Positions 1 to 47,492 of a stretch of 47,492 nt of DNA are shown here, in pieces. The notes under the pieces are model-generated. The model made no database searches. It was not told the DNA's origin and saw nothing but the letters and a program-made list of their open reading frames with translations. Position 1 is the stretch's first letter; each line of letters begins with the position of its first letter. Source of the stretch: Deltaproteobacteria bacterium (lineage in GTDB: Bacteria; Desulfobacterota; Desulfuromonadia; Desulfuromonadales; Geopsychrobacteraceae); the NCBI GenBank assembly GCA_024280485.1, contig JAJRQB010000098.1, forward strand, positions 1 through 47,492, written 5' to 3'. Made by a program: the position numbers and the translations under genes.

Positions 1-2
1 GA

Positions 3-86
3 AATATTACCGAAGAAGTGGTTGAAGAATATCTTAAACAACATAAGTCTTCAGCCAACGATAGCGATAGTTTTAAACTCGATTAG
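3..86 (+). mobile_element. IS200/IS605-type transposase, C-terminal end (partial)
   Basis: The window opens inside a reading frame whose last 27 residues read NITEEVVEEYLKQH and then a polar tail before TAG. The pattern I-T-E-E-V-x-x-Y-[IL]-x-x-H/Q is what Y1 (HUH) transposases of the IS200/IS605 group have in their last helix, which carries the region just after the catalytic tyrosine. The stop codon is followed at once by two small perfect hairpins, as expected for the right end of such an element. The catalytic part lies outside the window, so the assignment rests on the tail plus the hairpins. Confidence 0.6.
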
Positions 87-273
87 GGACTTTCAGTCCC
101 GGTTCAAACCCCTGCACTTTCAGTGCAGGGTGGTTTAGTTTATCGTTTGATTGGTCACTAACTATATCTAAGGTAGCAGGTGTCCCTTTTAACGCTTTCG
201 GTGTTTCCGCAAAAGAATAATTTTGGCAAATCACTAAGAAAACAGCAAGAGCAACAACAGATATATATTTCAT
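73..273 (-). pseudogene. Small exported protein, 3' end replaced by IS end
   Basis: This 66-residue reading frame starts at ATG 273, 12 bases after AAGGAG; an earlier TTG at 285 touches that SD and is less likely. Residues 1-22 form a clear Sec signal peptide: MKY, then a hydrophobic stretch ending in SFA, with cleavage likely before E. The mature part PKALKGTPATLDIVSDQ resembles nothing I can name. The last 16 or so residues are encoded by the two IS hairpins read backwards, so the original C-terminus was probably lost when the element inserted. It may still be expressed as a short chimeric protein. The function is unknown. Confidence 0.5.
86..130 (+). repeat. Twin hairpins, right end of IS200/IS605-like element
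   Basis: Two perfect stem-loops lie directly after the transposase stop. Positions 86-100 pair GGGAC with GTCCC, and 110-130 pair CCCTGCAC with GTGCAGGG; both have the same TTTCA loop. IS200/IS605 elements end in subterminal hairpins that the Y1 transposase recognises as single-stranded DNA. The element probably ends within about 20 bases after 130. I cannot place the cleavage site because the left end is not in the window. Confidence 0.6.
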
Positions 274-775
274 ATGGATCCACAACTCCTTTATTCACTA
301 ACATTAAGTTAAGCCTTTCCCCTGTTGCAGTAACACGGGGGGGGGGATACATTCGCAATATTTAGTTTTTCAGTTTGTGAATTAATTGACAGATGCTGGT
401 TTCTCGAACCAACCAATGCCCCCACCTAATAACGTCTACAGGAAAAGCGAGCCACTCGGAGGGGGTGATGAGCAACTCAAACACATCCCCGAAGACAGCA
501 CATTATCATATTTCTAATTATCAATCGTCAATCCTTTATTCTCACAACGACATGTCCATAGCGAAGCGAGTCCGGCGAGCAGGGGGAGCGGTAGACCCAG
601 GGACACCACATTTAATTTATGCTGACTTACGGTGGAATCCCTGTCAGTCCCATGAAAATATCCTACAGATTGCCTTTCCTGGCCAGGGAAAGCAGTCAAG
701 ACTCAACAAGGTTTACTTCTTGTAAACCATGGCAAGACGTGCTACCGTTTACTAAACGTGAACCGGAGGGATGCA
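274..775. other. Gene-free 0.5 kb with G10 tract
   Basis: There is no convincing gene on either strand here. Open frames exist, for example around 393-725, but they lack a good ribosome site and have low-complexity, non-globular composition. A run of ten G lies at 337-346, upstream of the small exported protein. Around 540-700 the DNA is GC-richer and has short palindromes such as the one centred on CTGGCCAG near 681. This suggests the remains of mobile DNA, but I cannot identify any element. Confidence 0.4.
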
Positions 776-1087
776 ATGCATGTAATCGCAAGGAGGGCTT
801 TCCTGGAAGCTGCCAGGAATTTTCCACAGGATCGCAAGGCCCTAATGGAGACACATAGACTTTTAAAAAAGGGGAAGTTCGACACTCCAACAGAACTAAA
901 GGACGTCTTCCCTTCGCTGGATAATTTTAAATATTTGGATCACGGTTATGTGATCGATGTTGGTGGCAATAATTTACGAATACTAGCCGTGATTTACTTC
1001 GATGGTCAGAAACTGTTTATTCGACATATTGTTAGCCACAAGGAGTACGACAAACTTTGCGAAAGGTACAGGAAAGGAGAAATATAA
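776..1087 (+). CDS. higB: HigB-family toxin (mRNA interferase)
   Basis: This 103-residue protein is of the RelE/HigB fold. The HigB family cleaves mRNA, usually on the ribosome, and is held inactive by its antitoxin. Family signs are the N-terminal HVIARRAF helix, the central DVFPSLDNFKYLD segment, the GGNNLRILAVIYFDGQ strands and the C-terminal IRHIVSHKEYDKL, which matches the H-x-E-Y-D block of HigB. The start is ATG 776, five bases after GGAGGG; a frame extension to 758 has no ribosome site. The toxin gene comes first and its stop overlaps the antitoxin start by one base, the usual higBA order. The pair sits beside IS debris, which fits horizontal acquisition. Confidence 0.8.
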   Translation: MHVIARRAFLEAARNFPQDRKALMETHRLLKKGKFDTPTELKDVFPSLDNFKYLDHGYVIDVGGNNLRILAVIYFDGQKLFIRHIVSHKEYDKLCERYRKGEI

Positions 1088-1530
1088 TGACCAACACGGC
1101 GGAAGCTAAAAAGTTAACGGACTCCTTCTTTTCTTTCTACGAGCAAGCAAACCAGGTCATTGATATCAAAACGGAAGCAGACTACGAGAACGCTCTTGAT
1201 TTCATTGAGTTCCTAATGACCACCAATGAGGACAAGGCGGACAATCCGGTTCTTCCTCTGATTGATATTGTCGCAGTTTCCATAGAGAAGTATGAAAATA
1301 GCTTTGAGGATATGCAGGAGTTCATGCGTGAAGTTGACGCTCTTGACCCTGCCGTATCGACCCTGCGCGTCATCATCGATCAGAACCATTTGACGTATTC
1401 AGACCTCAAAGAAGAAATCGGTTCAAAGTCTCTCGTTTCGCAAATCATTAACGGAACTAAAAATTTAACAAGAAACCACATAGCAAAATTATCAAAGCGA
1501 TTCCATGTGAGCCCTGAATTGTTCTTTTAA
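1087..1530 (+). CDS. higA: HigA-family antitoxin with XRE domain
   Basis: This 147-residue protein pairs with the upstream toxin. Residues 1-90 are acidic and helical and include a DNPVLPLIDIVAVSIEKYE segment, the probable toxin-neutralising part. Residues 95-147 form an XRE-type helix-turn-helix: HLTYSDLKEEIGSKSLVSQIINGTKNL, then RNHIAKLSKRFHVSPELFF. This domain normally represses the operon by binding its promoter. The start ATG 1087 overlaps the toxin stop (TAATG) and follows GGAAAGGAG at 1071-1079. It is complete, with no sign of decay. The HigA assignment is by architecture and neighbour; other HTH antitoxins look similar. Confidence 0.8.
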   Translation: MTNTAEAKKLTDSFFSFYEQANQVIDIKTEADYENALDFIEFLMTTNEDKADNPVLPLIDIVAVSIEKYENSFEDMQEFMREVDALDPAVSTLRVIIDQNHLTYSDLKEEIGSKSLVSQIINGTKNLTRNHIAKLSKRFHVSPELFF

Positions 1531-1950
1531 GCAGCGCAGGCCAAAGTAGACGACTTTCAACTTATAACCGTCTGCAATCCCACCCGTTCATCTGTCATCT
1601 CAGCCACGAATGGTCTCAGCATTATCAAATCTGACAATGTAATCAACAGACCCTTTTGTGTGTTTCACAACAATGATTCATATTGCTTTCGCTTAATAAA
1701 AAGAATCACTTCATATAGAGACTATTATTAAAACAATAAAACGAGAATATTCATAAATAATAAATACTTGACGTGCTTGCCTTGTCATTACAAATCGGGA
1801 TATGATCTAACTGTTATCGGAATAGTACTTTAAGAGTTCAACCTTAACTTACTATTATATTTATTAAGTAAATACTAAGTAAGTGGCTTGCAACAAACTA
1901 TTCATACAATAAATTCTCTATCATTGGCAATTAAGAATGAGGATTTGAAT
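1531..1950. other. AT-rich intergenic stretch before DUF3135 gene
   Basis: About 420 bases without a gene. The left part (1550-1700) is mixed in composition and the right part (1690-1880) is very AT-rich. A weak sigma70-like pair, TTGCCT at 1777-1782 and TATGAT at 1801-1806 with an 18-base spacer, could drive the next gene. There is no clear terminator after the antitoxin gene. Confidence 0.35.
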
Positions 1951-2346
1951 ATGAAATGTTATACATCAAAAATTGACGTTCTATTGTCTCAACTTGAACT
2001 CTATTCTGATCAGGAGCCTGATAAATTCGAAGAGACCAGAAAAGAGCTCATCCAGACAGCTATTGATAGCTATCCCGAGCAATATCGCAAGAGGGCTCAG
2101 GGTATTCAGTTTGAACTCGATTGTGAGCTAAGAAAATATAAAAACCCGGTTGCACGCATGAACCGAATGGTGGAAATTTTCTGGGAGAAATTTCAGGAGT
2201 TCAATCTAGTGGTCAACAATCCGGCCTCGGCATGTGCTGCACGGAAAAAAGATTCAACCCCGGCGAAAGTCATCGCCCTCTCTGCAAGCGGCAGAATTGT
2301 AGGGACAGTAGCGAAACACCACCAGAGTAGTCACCCTGACTTCTGA
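1951..2346 (+). CDS. DUF3135-like protein
   Basis: This 131-residue soluble protein has no signal peptide or membrane segment. Residues 5-85 follow the pattern of DUF3135: an N-terminal LLSQLELYSDQEPDKFEETRKE block, then RAQGIQFELDCELRKYKNPVARMNRMVEIF. The mostly helical core is charged. The last 40 residues are polar and probably disordered (ARKKDSTPAKVIAL and onward). The start is ATG 1951, eight bases after GAGG; an earlier in-frame TTG at 1888 has no ribosome site. The biochemical role of this family is not known to me, and the gene stands alone between the TA pair and a MITE-like element. Confidence 0.55.
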   Translation: MKCYTSKIDVLLSQLELYSDQEPDKFEETRKELIQTAIDSYPEQYRKRAQGIQFELDCELRKYKNPVARMNRMVEIFWEKFQEFNLVVNNPASACAARKKDSTPAKVIALSASGRIVGTVAKHHQSSHPDF

Positions 2347-2356
2347 TAAAATAAAA

Positions 2357-2600
2357 TTTGGTTATCCAGCTCGCTCCACCTGCGAAGATAATTTTTATGA
2401 CTGGTTATCTCCTTGGCTTAAGTAATCTCGAGGCTTGGTAAAACAAGGCCAAGCTTCACGATTACTTCAAGATTTTACAGATTTCTCCTGATTAAAATCA
2501 GGCCTTTATCTCGAAGTAATCATGAAGCGAATAGATTCTCTCTTTGCTTTTGTGTAAGAGCTTTTTTTTCTAAGTTTAGTGGAGCGAAGTCGGCAACCAG
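2357..2600. mobile_element. MITE-like palindromic element 1
   Basis: A 244-base non-coding element. Its ends are inverted repeats: 2359-2379 pairs with 2579-2599 at 16 of 21 positions, sharing CGCTCCAC. It is flanked on both sides by the perfect 9-base direct repeat AAAATAAAA (2348-2356 and 2601-2609), which looks like a target-site duplication. Inside are further nested hairpins. No transposase is encoded, so it would be a non-autonomous element moved by an enzyme elsewhere. The direct repeat is A-rich and could be chance. Confidence 0.55.
2420..2528. repeat. Nested, mutually exclusive hairpins inside element 1
   Basis: The octamer AAGTAATC occurs at 2420-2427, inverted at 2460-2467, and again direct at 2514-2521. 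Fold A pairs 2420-2427 with 2460-2467 and adds the inner stem GCTTGG/CCAAGC (2433-2438, 2449-2454). Fold B pairs 2453-2468 with 2513-2528 at 15 of 16 positions and encloses a perfect CCTGATT/AATCAGG-type hairpin at 2487-2502. The two folds share the middle copy and cannot form together. Confidence 0.6.
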
Positions 2601-2608
2601 AAAATAAA

Positions 2609-2653
2609 AGAACCGCCCGCAAGAGAGTAATGATCTCTCCTGCGGGCGGTTCT
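2609..2653 (-). terminator. Rho-independent terminator after M42 peptidase gene
   Basis: A long stem of about 19 bp, nearly perfect (AACCGCCCGC...GCGGGCGGTT plus GAGAG/CTCTC), closes on a seven-base loop. On the minus strand it is followed by TTTTATTTT. It lies 30 bases after the stop of the minus-strand peptidase gene and ends that transcript. Confidence 0.85.
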
Positions 2654-2683
2654 GTATGACTTCAACCCCTCCCCGTTTTAAAA

Positions 2684-3751
2684 TCAATGCGGCAGAAACG
2701 ACTGATCCTTCTCGATCCGCAACACAACGGCGGTCAGCAGCTTGATCGCGGCTTGCAGGTCACTTTCTGCGAGCAGCTCGACTGGGGTATGCATATAGCG
2801 CAACGGGATACCGAGCAGCGCAGTGGCGACTCCGCCACGGGTCAATTGCAGGCTGTTGGCGTCGGTGCCGGTGGCGCGTGGCACACCGATGATCTGCAGC
2901 GGGATCTCTTCGTGTGCGGCGGTATCGACCAACAGATCGAACAGCACCGGGTTGATATTGGCACCACGTGCCAGCACTGGCCCCTTGCCAACCTCGACCC
3001 GGCCAATACCTTTAGGATCGACATCGGGCGTATCTGTTGCGTGGGTCACCTCGACCACAATCGCAACATCGGGATTAACGCCGTAGCCGCTGGTAGTTCC
3101 ACCGCGCAGACCGACCTCTTCCTGAACTGTGCTGACACAGACCAGTTCAGAGACGGCACCGCCGGCAGCAAGGACACCGGCCAGAACCCGGCTGACGATA
3201 AATGATCCCATCTTGTCGTCGAGTGCGCGTGAAGTCAGACGCCCATTTTGCAGACGTTCAAGACCGACCGAGAAGGTAATCGGATCACCAATCTGCAGGA
3301 GCTGTTCAACTTCTTCGCGACTACTGCAGCCGATATCAATATATTGATCTTTGAGCTTTATCACCGTATCGCGGTCTTTAACATCGATCAGATGAATCGC
3401 TTTTTTGCCGATAACGCCTTTAATGACGGCGTTTTTAGTATGAATATTAATCCGTTGTCCGGGAGAGAGATGGGGATCTACGCCGCCGATCGCGCCGAAG
3501 TAGATAAAGCCTTCATCGGTAACATACTGCACCATGAAGCCAATTTCATCACAATGCCCGGCCAGCATCACGCGCAGGCCACCCTCCCCTTTGAGGCGGG
3601 CCATCATGTTCCCCATGACATCGACCTGAATCTGGTCGGCCAGCGGCTCAAGATGTTGCTTGATGACCTTCTGAGCAGGGGCCTCAAATCCAGAGGGGCT
3701 TGGAGCTTCAACCAATTCTTTAAGAAAATCGAATTCAGAATCAGGCAGCAT
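2684..3751 (-). CDS. M42-family metallo-aminopeptidase
   Basis: This 355-residue cytoplasmic enzyme belongs to the M42 family (FrvX/YsdC/TET type), whose members are cobalt- or zinc-dependent aminopeptidases that form large tetrahedral assemblies and trim peptides released by proteolysis. The two-metal site is visible: H66 in AGHCDEIGF, D178 in RALDDKMG, E211/E212 in VQEEVGLRGG, E234 in VVEVTHATDTP (often Asp in this position) and H321 in RYMHTP. The start ATG 3751 follows AAGGGG; an in-frame GTG at 3757 lies on that SD. It overlaps the upstream PHP gene by 11 bases and is last in a minus-strand run ended by a strong terminator. The substrate range cannot be read from the sequence. Confidence 0.9.
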   Translation of the reverse strand: MLPDSEFDFLKELVEAPSPSGFEAPAQKVIKQHLEPLADQIQVDVMGNMMARLKGEGGLRVMLAGHCDEIGFMVQYVTDEGFIYFGAIGGVDPHLSPGQRINIHTKNAVIKGVIGKKAIHLIDVKDRDTVIKLKDQYIDIGCSSREEVEQLLQIGDPITFSVGLERLQNGRLTSRALDDKMGSFIVSRVLAGVLAAGGAVSELVCVSTVQEEVGLRGGTTSGYGVNPDVAIVVEVTHATDTPDVDPKGIGRVEVGKGPVLARGANINPVLFDLLVDTAAHEEIPLQIIGVPRATGTDANSLQLTRGGVATALLGIPLRYMHTPVELLAESDLQAAIKLLTAVVLRIEKDQSFLPH

Positions 3752-4397
3752 TTTCACCCCTTTTGACGAGTTCTAAAGAATTGGCCTGTGCTTCATCAAA
3801 TTGAGACAGGGTCATACCGGCACCCAGTGCGACCTTACGTGCCATCTCAATGGAGAGAAGATCTCTTGGCGCATGGGCATCATTGTTAACCACCAGACGG
3901 GCGCCATACTGCAGCGCCAGCTTAACAACGTGACCGTTGGTCAATGAATGTCCCTTGCGGGTGGTCACTTCCAGAAAAACTCCCTTTTGCGCAGCCAACT
4001 GCACATCTTCGGGAGTGATCAATCCAGGGTGAGCGAGTATATCGACGCCTGCCTCGATCGCCGCACGGTTGGTCCCTTCGATGACCGGCTCGACAATCGT
4101 CTCACCGTGGACCGAAAGAATCTGGGCTCCGTTATCCCGCGCCATTTTAACAACAGCAGCGATATGTTTCGGCGGCACATGGGTCAACTCAGCACCAGCT
4201 AAAAGGATCAGGCCATTGGCTTCACCGAGTTCAGCAACCACCGGACGTAAGCGTTGCAGCAAGGCGATAATATTGCTCTGATCGGCATGGTCGGTAATAG
4301 CCAGGGCTCGATAACCGGCAACCGCAGCGCGGCGCACAAGTTCGGCTGGCCCGAGTTCGCCATCGCTGAAAAATGTATGGGTGTGTAGATCGATCAT
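3741..4397 (-). CDS. PHP-domain phosphoesterase
   Basis: This 218-residue single-domain PHP protein resembles histidinol-phosphatase-type and YcdX-type hydrolases, which use a three-metal site. Metal-binding motifs visible are the N-terminal DLHTHTFFSDG, AITDHADQ near residue 38, LSVHGET near 110, ILAHPGLIT near 138, and VVNNDAHAPRDL near 183. The start ATG 4397 comes seven bases after GGAG; an upstream TTG at 4403 is not needed. It is translated in overlap with the aminopeptidase gene and 29 bases downstream of miaB, so the three probably share a transcript. The natural substrate is unknown; nothing nearby points to histidine synthesis. Confidence 0.85.
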   Translation of the reverse strand: MIDLHTHTFFSDGELGPAELVRRAAVAGYRALAITDHADQSNIIALLQRLRPVVAELGEANGLILLAGAELTHVPPKHIAAVVKMARDNGAQILSVHGETIVEPVIEGTNRAAIEAGVDILAHPGLITPEDVQLAAQKGVFLEVTTRKGHSLTNGHVVKLALQYGARLVVNNDAHAPRDLLSIEMARKVALGAGMTLSQFDEAQANSLELVKRGENAA

Positions 4398-4426
4398 GGT
4401 CAATCTCCATCGCAGTTAAAAGAGAG

Positions 4427-5752
4427 TTATGAGTTCTGAAGCTCGCCGAGGTTTGAATTACGGTACACCTGGGTAATCTTAACATCGACCATTGTACCAA
4501 TCAGATCGGCAGCACCGGCAAAATTAACAATCCGATTCGCGGTGGTGCGGCCAAACATCTGCCCCTCCCCTTGCTTGCTCGCCCCTTCAACCAGAACCTG
4601 AAAACATTCCCCCAGGTCTGATTCCCAGATGTTACGGCTGGTGCTGTGCTGCAACTCAAGCAGACGTTCAAAGCGTTGCTGCTTAATGCGGGCGCCGGTC
4701 TTATCCACAATTTCAGCAGCGGGAGTTCCGGTCCGTTTTGAGTAAAGAAAGGTGAAGGCATCAGCATAACCGACCTCGGCGACCAGATCGAGAGTCTGCT
4801 GGAAGTTTTCTTCAGTCTCGCCTGGGAAGCCGACGATAATATCTGTCGACAGGCGGATATCGGGACAGGCTGTCTTCAACTTCTGCACCGTCAGCAGATA
4901 GTCCTCGCGACTATAGCCGCGATTCATCTGCTCAAGAATTTCGTTGGAACCACACTGCACCGGAAGATGCAATTGATGACAGAGGTTATCAAGGTCGCCA
5001 AAGCAGGCGATCAGTTCATCGGAGAGATCCTTGGGGTGACTGGTGGTGAAGCGCAGGCGTAACAGACCTTCAACGGCAGCAACCTTGCGAACCAACTCCG
5101 GGAAACCGATTTCACCGCTCGACTTGTCGCCGTAGGAGTTGACATTCTGCCCGAGCAGCGTCACCTCTCTGACTCCCTGGGCAACCAGTGCTTCAACCTC
5201 TGCAATGACTTCAGCGCTGGGGCGGCTGATCTCGCGACCTCTGACATGGGGAACAATGCAGTAGGTACAGAAGTTATCGCAGCCCTGCATGATGGTCACA
5301 AAACGGGTCACGGTGTCGAGGTCGCTACGTTGCGGGAAGAGATTAAGACGGGTCTCCTGATCAAGAAAGCCGGTCACACTGAGGCGTCGGTTGCCCTGCT
5401 CAGCCTGTTGAACCAGCTCGGGCAAGCGATGGACATTATGGGTACCGAAGACCAGATCGAGGTATGGGACCTCTTTCAGCATCTTCTCCCCTTCCTGTTC
5501 GGCGACACAACCACCGACCCCGATAATCAATTCGGGACGCGCATCCTTGATCGGCTTAAAACGGCCCAGGTGGCCATAGACCTTACGCTCGGCTTTATCA
5601 CGCACGCTGCAGGTGTTGAGCAACACCAGATCTGCGCTGTCGGCCGTAGCAACCTGCTGATAGCCGATTTCACCCAGCATGGTGACTATGCGTTCTGAAT
5701 CGACCACATTCATCTGGCAACCGAAGGTTTCCAGGTAAAAATATTTTTCCAT
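4427..5752 (-). CDS. miaB: tRNA-2-methylthio-N6-dimethylallyladenosine synthase MiaB
   Basis: This 441-residue radical-SAM methylthiotransferase adds the 2-methylthio group to i6A37 of tRNAs reading UNN codons. Three parts are visible. The N-terminal UPF0004 domain has cluster cysteines C12 (TFGCQMN), C48 (LNTCSVRDKAE) and C82 (VGGCVAEQEG). The radical-SAM core has C158, C162 and C165 in QGCDNFCTYCIVPHVRGRE. A C-terminal TRAM domain covers about 375-438. These features separate MiaB from RimO and MtaB, and the length is normal. The start ATG 5752 follows AGGA at seven bases. It probably leads the miaB-PHP-M42 run. Confidence 0.95.
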   Translation of the reverse strand: MEKYFYLETFGCQMNVVDSERIVTMLGEIGYQQVATADSADLVLLNTCSVRDKAERKVYGHLGRFKPIKDARPELIIGVGGCVAEQEGEKMLKEVPYLDLVFGTHNVHRLPELVQQAEQGNRRLSVTGFLDQETRLNLFPQRSDLDTVTRFVTIMQGCDNFCTYCIVPHVRGREISRPSAEVIAEVEALVAQGVREVTLLGQNVNSYGDKSSGEIGFPELVRKVAAVEGLLRLRFTTSHPKDLSDELIACFGDLDNLCHQLHLPVQCGSNEILEQMNRGYSREDYLLTVQKLKTACPDIRLSTDIIVGFPGETEENFQQTLDLVAEVGYADAFTFLYSKRTGTPAAEIVDKTGARIKQQRFERLLELQHSTSRNIWESDLGECFQVLVEGASKQGEGQMFGRTTANRIVNFAGAADLIGTMVDVKITQVYRNSNLGELQNS

Positions 5753-5815
5753 TTCTTTTATCCTACCAAATTGGTTATAAAATCCGGCGCATCTTACCCC
5801 CGGAACAGATAACCG

Positions 5816-6298
5816 TCAAACCTTGAGTTGTGGACAATGTGTGTTAAGCAAGGCAAGTAAACTGTCCGGCTGTTCGATACAATGGATAATCAGCGGGCTG
5901 GAACCTTCAACTGCGACACGTAGACTGGCGAGCTGCTTCCCCATCCTTTTGACTTTGATCTCAGTAATTTCAGCAAGTTGCACCGATTTACTCTCAGTGA
6001 AATACAGGGATTGCTCGGTCAACTGGTAGAAGATTTTCGCCCAGCGCCAACGTGCAATGATGATTTGTAACGGTCCGAAAATAAAACTGCCGACAACCAA
6101 TGGCAGCGGGAACAGCGCCAGCCAGAACGGGTGACCCTCGCCAATCAACTCAAGCGCCAGCATCAGCCAGAAACTACTGGCTAAAAAGAGTGTACTTCCA
6201 ATCAACGCCTGCTTCCAATATTGAAACGTATAGCAGCGTGGTGCAGGTCGCCCCTGCCACAGAACTTTCTCGTCACCTCTAGACATTATACCGTTCAT
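5816..6298 (-). CDS. Small membrane protein with PH-like domain
   Basis: A 160-residue protein with two hydrophobic segments (about 31-52 and 58-80), a basic stretch (IIARWRWAKIFYQLTEQSLYF) and a beta-rich C-terminal part. The layout W-x-G-x-P near the N-terminus, two membrane helices, then YxLTExxLYF is typical of bacterial PH-domain (YdbS/DUF304-like) membrane proteins of unknown role. The start ATG 6298 overlaps the stop of the M48-like gene (ATGA), so the two are translationally coupled. The product may act at the membrane with that lipoprotein, but this is inference from position only. Confidence 0.5.
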   Translation of the reverse strand: MNGIMSRGDEKVLWQGRPAPRCYTFQYWKQALIGSTLFLASSFWLMLALELIGEGHPFWLALFPLPLVVGSFIFGPLQIIIARWRWAKIFYQLTEQSLYFTESKSVQLAEITEIKVKRMGKQLASLRVAVEGSSPLIIHCIEQPDSLLALLNTHCPQLKV

Positions 6299-7581
6299 TT
6301 GTTCTCCAAAATCCTTAAACGCGCAGCAGCATTACGTCCCAACTTGGTTGTTGAGTCGACCTTGGCTACGGCCCTGTAAAGCTGAATCGCTCCTTCTAAA
6401 TCATCGACATTTTCACGCGCCTCAGCGAGTAGATAGCCACCCTCCAGAGTCGGCAGCAGCTTAAACCCAGTCTCAAGCTGCTGCAGAGCTTTCGCGTGCT
6501 GTTGCTTTTGAAGATAGACATAACCGAGCGCAAGGTGTGATTGATAGTAATCGTCCTGCAGGTTGATCGCCTTAATAAAATAACGACGTGCAGGGACCAG
6601 ATCTTCATTACGCAGATAAGCCAATCCAAGGTGGCACAAGATAAGAGCTTCGCCTGGAGCCTCAAGCAATGCAAAATGATAGAGATTGATTGCTTCCGCG
6701 AGCTGTCCTTCTTTTTCCAGCTTTTTTGCCATGTCGAATGTGAAATAGCCTTGACGCGTCAAGGTGAGGCTGATGATGGCGCGGGCAAATTCGATCACAT
6801 CCTGTCCCTCACCTGTCACCAGAGGGTATTGTTCATCAATATAGCGTCGGATGCCAGACAGGCGCTCTGACACAAAAGGATGACTACGAAAAAAACCGTT
6901 CCGCCACTGTGTATGATCGTCTTTTCCAAACTCGGTATAAAAGAGCTTCTGTACCTGCACTGCACCGCTCGGATCGTAACCAGCCTTCACCATAGAATCG
7001 ATAGCGAGCCGCTCAGCCTCTGCCTCCTGCTCAAGCGAATAACGTTTATTGATCAGACTGCCTGAAACTCTACCCGCTGAGAATGCAAGCGGACCATGAC
7101 TTGCGGTCTTTGACAAGGTCTCGCGCTGTATTCCTTGCAGATTATGCCGTGCCGTGACATGTCCGATTGAATGGCCAAGCACGGCCGCCAGCTCAGACTC
7201 AGTGGTGAGAACAGCCAGGAGTCCACGTGTGATCGCGACATACCCCCCAGGCAGAGCAAAGTGGTTGGGGACAGAATCGTTGATAATGATGAAGTTGAAA
7301 TTAAGCTCAGGACGGCCGCTGTGACGCACCAGGCGTTGCCCAACGGCACTGACATAAGCACCAAGTTTAACATCGATATATCTGCCACCGTTTTTTTGAA
7401 TCAGCTGCAGATAAGCAGATTTACCGAGCACCACCTCTTCGTTACCTGTCATACCAAGCGGATCAATCCCGGAACCGATACTAACCGGGTTCATCGCACA
7501 GCCAGCCAACAGACCAAACAACAGCACTACAAATATATACTTAATCGACAAATACAAAAAACGTAGCAGGTCCGGCTTCAT
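6295..7581 (-). CDS. M48-like TPR lipoprotein lacking the catalytic Glu
   Basis: This 428-residue protein has a lipoprotein signal (LLAGC, Cys28), an M48 peptidase-like domain (about 45-270) and C-terminal TPR repeats (about 275-420), the plan of BepA/YfgC-type periplasmic proteins. The zinc motif HExxH reads H137-S-I-G-H141: the general-base Glu is Ser, coded TCA, and the flanking LGHxIGHVTARH is intact. The third-ligand block reads EAEAERLA, keeping the Glu (E188) but with E in place of the usual D after it. The protein can probably still bind zinc but should not cleave peptides, so a chaperone or scaffold role is likely. The start ATG 7581 follows AGAGGAG. It is coupled to the next membrane protein gene. 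Confidence 0.85.
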   Translation of the reverse strand: MKPDLLRFLYLSIKYIFVVLLFGLLAGCAMNPVSIGSGIDPLGMTGNEEVVLGKSAYLQLIQKNGGRYIDVKLGAYVSAVGQRLVRHSGRPELNFNFIIINDSVPNHFALPGGYVAITRGLLAVLTTESELAAVLGHSIGHVTARHNLQGIQRETLSKTASHGPLAFSAGRVSGSLINKRYSLEQEAEAERLAIDSMVKAGYDPSGAVQVQKLFYTEFGKDDHTQWRNGFFRSHPFVSERLSGIRRYIDEQYPLVTGEGQDVIEFARAIISLTLTRQGYFTFDMAKKLEKEGQLAEAINLYHFALLEAPGEALILCHLGLAYLRNEDLVPARRYFIKAINLQDDYYQSHLALGYVYLQKQQHAKALQQLETGFKLLPTLEGGYLLAEARENVDDLEGAIQLYRAVAKVDSTTKLGRNAAARLRILENK

Positions 7582-7791
7582 TGGCGATCTCCTCTTAAGG
7601 AATCAACGGGCCAAAAGTAACATGCGGCTCAACCTTGGACCAGCCATATTGTCAGGATAATTTCTTGCCAGTTGCCCCCTTAAACCTCTACTATATAGAG
7701 TAATGAAACACTATAGTGCTCTGAACACCCTAAACCTGCGCAACCTTGCAACTGTCTAGAATGTACATAGCACTAGAGAGGGGATCAACAT
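7582..7791. promoter_or_regulatory. Divergent promoter region, M48-like gene / amrA
   Basis: A 210-base divergent intergenic region. A weak plus-strand sigma70-like pair is TTGCCC (7672-7677) and TATAGA (7694-7699), spacer 16. A perfect 10-base palindrome CACTATAGTG sits at 7709-7718, downstream of the putative -10, where an operator could lie. No regulator can be named. Confidence 0.35.
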
Positions 7792-8337
7792 ATGCTGCTT
7801 GATAATGAACTGGGTCACAAACTACTCGAGGGCGCCCACAACGCGATTGACGCCAGCCTGACGAATTCGGATCCGTTGCCCGAAACAGTTGATGACCCCG
7901 AGTTGAACCAGACTGTGGGCTGTTTTGTCACGATCCACAAGGATGGTCAATTGCGTGGTTGTATCGGTAATTTTGTTAGTGAGCAGCCCCTCCATCTTGA
8001 GGTTGCACAGATGGCGGTTGCTGCGGCAACGGCGGATCCTCGCTTTTATGCCATGGACCAGAACGATGTTGGCAACTACAGCCTCGACATTTCGGTCCTC
8101 TCCCCACTGAATAAGATTGAAGATATCACGCAGGTTGAAGTTGGAGTCCACGGTATCTATCTGGAAAAAGATTACAGCCGTGGGGTGTTGCTTCCGCAGG
8201 TCGCCAGCGAACAGGGCTGGGATCGCCAGACATTTATCGAACAAACTTGCGTCAAGGCCGGGCTCTCGACAGATGCCTGGAAATCCTCGCGAACAACTAT
8301 CTACACCTTTACGGCACAGGTCATTTCTGATAGTTAA
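7792..8337 (+). CDS. amrA: AmmeMemoRadiSam system protein A (AMMECR1 domain)
   Basis: A 181-residue AMMECR1-domain protein. The hallmark LRGCIG motif is present at about residues 57-62 (GQLRGCIGNF), followed by PRFYAMDQNDVGNYSLDISVLSP and the GVLLPQVASEQGWD segment typical of the family. In many bacteria this domain is one part of the AmmeMemoRadiSam set (AMMECR1, MEMO and a radical-SAM protein), whose exact chemistry is not settled to my knowledge. Neither partner gene is in this window. The start ATG 7792 follows GAGAGGGG. A rubredoxin gene follows 37 bases later, and the two probably share a terminator. Confidence 0.85.
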   Translation: MLLDNELGHKLLEGAHNAIDASLTNSDPLPETVDDPELNQTVGCFVTIHKDGQLRGCIGNFVSEQPLHLEVAQMAVAAATADPRFYAMDQNDVGNYSLDISVLSPLNKIEDITQVEVGVHGIYLEKDYSRGVLLPQVASEQGWDRQTFIEQTCVKAGLSTDAWKSSRTTIYTFTAQVISDS

Positions 8338-8374
8338 CTAAAAATCTACAGAACCCGATTGGACAGGAGCCAAC

Positions 8375-8533
8375 ATGCGCTATATCTGTACAAACTGTGG
8401 TTATACCTATGACCCAGCGACTGGAGACCCACTTGGTGACGTTCTCCCTGGGACTTCGTTTGACGATCTGCCCGAAGGCTGGTGTTGTCCGCTCTGCTAT
8501 CTCGGCAAAGAGGTTTTCGACCCCCTCGATTAA
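8375..8533 (+). CDS. Rubredoxin
   Basis: A 52-residue one-iron redox protein of the cytoplasm. It begins MRYICTNCGYTYDPATGD and ends with DDLPEGWCCPLCYLGKEVF, giving the two CxxC pairs (C5/C8 and C38/C41) that bind the Fe(SCys)4 centre. The typical second pair is CPxCGxxK; here the Gly is Tyr (CPLCYLGK), a small departure near the metal site. The start ATG 8375 is five bases after AGGAG. Rubredoxins pass single electrons, often to oxygen- or peroxide-reducing enzymes in anaerobes. The close link to amrA may reflect a redox step with that protein, but this is speculation. Confidence 0.93.
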   Translation: MRYICTNCGYTYDPATGDPLGDVLPGTSFDDLPEGWCCPLCYLGKEVFDPLD

Positions 8534-8538
8534 AAAAA

Positions 8539-8563
8539 GGCTCTCAATTGAGAGCCTTTTTTT
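8539..8563 (+). terminator. Bidirectional Rho-independent terminator
   Basis: The perfect palindrome GGCTCTCAATTGAGAGCC is followed by seven T on the plus strand and preceded by A7, so it can also work on the minus strand. It lies six bases after the rubredoxin stop and 26 before the stop of the convergent OmpA-like gene, serving both. Confidence 0.9.
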
Positions 8564-8588
8564 AATCGTACTGCATATCACTCAACAG

Positions 8589-10118
8589 TTATTCAGCCGT
8601 CCGAATAATCATATCGATACGCCGATTGATTGCCCGACCAGCTTGAGTGTCATTCTTCGACAAAGGACGCTCGGCACCATAGCCGATGGCCAGAACCTTC
8701 TCAGGCCTGAGCGCACCATTCGCAACAAAATATGCTCGGACCGCATCAGCCCGCTGCTGTGAAAGCTGCTCGTTTGAAGCTGCAGAACCCGTGCTGTCAG
8801 TATGCCCTTCTATTATGACATCCGGCTCGCCAAAGGTATGTACCGCAGCGCGCACAGTACCCAACAACTCATAGTTATCAGGTGTAATGAAAGCTTGCCC
8901 GACCGGGAAACGAATCGCTTTCAGACGAATCACCAGGTCATGACCTTGTTTGTAAACTTCAGCCTGTTCCTTGGAAAACATATTTTGTACCTGAACAAAC
9001 TGTAGCTGAAAGCGATGTTCTGCCTCAAGTTTTGCGTTTGCTTCACGCTCTTTAGCTTCTAAAATCTCACGTGCCTTCTGAGCTTCCTTTGACTCACCTT
9101 CAAGGACGGCGATCTGTTTGTTTTGAGCGCGAATGACCAGTTTCTTCTCTTTGATCTTCTCTTCCAGTGAAGCACGATCATTCTTTATCTTCTTCTGCAA
9201 GAACTGATTGTCTTTCTGTAGGGTTGCGATTGAAGCGTGTACGTTCTGCAGTTGAACTGCCCACTCTTGATTACGCATATCTGGCGCATTTAACTGTAAA
9301 GTCGTTTTCTGTAATAGATCCTCAAACCAGAGAAAGGAGGATTCGGAACTCATGGAATCGATTTTTTTTGCCTGAATCATCACCTGCTCAAGGCGTTTGA
9401 CCTCAAATAACGCAACAGCTGTTTTTCGCTGAATCTGCTCTTTCTCATATCGCTGCTCGATTATATATTGATCAGCTTGCGCCAGCTTCTTTTTAGCCCC
9501 TGCGAAGGTCTGAGGAGCGATTTTGAGTGCCAGTCCCTTTTCCGCTTTGGCAAGTCGTGAACGAACCTCGCCCAGAGCCGCATCCTTGATGGCTCGCAGC
9601 TCAAGATCTGAATAGGCCTGCGCAACTCCTGCTGTCTTGTTTTTTGCGCGAGCGACGTCACCATCTTCTATGCTCCGAGTCAAACGTAGAAAGTCGCTCT
9701 CAACCTCTCGATAATCCTTAGCGTACTTCATCGCATTGACTTTGTTAGCTGCATTTCTGGCGTCAATAGCTGGACCGATCACCGCTTTTGCGACGCGAGC
9801 ATAATCCTTGGCCTTCTCAAGATAGGCCTGCCCTAAAGAAACATTCTGCAGGACCTTTGCGGCAGATTCGCCAGTTGTCATCCCCTTACGAGCCTTTTCC
9901 AACGAGACCCCAGCCTTGGCATACCATTCAGGGGATAGAACATTCAACTGCTGCTGACGACCATCAAAAATGGCACTGGTTAAAGCTGTCAGTTGTGCAC
10001 TGGGATCATCTGTGACCTGAATTTTGGAGATTTCAATTTGTGGTGCACCACATGCAGAGAGCAAAAAAACAGAGACAATTGCTGCTGCCAAAAACGTTCT
10101 TACTTGATACCGAAACAT
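8589..10118 (-). CDS. OmpA-family lipoprotein with long coiled coil
   Basis: A 509-residue envelope protein. The N-terminus has a lipobox (LLSAC, Cys23), so it should be anchored in the outer membrane inner leaflet. Residues 50-260 are helical and charged, resembling DUF4398-type helical domains. Residues 285-385 form a long coiled coil (KDNQFLQKKIKNDRASLEEKIKEKK and onward). Residues 395-505 are an OmpA/Pal peptidoglycan-binding domain with IIEGHTDSTGS, NEQLSQQRADAVRAYF, IGYGAERPLSKND and RAINRRIDMII. It probably bridges outer membrane and murein. The start ATG 10118 is near GGAGAACAAG. It is a single gene between two unrelated operons. Confidence 0.85.
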   Translation of the reverse strand: MFRYQVRTFLAAAIVSVFLLSACGAPQIEISKIQVTDDPSAQLTALTSAIFDGRQQQLNVLSPEWYAKAGVSLEKARKGMTTGESAAKVLQNVSLGQAYLEKAKDYARVAKAVIGPAIDARNAANKVNAMKYAKDYREVESDFLRLTRSIEDGDVARAKNKTAGVAQAYSDLELRAIKDAALGEVRSRLAKAEKGLALKIAPQTFAGAKKKLAQADQYIIEQRYEKEQIQRKTAVALFEVKRLEQVMIQAKKIDSMSSESSFLWFEDLLQKTTLQLNAPDMRNQEWAVQLQNVHASIATLQKDNQFLQKKIKNDRASLEEKIKEKKLVIRAQNKQIAVLEGESKEAQKAREILEAKEREANAKLEAEHRFQLQFVQVQNMFSKEQAEVYKQGHDLVIRLKAIRFPVGQAFITPDNYELLGTVRAAVHTFGEPDVIIEGHTDSTGSAASNEQLSQQRADAVRAYFVANGALRPEKVLAIGYGAERPLSKNDTQAGRAINRRIDMIIRTAE

Positions 10119-10148
10119 ACACTTGTTCTCCTCAAAAAAATCGTCAAT

Positions 10149-12581
10149 TTAAACTGCAAAGTACTTGGCCTGGGGGTGATGGGCCACCAGCGCCGAAGTC
10201 GTCATTTCTGGAACCATCTCATAGTTTTCAGTAAGACTGACCCCTATTCTTTCAGGCTTAAGCAACTCGAAAGTCGGTTGTTGCAATTCAAGATCGGGAC
10301 AAGCCGGATAACCAAATCCGTAGCGGCTTCCGCGATACTGTTGAACAACATAGCCAGCAACATCCTTCGGCTCACCTTGGGCGATACCGAGTTCGCGGCG
10401 CATATGCATATGCCAATACTCCGCGAGGGCATCAGTCAACTCGACACCGAACCCGTGCCATAGCAAATAGTCTTTGTAGGCATTGGCCTCATAGAGGGCC
10501 TTGGTCTTCTCTGCCATCTTCGAGCCGAGGGTCACGACGAACAACCCGGCGATATCACACCCCTCTTCACTTGAACGGAAGAAATCAGTGACACAAAGAT
10601 TCGGCGCAAAACCCTGCCGCGGGAATCCGTAGCGATAATCCTTGCCCGAATCCTCCAGCACCAGTTCATCCCCTTCGCTCCGACAATTGAAGTAACCGTA
10701 GGCCACCTGCGGTTGCAACAGCCCCTCGGCAATCGCCTCACGTTTAATTTTGGCGTAGGCCGGCAGGACTTCATTCTGGACTAGAGCTTCATATTCTTCG
10801 GCGCTGAGTTTGCCCCGGCGGTAACCCCAACGGCCACGGAAAAGCGCTTGCTCATTCACCAGCGGCAAGAGCAGATCGATATCCTCAACGGTCTCAATCC
10901 GGGAGCCGAGAAATGGCACGACAGGGACATCCACGTTGCGTTCGACTTCGACCTTGATCCCCGGCTTGACTCCCGGAGTACGCTCCACAATATCGACATG
11001 GGTCGACACCAGCGTGCCTGCCTCAAAATCACGGACTGCTTTCAATCCGGCAAAGGCATCAGAACAGTAAACGACTGGAGACTGATAACGTGGCACACAT
11101 TCGCTGGACACAAATTTTGCGGTCAAGGCTGCGCCACCAAGCAGAATCGGTTGAGTCAGGCCCGCCTCCTGATATTGGGCAAGATCCTCCTTCATCAGCA
11201 ATGCCGACTTGACCAGCAGGCCGGAGAGCCCGATAACGTCTGGCTTCAATTCCTTCGCCTTGGCGATGATCTGCTCGGACGGGACCTTGATTCCGAGATT
11301 AAACACCTTATAGCCGTTATTGGAGAGGATGATGTCGACCAGATTCTTGCCGATATCATGGACATCACCGGCAACAGTTGCGAGTAGAATGCTGGTCTGC
11401 TCCTCACCCTCGATTTTCTCCATATAGGGCTCAAGTTGCATAACCGACTGTTTCATGACCTCGGCGGACTGCAACACAAAGGGGAGCAGTAGCTCGCCAC
11501 GGCCAAAGAGTTCGCCGACCTCACGCATCGCAGGAACCAGCAGAGTATTGATGATATCGAGTGGCCGCCAGCGCCCACGCAGTTCGGTCAACAGATCCTC
11601 CAGCCCATCCTTCTCACCCTTAAGAATTTTGTGGCGCAAGATCTCTTCAAGTCGCTCTGTTGTTTCATCTTCGTTGTCGTCATCCTCCACCGTTTGTTCA
11701 AAATGGGAGATAAACGCCATCACCGGGTCATCACCGCGGTTATAGAGTAGATCAAAGCAGGTTTCACGATCTTCTTGACTGATTGAAGCGAGCGGGACGA
11801 TCTTGGCAGCATCGACAATGGCGGTGTCGAGACCGGCCTCGACCGCCTCGTGGAGAAATACTGAGTTGAGTATCCTGCGTGCCGCCGGACGTAAACCGAA
11901 AGAGATGTTACTGATCCCGAGAGTAAAGCTGACCCCGGGAAGTTCCTGTTTGACTTGTCGGATCGCGTTGAGGGTCTCAATCGCAGCGGTTCGCATCGAC
12001 TCATCCCCTGAACCGACAGTGAAGGTTAACAAGTCGAAAATCAGGTCCTGGGATCGCAAGCCATAGGTGTTGACAGCAAGGTCATGAATTCTCTTCGCAG
12101 CCGCAACCTTCGTTTCACAGGTCAGAGCCATCCCCTCTTCAGTGATTGTCAAGGCAACGACCGCTGCACCGTACTTCTTGGCTGCCTTGCAGATACGGTC
12201 AAGGTTTTTCCCACCATCCTCAAGGTTGATCGAATTGATGATCGCGCGCCCGGGATAAAGAGGTAAAGCCTCCTCGATAGTCTCTGGACTGGTCGAGTCG
12301 ATCATCAATGGAGCCTTGCAGGACCCGGCACAAAGGCTGATCATCTTCAACATGTCAGCCTTCTCATCGCGTCCGGCATAGGCGACACAGATATCGAGCA
12401 CCTGAGCACCTCGGGCTTCCTGATCGAGAGCGACCTTGAGACAAGCGTCCCAGTCTTCAGACAGCAATGCCTCTTTAAATGCCTTGGACCCATTCGGATT
12501 ACAACGCTCACCAAGCAATAGTGGTGGAATCTCCTGCGAAAGTTCAACCGCCTGATAAAGGCTGGCAATAGACTTTTTCAT
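10149..12581 (-). CDS. metH: Methionine synthase large part: pterin, B12 and activation domains
   Basis: An 810-residue protein equal to MetH without its first module. A pterin-binding domain (about 20-270) begins with LLLGERCNPNGSKAF. The B12 cap (about 310-400) is followed by the B12-binding domain with D-x-H-x-x-G seen as GDVHDIGKNLVDIILSNNGY and SGLLVKSA. A reactivation domain (about 590-800) has GYFNCRSEGDELVL, the RQGFAPNLCVTDFF block and a RYGFGYPACPDL motif that contacts SAM. It transfers methyl from 5-methyl-THF to cobalamin and then to homocysteine bound by the partner. The start ATG 12581 overlaps the partner's stop by four bases and follows GAGGTGA, so the two are translationally coupled. 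Confidence 0.9.
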   Translation of the reverse strand: MKKSIASLYQAVELSQEIPPLLLGERCNPNGSKAFKEALLSEDWDACLKVALDQEARGAQVLDICVAYAGRDEKADMLKMISLCAGSCKAPLMIDSTSPETIEEALPLYPGRAIINSINLEDGGKNLDRICKAAKKYGAAVVALTITEEGMALTCETKVAAAKRIHDLAVNTYGLRSQDLIFDLLTFTVGSGDESMRTAAIETLNAIRQVKQELPGVSFTLGISNISFGLRPAARRILNSVFLHEAVEAGLDTAIVDAAKIVPLASISQEDRETCFDLLYNRGDDPVMAFISHFEQTVEDDDNEDETTERLEEILRHKILKGEKDGLEDLLTELRGRWRPLDIINTLLVPAMREVGELFGRGELLLPFVLQSAEVMKQSVMQLEPYMEKIEGEEQTSILLATVAGDVHDIGKNLVDIILSNNGYKVFNLGIKVPSEQIIAKAKELKPDVIGLSGLLVKSALLMKEDLAQYQEAGLTQPILLGGAALTAKFVSSECVPRYQSPVVYCSDAFAGLKAVRDFEAGTLVSTHVDIVERTPGVKPGIKVEVERNVDVPVVPFLGSRIETVEDIDLLLPLVNEQALFRGRWGYRRGKLSAEEYEALVQNEVLPAYAKIKREAIAEGLLQPQVAYGYFNCRSEGDELVLEDSGKDYRYGFPRQGFAPNLCVTDFFRSSEEGCDIAGLFVVTLGSKMAEKTKALYEANAYKDYLLWHGFGVELTDALAEYWHMHMRRELGIAQGEPKDVAGYVVQQYRGSRYGFGYPACPDLELQQPTFELLKPERIGVSLTENYEMVPEMTTSALVAHHPQAKYFAV

Positions 12582-13501
12582 TGGCTCACCTCACGCTCAG
12601 CCGAAATCACATTGGCGAGTCTTTCACTCAACGCTTCGATATGAGCCGGACTCGTACCACAACATCCTCCGACAATACTCACTCCAAAATCACTGACAAA
12701 ATGATGCATTTGCGTAGCGAAATCTGCAGGTGACAGCGGATAGACGGTTTCTCCATTAATTATTGTTGGAAGGCCCTGGTTAGGAATGACCGAGATTCGT
12801 TTAGGCCAATGATGCGACAAGTAGCGGACATGGCTTGCCATATCCTGTGGCCCGGTCGCACAGTTCAGACCGAGCGAGAGCAGGTTGAAAGGTTCAAGCG
12901 TAGCGACTACCGCTCCAATATCGGAGCCAACCAACATTGTTCCCTGCTGTTCAATAGTCACTGAAGCAAGGACGGGTAGATCAAGTTTGCCCGACTCGAG
13001 CACCTCAAAAGCACTGATCAGCGCAGTTTTAGTCTGAAGCAAATCCTGACAGGTTTCGATAATCAGACAATCGACCCCAGCCTCAAGCAGCGCCTCGACC
13101 TGTTCGCGCGTCGAGCGTGCGAGTTCTGCTACCGAGATATGGTTCAGCGAAGGAAGCTTGGTCCCAGGGCCGACGGAACCAGCGATATACTTATCCGGTC
13201 GTCCAGCAATAGCAGTGCGGGCGTTCTCAACGGCCAGGCGATTGATTTCTTTCACCTTGTCTTGCATATCGTATTCGGCAAGAACAACACTGGAAGCACC
13301 GAAGGTATCCGTTTCTACCACCATGGCGCCAGCATCAAGCATACTTTTGTGTAATTGAATAATAAATTCAGGGGCATGTAGATTTAGAATCTCATTGCAA
13401 CCCTCACAACCGCCCCAGGCTGAATCTGGAATCGACATTTCCTGAAGATTGGTGCCACAGGCACCATCAAAAATAAGTATCGGATGATCACTAAAAGCCA
13501 T
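12578..13501 (-). CDS. Homocysteine-methyltransferase module of split methionine synthase
   Basis: This 307-residue TIM-barrel domain corresponds to the N-terminal homocysteine-binding module of MetH. It shows LIFDGACGTNLQEM at the start, VVETDTFGASSVVL, AGSVGPGTKLPS, and the zinc-binding cysteines in GLNCATGP (about residue 215) and GGCCGTSPAH (about 282). It ends where the linker to the pterin domain would begin. The stop overlaps the next ATG as ATGA. A frameshift is unlikely because the second gene has its own ribosome site and a clean start before the GERCNPNG motif. Together the two proteins make a full-length methionine synthase in two chains. Confidence 0.9.
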   Translation of the reverse strand: MAFSDHPILIFDGACGTNLQEMSIPDSAWGGCEGCNEILNLHAPEFIIQLHKSMLDAGAMVVETDTFGASSVVLAEYDMQDKVKEINRLAVENARTAIAGRPDKYIAGSVGPGTKLPSLNHISVAELARSTREQVEALLEAGVDCLIIETCQDLLQTKTALISAFEVLESGKLDLPVLASVTIEQQGTMLVGSDIGAVVATLEPFNLLSLGLNCATGPQDMASHVRYLSHHWPKRISVIPNQGLPTIINGETVYPLSPADFATQMHHFVSDFGVSIVGGCCGTSPAHIEALSERLANVISAEREVSQ

Positions 13502-13813
13502 GTAAAATTCCCTTATTGATTAAGTATCAACTGAACAACTTCCTCCCTGTCGGGAGGCTGACGAACGATTCGTGTTAAACCACAATTCTGGCCGTGCAGA
13601 GTTAGCCGGACAGTATAGACCGATTAGTAACTTGAAAAAAAGTATTGTCTGCTAAAGAGCTACTCTCTGGATAGAAAAACGAGAGTAATTACAGTTTACC
13701 GACTAAAGCAGCGCAATATATACCTGAAGCGGGATACGCTGATAGTCTATACGCGCTAGCCTGAAAACTAACAGTGAATTTCATGTTAGTATTTGATACG
13801 GAGGGGGATCGAT
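13502..13813. promoter_or_regulatory. Divergent region with leader hairpins before met genes
   Basis: About 310 bases between the minus-strand met genes and the plus-strand MshEN gene. Read toward the met genes, a small palindrome ACGAACGATTCGT (13561-13573) and a perfect 6-bp stem CCTCCC-TGTC-GGGAGG (13542-13557) lie 41 bases before the start codon. One arm of the second stem is purine-rich like an SD. I see no S-adenosyl or cobalamin riboswitch core. The right half (13620-13790) is AT-rich and holds only weak promoter-like boxes. Confidence 0.4.
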
Positions 13814-15109
13814 ATGACAAGAATAGAAGACTCTGCGTTACCTGACAACATGATGATTGAGGTTCAAAAGATGTCGCAAAGGTTGGGAGATTTACTTATT
13901 ACTGAGAAATTGTTGACCTCTAGTCAATTGGAAGAGGCCATCGAAGCCCAATGTCTTTATGGAGGGCGACTCGGCACCAGTATCGTTGAACTGGGCTTTC
14001 TCAGTGAAGAAGAGATTGCACGAACCTTGAGTCGCAATCTGCGCCTGCCCTATATAGAACCTAAGTTATTGATGAAAATTCCCATCGAGGTTATCAATCT
14101 TGTTTCGCAAAAACTAGCGTGTAAACATCAGGTCATCCCATGTCGTCTGGAAAAAAAGCGGCTTTATCTTGCGATGGCTGACCCGACAAATTTGACAATT
14201 ATTGATGCCCTGGCTTTCCGGTTGGGATTTATCATTGTACCGGTGGTTGTTCCTGAAATACGCCTGATGTTGGCATTGCAAAAATACTATCAACTCGAAC
14301 TCTCAATACGTTTTCAAAGCCTCAGCCATAAGCTTGCATCACGCAAAGGCAAAAAAAATAATCTCCCGGCACCCGAAAAAAAGGCCGAAGAGTCTCTGCC
14401 TGATGTTGCAGACGAAGACATTCTCGATATAGACACAGAAAACGAAGAGAACTGGCCCTTACTCGGCGAAACAGAATCTCTCGATATGCTCTCAGATAAT
14501 GAGTATCAAGAACTTATTAATCTGCCCGACCACCTGAAAATCAGCATAGAAGATAATAATCTTGCGGCAGGGACCGATCCTCAGGCCACCGTTGAAATTC
14601 AAAAAATGCATATCAAAGAGCAACATCCATTTGCACTGTTTTGTAAACAGCTGAATTCCGCTGAAAATCGTGATGACATCGCCAATGCCGTTATCGACTA
14701 CATGGCTCCGACAAACTGCGACGTTGCACTATTGATGATCAAAGATGGCGATGCTATCGGATGGAAAGGCGCTTCTGGCGGTGAGTTTCTGCTTAATTTC
14801 GAGCAACTCCAAATACCACTTAATCAGCCGTCAGTATTACAAACGGTTGCAGAGAGTAAATCCTACTACCTCGGTCCTCTGCCGAAGGAAATAAACAATA
14901 TCTTACTTTCAAGTCGCTTTAACCATATCCACCCGAAAGCAGTCCTGCTGATTCCGCTTATGCTGCGTGGACGACTTGTTTGCATGCTCTATCTACAGAA
15001 TTTCAGTGAGGACATCCAGACTCAATTGCCCGAATACCAGAAACTGATTACAAAAGTTATCATGGCTTTTGAAATGCTGATCCTCAAGAATAAAATTCGG
15101 ATCGGTTAG
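13814..15109 (+). CDS. MshEN (c-di-GMP-binding) plus GAF-like protein
   Basis: A 431-residue cytoplasmic protein. Residues 22-80 carry the MshEN/GspE-II N-terminal signature: R23-L24-G25 to Q46 (24 residues), a five-residue link, then R52-L53-G54 and so on to LPYI. In MshE this tandem motif binds c-di-GMP. Here the second repeat has N75 where Q is usual. Residues 82-165 continue the T2SSE-N fold (MADPTNLTIIDALAFRLG). Residues 170-260 are acidic and likely disordered, and 265-430 are GAF-like. No ATPase domain follows, so it is a receptor and not a pilus motor. The start ATG 13814 follows GGAGGGGG; a TTG at 13793 precedes that SD. It heads a run with the next two genes. Confidence 0.75.
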   Translation: MTRIEDSALPDNMMIEVQKMSQRLGDLLITEKLLTSSQLEEAIEAQCLYGGRLGTSIVELGFLSEEEIARTLSRNLRLPYIEPKLLMKIPIEVINLVSQKLACKHQVIPCRLEKKRLYLAMADPTNLTIIDALAFRLGFIIVPVVVPEIRLMLALQKYYQLELSIRFQSLSHKLASRKGKKNNLPAPEKKAEESLPDVADEDILDIDTENEENWPLLGETESLDMLSDNEYQELINLPDHLKISIEDNNLAAGTDPQATVEIQKMHIKEQHPFALFCKQLNSAENRDDIANAVIDYMAPTNCDVALLMIKDGDAIGWKGASGGEFLLNFEQLQIPLNQPSVLQTVAESKSYYLGPLPKEINNILLSSRFNHIHPKAVLLIPLMLRGRLVCMLYLQNFSEDIQTQLPEYQKLITKVIMAFEMLILKNKIRIG

Positions 15110-15114
15110 TTCAA

Positions 15115-15912
15115 ATGACAGGCACGGAACCGGGCTATCTCGACATTGCGCTTACTAAACGATTAAAGATGGCCTTGACTGCAACGTCAGATCAGCTATT
15201 TCAACTGATACTGGAATCAGACTTCGAAATACTTAAGACCCTGTTACATAATCCCAATCTCTCTGACGAACACCTGTTGACCCTGCTAAAGCGTCGAGAT
15301 TTATCTGAAGACATTCCAAAGCTGATCCATCAGAGGCGCAAAAACAACCTTTCGCATCAATTGATCCTGGCCCTGGTTAAAAATCCCGTAACACCGGGGA
15401 GTCTGGTCCGTAATTTATTGCCAAATTTACGCATATTTGAGTTAGTCGACCTCTGCTTTATCCCTGGAGTCACTCCCGATCAACGTCTCGCCGCTGAGCG
15501 AACGATCATCCAAAGATTACCAACAACTCCCGTTGGTAATAAAATCACTCTCGCACGCCGAGCAACATCAATTGTCGTCGGTGAACTTCTCAAAGAGGGA
15601 GATTCTCGAACCATTGAGGTCTGTCTCAATAGCCCGAGGCTGAAAGAAGCAGCAGTATTTCAGCTTTTAAATAGTGTCGCAGCGACGGCAACCACTATTT
15701 CAATGGTGGCGCGCCATAGTCGTTGGAGTCAACGCCCGAACCTGCAGATGGCGACCTTAAAAAACCGCCATACTCCAGGAATTTGGTTCTCGCTTTGGCT
15801 GCCGAGTTTGCCAACCACTGCAATCAATCAACTCCTGGCCAATCGTCGGATGTCAAAACAACAAAAAGATTTGGTACAAGCCGAATTGAAACGTCGAGGA
15901 CAGGGTAAATAG
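15115..15912 (+). CDS. Unknown helical-repeat protein
   Basis: A 265-residue protein I do not recognise. It is almost wholly alpha-helical with leucine-rich, roughly 35-residue spacing (LLHNPNLSDEHLLTLLKRRDLSEDI, LALVKNPVTPGSLVRNLLPNL, CLNSPRLKEAAVFQLLNS), which suggests HEAT-like or similar solenoid repeats. There is no signal peptide, membrane helix or catalytic motif. It starts at ATG 15115, five bases after the MshEN-GAF stop, and is followed 99 bases later by the HDOD-GGDEF gene. A protein-protein adaptor in c-di-GMP signalling is a reasonable guess from context only. Confidence 0.5.
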   Translation: MTGTEPGYLDIALTKRLKMALTATSDQLFQLILESDFEILKTLLHNPNLSDEHLLTLLKRRDLSEDIPKLIHQRRKNNLSHQLILALVKNPVTPGSLVRNLLPNLRIFELVDLCFIPGVTPDQRLAAERTIIQRLPTTPVGNKITLARRATSIVVGELLKEGDSRTIEVCLNSPRLKEAAVFQLLNSVAATATTISMVARHSRWSQRPNLQMATLKNRHTPGIWFSLWLPSLPTTAINQLLANRRMSKQQKDLVQAELKRRGQGK

Positions 15913-16011
15913 AAGTACCTTCCATTCAAACTCCATCATTTCACATTGCAACCGCAAATAATTAAGCTAGAATATCATGAATGATTAAAGCCTTATCACA
16001 AAGGATCCCCC

Positions 16012-17544
16012 TTGTCAGAAAAAGACGTGCTGTCCCTGATCGACGAGATGATTGACTCTGGCGTCAACCTACCGTCTCCTCCTGCCATAGCAGTCCGTAT
16101 TCTCAATGCTGTTCAACAAGAAAAGCAGTCGTACACAGAACTAGCCAAGATCATTTCATCTGATCCGGCCTTAACGGCAAAAATGCTTAAAGTTGCTAAT
16201 TCCGGGTTTTATTCGCCTAACTATAAAGTGACTAACATAGAAAAAGCACTCTCTGTTCTGGGAGTCAATGTCCTCAAGAATATCGCTCTTTCATTTGTTA
16301 TCTCGAAAAAGATGCGTGGTTCATCCGACCAAACATTCGACTTTGATTATTTCTGGAGGCGCTCAGTCACTTCAGCCGTTGCTGCAGAGCTTTTTGCCCT
16401 CCAAATCGGACATCAAAACGACGATATCTTTGTTACTGCGATGCTAGCTGACATCGGAATATTGATTCTTCATCAAGCCTTATCAAAAGAGTACCAGATG
16501 GTCATTATAGAGGGTAAAACCTCTAATGAACCAGTCTCACTCATTGAAAAACGCTTACTCGGCATCGATCATTGCAGCATGGGGGCTGGTCTGCTCGATT
16601 GTTGGCATCTACCCGCCTCTATTTGCTTACCGATTCGATATCACCACAGTCCAGACCAGGCACCGGATCAATATCGGCAAGCAGCTGAGGTTCTGCAGAT
16701 TGCTGATCATCTGTCATCGATCTACCATGATTCAAACAGTGGCGAAAGAGTTCGTACCCTCCAAACAGAGCTAATGGAACGCTTCGATCTCACGAAAGAG
16801 AAAATCATCGAAATCGTTGACGCAGTCGCCAGTCGCAGTGTCGAAATCCTAACAACTTTCGAAATCGATCCCGGAGACCTAAAGCCTTACTCTGAAATTC
16901 TGGAAGAAGCGAATAAAGAACTCGGTCAACTCAATCTCTCCTATGACCAATTAATTCTGGAATTAATGGAATCAAAAACAGAGGCTGACCGCCTCGCGGC
17001 AGAGCTACATGGCGCCAACTTAAAACTACGCGAATTGGTCTTTAGAGACGGATTAACCGGACTTTACAATCACCGTTATTTTCAGGATATGGTTGATAAA
17101 GAGATTGATCGTTTTGACCGCTATAATTCCTGTTTTGCATTGATTATGTTCGACATTGATTTCTTCAAAAAGGTCAACGACAACCATGGCCACCCCAGCG
17201 GTGACCAAGTGTTATTAAACATTGCGCAGACTATTCAAAAAGCTGTTCGTCCCAGTGATATTGTCGCCCGCTATGGTGGAGAAGAGTTTGCCGTTATTAT
17301 GCCGGAGGCAAACGTATCTGGTCTGAAAATATTTGCAGAAAGGCTACGCCGCAGTGTCGAACAGATGTCAACTCTGGTAGATAACAAGGAATTAAAGGTC
17401 ACGATCAGCGTAGGCGGAACCTGCTGCTTGCCAGACTCGGGCAAATTAGACAAGAAAACAATCATCGATACTGCCGATCGTGCCCTCTATGCGTCCAAAC
17501 ATGGTGGACGCAACTGTACAACCATCCTCCCGCTTGGAAACTGA
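16012..17544 (+). CDS. HDOD-GGDEF protein, probable diguanylate cyclase
   Basis: A 510-residue signalling protein. Residues 15-220 are an HDOD domain (NLPSPPAIAVRILN, SDPALTAKMLKVANSGFY, KALSVLGVNVLKNIALSF), residues 300-345 are a coiled linker, and 345-505 are a GGDEF domain. The active loop is GGEEF (about 422-426) with the metal-binding FDIDFFKKVND. An RPSD I-site sits five residues before it, so product inhibition by c-di-GMP is expected. The cyclase should therefore be active. The start is TTG 16012, seven bases after AAGGA; no better ATG lies near. The HDOD part likely controls dimer state or binds a partner. It fits with the upstream MshEN receptor. Confidence 0.85.
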   Translation: MSEKDVLSLIDEMIDSGVNLPSPPAIAVRILNAVQQEKQSYTELAKIISSDPALTAKMLKVANSGFYSPNYKVTNIEKALSVLGVNVLKNIALSFVISKKMRGSSDQTFDFDYFWRRSVTSAVAAELFALQIGHQNDDIFVTAMLADIGILILHQALSKEYQMVIIEGKTSNEPVSLIEKRLLGIDHCSMGAGLLDCWHLPASICLPIRYHHSPDQAPDQYRQAAEVLQIADHLSSIYHDSNSGERVRTLQTELMERFDLTKEKIIEIVDAVASRSVEILTTFEIDPGDLKPYSEILEEANKELGQLNLSYDQLILELMESKTEADRLAAELHGANLKLRELVFRDGLTGLYNHRYFQDMVDKEIDRFDRYNSCFALIMFDIDFFKKVNDNHGHPSGDQVLLNIAQTIQKAVRPSDIVARYGGEEFAVIMPEANVSGLKIFAERLRRSVEQMSTLVDNKELKVTISVGGTCCLPDSGKLDKKTIIDTADRALYASKHGGRNCTTILPLGN

Positions 17545-17849
17545 AACAAACAAGAACACAACCTTACACAACACTCAGTACGCGATGTTGGAGAGTCTGG
17601 GACTTTCCATTGCTCTGATATAAATCTATATGTCTGGCCAAAAAAAAATCTCCGATTCCGTAGCGGTGGATATAAGCCTGCGCATGAGCTAATATCTGGG
17701 TTGCATCATCTCTTCTTCGCTTCGCTTATTTAAACAGACAACCTTCTTGGCAAAGATCAACTTGGTGCCGTGTTGAATTGATTTTTATACGCGAAAATGA
17801 AATGATGCGCTCCCCTTACTCGAATAGTTGACTTTTCAGGAGAAAACTG
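17545..17849. other. Intergenic stretch before argS
   Basis: About 305 bases. I see no gene, no strong terminator and no clear promoter. A run of nine A near 17640-17648 and AT-rich DNA at 17720-17800 are the only features, and the argS ribosome site AGGAG is at 17838-17842. Confidence 0.4.
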
Positions 17850-19598
17850 GTGAAAGAATACGTAAGCGAGCAACTGCTGCAGATTATAAATAAGCTTAAA
17901 AAACAGCAATTTATACCAGAAGACATAATCCCTCGCTTTACGGTTGAACGTACTAAAGACAAGAGTCATGGGGACTTTGCTACAAACCTGGCGCTAACTC
18001 TGGCAAAACCTGCAAAGGCGAATCCACGGCAAATCGCTGAAAAAATTGTCTCGTTACTGCCACAGAACGGCGTTATCGAAAAAGTTGAAATTGCGGGTCC
18101 CGGCTTCATCAATTTCTTTCTTGATGAAAGTTGGTTAGCACGTCAGGTTTCGGCAGCACTGGCTGACCCGCACCTTGGAGTCTCCCGTGTCAAGAACCCA
18201 CAAACAGTAGTCATCGACTACTCCTCTCCCAACCTGGCCAAAGAGATGCACGTCGGTCACCTGCGGTCGACGATTATAGGTGATGCAGTTGCGCGCACAC
18301 TCGATTTTCTTGGTCACCAGGTTATTCGTCAGAACCATGTTGGCGATTGGGGTACCCAGTTCGGCATGCTACTCGCGCTGATGGAGCAGTTACGTCACGA
18401 AGGCCATGAGATCAGTATGGAGCTCGCGGACCTTGAAAACTTCTACCGCCAAGCCAAACAAAAATTCGATGATTCAGCTGAATTTGCCACACGGTCACGT
18501 CAACTCGTTGTGGAACTGCAGTCTGGAAATGAGAATTGTCTCGCTCTCTGGCAGGAGTTTCTTACAATTTCTCTCAGCCATTGCCAGAAAATCTACGATC
18601 GTCTCGGCGTCGGCCTCAGTCCAGAAGCTATTTACGGTGAAAGTGCCTACAACAATGACTTGCCACTCGTGGTTAGGGATCTGGAAAAAACCGGGCTATT
18701 GATTGAAGATCAGGGTGCTAAATGTGTCTTTCTGGATGAATTCAAAGGACAGGACGATAAACCCTTACCAATGATTATCCAGAAAAATGATGGCGGTTAT
18801 CTATACGCTACCACTGATCTGGCAGCTTTACGCTATCGCCAGAACCAGTTGAAAGCCGATCGAATTCTATATTTCGTCGATGTTCGTCAATCGCATCACT
18901 TCAACCATCTATTTGCTGTCGCGCGAAAAGCTGGTTTCCTCGCCGCTACAACCGAGGTCCAACATATGGGTTTCGGCACCGTTATGGGTGATGACGGCAA
19001 ACCCTTTAAAACCCGTAGTGGCAGCGTCGCCAAACTAGCCGATCTGATCGATGAAGCAGAAAATCGCGCACGCATGCTGGTTGCTGAAAAGAACCCAGAG
19101 ATGGATGCCGCCGAACTTGAAGAGATTGGTCGCGTCGTTGGTATCGCTTCGATCAAATATGCCGATCTTGCAAAAAATCGAAGCAGTGATTACCTGTTCA
19201 GCTTCGACAATATGATCAGTTTCGAGGGCGACACCGGCCCTTATATGCTTTATGCCTATACGCGTGTTGCCAGTATTTTCCGCAAAGCGGAGATTGATGA
19301 AAATAGCCTGTCGGGCGAAATCATACTCGGAGAAGAGATTGAACGTGAGTTGGCTAACTTACAAATACAGTTTGCCGAAATTCTCAGCCGGGTAGCAGAA
19401 CGCGGCACTCCTCACCTCCTCTGTGCATATCTTTACGATCTGGCTTCCACCTTTTCCAGTTTTTATAAAAACTGCCCGGTCCTCAGTGCCGAATCAGAAA
19501 AATCACGTAACAGCCGTTTGCAACTTTGTCTATTAACCGCACGCATTCTCAAACAGGGTCTGGAACTGCTGGGTATCGGAACATTGGAAAGAATGTAA
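17850..19598 (+). CDS. argS: Arginyl-tRNA synthetase
   Basis: A 582-residue class I aminoacyl-tRNA synthetase that charges tRNA-Arg. The N-terminal Add-1 domain (about 1-110) binds the tRNA D-loop. The catalytic Rossmann fold carries the HIGH-type motif as [14 protein letters not shown] (about 129-142), VRQ-type segments, and [18 protein letters not shown] in place of a classical KMSKS. The C-terminal DALR anticodon-binding domain ends [22 protein letters not shown]. The length is normal. The start is GTG 17850, seven bases after AGGAG. It stands alone or leads the next two genes. Confidence 0.95.
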
Positions 19599-19649
19599 AC
19601 GCTGTGAGTCTGATCAGACCTTCTAAAAACCACCAAAAGACAGGTTTCA

Positions 19650-20048
19650 ATGAGTCAAAAGTTTAACTGCCACGGGTGCGGACATTGCTGCCTCATGTTG
19701 ATAGATGCCTATAATGGTTGTGTCAGTGATGATGACTTACTGCGCTGGAAACAGCAGGGCAGAGACGATATCCTTGCATGGGTAGAAACTCTCGATCTCG
19801 GACCTGGAAACCAGCTGCACACCGCTTGGGTTAACCCTGAGACAGGAGAGGATGTAGAGCGTTGCCCCTGGTTGCTCGACATGCTCAACGGCAATGGCTA
19901 TTTGTGCGGGATTGAACCGATTAAACCAGATCATTGTCGGGCCTATCCTGAGCACCAGAAACATGCCGAGGCTACGAACTGCCAGGGCTATAATAAAACC
20001 TATGCCGCTCCAGTTGAAACACCCAAGGAAGGTCAACACGATGAGTAA
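19650..20048 (+). CDS. YkgJ-type cysteine-cluster protein
   Basis: A 132-residue protein of the YkgJ (zinc/iron-chelating) family. Metal-binding cysteines begin CHGCGHCC (residues 7-14), followed later by ERCPWL, GYLCGIEPIKPDHCRAYPEHQ and ATNCQGY. The family binds a metal or Fe-S cluster and its role is generally unknown. The ATG 19650 start is preceded by a weak AGG. The stop overlaps the start of the RRM gene by eight bases, so the two are very likely cotranslated. It also lies 51 bases after argS and may share its transcript. Confidence 0.8.
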   Translation: MSQKFNCHGCGHCCLMLIDAYNGCVSDDDLLRWKQQGRDDILAWVETLDLGPGNQLHTAWVNPETGEDVERCPWLLDMLNGNGYLCGIEPIKPDHCRAYPEHQKHAEATNCQGYNKTYAAPVETPKEGQHDE

Positions 20049-20382
20049 CAAATCTAAGGTTAAAGAGATATACGTTGCCGACATCTCATTCGAAGTCGAA
20101 GAGGAAGATTTGCACAAACTGTTTTCTGTCTGTGGTTCGGTCCGTGCAATCAACATGCTCAAGGACGAAAGATCTGGCAATTTCAACGGTCGAGCCTTCA
20201 TCCGCATGGCAACTAATGCAGAGGCAAAAGAAGCTATCAATATGCTTGATGGAACCCGACTGCTCAATCGTTGTATCAGTGTCAGTGCCGCACGCGATAA
20301 ACCATTAAATGCACCAGTGGTGGCGGTGACAGAAGAGAAGAAGCCACGTCGTCGGCAGCGACCAAAGCGCACACGAAAATAA
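20041..20382 (+). CDS. RRM-type RNA-binding protein
   Basis: A 113-residue protein with one RNA-recognition motif. RNP2 is seen as IYVADI (about 10-15) and RNP1 as the stretch GNFNGRAFIRM (about 47-57). A C-terminal basic tail, EEKKPRRRQRPKRTRK, should add non-specific RNA affinity. Bacterial stand-alone RRM proteins act in RNA folding or regulation, but the specific targets are not known. The start ATG 20041 is eight bases after GGAAGG and overlaps the YkgJ gene's 3' end; a longer reading to 19894 would run through the upstream gene and is rejected. A strong terminator follows. Confidence 0.85.
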   Translation: MSNKSKVKEIYVADISFEVEEEDLHKLFSVCGSVRAINMLKDERSGNFNGRAFIRMATNAEAKEAINMLDGTRLLNRCISVSAARDKPLNAPVVAVTEEKKPRRRQRPKRTRK

Positions 20383-20407
20383 CAGTTCCCCTCCATGCAA
20401 AACCAAT

Positions 20408-20445
20408 AAAATAGAGCAGAACCTATATAGGTTCTGCTCTATTTT
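20408..20445 (+). terminator. Terminator after RRM gene
   Basis: A perfect 16-bp stem AAAATAGAGCAGAACC/GGTTCTGCTCTATTTT surrounds a TATATA loop. The stem carries the T-rich side, so it may work in both directions. It lies 25 bases after the RRM stop. Confidence 0.85.
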
Positions 20446-20457
20446 GTTATAACAAAA

Positions 20458-20644
20458 CGGTTCTATAACTCAAAAGAAGGTACTACAAAAATACTTGAGA
20501 AACTATAACGTTAGCCACCACCAGAATTAGGCACTTTTAGGCGAGGCACTAAGTCCACCAAGAGAGGTAAAATTCTTGAAGTCAGGTTTCTTGGCGCTCT
20601 TGGTGTCTTGGTGGCAAATAGCCTTTGTTTGGGTTATAGGTCCG
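20458..20644. mobile_element. MITE-like palindromic element 2
   Basis: A 187-base non-coding element. Terminal inverted repeats 20457-20480 and 20622-20645 match at 19 of 24 positions (ACGGnnCTATAACnCAAAnnAAGG). A second inverted pair lies inside (20545-20564 with 20597-20615, sharing CCACCAAGAG). It is flanked by a perfect 8-base direct repeat TAACAAAA at 20450-20457 and 20645-20652, as expected for a target duplication. It sits exactly between two terminators, in a spot where insertion harms nothing. Its sequence differs from element 1. Confidence 0.6.
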
Positions 20645-20653
20645 TAACAAAAT

Positions 20654-20683
20654 GCCTCATCCCGAAAGAGACCAGGATGAGGC
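20654..20683 (-). terminator. Terminator after sigma-54 regulator gene
   Basis: The nine-base stem GCCTCATCC/GGATGAGGC with a 12-base loop is followed on the minus strand by ATTTTGTT. It lies 80 bases after the regulator's stop and ends that transcript. The T-run is short, so efficiency is uncertain. Confidence 0.65.
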
Positions 20684-20763
20684 GAAGCACGACCCACCAG
20701 ATGGATTGAGGGGCGAATTGTTTTTAAGCCCTTCCTTCTTCCCTCTGCGAGAAAATGGCTTTT

Positions 20764-22140
20764 TCAGCCAGGAAGATCTATCCCCAGCTCATATTTTTCC
20801 AGTTTGTAACGCAATGTACCACGGGGCACGTTGAGGATCCGTGCAGTTCTGGCCACATTGCCACCAGTTATGATGAAAGCTTTAGAGATCAAACCCTTTT
20901 CCACCTGGCAAACGACATCATCCAGCACGATCCCTTCCGGTGGGATTTCATAACTGAAAGGCACTTCGCTCTGCGGGGCCTCTCCCCAGATTTCACGAGG
21001 TAAATGTTCTGGTTTGATCTCATCGACGTTATACATGATACAAATACGCTCGACCACGTTACGTAGTTCACGCACGTTCCCTGGCCAGTGATAACGCAGC
21101 ATCAGATCGAGGGCATCGCGCGAAAAACCGCGCATTGCCTTATTGAACTCGCGGCTGAAACGCTGTAGAAAATATTCAAGCAGACTCGGAACATCTTCAC
21201 GCCTCTCTCGTAAGGGTGGTATATGAATTGGAAATACATTTAAACGGTAGTAAAGATCCTCACGAAACTCTTTGGCATCAATAGCTTCTTTGAGTTTGGC
21301 ATTGGTCGCTGCAATAATTCGCACATTGATATCTATGTTTCTATTCCCGCCCAAGCGTCTGATCTTACGGTCCTCAAGCACACGCAGCAGCTTGACCTGC
21401 AGGCCCATATCCATCTCACCAATTTCATCAAGAAAAATGGAACCGGTATCAGACTCTTCAAACAGACCGAGCTTACGCGTTTTAGCATCGGTAAAGGCGC
21501 CCCGTTCATGTCCGAAGAGTTCACTCTCCAACAGGTTGAATGGCAGAGAACCACAATTGATTTCGATAAAAGGCTTATCGACCCTTGGTGAAAGATTATG
21601 GATCGCCTGAGCAACAAGTTCTTTGCCCGTTCCACTCTCTCCAGTAATTAATACTGTCGCCGTTTCATGCTTGGCAACTTCGCGAATTTGATGAAAGATC
21701 TGCAACAAAGCAGGACTGCTGCCAATCATTTTTATATCATCTTCTCCACGCACCAGCCTTTTGACCTTGCGTCGCAGCGACTGGGTTTCAAGCGCCAATT
21801 TAACAATGAGATGGATCGCGTCAGCCTTGAACGGTTTTTTTATGTAATCATAAGCACCAATTTTCAGAGCTTCAACGGCACTCTCAACCGTTCCGTAACC
21901 AGTAATAATGATAACCAGAAGCTCTGGATCGACCTCCTTGATTGCTCGCAGGACATCGAGTCCGCTCTCACTCCCCAAATTCAAATCAAGCAAAACCAGA
22001 CTGATCTCATCTTCAGTGACAATGTTGACGGCTTCTTCAGGAGAACCTGTCGATAACGCTCTGTATCCGTCAGCCGCAAGTATTCGTTCAAGGTTTTCAC
22101 GAATAAAGGCCTCATCATCGACGATTAGAATTTTTTCCAT
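20764..22140 (-). CDS. NtrC-family sigma-54 response regulator
   Basis: A 458-residue activator with a receiver domain (1-120; D8, D9, phosphoacceptor D52 in LLDLNLGSESG, K in YIKKPFKAD), AAA+ domain (about 145-380; Walker A GESGTGKE, SELFGHERGAFTDA, Walker B LDEIGEM, ATNAKLKEAI, NVRELRNVVE) and a Fis-type HTH at the end (NVARTARILNVPRGTLRYKL). The sigma-54 contact loop reads GAFTDA where GAFTGA is the consensus. This variant is seen in functional members, but it can alter sigma-54 coupling. The start ATG 22140 follows GGAG at seven bases; a reading to 22206 has no ribosome site. The kinase gene lies 193 bases upstream. Confidence 0.93.
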   Translation of the reverse strand: MEKILIVDDEAFIRENLERILAADGYRALSTGSPEEAVNIVTEDEISLVLLDLNLGSESGLDVLRAIKEVDPELLVIIITGYGTVESAVEALKIGAYDYIKKPFKADAIHLIVKLALETQSLRRKVKRLVRGEDDIKMIGSSPALLQIFHQIREVAKHETATVLITGESGTGKELVAQAIHNLSPRVDKPFIEINCGSLPFNLLESELFGHERGAFTDAKTRKLGLFEESDTGSIFLDEIGEMDMGLQVKLLRVLEDRKIRRLGGNRNIDINVRIIAATNAKLKEAIDAKEFREDLYYRLNVFPIHIPPLRERREDVPSLLEYFLQRFSREFNKAMRGFSRDALDLMLRYHWPGNVRELRNVVERICIMYNVDEIKPEHLPREIWGEAPQSEVPFSYEIPPEGIVLDDVVCQVEKGLISKAFIITGGNVARTARILNVPRGTLRYKLEKYELGIDLPG

Positions 22141-22333
22141 TTGGAGCTCCCGGCAATACTGATGAAAATCCAAAAAATGTGCAGTACCAAAGTATCTGAC
22201 AGGCAACGAAAATAAAATATACGGGGAATTGACTATAGAGGCAAGGCGTAACGGTGAATTTTAGCCACCAGAAAAATTTATTCGGCGAAATATTCGCATA
22301 TTCAACAAGGCCGCAAAGAGAAATAGGCGATTT

Positions 22334-24844
22334 CTAGCCTACTCCGCCACCGTCTTCAGTCGGCAACAGCAGAAAAATACGGGTCCCTTGATTGATGGTA
22401 CTCTCAGCGCTGATCGACCCTTTGTGTTCGGAGAGGATATTGTGACTGATCGACAGTCCCAAACCTGTCCCCTCTCGTCCCTTGTTGGTATAAAAAGGTT
22501 CGAAAATCAGTCCTATTTTTTCCGGTTCTATTCCACAACCATTATCAATAACCGTAACCTGTACTCCTTTACGAACACGGCTCGCCAAAATTTTCAATTC
22601 TCCGCCATTCGGCATTGCATAAATAGCATTGCTGAATAAATTCAGAAAAACCTGCTTGAGTCGATCAACATCGATCAGGAGCTTGGGCATACCAACGTCA
22701 AAATGTGAAATTATTTCGATTCCCTGCCGTTCGCATTGTTTACGCACCAGAAAAATTGAATCATCAATGACCTTTGTCAGGTCACCAGAAATCAACATCG
22801 GCTTAGAGGCTGAAAAATGTAACAGTTCGCCTACCAACCCTTCGAGGCGCTCCATCTCGCCAAGCGCTTTTTGAATCAGCAACTGATCCTGCTCTTTGCC
22901 GATTAGGCGATCATGCAGTTCATCCAGTAGCAAGCTAACCCCGGTTAGCGGATTTCTAATCTCGTGGGCAATTCCGGCAGACATGCGCCCTAAAGAAGCC
23001 AACCTGTCCATACGTGACATCTGCTCACGCATATTAACGCGTTCAGTCAGGTCCTCAACGGTCAGCAACCAACCTGCCTGGCGCCTGAAACTTAAAGGAA
23101 AAAGGGCTAAACGATAGGTCATCTGCCGATCATCACGCTCGAGGCTGACATAGTCACCCCAACTTTGCTGATCAAGTGTTGCAAATGCATGCTCCAGTCC
23201 GGCATAAAACTCTGGCCAGTCGGACAGGACTTCATGCCAGGGAGTAGCCTTGTCTGGATGACTGATCCCGAGAATTTTACAAGCGGGGCCATTCAATGAT
23301 GTCACCTGACGTTCGCCATCAAAAGTCAAAATACCGGTTTCAATGTTTTCAACAACGGTATGTTTGAAATTACGCTCGCGGATAATTTCATGCCGGGAAC
23401 GACGTAGCGCTTTCAGGGTTTTTAGTAACCGGAGTTGTCTCAAACTCAGGTCATTGGCCATACGATTGAAAGAATCTGCCAATACACCAACTTCGTCGTA
23501 GGAACTGACCTCGACTCGGGTTCCAAGGTTGCCGCGAGCCATCTCACGGGTCCCCTCTGTCAAAGAGAGGAGAGGACCGACAATACTTGCGGAAAGTCGG
23601 TAGGCAGCCATGATCACGAACATGACCGTTATTGAGATCACAAACCAGGATTCACTTAAATAGTTGGTTATCTCTTTACGGATCAGACTTGCTGTTGTCA
23701 GGGCGGGCTGATGAAAATTATCGACTTCGGCTCCAATCGTAATTCCGCCAAAGATACGAAATCTTTGAAAATCACCATGCTCATAGAATATCGGTGCATA
23801 TGCCATAATTTTACGTGAACCACCAACATTAGTAGTGTCGACAACGCCTTGCTCCCCATTTATTATGGCCTCGACAACAACCGGATAATTCTTATGAATA
23901 AAACCAGCGTTTAGCAAGTTAAAGGGAATACGGCCAGCATTGATCGTTTGTTCATCAGTTTCCTGAGTATAGGCAGGCACTAGCTGTCCATCAGGGTCGT
24001 AACCACGAATATCCCAGTATTTTGGATGGGTAATCATCCAGCCCTCGTCATCGAACATAAAGGCGTAATTGCCACTGGCATAGGAGGGGAAAACTACGTA
24101 GCGGTCTTTGGTCGGAGAGATGTGCTGCGTGAATTCCATCAGGTGCCGGTGATCAAGGGAGATCACCACTATGCCTGAGAGCTTCCCTTCTCTAAAAACA
24201 GGTGTTGCAAAACGCACGACACCACGGTATGGCGTCCCCAGCACTGCTTCAAGAGGCGTTTCGGCCCCCTGCAGCTGTTCGTCACGGCTAACGTACCATC
24301 CACTTAAACGTGATACTGAAACTTCACCTTTGCGAAGTTGACGAGCCTTATTGAAATAGGTTTCGTTTTTATATGTCGTGTTTAAAGGATCCGCTACATT
24401 GCGCAGCTGGAGCGAAGGCCGACCTGCGATAATACGAATTTGTTCCTGACCTGTTGGATCGATAAAAGTCACTTCATGATACAGCAGAATCCGCTCTCTG
24501 ACTTCGACGGGATTTTCATTGGTTCCACGACGGTACCAGACACTTCGCGCGTGGCTCCAGGCGAAATCGAGATAGGATTCCTGATCCGGCTTGATCAGCG
24601 ACAAATCTCTCAAGTCACCTTCGACCTGTTGTAGAAAGTCGGAGACTTCTCCGGCGACCATTTCGGCGCGCAGCTCCAGAGCCTGAGCCGCCTGAGTATC
24701 AAGAGCTTCAGTCGTACGCTGACGTAACAAGGTTTCTACCAGACGCAAACTGTGGTGCGAGTTGATCAGCAACAGCATCAGCGGCACCAGAGACAACAAC
24801 AAAAAGGCTCCGAGTACTTTTTTATGCAAATTGACTTTAAACAT
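22334..24844 (-). CDS. Cache-HAMP-PAS sensor histidine kinase
   Basis: An 836-residue membrane kinase. The first membrane helix (about 10-30) is followed by a large periplasmic sensor (about 35-385) of dCache type, then a second helix (about 395-418), a HAMP (about 420-475), a PAS (about 500-610), HisKA with the H-box [14 protein letters not shown], and HATPase with N ([14 protein letters not shown]), G1 (DNGCGIEP), F and G2 ([13 protein letters not shown]). The NtrB-like H-box and the gene order make it the probable partner of the downstream sigma-54 regulator. The ligand is unknown; Cache domains usually bind small organic molecules outside the cell. The start ATG 24844 follows AGGA; a preceding TTG (24847) is less likely. 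Confidence 0.9.
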
Positions 24845-24867
24845 CAAAATCCTGTTTAAAATAAAAA

Positions 24868-24899
24868 AAGCCGCTCCCCAGAATCAACAGGTGCGGCTT
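24868..24899 (-). terminator. Terminator after polyprenyl synthase gene
   Basis: Stem AAGCCGC/GCGGCTT with an 18-base loop that can pair further, followed on the minus strand by TTTTTTTATTTT. It separates the prenyl synthase gene from the kinase gene, which then needs its own promoter or relies on read-through. Confidence 0.75.
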
Positions 24900-24927
24900 G
24901 AAATAAGGGGGTTTCATCGTACTCGAC

Positions 24928-25896
24928 TTACTTGTTACGCGCCACCACATAGTCGGCAAGGGCACAGAGGGCGTTACGGATTTCATTGTCTGGAAACATA
25001 TCAAGCTGGATCTTGGCTCGCTCAATTCGCTCAGAAGCGCGAAGACGGGTATATTTAATACCTTCATATTTTTCTATCAGGTCACAAACCCGGTTGAGAT
25101 CAACCTCACTCAGTTCTTCAAGTTCGATAATCTGTGCAATTTCATGTTGTTCGTTCTTATCAGCTTTTGAATAGGTGTGAATTAATGGCAGAGTCATCTT
25201 ACCTTCTTCAAGATCATGGCCTCGCTCTTTGCCAAAGTCCTTTAGATCTGCAACATAATCAAGAGCATCATCCATAAGCTGAAAGGCCGTGCCAATCTCA
25301 AGTCCGAACTCACGTAGCGCCGCTTCCTGCTGTGGAGATGCTTCAGCTAAAACGGCCCCTACTTGGCAAGCTGCCGCAATCAGAATTGCGGTTTTATCAC
25401 GAATAACATCAAGATAGCGATTTTCATCAATACCAAGGTCAGCCGTATTCAGCAGTTGCTGAATCTCTCCCTCTGCCATTTGAGTCGTGGTATCTGACAG
25501 TAATTGCAAAACTTTGATGCTGTTACAGCCGACCATAATTGAAAAAGATTTGGCGAGCAGAAAATCACCAACCAACACTGAGGCTTCGTTACCCCAGACT
25601 GCATTAGCTGAGCGGTTTCCACGGCGCAATTCAGCGCCATCGACAACATCATCATGCAGTAATGTTGCACTATGAATGAATTCGATGACTCCAGCCAATT
25701 CAATATGATGCTCACCAGAGTAGTTGCAGAGCTTTGCCGCTAATAGCAGCAACATAGGTCGGATTCTTTTTCCGCCACTGGACAGAAGATATTCCCCCAC
25801 CTGCCCAATGAGTGGCACATCAGAGGTCAGATTCTTGCGAAATCGTGCCTCGACAGCCTGCATATCTTTTTGGATCAGGGCTGAAACGCGCTCCAT
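24928..25896 (-). CDS. All-trans polyprenyl diphosphate synthase
   Basis: A 322-residue trans-prenyltransferase. It elongates farnesyl-type diphosphates with isopentenyl diphosphate to make the side chain of respiratory quinones. The first Asp-rich motif is DDVVD in ATLLHDDVVDGAELRRG and the second is DDALD in FQLMDDALDYVAD; both bind Mg. GGKRIRPML near residue 39 and the GRSGN-like segment RRGNRSANAVWG are also present. The length fits IspB/HepT-type enzymes; chain length (octaprenyl is likely) cannot be fixed from motifs alone. The start ATG 25896 has a weak ribosome site. It lies between two kinases without a clear operon partner. Confidence 0.9.
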   Translation of the reverse strand: MERVSALIQKDMQAVEARFRKNLTSDVPLIGQVGEYLLSSGGKRIRPMLLLLAAKLCNYSGEHHIELAGVIEFIHSATLLHDDVVDGAELRRGNRSANAVWGNEASVLVGDFLLAKSFSIMVGCNSIKVLQLLSDTTTQMAEGEIQQLLNTADLGIDENRYLDVIRDKTAILIAAACQVGAVLAEASPQQEAALREFGLEIGTAFQLMDDALDYVADLKDFGKERGHDLEEGKMTLPLIHTYSKADKNEQHEIAQIIELEELSEVDLNRVCDLIEKYEGIKYTRLRASERIERAKIQLDMFPDNEIRNALCALADYVVARNK

Positions 25897-25980
25897 CTTG
25901 AATATAATTCCATCTCTTTTGTTTAAGGGGGAATGATTTTATGCATTCTAAAAACCGCATGACTGGATGTCAAAGACTTT

Positions 25981-27483
25981 TTAACAGAGTATCGGAGTTT
26001 TACCTTCTATATCACAAGGGAGATAAATACGGATACGCGCTCCTCCAAGTGGAGAATCGAGCGCTTCTATACTGCCGCCATGTTCTTCAATCAACTTGCG
26101 ACAGATAGCTAACCCCAATCCGGTCCCCTTACCTTTTTCTTTAGTCGAGAAAAAAGGATCAAATATCGACTCCCGCAGGTCAAATGAAATACCGGGGCCA
26201 TCATCATCGACAACAATCTCGGCACCGTTGCCTGCAGCCCGCAATTCCAGATGGATAGAACCTCGTTCATCCAGAGCCTGAACAGCATTCAGAAGCAGAT
26301 TAACCAGAACCTGTCGCAGACGGTCTGAATCACCAATAAGGGATGGAACCTCGACATCAAGGTGCATATCAAAATTTATATGTGCAAAAAGTTTTTGTGG
26401 CTGGAGCGAGGCCCAAGTTGCTTCAATTAATTCTCGTAAGTTTACCGGTTCCCATTGACGAGCACCAGTCCGGGATAACCCAAGCAACCCCCCGGTAATT
26501 CTTTTACAACGGAGACATTCATCTATAATCGCCTGGACATCCTCTCGACGAGTATCGTCTTGTGACAAATCCTCAAGGAGAAGCTGGGCATAACCAAGAA
26601 TGATTCCAACCGGATTGTCTATTTCGTGTGAGACTCCTGCAGCAACCTGCCCTACAGCCGCCAGACGTTCCGCTCTGGTTAGTCTCTCGTAGATACGGTG
26701 CAGTTCTTCATTGGCACTTATTAACTGCTCATTACGCCGTGTCAATTCTTCTCGACTTGAATTGAGGCTGCCCGCCATCTCGTTAAAGGCTCCAGCTAAA
26801 ACCGTCAATTCATCTGCTCCACGAATCGGAATCCGCGTTTCTAGATCTCCTCGAGCAATAGCTCGTGCACCATCGGTTAATTGTTGAATAGGACGTGTCA
26901 AACGCCGGGCACCAAAGGCCGCAAGTAATAAGGAGACAAGAGCTGCCCCGACCGCAATACTTAAAAAAGCCTGATGCATTTCGGTCAACTGCTGATCTAC
27001 GGACCGGTAAGAATAATAGAATCGCACGCTGAGTAAACGTGATCCCGCCGGGCTGAACGCAGGGACAACAACATCGAGGACACGACGCCCCTGTAAATCA
27101 GGGAGCACCCGATAAGTTAGATCCTGGTCGTCTGCTTCAAATATCTTTTCAGTCGGTAGATCTTGATCGTTGAACCCAGGGAAAATAGCCGAGACAAAGA
27201 GCGCCCGTCCAGTGACGGAATGGAGCGAAAAGCGAATCAGGTCATGACTGAACCCGAGAAGATGCACCATCTCACCCTGCTTCTGCGGTGATAACTGAGT
27301 AAAATCACCGCGGAAATGTTTTAAAATTTCAGGGGTAGCAAAACGGGCTGCGGCAAGATGTTGGGCCTGTAAATGCTCTTGCCAGAGCACCGCCTGACGT
27401 TTTTCCAACAATCCGAAGGTGACTATCAGCAGAACCAATAAAACACCACCTGTATATATAAAGAGTTTCTTCGCAAGACTCAT
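25981..27483 (-). CDS. HAMP sensor histidine kinase
   Basis: A 500-residue membrane kinase. It has one helix at 8-26, a periplasmic part of about 130 residues, a second helix (about 172-195), a HAMP (RLTRPIQQLTDGARAIARGDLETRI), a coiled region, HisKA with H-box AAGVSHEIDNPVGIILGYAQ, and HATPase with NLLLNAVQAL, DDDGPGI and GTGLGLAICRKL. The gene lacks a neighbouring response regulator, so its partner is elsewhere. The start is uncertain: ATG 27483 gives the native-looking N-terminus but AGGA is 17 bases away, while TTG 27489 is at 11 bases. It is divergent from the cbb3 oxidase genes, which makes a link to respiration possible but unproved. Confidence 0.85.
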   Translation of the reverse strand: MSLAKKLFIYTGGVLLVLLIVTFGLLEKRQAVLWQEHLQAQHLAAARFATPEILKHFRGDFTQLSPQKQGEMVHLLGFSHDLIRFSLHSVTGRALFVSAIFPGFNDQDLPTEKIFEADDQDLTYRVLPDLQGRRVLDVVVPAFSPAGSRLLSVRFYYSYRSVDQQLTEMHQAFLSIAVGAALVSLLLAAFGARRLTRPIQQLTDGARAIARGDLETRIPIRGADELTVLAGAFNEMAGSLNSSREELTRRNEQLISANEELHRIYERLTRAERLAAVGQVAAGVSHEIDNPVGIILGYAQLLLEDLSQDDTRREDVQAIIDECLRCKRITGGLLGLSRTGARQWEPVNLRELIEATWASLQPQKLFAHINFDMHLDVEVPSLIGDSDRLRQVLVNLLLNAVQALDERGSIHLELRAAGNGAEIVVDDDGPGISFDLRESIFDPFFSTKEKGKGTGLGLAICRKLIEEHGGSIEALDSPLGGARIRIYLPCDIEGKTPILC

Positions 27484-27570
27484 ACGCAACTTTTATCAAT
27501 TCCTTTCAAGAAGTTACAGCCCTTTTTCTCAAATCTTCCGATAGGTTACACAGTATACGGTATTTTTTAT

Positions 27571-27599
27571 TTGACAGTTTAGTTTGTGGGCTCTAGAAT
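27571..27599 (+). promoter_or_regulatory. Sigma70 promoter for the cbb3 oxidase operon
   Basis: TTGACA (27571-27576) and TAGAAT (27594-27599) are separated by an ideal 17-base spacer. Transcription should start near 27606, giving a leader of about 108 bases before ccoN that holds a small CCCTG/CAGGG hairpin (27680-27692). I see no FNR-type TTGAT-N4-ATCAA box, which is unusual for a cbb3 oxidase. Confidence 0.7.
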
Positions 27600-27713
27600 C
27601 ATCACCGCCTGGGTAAGGATTCACTGTTATTTTATTGACATTTACCTGTTCCATACTACACTTTTTTAAATTTAAATGTCCCTGTTTCAGGGTGGTAATT
27701 ACAAGGAGGAACA

Positions 27714-29129
27714 ATGGAGAAGCCGCAGTACAATACGGACATTGTCAAGAGTTTCGTACATTCGAGCGTACTCTGGGGATTGGTTACGGTTCTAGTCGGC
27801 TTGGTCGTTTCCGTCCAACTGACCAACCCGGAGCTGAATTTCCCTCCCTACTTTACCTATGGTCGTCTGCGCCCTCTCCACACCAATGCCGGTTTTTTTG
27901 GTTGGGTGGTCGGTTTCATCTTCGCGACTTTCTATTATATCGTCCAACGCCTGTGTAAAGTCAGACTCTGGAGCGACAAACTGGCAACCTTCCAACTCTG
28001 GTTTTTTAACGCCACAATCGTTGCGACGGCAATCACTCTGCTACTCGGCTATACCACTTCCAAAGAATATCATGAGATGGAATGGCCGATTGATCTGATG
28101 ATCATCATCCTCTGGGTAACATTTGCAGTCAATATCGTCATGACCATCATCAAGCGCAAGGAAGAGCAGATGTATATCTCGCTCTGGTACATGCTGGCGG
28201 CGATTGTTGGTGTAGCAATCCTTTTCCTGGTCAATTCGGCAGCCGTACCGGTTTCACTATTTAAATCCTATTCTGCCTTCGCTGGAACCAATGACGCCAA
28301 TGTACAATGGTGGTTCGGCCATAATGCCGTCGCCATGTTGCTGACAGCGCCGCCGCTGGCAATGTTTTACTATTTTCTACCTAAATCGACCGGGGTCCCG
28401 ATCTATAGTCATAAAATTTCGATCATCTCTTTCTGGTCGATGATTTTCATGTATCTCTGGACCGGTGCTCATCATCTGCTCTGGACTCCGGTTCCCGACT
28501 GGATTCAAACCCTGGCCATGGCTTTTTCGGTGATGCTGATCGCACCATCATGGGGTTCAGTTATCAACGGCTACATGTCGATGAAAGGCCAATGGCATCA
28601 GATGCGTGAGAATTATCTGGTCAAGTTTCTGATTCTCGGCATTACCTTCTACGGTCTGCAGACCCTGCAGGGGCCAATGCAGGCGATCCGTTCCTTCTCA
28701 GCCTTTATCCACTATACCGACTGGGTCCCCGCGCACATTCACATGGGAACCATGGGTTGGGTTTCGATGATCGGGTTCGCTTCGATCTATTACCTGGTTC
28801 CACGGATTTACGGCAAAGAACTCTATAGTATCCCGCTAGCAAACGTGCACTTCTGGCTGGCATTGACCGGCCAACTAGTCTGGTCGATCTCACTCTGGAT
28901 CGCCGGGGTGCTTCAAGCAGGCATGTGGACAGCTATGAATCCCGATGGCAGCCTCACCTACACCTTTATGGAGACCATGGTTGAAATGTATCCCTACTGG
29001 TGGGCACGGACTGCGGGTGGAGCCCTCTTCTTCTTCGGGATACTGGTTTTTATTTACAATCTGTTCAAGACGGTTCGCAACGGAGAAAAAACTGCTCCCT
29101 TGACTGCCATTGCACAAGGGAGGGCCTAA
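27714..29129 (+). CDS. ccoN: cbb3-type cytochrome oxidase subunit I
   Basis: A 471-residue catalytic subunit with about 12 membrane helices. It reduces oxygen at a heme b3-CuB centre with high affinity and pumps protons. Ligand histidines are visible in RLRPLHTNAGFFGW (low-spin heme), QWWFGHNAVA and TGAHHLLWTPVPDW (CuB), and VPAHIHMGTMGW (heme b3 and b). The fold is C-family heme-copper oxidase. The start ATG 27714 follows AAGGAGG. The gene begins the oxidase operon and is followed four bases later by ccoO. In this kind of anaerobe the enzyme probably serves microaerobic respiration or oxygen removal. Confidence 0.95.
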   Translation: MEKPQYNTDIVKSFVHSSVLWGLVTVLVGLVVSVQLTNPELNFPPYFTYGRLRPLHTNAGFFGWVVGFIFATFYYIVQRLCKVRLWSDKLATFQLWFFNATIVATAITLLLGYTTSKEYHEMEWPIDLMIIILWVTFAVNIVMTIIKRKEEQMYISLWYMLAAIVGVAILFLVNSAAVPVSLFKSYSAFAGTNDANVQWWFGHNAVAMLLTAPPLAMFYYFLPKSTGVPIYSHKISIISFWSMIFMYLWTGAHHLLWTPVPDWIQTLAMAFSVMLIAPSWGSVINGYMSMKGQWHQMRENYLVKFLILGITFYGLQTLQGPMQAIRSFSAFIHYTDWVPAHIHMGTMGWVSMIGFASIYYLVPRIYGKELYSIPLANVHFWLALTGQLVWSISLWIAGVLQAGMWTAMNPDGSLTYTFMETMVEMYPYWWARTAGGALFFFGILVFIYNLFKTVRNGEKTAPLTAIAQGRA

Positions 29130-29133
29130 AGCT

Positions 29134-29997
29134 ATGTGGGAAAAGAGACCTATACTGCTGTTGCTGTTGGCCACTGCCGCAATCATGGTCGGCACCATCG
29201 TCACCATGATCGTCCCCTTTATGTCGGTCAATACTGAAGCTGATCGGATCGAAAGTGTCACACCTTACACTCCTCTGCAACAAGAAGGACGTGACATTTA
29301 TATCCGCGAGGGCTGCAACAACTGCCATACTCAAACCGTACGGCCGCTGGTCAGCGAAGTATTGCGTTACGGTGAATATTCCAAGTCTGGCGAGTTCGTT
29401 TATGACCGACCTTTCCTCTGGGGCTCCAAACGAACCGGACCAGATTTAGCACGACTGGGAGGTAAATATCCTGATGCCTGGCACTATAAACATATGGATT
29501 CGCCACGAACGATGATTACTGGTTCGAACATGCCTGATTATGGTTGGATCAAGGAGAACTTGCTCGACCCGCAGATGATCCAGCGCAAAATGGAAACCCT
29601 CAACTTTCCTTACACGGCCGAACAAATCAGTGCTTTGGCGGTTAAAAATGAAATGGACGCGATGGTCGCCTACCTGCAGAAACTTGGCAGCGACATCCCT
29701 TGGCGAAAAGCAGCTGAAACAACTATCATTGGTGAATTGAATAATCCTTTTACCGGAGATAAGGGTGCGATAGAGGCGGGTGGAGAATTATATGAAAATA
29801 GTTGTGCCCCATGTCATGGTGATAAACTCGAAGGCGACATCGGACCCGAACTGACCGATCTTGATATGGATGATGCAGATCTCTATCAGATAATCCACAA
29901 CGGCATCTCAGATGGTGGTATGCCGGCATTCGGCAGCATAGGCTCAGACAAGGTCTGGCAACTTGTCAACTATCTCCAGTCGGAGGACGATAACTGA
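29134..29997 (+). CDS. ccoO: cbb3 subunit II (CcoO) fused to a cytochrome c domain
   Basis: A 287-residue protein with one N-terminal helix (about 7-29). The CcoO domain (30-195) carries CNNCH at C61-H65 and the family blocks DRPFLWGSKRTGPDLARLGGKYPDAWHYKHM and SNMPDYGW. After a linker, residues about 205-287 form a second class I cytochrome c domain with CAPCH at C224-H228 and a GGMPAFG Met ligand, like one of the heme domains of CcoP. Normal CcoO ends near residue 200. No complete CcoP gene follows; its membrane part is encoded two genes downstream. The start ATG 29134 lies inside a longer frame and is chosen for the helix and spacing. Confidence 0.9.
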   Translation: MWEKRPILLLLLATAAIMVGTIVTMIVPFMSVNTEADRIESVTPYTPLQQEGRDIYIREGCNNCHTQTVRPLVSEVLRYGEYSKSGEFVYDRPFLWGSKRTGPDLARLGGKYPDAWHYKHMDSPRTMITGSNMPDYGWIKENLLDPQMIQRKMETLNFPYTAEQISALAVKNEMDAMVAYLQKLGSDIPWRKAAETTIIGELNNPFTGDKGAIEAGGELYENSCAPCHGDKLEGDIGPELTDLDMDDADLYQIIHNGISDGGMPAFGSIGSDKVWQLVNYLQSEDDN

Positions 29998-30137
29998 TGG
30001 ATCTGGCCTCAATTTTATATCTCGGAGTGACCTTTGGCCTCTTCGCCATTTTTGCCTGGATCGTCATACGAACCTACAGTCGCAAGAATCGCGATAAAAA
30101 CGAGATTGCCAAATATCGCATGCTGGATGACGATTAA
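29997..30137 (+). CDS. ccoQ: CcoQ-like small membrane protein
   Basis: A 46-residue protein: one helix (about 5-24), then a basic segment YSRKNRDK, then KNEIAKYRMLDDD. Position after ccoO and the single helix fit CcoQ/FixQ, which stabilises the cbb3 complex and links CcoP to the core. The stop of ccoO overlaps the ATG by one base (TGATG). Its tail AKYRMLDDD is nearly the same as the tail of the CcoS-like protein encoded at 34512-34691. Confidence 0.75.
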   Translation: MDLASILYLGVTFGLFAIFAWIVIRTYSRKNRDKNEIAKYRMLDDD

Positions 30138-30170
30138 TCGACGATGCCTCTTCAGATAAAGGACGCCATT

Positions 30171-30383
30171 ATGAACAACATTGATGAATATACCGACGAG
30201 CACGCCGACGGGATTGTAGAGAATCGCGAGCAAGAACCACCGGTTTATTTCAACATCCTATTTTACGGCCTGATTATTTGGGGTGTGATTTTCAGCGCGT
30301 ATTTTCTATTGAGCGGCTGGAGCTCTCACCAGGAGTTTGAGCAAAAAATGGAGATCCACCAACAACAATCAGCGACCAAATAG
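30171..30383 (+). CDS. Stand-alone CcoP N-terminal (FixP_N-type) membrane protein
   Basis: A 70-residue protein with one helix (about 34-53). The segment DGIVENREQEPPVYFNILFYGLI followed by WGVIFSAYFLL matches the N-terminal domain of CcoP (DGI-x-E, then an aromatic helix ending near Y). No heme-binding CxxCH is present. In standard operons this helix precedes two cytochrome c domains in one chain; here it is free and one cytochrome c domain sits on CcoO. It probably anchors the third subunit slot of the complex. The start ATG 30171 is near AAAGGA. Confidence 0.75.
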   Translation: MNNIDEYTDEHADGIVENREQEPPVYFNILFYGLIIWGVIFSAYFLLSGWSSHQEFEQKMEIHQQQSATK

Positions 30384-30427
30384 GCTAAGCCTTAGGGGAG
30401 CATCATTGCTCCCCCAATTTTACATAT

Positions 30428-31669
30428 ATGCAAAAAAAACGTTTACTTGGCCCTTGGCGGCGTAGTTTTCAATGGTTTGCCAGCTTACTGATCCTGCTAC
30501 TTCCCTGGGGTCATATTGGCGAAGTCAGCTTATTACGAATTGACGTGCCGAACTTGAGTCTTCAATTGTTCGGCGCAACCTTACGGATTGAAGAACTCTA
30601 CCTATTGCTCTTTTTCAGTTTAGCCATGGTCCTGTTTTTTCTGTTAACCACCCTGGTTTTCGGACGGATCTGGTGCGGTTGGACCTGTCCCCAAACCACC
30701 CTGAGCGACATTTCCGAATGGGTCGCTCTCAAACTGAATCTAAAAATCAGTGATTTCCGCCTGCAAGGCGCCCTCTGGCGCAAAATCCTGTTACATCTTT
30801 TTTTCATCCTGGTGGCGGTACTGGTCGGTAGCAACATGCTCTGGTATTTCATTGAACCGCAGCAATATTTTGCACAAATTGTCAGCGGCCAACTACATCC
30901 GGTCGCCCTCGGCACGTTACTGATTGTCGCTGCGGCCGTCTATGCTGACCTGGCCTTTTTACGCCGCTTGATCTGTCGTGATTTCTGCCCTTATGGACGC
31001 TTTCAAACGGTTCTGGTGGATACGGCCACCTTCACCCTGCAACGACCCGCTTCTGAAGCTCCGCGTTGCATCGAATGCGGTGCCTGCGTCCGAGCCTGCC
31101 CGATGGAGATCGACATTCGCCAAGGCTATCAGATCGAATGTATTAACTGCGGGCGCTGCCTGGATGCTTGTCGAAAAATCATGGGGAAACGCCAGCAACC
31201 AGGGCTGATCGGTTATCATTTTGGTACAAGCGGCGAAGGGCCGCGAGCAGTAATTAACCCTCGAACCATTCTACTAACCATCGGCGCGACCGGGCTACTG
31301 GGATTATTCGTCCTCTCCGTACAGATGCGACCAGAAGCGAGCCTGAAGATCGCCTTGTCGCACCAGGTTGGTAGTCGTGTTACCGATGGCAACCAGATCA
31401 GTTTTTTCAATGCCTGGATCAACAACCGGTCAACCGAAGAAGCCGAGTATCAACTGAGAGCACAAAATCAACAAAACGGGCAGAGCTTGACGATCAAAGG
31501 TCCAACCAGCAATATTGTTCTTGAATCGGGACAGAACCGTAAGGTCGATTTGGTCCTGGTAACCCCTTTTGATGGGAAAAAGAGTACTATTGTCTTTAGT
31601 CTAATAGACCACGCTGGACGCACTATGGCAGAAACCGAAGCCTTAATTACCCCAGGACAGAGTCGATAA
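30428..31669 (+). CDS. ccoG: Cytochrome oxidase accessory protein CcoG
   Basis: A 413-residue membrane ferredoxin-like protein (RdxA/FixG family) thought to reduce copper for cbb3 assembly. Four or five membrane helices are present, with a WCGWTCPQTT motif after the second, then two 4Fe-4S motifs: CIECGACVRACPMEIDIRQG and CINCGRCLDACRKIM. A C-terminal beta domain (about 305-413) follows another helix. All family features are in place. The ribosome site is poor (only AT-rich DNA before ATG 30428), so expression may be low. Confidence 0.93.
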   Translation: MQKKRLLGPWRRSFQWFASLLILLLPWGHIGEVSLLRIDVPNLSLQLFGATLRIEELYLLLFFSLAMVLFFLLTTLVFGRIWCGWTCPQTTLSDISEWVALKLNLKISDFRLQGALWRKILLHLFFILVAVLVGSNMLWYFIEPQQYFAQIVSGQLHPVALGTLLIVAAAVYADLAFLRRLICRDFCPYGRFQTVLVDTATFTLQRPASEAPRCIECGACVRACPMEIDIRQGYQIECINCGRCLDACRKIMGKRQQPGLIGYHFGTSGEGPRAVINPRTILLTIGATGLLGLFVLSVQMRPEASLKIALSHQVGSRVTDGNQISFFNAWINNRSTEEAEYQLRAQNQQNGQSLTIKGPTSNIVLESGQNRKVDLVLVTPFDGKKSTIVFSLIDHAGRTMAETEALITPGQSR

Positions 31670-31670
31670 C

Positions 31671-32123
31671 ATGGCCAAGTTCAAGAACCCTTATATTTTA
31701 CTTATCATCCTGCTGCTGGGTGCTTTTTTGCTATTCTCTATCTGGTCTGCTCGTCAGGCGGCCACCTACGGCAGTCGAGTCTCCGATCCCGACTACTACA
31801 GCAAAGGGCTTAAGTACAACAATACCCGAGTCGAAGAACGGGCCGCCGCCAGCCGCGGTTGGCATCTTGAAACCGAAATCAAGGATAAAAGTCTCTACTT
31901 CAATCTTTCAGACGCAGAAGGCCAACCAATTCACCGAGCTACCGGAGAACTGACCCTGTTCTTGAGTGAAAAAAATAGGGTTATGCGCCTGCAACCAACC
32001 GAAGTTGAACCAGGTCGTTATCAAATCAAGCTTCCAGACGACATTAGAGGCAGCCTGCAGGCAAGGATAGAATTTGAACAACAGGGTGCCCGCATCAGCC
32101 GACAACTGCTGGTAAATCTCTAA
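31671..32123 (+). CDS. ccoH: FixH/CcoH-family protein
   Basis: A 150-residue protein with one N-terminal helix (about 8-26) and a periplasmic beta domain. The segment DPDYYSKGLKYNNT matches the conserved DxYYxxG block of FixH/CcoH proteins. It acts in cbb3 assembly, near CcoP or the copper ATPase. It starts one base after the ccoG stop and ends one base before ccoI starts, so it is tightly in the operon. Confidence 0.85.
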   Translation: MAKFKNPYILLIILLLGAFLLFSIWSARQAATYGSRVSDPDYYSKGLKYNNTRVEERAAASRGWHLETEIKDKSLYFNLSDAEGQPIHRATGELTLFLSEKNRVMRLQPTEVEPGRYQIKLPDDIRGSLQARIEFEQQGARISRQLLVNL

Positions 32124-32124
32124 G

Positions 32125-34515
32125 ATGCCTGAATCAGACCGGCAAAACTGTTTCCATTGCGGTCTTCCAATCCCACCAAACGATCTGGTAACAGATAATG
32201 ATGACGGACTGGAATTCCGATTCTGCTGTCAAGGCTGCCGTGGAGCTTGGTTAATTATTCGCGGAGCCGGACTTGATAACTTCTACTCACGCAATGATCT
32301 CAAGCATCTCCCCTTAAAAGAAATACACGCGACTCAGTTTGATTCAGCGTACCTGCACAACTTTATTATTGAAACAGCCACTGGATCTGAAATCAGTCTG
32401 ATTATTGACGGTATTCACTGTGCAAGTTGCATCTGGTTGATAGAGAGGTACCTGCAACAAATTCCGGGAGTTCTTACCGCCAGAGTCAACTTCGCGACAC
32501 ATCGTCTGCTGCTCCGTTTCGATCCACAAGTTGCTGAAATCACACAGCTATGTTGGAAATTATCACAGCTGGGCTACATGCCCCGCCCCTACAGCCAGGA
32601 TGAACTCCGTAGCTCAATGGAGAAAGAGCGCCGCAGTCTTCTGCTGCGCTTTGGCACTGCGGTCTTTCTTTCAATGCAACTGATGGGTTTCTCTATTGCA
32701 CTCTACGCTGGTTATTTCAAAGGGATTGACCCACAAACCCGCCTCTTGTTACAAACATTGGCGGCCCTGGTCACAACCCCCATCGTCTTCTATTCCGGCT
32801 TCCCTTTTCTTCGAGGTGCCTGGTTTTCACTACGCAACCTCTCGCCAAACATGGATTCCCTGATTGCTCTGGGCTCTCTGACAGCCTATGGCTACAGTCT
32901 GTTTGCCTTGTTCAGTGGTCGAGAAGTCTATTTCGATACGGCCGCGATGATCGTCACCCTGATTCTGGCCGGTCGACTTTTCGAGAGCAGTGCCAGGCAC
33001 CGAGCCTCAGCCGGACTGGATCGACTCTTACAGCTGGCACCATCCATTGCTAACCGCCTCGTAGACGGGCAAATCCAGCAGATTGATAGTCGCCTGCTTG
33101 ACCTTAACGACCTCATACAGATCACGCCAGGAGACCGTTTCCCCGTTGATGGCTTGATTATTTCAGGAAGTTCCGAGGTTGACGAAGCAGCCGTTAACGG
33201 TGAATCTATCCCGCTTCTTAAGCAGAAGGGAGACCGGGTAAAAGCTGGCACTCAAAATCTGAACGGCTCACTCACACTCAGGGTTGAGGCTAAAGCAGCC
33301 GATTCGTTTATTGCCCGTATCGGACGCATGGTTGAGCAAGCGCAAACACGTAAAGCGCCGATTCAAAATCTGGCAGATCGTATCTCCGGAGTTTTCATTC
33401 CTGCTGTACTTACAATTTCAGTGTTCACTTTTTTTTACTGGGGAGCCGACCAGAACGCACTCCTCTGTGCAATTACGGTCCTGGTCGTGGCCTGCCCCTG
33501 TGCACTGGGGTTAGCGACTCCCACTGCAGTCATGGTTGCCACCGGAAGGGCTGCTGCAGAAGGGGTCCTATTTAGAGGCGGAGACACCATCGAAGCTGCC
33601 GCACAACTTAATGTACTGGCGTTCGACAAGACCGGTACCCTGACAGAGGGGCGACCTCAAGTCATTGCGATTAACGCTGTCAATGATCAGCATGAGTTAC
33701 TACACTATGCCGCCCGGCTCGAATCTGGAAGTCGGCATCCACTGGCACAGGGAATAACTAGCGAAGCCAGACGCAGACAGATCAGCTTCACACCCGTTGA
33801 CAATGTTCAGCAAATTCCAGGGAAAGGTCTGATTGCCAGTGAAGAACAACTTTTGGGCGGAAGTGCTGAGTTCTTGAGAGAACAGGGCATCCTGCTTCCT
33901 GAGACTCCGGAAAGAACCACCACGAGTGAGGTCCATTTTTCTCAACAGGGTCAGTATCTCGGAGTGATTACCCTGCAGGATATAGCACGTAGCGATGCAG
34001 ATGAAACTATGTCATTACTGAGACATCGTGGCTATTCCAGCGTGCTTCTCTCTGGAGACCAGCCTGGCTGTGTAAAAAACATCTCTGAAAGCCTCAAAAT
34101 AGACCATTGGCTGGCAGAATTAACTCCGGAGATGAAGACACAAGAAATAGAGCATTTAAAAAAGAGGGGGAAGAAGGTGCTGATGACGGGAGACGGGATT
34201 AATGACGCACCAGCCTTGGCAGCGGCAACGGTTAGCTGTTCCATCGTCGGCAGCAGTGACATTGCCATGGAACAGGCTCAACTCCTTCTAACCCGACCAA
34301 ACCTTTTACTGCTCCCCTGGGCACTACAAACAGCACAAAAAACCATGTCTGTCATCCGTCAGAATCTGTTTTGGGCATTCAGCTACAACCTTGTCGCCAT
34401 TCCACTGGCAGCCAGTGGCAAACTATTGCCGGTCTATGGTGCCGCAGCCATGGCCCTAAGCTCAATCGGTGTTCTCCTCAATTCACTACGATTGAAAAGG
34501 ATTCCACCACCATGA
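32125..34515 (+). CDS. ccoI: Copper P1B-type ATPase CcoI (FixI)
   Basis: A 796-residue copper-exporting ATPase that supplies copper for the oxidase. Order of parts: an N-terminal Cys cluster (CFHCGLPIPPND, FRFCCQGCRGAW), a heavy-metal-associated domain with CASC (IDGIHCASCIWLI), six to eight helices, the CPC channel motif (VVACPCALGLATP), phosphorylation site DKTGT (LAFDKTGTLTEG), the HP motif (SGSRHPLAQGI) and TGDGINDAPAL. All catalytic features are intact. The stop overlaps the ccoS start by four bases (ATGA). Confidence 0.95.
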   Translation: MPESDRQNCFHCGLPIPPNDLVTDNDDGLEFRFCCQGCRGAWLIIRGAGLDNFYSRNDLKHLPLKEIHATQFDSAYLHNFIIETATGSEISLIIDGIHCASCIWLIERYLQQIPGVLTARVNFATHRLLLRFDPQVAEITQLCWKLSQLGYMPRPYSQDELRSSMEKERRSLLLRFGTAVFLSMQLMGFSIALYAGYFKGIDPQTRLLLQTLAALVTTPIVFYSGFPFLRGAWFSLRNLSPNMDSLIALGSLTAYGYSLFALFSGREVYFDTAAMIVTLILAGRLFESSARHRASAGLDRLLQLAPSIANRLVDGQIQQIDSRLLDLNDLIQITPGDRFPVDGLIISGSSEVDEAAVNGESIPLLKQKGDRVKAGTQNLNGSLTLRVEAKAADSFIARIGRMVEQAQTRKAPIQNLADRISGVFIPAVLTISVFTFFYWGADQNALLCAITVLVVACPCALGLATPTAVMVATGRAAAEGVLFRGGDTIEAAAQLNVLAFDKTGTLTEGRPQVIAINAVNDQHELLHYAARLESGSRHPLAQGITSEARRRQISFTPVDNVQQIPGKGLIASEEQLLGGSAEFLREQGILLPETPERTTTSEVHFSQQGQYLGVITLQDIARSDADETMSLLRHRGYSSVLLSGDQPGCVKNISESLKIDHWLAELTPEMKTQEIEHLKKRGKKVLMTGDGINDAPALAAATVSCSIVGSSDIAMEQAQLLLTRPNLLLLPWALQTAQKTMSVIRQNLFWAFSYNLVAIPLAASGKLLPVYGAAAMALSSIGVLLNSLRLKRIPPP

Positions 34516-34691
34516 TGACAACTATTCTGCTCCTGATGTTTCTTTCATTCTGCATCGGCACCGGTGCCTGGCTCTTTTTCATGTATGCCGTCAAAAAAGG
34601 AGAATTTGATGACATCGAAGCCGCTAAATACCGCATGCTGGATGACGACGATGACGATGGCCCACCGACTCCAAGTACAAATCCGCAGTAA
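34512..34691 (+). CDS. ccoS: CcoS-like assembly protein
   Basis: A 59-residue protein with one N-terminal helix (about 4-24) followed by AVKKGEFDDIEAAKYRMLDDD and an acidic tail. CcoS proteins sit after ccoI, have one helix and then a GxFDDxxxxxxRML or RILxDD block, and are needed for cofactor insertion into the oxidase. The start ATG 34512 overlaps the ccoI stop. A second ATG at 34515 is possible. Confidence 0.85.
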   Translation: MMTTILLLMFLSFCIGTGAWLFFMYAVKKGEFDDIEAAKYRMLDDDDDDGPPTPSTNPQ

Positions 34692-34765
34692 TTCGCGAAT
34701 ATTGTTCTCTTCTCTTTGTACGTTATTTTATTTGCGTTGCGAAAATTTTGCGATGGAGAACTGTT

Positions 34766-35464
34766 ATGAATTTTGATCCGCTATATACCCTGGCCTTCAC
34801 CACGGCACTATTCGGGTCTGGACACTGTATCGGTATGTGCGGTGGATTGGTTACGGCGCTTGGCTTGTCATCCGATGGTCGCCGGGCAGGACTTACATTC
34901 CATCTGCTCTACAACCTCGGACGAACAACTACCTACACTTTGATTGGCCTTGCTGTCGGATGGGTTGGATCAGCGATGATCTACAAAGATTCACTCCATG
35001 GAATCAGCCGTTACCTGTTACTGGGAAGCGATCTATTCGTGATTCTTGCTGGCCTTGGCACAGCCGGCTTTTTTACCTGGTTAAACCTCTCGCGCTTCGA
35101 GTTTGCCGGCCCCATTCGCAGCATGACAAAAGTGACTCGCAACTTGCGCAAACTCCCCCCTGCGGTGTCAGCCCTGCCGCTCGGCCTACTCTTTGGCTTT
35201 TTACCCTGTGGTTTTCTTTACGCGATGATCCTGACCGCTGCCCAGAGTGCAGAGGTTTTCAAAGGCGGGGGGATCATGTTCGCCTTTGGTCTTGGATCTT
35301 TACCTGCGCTCTTTTTCGTAGGAAGTGCAGCACACTTAATAGGGACTACCAAAAGAATCTGGATGTTCAGAATTGCGGGGGTACTGGTTGCCTTGATGGG
35401 GGCGTACAATCTTTACCGCCATATGCACATGTTCATGATGGCGGGCGGCATGCACGCTGGGTAA
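34766..35464 (+). CDS. Sulfite exporter TauE/SafE-like membrane protein
   Basis: A 232-residue membrane protein with about six helices. The start GSGHCIGMCGGLVTALGL is typical of the UreH/SafE-like DsbD family found after ccoS in many cbb3 operons, where it is suspected to help copper or heme delivery. LGLLFGFLPCGFLYAMI is a second conserved block with a membrane Cys. The start ATG 34766 is eight bases after GGAG. Separation from ccoS is 74 bases, so it may be in the same transcript. A His-rich tail (RHMHMFMMAGGMHAG) could bind copper. Confidence 0.8.
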   Translation: MNFDPLYTLAFTTALFGSGHCIGMCGGLVTALGLSSDGRRAGLTFHLLYNLGRTTTYTLIGLAVGWVGSAMIYKDSLHGISRYLLLGSDLFVILAGLGTAGFFTWLNLSRFEFAGPIRSMTKVTRNLRKLPPAVSALPLGLLFGFLPCGFLYAMILTAAQSAEVFKGGGIMFAFGLGSLPALFFVGSAAHLIGTTKRIWMFRIAGVLVALMGAYNLYRHMHMFMMAGGMHAG

Positions 35465-35467
35465 GTA

Positions 35468-36403
35468 TTATTTTACGCTAGAAGATGGATCTATCTTGAG
35501 TGGCAGGAAAACCAATTTTTTCTGATCAAAACGATATCCTTCAGCATCCCACATCTTCTCTATCAGATCCCAATCATAATGGATCTGAGCAGAAGCATCG
35601 ACCATATCCGACACGTCCAGAATCTCAAGATCATCAATCATCGAGTTTCCATTCGTATCTGCCCAGTGCAAGGGAGCTATTTCAAGGACACCAGTTCCCG
35701 GGACAGACAGAGAGAATCGTTGTCCATCAGGATTGGCAACAACTTCACCTTTCAGCATAACCTGCGTACCGAACGGGATATCGACAGGGGGTTGCAGAAT
35801 ATAAACGATCTTTTTGAGTTGCGCGGGGTCGCGGATCATCCAACGGACGTTACCACTCAGGTTATCGAGACTCGCAGGCGGAGGGTCGGCCTCTACCAGA
35901 TTCCAGCCGGGCGGAAATTCTTCGCGTACAATCAAACCCTTTAACTTCTTTTCAGACCTAATTTCAAGTTGAATAGGTACCCGAGCACCAGGGGCCGTAA
36001 AATTTGGCACATGACGATGACCACTCATCAGATTCACCTGAGTCGGTGAAGGTTTCAAATAAAAGGACAAAACACCGATCAGCAGAACAAAAAAGAGACC
36101 GGCAACCAAATTACGCCGTACAGAGTTTTTGGTGCCGTTCGGCAGTTCCTCAATGAGTCGTTCATCGGAAAGAGTTACATCTTTTTTCAGGATCAACCCA
36201 AGATCAACCTCAAGAGCCTCAGCCAATTTAAGAGCGTTATCGCGGCGCATAGTGGGATAACGGTTATTTTCCCAACGCGAGACCGTATCGGTCGTTACAC
36301 CAACCACCTTGGCAACATAAAGCTGGGTCAACTTCCCATCTTCACGTACTCGTCGGATCACTTCACCGTCTATCGAAACCGAGGGCGAGGAGAATGGTTT
36401 CAT
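35468..36403 (-). CDS. Membrane-anchored XRE regulator with dockerin-like loop
   Basis: A 311-residue protein of unusual build. Residues 12-70 are an XRE helix-turn-helix (KLTQLYVAKVVGVTTDTVSRWENNRYPTM cut across helices 2-3). Residues 98-116 are a single membrane helix. Residues 120-311 form an exported beta-rich domain. Near 249-260, D-T-N-G-N-S-M-I-D-D-L-E matches the Ca-binding loop of dockerin or EF-hand type. So a DNA-binding head in the cytoplasm is tied to a periplasmic, possibly calcium-sensing, tail. The start ATG 36403 is six bases after AGGAG. It converges on the SafE-like gene and is divergent from the tetraheme cytochrome gene; control of one of these is possible. The ligand is unknown. 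Confidence 0.8.
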   Translation of the reverse strand: MKPFSSPSVSIDGEVIRRVREDGKLTQLYVAKVVGVTTDTVSRWENNRYPTMRRDNALKLAEALEVDLGLILKKDVTLSDERLIEELPNGTKNSVRRNLVAGLFFVLLIGVLSFYLKPSPTQVNLMSGHRHVPNFTAPGARVPIQLEIRSEKKLKGLIVREEFPPGWNLVEADPPPASLDNLSGNVRWMIRDPAQLKKIVYILQPPVDIPFGTQVMLKGEVVANPDGQRFSLSVPGTGVLEIAPLHWADTNGNSMIDDLEILDVSDMVDASAQIHYDWDLIEKMWDAEGYRFDQKKLVFLPLKIDPSSSVK

Positions 36404-36671
36404 CGACTACTCCTAAAGAAACTAACAGCTCAAAAATATCAGGCGGAGTCTAGCAGAAAGCAAGTGGGTTGACAAACACTGGTATATTGTCATTTACAAG
36501 AGCAATTCAGAAGCGACATAATGGAACTTATCTACCTGTAATTACTGATTATCAACCCGACATCTGGCGACATTTCGACCGATGTCTAATGATTTGTTCT
36601 TCAGCCTATGTCAATCTCACTCCAAACAGATTCGGAGCCTGCATCACCTAACTTAACTGAGGAGAATTGAA

Positions 36672-37001
36672 ATGAAAAAATTTATTACCTTGTTCGTTGC
36701 CATTGCCATGGTCTCTATCGCTGCGATGGCTGTCATCGCCGATGACAAAGGTCCCGCCGAAATCAAACTCCCCGCCTCAATGGGCGAGATCACCTTCAAC
36801 CACGCAGCACACCAGGGTCGGGTTGCTGATTGCAAGACATGTCACCATCAGGGTGAGGGAACCGCCTGCCGCAGTTGCCATGGCATTAAGTCTGATGCGC
36901 CAAAAGCTAAAAAGGCCTTCCATGCCACATGCAAGGGCTGTCACAAAGAGCAAAACGGACCGACCAAGTGTAAGCAATGCCATACTGGCCCTAAAGGCTG
37001 A
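36672..37001 (+). CDS. Small periplasmic tetraheme cytochrome c
   Basis: A 109-residue exported protein: a signal peptide of about 22 residues (ending VIA) and a mature chain near 87. There are four CxxCH sites: 54-58 (CKTCH), 66-70 (CRSCH), 87-91 (CKGCH) and 100-104 (CKQCH). Four further His (H44, H47, H59, H84) can be the sixth ligands, so bis-His hemes are expected. The N-terminal part EIKLPASMGEITFNHAAHQ and the end KCKQCHTGPKG resemble the c7/PpcA family, which normally has three hemes; here the CRSCH site is extra. The likely job is periplasmic electron transfer. The start ATG follows GAGGAG. A strong terminator follows. Confidence 0.9.
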   Translation: MKKFITLFVAIAMVSIAAMAVIADDKGPAEIKLPASMGEITFNHAAHQGRVADCKTCHHQGEGTACRSCHGIKSDAPKAKKAFHATCKGCHKEQNGPTKCKQCHTGPKG

Positions 37002-37025
37002 ATGAAAAACCTGCAGCTTCGAGAC

Positions 37026-37061
37026 AAAAAAGGGGGTGCCTGAAACAGGCACCCCCTTTTT
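37026..37061 (+). terminator. Terminator after tetraheme cytochrome gene
   Basis: The perfect 11-bp stem GGGGGTGCCTG/CAGGCACCCCC on an AAA loop is bordered by A-runs and T-runs on both sides, so it can stop transcription from either strand. It lies between the cytochrome and the convergent kinase gene. Confidence 0.93.
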
Positions 37062-37082
37062 AATACATACGTTTCTATATAT

Positions 37083-38921
37083 TTAACGGACCAGAGGAAG
37101 TCGAATTTCCAAACGGGTCCCCTGCCCCTTACGGCTGAATATATCAATCTTCCCCCCATGTGCGTCTACTATATACTTGGTGATACTCAACCCCAAACCT
37201 GTGCCACGTACCGCAGTATTCGAAGCATCTGCACGATAAAAACGCTCAAAGGCATTTTCTTTCTCTTCTTCAGTCATCCCTATACCCTGATCAAGGATAT
37301 CTATTCGAATCCAGTTTTCATCCTGGCTAAGTACAACTTTTATATCACCACCATCTGGCGAATACTTGATTGCATTACCTAGCAAGTTATCTATTACTTG
37401 AATCAAGCGCATTTCGTCTGCATCAACGAATACATCTTCAATAGCAAATTCAGAAACGAAATTATGTAGGCTATTTGTTTTTTCAAAATCTGCTATCAAT
37501 TTACGACAAAGAGAGACAACATTGACATGGGTAAAATTCAGTTGCAGCCCCCTACCATCCTCTATTCTGGAGAGATCAAGAATGTCGTCAATCAACCCTG
37601 AGAGCTCAATGGATTTATCGTTGATGATATGCAGAAATTCACTTGTCTGCTCAGGTTCAAACTGTCTTGAAATATCCAGCAACAGTTCACTATAACCAAG
37701 AATCATCGTTAAAGGTGTTTGCAACTCATGGGCCGCCATTGAAACAAACTCGCTCTTCATCTGATCGATCTGGCGTTCACGTGTAACATTATGGATCAAT
37801 AAAATCAGACCGCGTCCATGTACTGAGGTATCACGTAATCTGGAAGCACGCCCCTGATAGACATTCCTTATTTCTTCTCGAGACATTATAAAATCAAAAT
37901 CAACAGATTCTGCAGTACCAAGTTCAGTTCTGGCTTTTGCAATTTCAAGCAGTAATTCGTCATAGCCGATAACATCAGGCAGGCGACGACCAAGGACCTT
38001 AGTAGCCTTGACACCAAAAAGAGTCTCAGCAGCAGGATTGAAAAGTAAAATATTATCCTGATGATCAGTCACCAGAAGCGCGTCTGAAACTGAAGAGATA
38101 ATGGCATCTATTCGATCACGTGCTTCCAAAGATGCCACAAAAGCTAATTTTTGAGCCTGCTGTGCTTTCTTTCTTTCATGAATCTCAGCGGCCAAAAGTT
38201 GATTTGAGGCAGAAAGATCCAAGGTTCGTTGTTCTACGCGATTCTCAAGATCATCGTTCGCCTCTTGCAGGGCAAGCTCAGCATGATCACGTGCAACAAT
38301 GTTGTTATGGGCACGGAACAACACCAACAGTGTCATCAACAAAAGACCTGTGGATGCCATGAGAAGTATAAAAAATGATTGGAGAGAGAGAGAATTAAGG
38401 TTTTCCTGACCGGAAGTCATATCATAATAGACTTCCATTGCACCAAGAAATTTACCATCGACCATCACAGGGACATAAGTCTCGACTAGATCTATATCTG
38501 TAGAGGTACCTTCAGCAGTCACAGATTCCTTGCGCACCATCTTTGAATAACGCTTACCTTTGGCAACGATATTCCTGAAGTAGTCTTTTTTATTGATCGT
38601 ACCAATTTCCTGAGAATCTGTAGAAAACACAATTTTGCCCAGAGGTGAAAAAACCCTCAATTTTATGAGAGTTTTCTCTTCCTTAAGCTTGAAGATATCC
38701 CTGCTAAATGACTTTGGGAGATTGTCCGCTTGCAGTTCTAATTCGTTCAAAGAATTAGTGATGGTCAAGAAACGTACGAAGCGCTCCGCATCTCGTTCAG
38801 TTTCCCGAACCAATAAATCCTGGTATGAGGGTACGATAAAGCAAAGATCATAGATTGGGAGTACGGTCGCAAAAATAAAAGCAACGATTAAGATATTTCG
38901 TAGAAAGGGAATTTTCAGCAT
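37083..38921 (-). CDS. PAS sensor histidine kinase with periplasmic sensor
   Basis: A 612-residue kinase. The first helix (about 6-25) and periplasmic sensor domain (about 28-180, single-Cache type) are followed by a second helix (about 187-207), a coiled coil (DDLENRVEQRTLDLSASNQ), a PAS domain (about 270-370), HisKA with H-box MAAHELQTPLTMILGYSELL, and HATPase with NLLGNAIKYSPDGG, DQGIGM and [13 protein letters not shown]. No HAMP is visible. It has no partner regulator in the window. The start ATG 38921 is seven bases after AGGGA; an upstream TTG at 38948 is rejected. Divergent from it lies a small RNA gene. Confidence 0.9.
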   Translation of the reverse strand: MLKIPFLRNILIVAFIFATVLPIYDLCFIVPSYQDLLVRETERDAERFVRFLTITNSLNELELQADNLPKSFSRDIFKLKEEKTLIKLRVFSPLGKIVFSTDSQEIGTINKKDYFRNIVAKGKRYSKMVRKESVTAEGTSTDIDLVETYVPVMVDGKFLGAMEVYYDMTSGQENLNSLSLQSFFILLMASTGLLLMTLLVLFRAHNNIVARDHAELALQEANDDLENRVEQRTLDLSASNQLLAAEIHERKKAQQAQKLAFVASLEARDRIDAIISSVSDALLVTDHQDNILLFNPAAETLFGVKATKVLGRRLPDVIGYDELLLEIAKARTELGTAESVDFDFIMSREEIRNVYQGRASRLRDTSVHGRGLILLIHNVTRERQIDQMKSEFVSMAAHELQTPLTMILGYSELLLDISRQFEPEQTSEFLHIINDKSIELSGLIDDILDLSRIEDGRGLQLNFTHVNVVSLCRKLIADFEKTNSLHNFVSEFAIEDVFVDADEMRLIQVIDNLLGNAIKYSPDGGDIKVVLSQDENWIRIDILDQGIGMTEEEKENAFERFYRADASNTAVRGTGLGLSITKYIVDAHGGKIDIFSRKGQGTRLEIRLPLVR

Positions 38922-39050
38922 TTTGATCCCTGTGGGAGGAGTGGACAAGACTAAGACTACCTAATTATTTGAAGCTTTGCCACTCTGAGGCATAACTAAA
39001 GAATAATGTCTAAATTTAAATGATTATTTTTAAAAAATTCAAATCTCAAC

Positions 39051-39078
39051 TTGACGTAAGAAGTTAGCCGTCTATAAT
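39051..39078 (+). promoter_or_regulatory. Strong sigma70 promoter for small RNA
   Basis: TTGACG (39051-39056) and a perfect TATAAT (39073-39078) with a 16-base spacer. The expected start point is near 39085. No open reading frame follows; a structured RNA with its own terminator does. Confidence 0.8.
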
Positions 39079-39084
39079 AAAAAC

Positions 39085-39163
39085 AAGGCCGAATGAACGC
39101 TCGACGGAGCAACGGCCAACACTTTTACCCCGCGTTCTCCCTCCTGACGCGGGGTATTTTTTT
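39085..39163 (+). ncRNA. Candidate small RNA with C-rich loop
   Basis: About 79 bases between a strong promoter and a Rho-independent terminator. Hairpin 1 is GGCCG (39087-39091) with CGGCC (39113-39117), and inside it GCTC-GACG-GAGC (39099-39110). After the single-stranded AACACTTTTA comes hairpin 2, CCCCGCG (39128-39134) with CGCGGGG (39148-39154), then TATTTTTTT. The loop of hairpin 2 reads TTCTCCCTCCTGA; its CTCCCTCCT part is complementary to AGGAGG-type ribosome sites. C-rich loops of this kind are used by known regulatory RNAs to block translation. There is no coding frame and no match to a riboswitch I know. Confidence 0.75.
39128..39163 (+). terminator. Terminator of the small RNA
   Basis: The 7-bp GC-rich stem CCCCGCG/CGCGGGG with a 13-base loop is followed by TATTTTTTT. 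It is at once the 3' end and the C-rich loop of the small RNA. Confidence 0.9.
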
Positions 39164-39249
39164 GGAGAATATTTTGATTCTACAATCGTCGAATCTAAAT
39201 ATTCTGCTGATCAGCATAAGTGACATGAAATTTTATCTTTTTACTGATC

Positions 39250-40899
39250 TCAATTTTTGAAGACTTTCAATAGATGAGGAACCAGTTGCTTTTTACGCGA
39301 CAAAACCCCACGGGCGAGATATAGGTTCGTTTCTTGTTGCGGATAACCGAGTAACAAGGGGAGTTCTTTAGGACCTGCAGTCAGCAACAAACTCGTCCCT
39401 TCGACAATATCTGTCACCAGCAATGCCGCAAGAAGATAGCCTTTCTCTTTACGCAAGCAGGCCAACTCTTCTTCTAGTTCTATTTTGCGACTATGAAATG
39501 CATGAAAACTGACAACTTCAACCTGCCCCAGACCTAAAACCTGCCCAGAAACTTCATATTCTTTAAAATCAGTCGTAAGAAGTTGTCGTGCCCCTATCTC
39601 CACAGCCATAGGGCTATTGGAAGAAAAGATCAGGGCTCCAAATGCATCGGCATCAAGATCGACTAATTTCGCCAGCCAAGAACAGATCTCACAATCAATT
39701 GAAGTGGTGGTCGGAGATTTCAAAATAACGGTATCAGACAAAAGCCCCGACAACAGCAGGCCTGCAACCAAAGGAGTGGGTTCGATACCTGCCTGTCGAT
39801 AAAGAGTTGCAATAAGAGTACAAGTACTTCCCAAAGGTTGGTTGATAAAACGGATCGGCCGATCAGTTTGAAAGTTACCCAAGCGGTGATGATCGATCAC
39901 TTCGACAATTTCAACTGTATCTGCACCGGGAATGGCCTGGCTCAGTTCATTATGATCGACTAGAATCAATTTAATCGGTGAATTTTTGAGCAAATGACTT
40001 TTGCTTGCGATTCCGATAATTTGGCCATCTTCGTCGACAACAATAGCTCCGACAGCATCCTGATGCAGCAATTTCAGTCGAAGATCAGAGAGCAATTCCG
40101 AACGACCAACTTGTAAGAAATCTTTACCGATTAAGGCTGAGACAGGTGTTGCCAGACGAGTCAACCAACAGCAATTTGCAGTATCAAATGGGCTAGAGAT
40201 AAGGGAGACTTGAGCGATACGAGCACTTTCAATCAGTTCTTCTGCAAGCGGTGCACCTCCTGACAGAATGAGCATCCGCACCCCGGCAGCAATCGCAGCA
40301 GCAATGATTTCAGGACGATGGCCAGTAATCAGGACACTTTGCCGGGGTTCTATACCTTTAAGCCAGGCACTGAATGAGTGTGAGTCACGCGCGCCGACAT
40401 AAAGATTTAGATCTTCGAGGTTATCGGCCTGATAGAGGGTCCCAACTTGCGCTTGCAGGCAACTAGCAACAGACCGGGAGTTAACACGGACACGTCGCAT
40501 TTCACCAGCTTCAGTTGGCAGTAAAAACAGCTCTGTGATCTCTTTCAACAGTAGTAATCCATGTGGCTTTTTCAGGCTATCAACAACTGGTAACATCCTT
40601 ATTTTATGACGATGATATAACTCAAGGGCAGCGGACAAGGGCTCATTCAGACTGATCATCACCGGCTCATCGGTGATGACATCTCCAACACGCGGGTAGA
40701 CGTCGGACAGATGCCTGGGGGAAGGTTGACCGAAATGCTCCAACACAAATTCGGTCTGTTGGTTTAGATTTCCTGCGCAAGCCGGGAAAACATTTTTTTC
40801 TCCCTGGATACGCAAAAGCTCCGCATAAGCGATGGCGCTACAGATCGAATCTGTATCTGGGTTGCGATGACCGATGACATAAGTCGTTGATTTATTCAT
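39250..40899 (-). CDS. Family II inorganic pyrophosphatase with CBS-DRTGG insert
   Basis: A 549-residue Mn-dependent pyrophosphatase of the DHH family. The DHH core has GHRNPDTDSICSAIAYA at the start, LVDHNELSQA, EVIDHHRLG and SGLLSDTVILKSPTTTS. Inserted are two CBS domains (about 70-130 and 250-310) around a DRTGG domain (about 150-245). In studied enzymes of this type adenine nucleotides bind the CBS pair and regulate activity. It hydrolyses PPi from biosynthesis. The start ATG 40899 overlaps the stop of the DUF3108 gene (ATGA). Confidence 0.9.
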   Translation of the reverse strand: MNKSTTYVIGHRNPDTDSICSAIAYAELLRIQGEKNVFPACAGNLNQQTEFVLEHFGQPSPRHLSDVYPRVGDVITDEPVMISLNEPLSAALELYHRHKIRMLPVVDSLKKPHGLLLLKEITELFLLPTEAGEMRRVRVNSRSVASCLQAQVGTLYQADNLEDLNLYVGARDSHSFSAWLKGIEPRQSVLITGHRPEIIAAAIAAGVRMLILSGGAPLAEELIESARIAQVSLISSPFDTANCCWLTRLATPVSALIGKDFLQVGRSELLSDLRLKLLHQDAVGAIVVDEDGQIIGIASKSHLLKNSPIKLILVDHNELSQAIPGADTVEIVEVIDHHRLGNFQTDRPIRFINQPLGSTCTLIATLYRQAGIEPTPLVAGLLLSGLLSDTVILKSPTTTSIDCEICSWLAKLVDLDADAFGALIFSSNSPMAVEIGARQLLTTDFKEYEVSGQVLGLGQVEVVSFHAFHSRKIELEEELACLRKEKGYLLAALLVTDIVEGTSLLLTAGPKELPLLLGYPQQETNLYLARGVLSRKKQLVPHLLKVFKN

Positions 40900-41738
40900 G
40901 GTGTATTTCTGGGGACTCGACGAGGTTCTGTGACATGGACTAGTTCCCCGTGCACATCACCTAATCCGATAACATTTTTTATCACAGCAAGTTTGGGGCG
41001 CAACTGGCTATCAAACCCGACGTAAACATCCCGCCCCTTGGTTTTAAAAGTATCAGGTGACATTAAAACTTTACATAACAAAAGACCCATCGGAAATTTC
41101 AATCGTTGCTGTTCTTCTTCAACAAGTCTGCTAATAATAATTTCCTCTGGTCCCTTTCTTGAGAAAGCAGACAGCTTGATATCATGCCCTGGCTCGACCG
41201 CACCCAGTCGGCCAAGGCGTAGATTATAAAAAGCCGTCAAGAAATCATAGGTCGGCTTATCATTGACCATCGGCAACATATACTTATGTTGAGCAATTCC
41301 ATTTATCGTTTTACTGTAACCAACTTGATTGGTGTCATAATCATATGTATAGCTGGTCAAACGATGGGTTGTCTTCTTGCCTTTACCCTTTTTTGTATCA
41401 GAGACCTGCAACAGTGGACGCAGTAGCCCTGCGGGGCCTTCTTCCATCAGGGTCGTAAAGGTCTCTACTCGGTTGCGCGTAAAAAAAGCAGCCATCCCAC
41501 GCGTTTTTGCAGTAAGAGTCGCTAGATATGTGCCTTTTTTTTCACCTGTTTCAAAGCTGATCTCCGCCAAAGCTATTTTTTTAAACCACAGAAAAGAGAC
41601 TTTGTAGGTTAATTTTTCTCCCAAGAGTGAATTCGCAGACGCTTTAGTTAAGCTATCTGCAGCGAAAGCTTCAACAAAAGGCGTAGGAAGTAAGATGAGG
41701 GGAAGCAGCAGGCTGACAAGTAGAATTCGTGTTTTCAT
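40896..41738 (-). CDS. DUF3108 exported protein
   Basis: A 280-residue protein with a signal peptide (about 1-27, ending AFAA) and a beta-rich domain. The segments LLGEKLTYKVSFLWFKKIALAEISF, DKPTYDFLTAFYNLR and the C-terminal FDSQLRPKLAVIKNVIGLGDVHGEL match DUF3108, a family of periplasmic or outer-envelope proteins of unknown role. It is translationally coupled to the pyrophosphatase gene and lies 13 bases after the Ca/Na exchanger gene, so the three form one minus-strand run. Confidence 0.8.
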   Translation of the reverse strand: MKTRILLVSLLLPLILLPTPFVEAFAADSLTKASANSLLGEKLTYKVSFLWFKKIALAEISFETGEKKGTYLATLTAKTRGMAAFFTRNRVETFTTLMEEGPAGLLRPLLQVSDTKKGKGKKTTHRLTSYTYDYDTNQVGYSKTINGIAQHKYMLPMVNDKPTYDFLTAFYNLRLGRLGAVEPGHDIKLSAFSRKGPEEIIISRLVEEEQQRLKFPMGLLLCKVLMSPDTFKTKGRDVYVGFDSQLRPKLAVIKNVIGLGDVHGELVHVTEPRRVPRNTP

Positions 41739-41751
41739 AGGCCTTATACTG

Positions 41752-42690
41752 TCACAAAAGGTAATAAGTAATAAAGGCTAAGTACCCCAGTAGCAACAAC
41801 CCACCTTCCGTTCGGCCGAGACGAAGCCTCCGTTTTACCAATGGCCAAAGAGCCAGGCTAAAAAACAACATCAAAGGCAGTTCATAGCTGAGAACTCCCG
41901 GTTCGATAGTAATGGGCCGTACTAGTGAACAGAACCCGAGAACAAAAAAGATATTGAAAATGTTACTACCAATGACATTCCCAACGCTTAGGTCGGGCTC
42001 GCCTTTCAAAGCGCTGACTGTTGAAGCGGCCAATTCAGGCAAACTGGTTCCTAGAGCCACGACCGTTACCCCGATAATCACATCAGAGATTCCACAATGA
42101 CGAGCAATAAAAACCGCGGAACGGACCATCAATTCTGCCCCAAATCCAAGGCCGGCAATCCCGATTAAAATCAGAACAAAATTACGGCGCTGGGATGTAA
42201 CCTGATTCGTCTCTACAGGTGCATCTTCCAGATAAGCCTGGACCTGTCGACTCGAAAAAAAACAGTATCCAAGGAAAGTAATAAGACCAACTAATAAGAA
42301 AAATCCATCAAGTCGGCCGAGTTGACCGTCGAGCGACATCAAAAAAACAGCCAAACTCGCAATCAACATAATCGGGATTTCTCGTACCAATGTTCCACGA
42401 GCGACTGCCATCGGAGCAAGTAAGGCAGTGGCACCGAGAATCAGCCCGATATTTGCGATATTAGAGCCAATAACATTGCCAGCCGCCAAATTTGAAGAAC
42501 CTTTCAATACGGCGTTCAAAGAAACCATCATCTCGGGCATGCTGGTCGCAAAAGCAACGACCGTCATGCCGATAACAAGAGGACGAATACCAAAAGAGAG
42601 GGCCAATAGCGAGCTGCCTTTTACTAAAAACTCAGCCCCGTAATAAAGAAGAGCCAAGCCTGCGATAAGAAGGATTGATGCAGTAATCAA
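41752..42690 (-). CDS. Na+/Ca2+ exchanger-type (CaCA) antiporter
   Basis: A 312-residue membrane protein with about ten helices. The two alpha-repeats are clear: FATSMPEMMVSLNAVLKGSS then GNVIGSNIANIGLILG, and ALGTSLPELAASTVSALKGE then GNVIGSNIFNIFFVLG. The Glu and Ser/Thr residues there bind the cations. This is the YrbG type, moving Ca or Na out of the cell. The start is TTG 42690, seven bases after AGGA; no ATG fits. It is first in the run with the DUF3108 and pyrophosphatase genes and is divergent from the ArsR gene. Confidence 0.9.
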   Translation of the reverse strand: MITASILLIAGLALLYYGAEFLVKGSSLLALSFGIRPLVIGMTVVAFATSMPEMMVSLNAVLKGSSNLAAGNVIGSNIANIGLILGATALLAPMAVARGTLVREIPIMLIASLAVFLMSLDGQLGRLDGFFLLVGLITFLGYCFFSSRQVQAYLEDAPVETNQVTSQRRNFVLILIGIAGLGFGAELMVRSAVFIARHCGISDVIIGVTVVALGTSLPELAASTVSALKGEPDLSVGNVIGSNIFNIFFVLGFCSLVRPITIEPGVLSYELPLMLFFSLALWPLVKRRLRLGRTEGGLLLLGYLAFITYYLL

Positions 42691-42750
42691 ATGCGAGTCC
42701 TGTCAAAGGTTAAAGGTTAACCATAAATACCCGATAAGTTAAACAATTGC

Positions 42751-42779
42751 TTGACCTGTCGAATGCAGGCATTTAATAT
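42751..42779 (+). promoter_or_regulatory. Sigma70 promoter for the ArsR-type gene
   Basis: TTGACC (42751-42756) and TAATAT (42774-42779) with a 17-base spacer. A CCTGTCGAATGCAGG partial dyad lies within the spacer, where an autorepressor could bind. A tandem AAAGGTTAAAGGTTAACC repeat at 42704-42721 is between the two divergent starts. Confidence 0.6.
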
Positions 42780-42817
42780 CCATATATTCAATTTTAACTT
42801 TTTAGAGGTTGCGTCCT

Positions 42818-43144
42818 ATGGAAGAACTGCCTTTCGACAAAAGCTTGGACTTTTCACGTGAATCTGAGATTTTAAAGGTCCTTGGTCATCCGGTACGCTT
42901 AAAAATCGTTGCGGGGCTGATGTCTCAGTCGTGTAATGTAAAAAAAATCTGGGAATGTCTCGGGCTCCCACAGGCGACGGTCTCTCAGCATCTGGCTTTA
43001 CTTAAAAACAAGTCGATTATTTCAGGGCGCCGTGAAGGTGTCGAGGTCTTTTATCAAGTCTCCTGCCCTGAAGCACAAAAAGTAGTCAGCGCCTTACTCA
43101 GTGAGATGTTTGTCAGGCCTGAAGAGTGCCATACTGAAGACTGA
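42818..43144 (+). CDS. ArsR-family winged-helix regulator
   Basis: A 108-residue regulator. The winged-helix core is KVLGHPVRLKIVAGLMSQ, IWECLGLPQATVSQHLALLKNKSI (recognition helix) and SGRREGVEVFYQV (wing). Cysteines occur near the N-terminal part (SQSCNVKKIWEC) and near the C-terminus (SCPEA, EECHTED), so metal or redox sensing is possible, but the pattern is not a textbook ArsR or SmtB site. The start ATG 42818 follows GAGG; a TTG at 42809 is rejected. The divergent antiporter gene is a candidate target. Confidence 0.85.
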   Translation: MEELPFDKSLDFSRESEILKVLGHPVRLKIVAGLMSQSCNVKKIWECLGLPQATVSQHLALLKNKSIISGRREGVEVFYQVSCPEAQKVVSALLSEMFVRPEECHTED

Positions 43145-43169
43145 TTCGGCAAGAAAATCTATAATTTTA

Positions 43170-43212
43170 CGACAGAGGCCGCCCCATAATGGGAGCGGCC
43201 TCTGTCGTTTTT
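43170..43212 (+). terminator. Terminator after ArsR-type gene
   Basis: A long stem (CGACAGAGGCCGC with GCGGCCTCTGTCG plus inner CCCA/TGGG) followed by TTTTTA, 26 bases after the regulator's stop and before the convergent bioC gene. Confidence 0.9.
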
Positions 43213-43238
43213 ATTCCCGAGAGGAACCCAAAGATTTT

Positions 43239-44036
43239 TCAATTTTTACGTAACCGCAGGTAAATGACCTCGTAGGTCGCCGGTATCATTCCATCCCGAC
43301 CAAATCGATTATCATAGCAGTCATACATACGTTGCATCATCTGACGTGAAGCAAATCCTCCTGGCCGTCGTCGGCTGGCATTTTGCGCGCCGATGGCCTT
43401 AAGCGAACGGAGCAGGTAAAGCACACTCGGATGCCATTCTACCTCTAAACTACTCTCCAGTAATTCAATTTCAAATTGGTCATTCAGAGATTTCTGTACC
43501 TGAATACAATCAGGAAAACCTTGACTATGCGACTGACCGCAACTGGAGGCTTCGACGTGAGAATGGCGCAATTCATAGAGGGTTTTCTCGCCAAAGAGGG
43601 CCATCACAACCTGACCGCCTGGTCTCAATACTCTGTGTAGTTCGGAAAACGCTTGTGAAAGGAGATCTACCCATTGATAGACAGAACTCGATAACACAAG
43701 ATCAAAACTGTTTCCAGCAAATGGCAGGGCCACAGCATCGGCATCAACAACAGATTGACGAGAAAAGCTTGCAGCAACCCGGCAACTCATTCCGTGAGCT
43801 AAATCTGAAAGAATCAAACTTGCATTTGAGTGCTTCTCAAGAAACATCCGGCTAAGGATTCCGGTCCCACAGCCAACTTCAAGAGTTCTGCCCTGCCCTG
43901 TAGAATCAGAAAACCGCTGCAGCAATTGTAACGCGACTGATTTTTGCACCAGCGCATAACGGTCATATTCATCGGCATGCCGGGAAAAATTGCGTCTGAC
44001 CTGATCATTTTTCAGACTATCCTCCCCCAACGTCAT
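43239..44036 (-). CDS. bioC: Malonyl-ACP O-methyltransferase BioC
   Basis: A 265-residue SAM-dependent methyltransferase. Motif I is EVGCGTGILSR, with VRRNFSRHADEYDRYALVQ near the start, typical of BioC. It methylates the free carboxyl of malonyl-ACP so the fatty acid system can extend it toward pimeloyl-ACP methyl ester. The start ATG 44036 overlaps the bioH stop (ATGA); a TTG at 44042 is possible. Last gene of the bio cluster. Confidence 0.85.
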   Translation of the reverse strand: MTLGEDSLKNDQVRRNFSRHADEYDRYALVQKSVALQLLQRFSDSTGQGRTLEVGCGTGILSRMFLEKHSNASLILSDLAHGMSCRVAASFSRQSVVDADAVALPFAGNSFDLVLSSSVYQWVDLLSQAFSELHRVLRPGGQVVMALFGEKTLYELRHSHVEASSCGQSHSQGFPDCIQVQKSLNDQFEIELLESSLEVEWHPSVLYLLRSLKAIGAQNASRRRPGGFASRQMMQRMYDCYDNRFGRDGMIPATYEVIYLRLRKN

Positions 44037-44845
44037 CGGCAAAACTCACAAACTAAACGTGCCGACAGTTCAGGACAGCTTAGAAATGGAGCGTGACCAA
44101 TCCCGGGAAGAGAAACAAAACGTGCATTCGATAAGGTTTGAGATAAGTACTGGCCAGCTGCATGCGGGATAATTTCATCGTTTTCGCCATGAATCACCAG
44201 GGTTTGTTGATCAATCGAATGCAAGAGTGGTCGAAGATCTTCCTGCCCGAGAATACCAAGGGTCGAAAGAGCTACAGCAGGATCAGGTAAACCAACCGAC
44301 CTGACCGCAAACTGAATAATTTCTCGACGTCGTTCCACTGCCAATGTTTCTCCCTTAAACTGTAAATCAAAAAAATTGCCCATAGTTGCCAAGTATTTAT
44401 TTTGTATTCCCCGGCGCAACATGCGTAATTCACCAGGTGGCAAACCGGCCGACCAATTTTCGCTAGTACAAAAATGGGGCGTACTCGACAACAGAACCAA
44501 GCGTTGAACCAAATCCGGAAAATCGGCTGAAAGCTGTAACGCCACCTGCCCACCAAGTGACCAACCCAGTAGATTGCTTTGTTTAATGTCGAGTTTTCCC
44601 AACCAGTCTGCCAAAATTCTGGCAATTGAAACCAGGCTGCAGGGATCAACGGGGTCAGATCCACCATGTCCTGGCAGGTCGGGAATCAAAAGACGAAAGC
44701 TGCGGGACAACAGTTCTGCTTGTTCAGCAAAGACCGCATGAGACATCGACCAGCCGTGTAACAGCACCAGTGGTGGGCCCTCTCCCAACTCCTGCCAACT
44801 TAGTTGGCCATACTTAAGTGGTAACGTTTTAAGATATTCAGGCAT
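44033..44845 (-). CDS. bioH: Pimeloyl-ACP methyl ester esterase BioH
   Basis: A 270-residue alpha/beta hydrolase. It shows the oxyanion block LLHGWSMSHAVF, nucleophile GWSLGG (Ser near 92), a DEIIPHAAGQ Asp region near 215 and the GIGHAPFLSCP His near 250. These blocks agree with BioH, which removes the methyl group at the end of the BioC route. The gene overlaps bioF by eight bases and bioC by four, so the set is tightly cotranslated. Confidence 0.87.
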   Translation of the reverse strand: MPEYLKTLPLKYGQLSWQELGEGPPLVLLHGWSMSHAVFAEQAELLSRSFRLLIPDLPGHGGSDPVDPCSLVSIARILADWLGKLDIKQSNLLGWSLGGQVALQLSADFPDLVQRLVLLSSTPHFCTSENWSAGLPPGELRMLRRGIQNKYLATMGNFFDLQFKGETLAVERRREIIQFAVRSVGLPDPAVALSTLGILGQEDLRPLLHSIDQQTLVIHGENDEIIPHAAGQYLSQTLSNARFVSLPGIGHAPFLSCPELSARLVCEFCR

Positions 44846-46022
44846 CCTGAAGATTCAGTTCAGCTAAAACAGCAATAATTTTATCAGCGGCAGCGACAAT
44901 CTCTTGCGGATCATGATCGGCCATTAAAGTCGCACGTAAACGACAGGCGCCAGACGGGACTGTCGGTGGCCGAATCCCGCTTAAACAAATTCCACGCTCA
45001 AACAGTGACGCTGCTGCTTTCATCGTCGGCGCCGGATTTCTTGTCAGAACTGGGACAATCTGAGTAGTGCTTCCACAGAGATCAAGACCAGCCTGCTCTA
45101 AACAACCAACGAACAGATGACGATTTTTCTCCAAGCGTTCCCGTCTTATCCGCCCCTCCTCGCTGTTAACCAGCTGTAAAGCTGCGCAATTGGTAGCGAC
45201 AACACCTGGTGGCAAACTGGTTGAAAATATAAAGGCCCGCGAACGATTAATCAGCACGTCAATGACCGAACGGGACGCGGCCAGATAAGCACCAAAACTC
45301 CCAAAGGCTTTGCCGAAGGTCCCCATCTGCAGATCAATTTTTCCGAGACAGCCAAAATGTTCAGCCGTGCCGCGACCACCGGCACCCAACACGCCACCAC
45401 CATGAGCATCATCAACCATCAACCAGGCATCAAAACGCTCTTTTAACTCAACAAGGCGATCGAGTGGCGCCATATCACCATCCATACTGAATACTCCATC
45501 AGTGACAATGAGCCAGCGCCCGGTACGCAACTTAAAGGCATTAGTCAACATCTGCTCCAAGGCGACCATATCATTATGGGGATAAATACTGATCTTCGCT
45601 CCTGAAAGACGGCAACCATCAACAATTGAAGCATGGTTCAGAGCATCCGAGAAGACTCTATCCTCAGGACCGATCAATCCCTGAATGATTCCATTGTTGG
45701 CGGCATAGCCTGTATTAAACAGCAGCGCGGCCTCAGTCCCTTTGAACTCCGCAATCTCCTCTTCTAAACGATGATGTAGACTCATACTTCCTGAGACCAG
45801 ACGACTGGCGCCTGAACCAACACCGAAATCACGAGTTGCACAACAAGCTGCCTCAACAAGTGCCGGATGAGATGCCAGACCAAGATAGTTATTCGAACAG
45901 AGCAGCAACTGATCTTTACCAGCTATCTGCACATGAGGTCCTTGAGCAGATTCAACTTCACGCAATGTTCGTAACATGTTTTGCTCAGACAGTGCTGCAA
46001 GTTGCTGTTTTAAACGCCGCAT
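44838..46022 (-). CDS. bioF: 8-amino-7-oxononanoate synthase BioF
   Basis: A 394-residue PLP enzyme that joins L-alanine with the pimeloyl thioester. The PLP lysine is in MGTFGKAFGSFGAYL; other blocks are LLCSNNYLGLASHP, GSGASRLVSGSMSLHHRLEEEIAEF, VDDAHGGGVLG and IRPPTVPSG. The start ATG 46022 overlaps the bioW stop by 13 bases; a TTG at 46028 is less likely. Confidence 0.93.
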   Translation of the reverse strand: MRRLKQQLAALSEQNMLRTLREVESAQGPHVQIAGKDQLLLCSNNYLGLASHPALVEAACCATRDFGVGSGASRLVSGSMSLHHRLEEEIAEFKGTEAALLFNTGYAANNGIIQGLIGPEDRVFSDALNHASIVDGCRLSGAKISIYPHNDMVALEQMLTNAFKLRTGRWLIVTDGVFSMDGDMAPLDRLVELKERFDAWLMVDDAHGGGVLGAGGRGTAEHFGCLGKIDLQMGTFGKAFGSFGAYLAASRSVIDVLINRSRAFIFSTSLPPGVVATNCAALQLVNSEEGRIRRERLEKNRHLFVGCLEQAGLDLCGSTTQIVPVLTRNPAPTMKAAASLFERGICLSGIRPPTVPSGACRLRATLMADHDPQEIVAAADKIIAVLAELNLQDA

Positions 46023-46804
46023 ATGCAATGAGATTCCATGAGTGGGGGACCAAAGAGTACCGGTTCATTCTGCAACAGATCGATCAACGCATTCAGGTCG
46101 ATTGCAGGACGGACAAAAAATACTCGACCACCCATTTCGCAGCCTGATTCCTTCAGATGAGTGATACGCTGATAGCCGTTTTGAGCTGAGGCCACATAGC
46201 CGGTCAGATAATCGGGGTCGTCTGACCAGCAAAGTTCAGCAACGACTTGAGGATATAACGCAACTTTGCTCGCCAGAACCCAGGCTTCAATAATTCGTGG
46301 GTTCGTGAGTGTTTGTGCTTTGAGAAATAATTCGATGGCCGAACGCGCGGCGGGATAAAGGTCCATCCGACTTACGCGCACACCGCGTGAGTGGTCAGCC
46401 TCCAATCGATCTCCACTGTCAACATTAATCAACGCCGCACCGCGCATCACCCCACCACTGGCTGATGGGCCAGTAGCAAGCAGTGATATCGCATTGCGCA
46501 CTATTAAAGGATCAATATCCAGCATTTCAAGTAATTTGTGGGCACGGTCTCGCCCTTGAATATAATTATCAACCTCAAAGCTCGTAAATTTTAGCAAAGA
46601 GTGCTTCCGAACCTGTTCTAGTTTCAAAGATTGTACGGTTAATGAAATATGCTCTGCAGCGCCGCGCGGATGTGAAAGCGCACGCTGAAGCATGGCTGAG
46701 GCAGCCTCTTCAAGCTGAGAAAAACCGAGCAACCGTTCAGCACCCGAAATATGTTTTTGATCTCGACTGGAGTGCATTCTAAGGCTGTATATTTCTTGTG
46801 ACAT
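46010..46804 (-). CDS. bioW: 6-carboxyhexanoate-CoA ligase BioW
   Basis: A 264-residue ligase that makes pimeloyl-CoA from free pimelate. It has the family blocks YSLRMHSSRDQKHISGAERLL at the start, GGVMRGAALI, the run HSRGVRVSRMDLYP, AWVLASKVALYPQVVAELCWS and SDDPDYLTGYVASAQNGYQRITHLKESG (split here by a few residues). The start ATG 46804 matches the family N-terminus; no good ribosome site is visible. A longer reading to 46879 adds 25 non-family residues. It is first of the bioW-F-H-C cluster. Its presence with BioC and BioH is unusual. Confidence 0.92.
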   Translation of the reverse strand: MSQEIYSLRMHSSRDQKHISGAERLLGFSQLEEAASAMLQRALSHPRGAAEHISLTVQSLKLEQVRKHSLLKFTSFEVDNYIQGRDRAHKLLEMLDIDPLIVRNAISLLATGPSASGGVMRGAALINVDSGDRLEADHSRGVRVSRMDLYPAARSAIELFLKAQTLTNPRIIEAWVLASKVALYPQVVAELCWSDDPDYLTGYVASAQNGYQRITHLKESGCEMGGRVFFVRPAIDLNALIDLLQNEPVLFGPPLMESHCICGV

Positions 46805-46940
46805 GGCGCGAAAAGTATCATGCAGCCTGCCAGCTGTCAACTCGACACCACCGCGACGGTTGACAGCATATCTCTTCACAATGTCATGGTTAACATGCTA
46901 GTTTCGCGTGCAGAATCAACCTCTGACATGCGGTTTAATT

Positions 46941-47492
46941 ATGAACAATTTGCAGCTATTCCATCTCGCTGGCATTTCTTATCTCAGCGCAGTTGTCACC
47001 TACATGATGCATTTTTTCAAACCTTCCCCCCGGCTTCATAAGATTGCATTCTCTCTTGTCCTTGCAGGGGTAACACTCCAAACGAGTTGTTTATTATGGC
47101 GCTGGAAACTGGCCGGGTTTCTCCCGGTAACAAATCTGTTTTCAACTCTATTCTTCTTCAGCTGGGCCCTTGCCTGCTGTTATATTTATTTCGACTTACG
47201 ATATAAAATAGGTGCATGTGGCCTTTTTGTAATGCTTCTCAACCTGATTTTGATAGGATTTGCTGTCAACCGCGACAGCTCCCTGCCCAAACTTATTCCG
47301 AGCCTCGATACCATCTATTTCAGTTCTCATATCATCCTGTCATTTTTGGGCTATGCCTTTTTTGCGATGGCATTTTCGCTTGGCATACTCTACCTGATCC
47401 AGCGTCTTTGTCATTCTCCGCTTTTACCCAGTGAATCTCTATTACGCAAGCTAAACGAAGAGGCAATTTTCTTAGGCTTTATCCTCTTCACC
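46941..47492 (+). CDS. CcsA/HemX-like cytochrome c assembly protein (partial)
   Basis: The frame is open from ATG 46941 to the window edge (184 codons, no stop). It has five or six membrane helices. The segment GFLPVTNLFSTLFFFSWALACCYIYFD matches the early part of CcsA/CcsB (ResC-type) and HemX proteins, where G-x-x-P-x-x-N-x-x-E/S-x-x-x-F-x-x-W is conserved. The WWD heme-handling motif would lie beyond the edge. CcsA moves heme across the membrane for c-type cytochrome maturation. Relatives of this clade often keep such a gene ahead of hemA, so a HemX role is the alternative. It is divergent from bioW. Confidence 0.75.
   Translation, partial: MNNLQLFHLAGISYLSAVVTYMMHFFKPSPRLHKIAFSLVLAGVTLQTSCLLWRWKLAGFLPVTNLFSTLFFFSWALACCYIYFDLRYKIGACGLFVMLLNLILIGFAVNRDSSLPKLIPSLDTIYFSSHIILSFLGYAFFAMAFSLGILYLIQRLCHSPLLPSESLLRKLNEEAIFLGFILFT

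Follow-up and report, generated by a model that had tools for sequence, protein, structure and literature searches.

Within the 47,492-nt stretch of DNA analysed here (the window), we find a locus that very probably encodes a regulatory RNA of ~78 bases kept across one family related to Geopsychrobacter. Comparison of sequences supports well its designation as a small RNA (sRNA) gene whose terminator carries an anti-Shine-Dalgarno loop, CCUCCU being the core of the anti-Shine-Dalgarno sequence of 16S rRNA. The reading we favor, at a probability of roughly 0.62, is that of a stand-alone trans-acting sRNA of ~78 nt, perhaps Hfq-assisted, whose terminator loop pairs with Shine-Dalgarno sequences. 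A compact and conserved RNA with such a defined seed would make post-transcriptional control in these bacteria directly accessible. The features of the locus are collected in Table 1.

Table 1. Features of the sRNA locus and its neighbors, in window coordinates.
Feature	Position	Strand	Basis and remarks
Sigma-70 type promoter TTGACG-16-TATAAT	39051..39078	+	Sequence inspection (TTGACG 39051-39056, 16-nt spacer, TATAAT 39073-39078); 16-nt spacer and at least 10/12 matches in 24/24 intact homologues
Small RNA, ~78 nt	39085..39163	+	Predicted fold, covariance model; start inferred 7 nt past the -10 box
5' hairpin GGCCG...GCUC(GACG)GAGC...CGGCC	39087..39117	+	Predicted fold and genus alignment
Single-stranded linker 5' of the terminator	39118..39125	+	Unpaired probability 0.99-1.0
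Intrinsic terminator, 11-bp stem and T-run	39126..39163	+	Sequence, fold, conservation; arms 39126-39136 and 39146-39156, T-run 39157-39163
Anti-Shine-Dalgarno terminator loop CUCCCUCCU (also given as CTCCCTCCT), proposed pairing site	39137..39145	+	(Near-)invariant in homologues; CCUCCU common to other RNAs
PAS histidine kinase, divergent neighbor	37083..38948	-	Context only
Manganese-dependent inorganic diphosphatase ppaC (DHH-DHHA2 with CBS and DRTGG), convergent neighbor	39250..40899	-	Context, outside the RNA

A sequence-only reading of this DNA had described a near-ideal promoter followed by an RNA with two hairpins, a linker and a terminator, and here the sequence, the predicted fold and the conserved 16-nt spacing all agree with it. 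The RNA folds at -32.5 kcal/mol (z -4.5), a stability reached by 0 of 200 shuffled sequences. That reading also held that the stretch contains no reading frame, which does not stand, as a 55-residue ATG frame (39093-39260) crosses the RNA and its terminator; this ATG is not conserved among the aligned genus copies, and on these two grounds we rejected a small protein as the product of the locus. Taken alone the promoter is weak evidence, because promoters with at least 11 of 12 matches occur three times in the whole window against a mean of 0.71 expected from 100 first-order Markov versions of it, and because generic scans of positions 36500-41500 gave chance-level numbers of both promoters (8 versus 9.3) and terminators (6 versus 4.7). 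The decisive support for the predicted RNA gene comes from its conservation, and not from the promoter by itself.

The RNA is present as a single copy in its own 4.1-Mb draft genome according to a DNA search. Across 60 genomes, a DNA search returned matches at E<1e-3 in 28 of the 37 family genomes (own genome included) and in none of the 23 genomes of the order outside the family; the matches in G014 and G021 resemble another RNA. A covariance model, R1, was built from 24 aligned copies (alignment A3), with many of the searched genomes having supplied its sequences. The window RNA gets 71.5 bits from R1, which detects relatives throughout the family, in 32 of 44 genomes at E<=8.3e-7 and in 39 of 44 at E<=0.1, the latter count covering all 26 good-quality genomes and including decayed copies and other RNAs. 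No R1 match was obtained in five of the 44. Outside the family, 22 of 92 genomes of the order gave matches at E<=0.001 (best 4.7e-7), and these may be sister RNAs. Both A3 and the promoter census leave out two decayed copies (L025, L028), two loci closer to a second RNA (L027, L029) and two from other families of the order (L030-L031). In all 24 intact aligned copies the promoter spacing is exactly 16 nt, with 10-12 of 12 positions matched.

How conservation is distributed along the locus was profiled over six genus copies (one of them decayed, L028 omitted) and 13 of the 19 intact copies found outside the genus. Column identity in the genus and in the other genera, respectively, was 1.0 and 0.98 in the loop, 0.88 and 0.97 in the 5' arm of the terminator stem, 0.92 and 0.98 in its 3' arm, 0.81 and 0.85 in the U-tail, 0.77 and 0.64 in the 5' part of the RNA, and 0.77 and 0.80 in the promoter. 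The 20 bases directly upstream of the promoter gave 0.85 and 0.65, with the farther flanks at 0.64 and 0.57 upstream and 0.51 in both sets downstream. Standard pairs occupy 99.6% of the stem cells over 23 distinct sequences (ten pairs counted), with changes on both sides in two of the ten pairs and a covariation score of 0.166 versus 0.134 (sd 0.008) for shuffles; with so little variation in the 3' arm, this covariation is modest. Decayed copies are found in two genus members, G001 and G004 (L025 around 1501-1599, L028 around 1501-1534); in them promoter (8/12) and stem are degraded and the loop, CTCCCTCCTGAC, is intact. Such joint loss of promoter and stem is what would be expected of a decaying RNA gene. 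An essential role is argued against by these two copies together with the five family genomes that gave no match.

In the predicted folds of the window RNA and of all seven homologues folded, the loop is free except for its closing pair; in the former, bases 2-9 have an unpaired probability of 1.0 and base 1 of 0.26. We read the loop as a Shine-Dalgarno seed because it copies the anti-Shine-Dalgarno core, is free in the fold, and ranks with the best-conserved segments here. The RNA would be made from its own sigma-70 promoter, end at the intrinsic terminator and present a loop resembling the anti-Shine-Dalgarno core of 16S rRNA to the Shine-Dalgarno region of a subset of AGGAGG(GA)-type mRNAs, with Hfq at the U-tail possibly helping the pairing, and the paired mRNAs would be kept free of the 30S subunit and thus translationally repressed. 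An hfq gene is found in 41 of the 44 family genomes (C92 in the window's own genome, 82.8 bits), and a stand-alone promoter and an intrinsic terminator with a U-tail, as for Hfq-dependent sRNAs, are present as features of the sequence. C-rich loops, terminator loops included, are shown or proposed to bind mRNAs in the cases of LhrC, RepG and rhizobial RNAs, according to excerpts of the respective reports (PMC4132741, PMC8295292, PMC3927594).

The loop had been matched by the sequence-only reading to AGGAGG ribosome sites said to be used by many genes of the window; its conservation and predicted single-strandedness bear out the anti-Shine-Dalgarno assignment, but the window has fewer AGGAGG sites than stated, such a site lying upstream of only one of 35 open reading frames, with AGGAG or GGAGG upstream of 11 (frames of at least 120 residues, chosen greedily, any of the first 12 possible starts considered). 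The broad regulator then proposed is thus a possibility at most. The motif CAGGAGGGA-N(1-10)-ATG occurs at 43 places in nine genus genomes versus four for the reversed control, in a position where Shine-Dalgarno sites are expected anyway. One such site lies before ihfA in seven of the nine, the window's own copy of the gene being identified by NF001401 and the others by a near-identical 92-residue sequence. We name no target, because the ihfA site is also present in G004, where the RNA has decayed, and because the scan does not discriminate.

The same genomes contain further RNAs that have CCUCCU terminator loops but appear unrelated; they emerged as weaker R1 matches and from a search with the model of the atoC RNA described below; this recurrence lay beyond what a reading of the window's sequence alone could see. 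In the second of these RNAs the UUGUUGUGGCAGGC core hardly changes, most copies have a TTGACA-type promoter, and the terminator loop is CCCCUCCU-like; compensatory changes occur in 12 of 21 predicted pairs over 22 sequences (alignment A4, which leaves out L027, L029 and L116 of 25 candidates). It was located at L100-L114 and L120-L139, and in the window's own genome at L119 (around 1480-1609); its GUGGCAG is reminiscent of the first hairpin in the atoC RNAs of this family. A further RNA places GUCCAA...UUGGAC ahead of a GCCUCCUC-like loop. The window's own genome contains, besides the window RNA, an atoC-like member (C145), the UUGUUGUGGCAGGC RNA (C166, L119) and a GGCGCGCC-stem RNA (C168, L117), together with two more terminators that have loops of this kind and are located behind genes or between them (C65 and C91). 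Many of the sister RNAs carry a second CU-rich stretch (AACCUCUC, ACCUCCC) upstream of the terminator, and their different 5' parts and loci lead us to infer that they are unrelated by descent. At L195 (around 1436-1545) an ACCUCCU-loop terminator stands 65 nt past a stop codon with GGUCUCUCUCCCACG ahead of it, possibly a 3' UTR-derived RNA of the same design. Separately, four genomes of another family of the order (f12; G128, G114, G132, G184) have several terminator-like CCTCCT-(G/T)ACTGTGGGG-T run sites each; these sites, alike in other members of the order, suggest a multicopy RNA of the same type.

Simple pattern counts gave no excess of such terminators. The pattern CCTCCT-N(5-16)-TTTTTT occurred 754 times in the 44 family genomes versus 805 for the reversed pattern, and exceeded it in 18 of the 44; judged by eye, there was no clear excess of the terminator pattern in 194 genomes of the class, nor were GCCCC..CCTCCT..GGGGC hairpins commoner than the reversed control in 297 genomes of the phylum (0 versus 0 in the window's own). 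The own genome has 34 matches to the former pattern versus 21 reversed, overlapping matches included. These counts demand no full stem and are therefore a weak test of excess. Of 29 distinct own-genome sites 26 were examined (C18 and C35 fell outside the filter, and C153 was also left out), with a perfect-stem terminator found by script in four and an interrupted stem seen by eye in C145 and C168. As background, the window and the stretches of L140-L182 contain 14 perfect-stem terminator-like hairpins, too few to mean much, with CCTCC inside the loop only in the window RNA; at L145, in a stretch chosen for CAGGAGGGA, the motif straddles a hairpin loop. Given the absence of an excess, the class rests on homology-based families and not on statistics over all terminators.

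On this evidence these genomes appear to contain several unrelated small RNAs with the same loop, the window RNA among them, and a loop of this kind would be what these otherwise dissimilar RNAs have in common. More tentatively, at somewhat less than even odds, Desulfuromonadales might share a code in which several unrelated sRNAs per genome have converged on, or exchanged, the CCUCCU terminator loop, the set comprising the window RNA, the atoC RNA, the UUGUUGUGGCAGGC RNA, the GGCGCGCC-stem RNA and perhaps 3' UTR-derived ones, often with a second CU-rich stretch upstream. If so, many sRNAs, each with a promoter of its own, would act on one set of AGGAGG-type messages. Anti-Shine-Dalgarno terminator loops seem to turn up repeatedly in RNAs that are otherwise dissimilar, much like the C-rich loops of Listeria and Alphaproteobacteria.

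Recurrence of the same loop core in several RNAs would also be compatible with a protein recognition element (e.g. for a KH, cold-shock or ProQ-like protein), in which case a real RNA would use its C-rich loop and 3' arm to titrate protein. This fits the fact that loop and 3' arm are kept as sequence beyond what base pairing within the stem needs, a feature of the 3' arm that pairing by the loop alone leaves unexplained. We nonetheless judge it unlikely, since the common core is exactly CCUCCU, that of the anti-Shine-Dalgarno sequence, and since C-rich terminator loops with demonstrated mRNA pairing are known, as far as excerpts of the relevant papers go (PMC4132741, PMC8295292).

The genomic neighborhood bears on another explanation. 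Of 26 loci considered with flanks of up to 1.5 kb, 17 have ppaC next to the RNA and 23 have one or more of ppaC, a cytochrome, the kinase and a DUF3108 gene there. The divergent sensor kinase pointed out in the sequence-only reading is real at the window locus but is not general, being found at eight loci (seven genus members and G013), with ppaC the more constant neighbor. From these counts the RNA is tied to its neighborhood, but not to the kinase. As the window RNA faces the 3' end of ppaC and no same-strand gene follows directly, it is not a leader there. The convergent arrangement, with only 86 nt from the RNA end to the ppaC stop codon, and the constancy of this neighbor could point to a cis-acting regulator of ppaC, working through a readthrough mRNA perfectly complementary to the RNA or through transcription collision. 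We consider this improbable: ppaC was not found at nine of the 26 loci (some flanks ending at contig ends), a DUF3108 gene replaces it at L005, L006 and L020, and the invariance of the anti-Shine-Dalgarno loop would go unexplained.

Improbable too, and marginally less credible than regulation of ppaC, is a mere promoter-terminator pair or strong terminator with no regulatory role, its loop kept by descent. The chance-level scans nearby and the lack of excess in the pattern counts would suit such an element, but not a loop identity of 0.98 against 0.51 downstream in the 13 other-genus copies, nor a loop core common to other RNAs.

The 5' part differs between genera, so that of the conservation in relatives that the sequence-only reading had set as a test, that of loop and terminator stem is borne out and that of the 5' hairpin is confined to the window's genus. 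Among the 24 copies in A3 the hairpin occurs only in the five from this genus, where GCUCGACGGAGC is invariant in all five intact copies and the outer stem varies from CCG/CGG to CUG/CAG. The 19 other-genus copies lack it and mostly have a CU-rich stretch (ACUCUCUCUC) in its place, with little predicted structure in the three folded. Terminator and loop are hence the only part common to all copies, and this suggests that the loop is the working end. A sponge for G-rich stretches of other sRNAs, or a CsrA-binding RNA acting via ACGGA in the 5' hairpin, is very improbable; the one GGA of this hairpin is invariant in the five intact genus copies, but it stands alone, and none of the 19 aligned copies from outside the genus has the hairpin.

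The Shine-Dalgarno-pairing sRNA that we favor has parallels elsewhere. The rhizobial RNAs RFMSmelA075/A099 and RS0680a of Alphaproteobacteria have relatives known as CcsR or cuckoo RNAs. Excerpts of their description report hairpin loops of CCUCCUCCC that are read as anti-Shine-Dalgarno, variable stems, and several copies per genome (PMC3927594). These RNAs are described as having several such loops each (PMC3927594), and membership among them would call for at least two CCUCCUCCC-loop hairpins; the window RNA has one such loop, in its terminator, and its 5' hairpin loop is GACG. LhrC of Listeria is described, in the portion of the report consulted, as having stem-loops with a single-stranded stretch between them and a terminator loop with UCCC that binds a region upstream of the start codon (PMC4132741). 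The likeness is one of description, LhrC having three UCCC sites and five copies and the window RNA one C-rich site and one copy (PMC4132741); the terminator loop is the sole C-rich part of the window RNA, with most other-genus relatives adding a CU-rich 5' stretch. In RepG of Helicobacter pylori a C/U-rich terminator loop is likewise the mRNA-binding site, but the target given in the excerpt is a homopolymeric G-repeat and not a Shine-Dalgarno core (PMC8295292). Geobacter sRNAs are covered by a G. soli study, whose accessible part gives the genome positions of 30 sRNA candidates with differential expression (PMC6013743), and by a CsrA study that, in the part seen, names predicted CsrB-like RNAs of Geobacter (PMC11934962). 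A partial look at the open-access literature (titles and abstract starts) returned none on RNAs of such design in the group.

The description of the RNA as unannotated was upheld by an Rfam scan of the window, in which no family reached its gathering score. Identity with the atoC RNA (RF01733) was rejected at 17.5 bits against a gathering score of 50 (E 1.3), as were anti-hemB, ncS54 and the other listed Rfam families, all far below threshold. Judging from these comparisons, the window RNA adds a member to a known working type and lies outside every known RNA family tested. Its likeness to the atoC RNA, a candidate small RNA of the same order with a 5' hairpin and the terminator loop CCCUCCU, extends to a weak covariance alignment that sets the two terminator loops in register, but the atoC RNA has its own 5' hairpin and a terminator stem unlike that of the window RNA. 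The atoC motif, filed as cis-regulatory in Rfam, may itself stand alone as an sRNA of this working type. A separate and better atoC candidate, itself below threshold, lies elsewhere in the own genome (C145, 25.7 bits), and the atoC model applied to 60 relatives found atoC-like RNAs at other loci, passing the curated score in two of the 60 genomes. At these loci (L032-L061, e.g. L039 and L040), 26 of 30 with the loop motif, the next open reading frame of at least 100 residues, by crude calls, converges on the RNA in 21 cases and shares its strand in five. A minor observation is that the 5' end of the atoC model resembles a -10 box.
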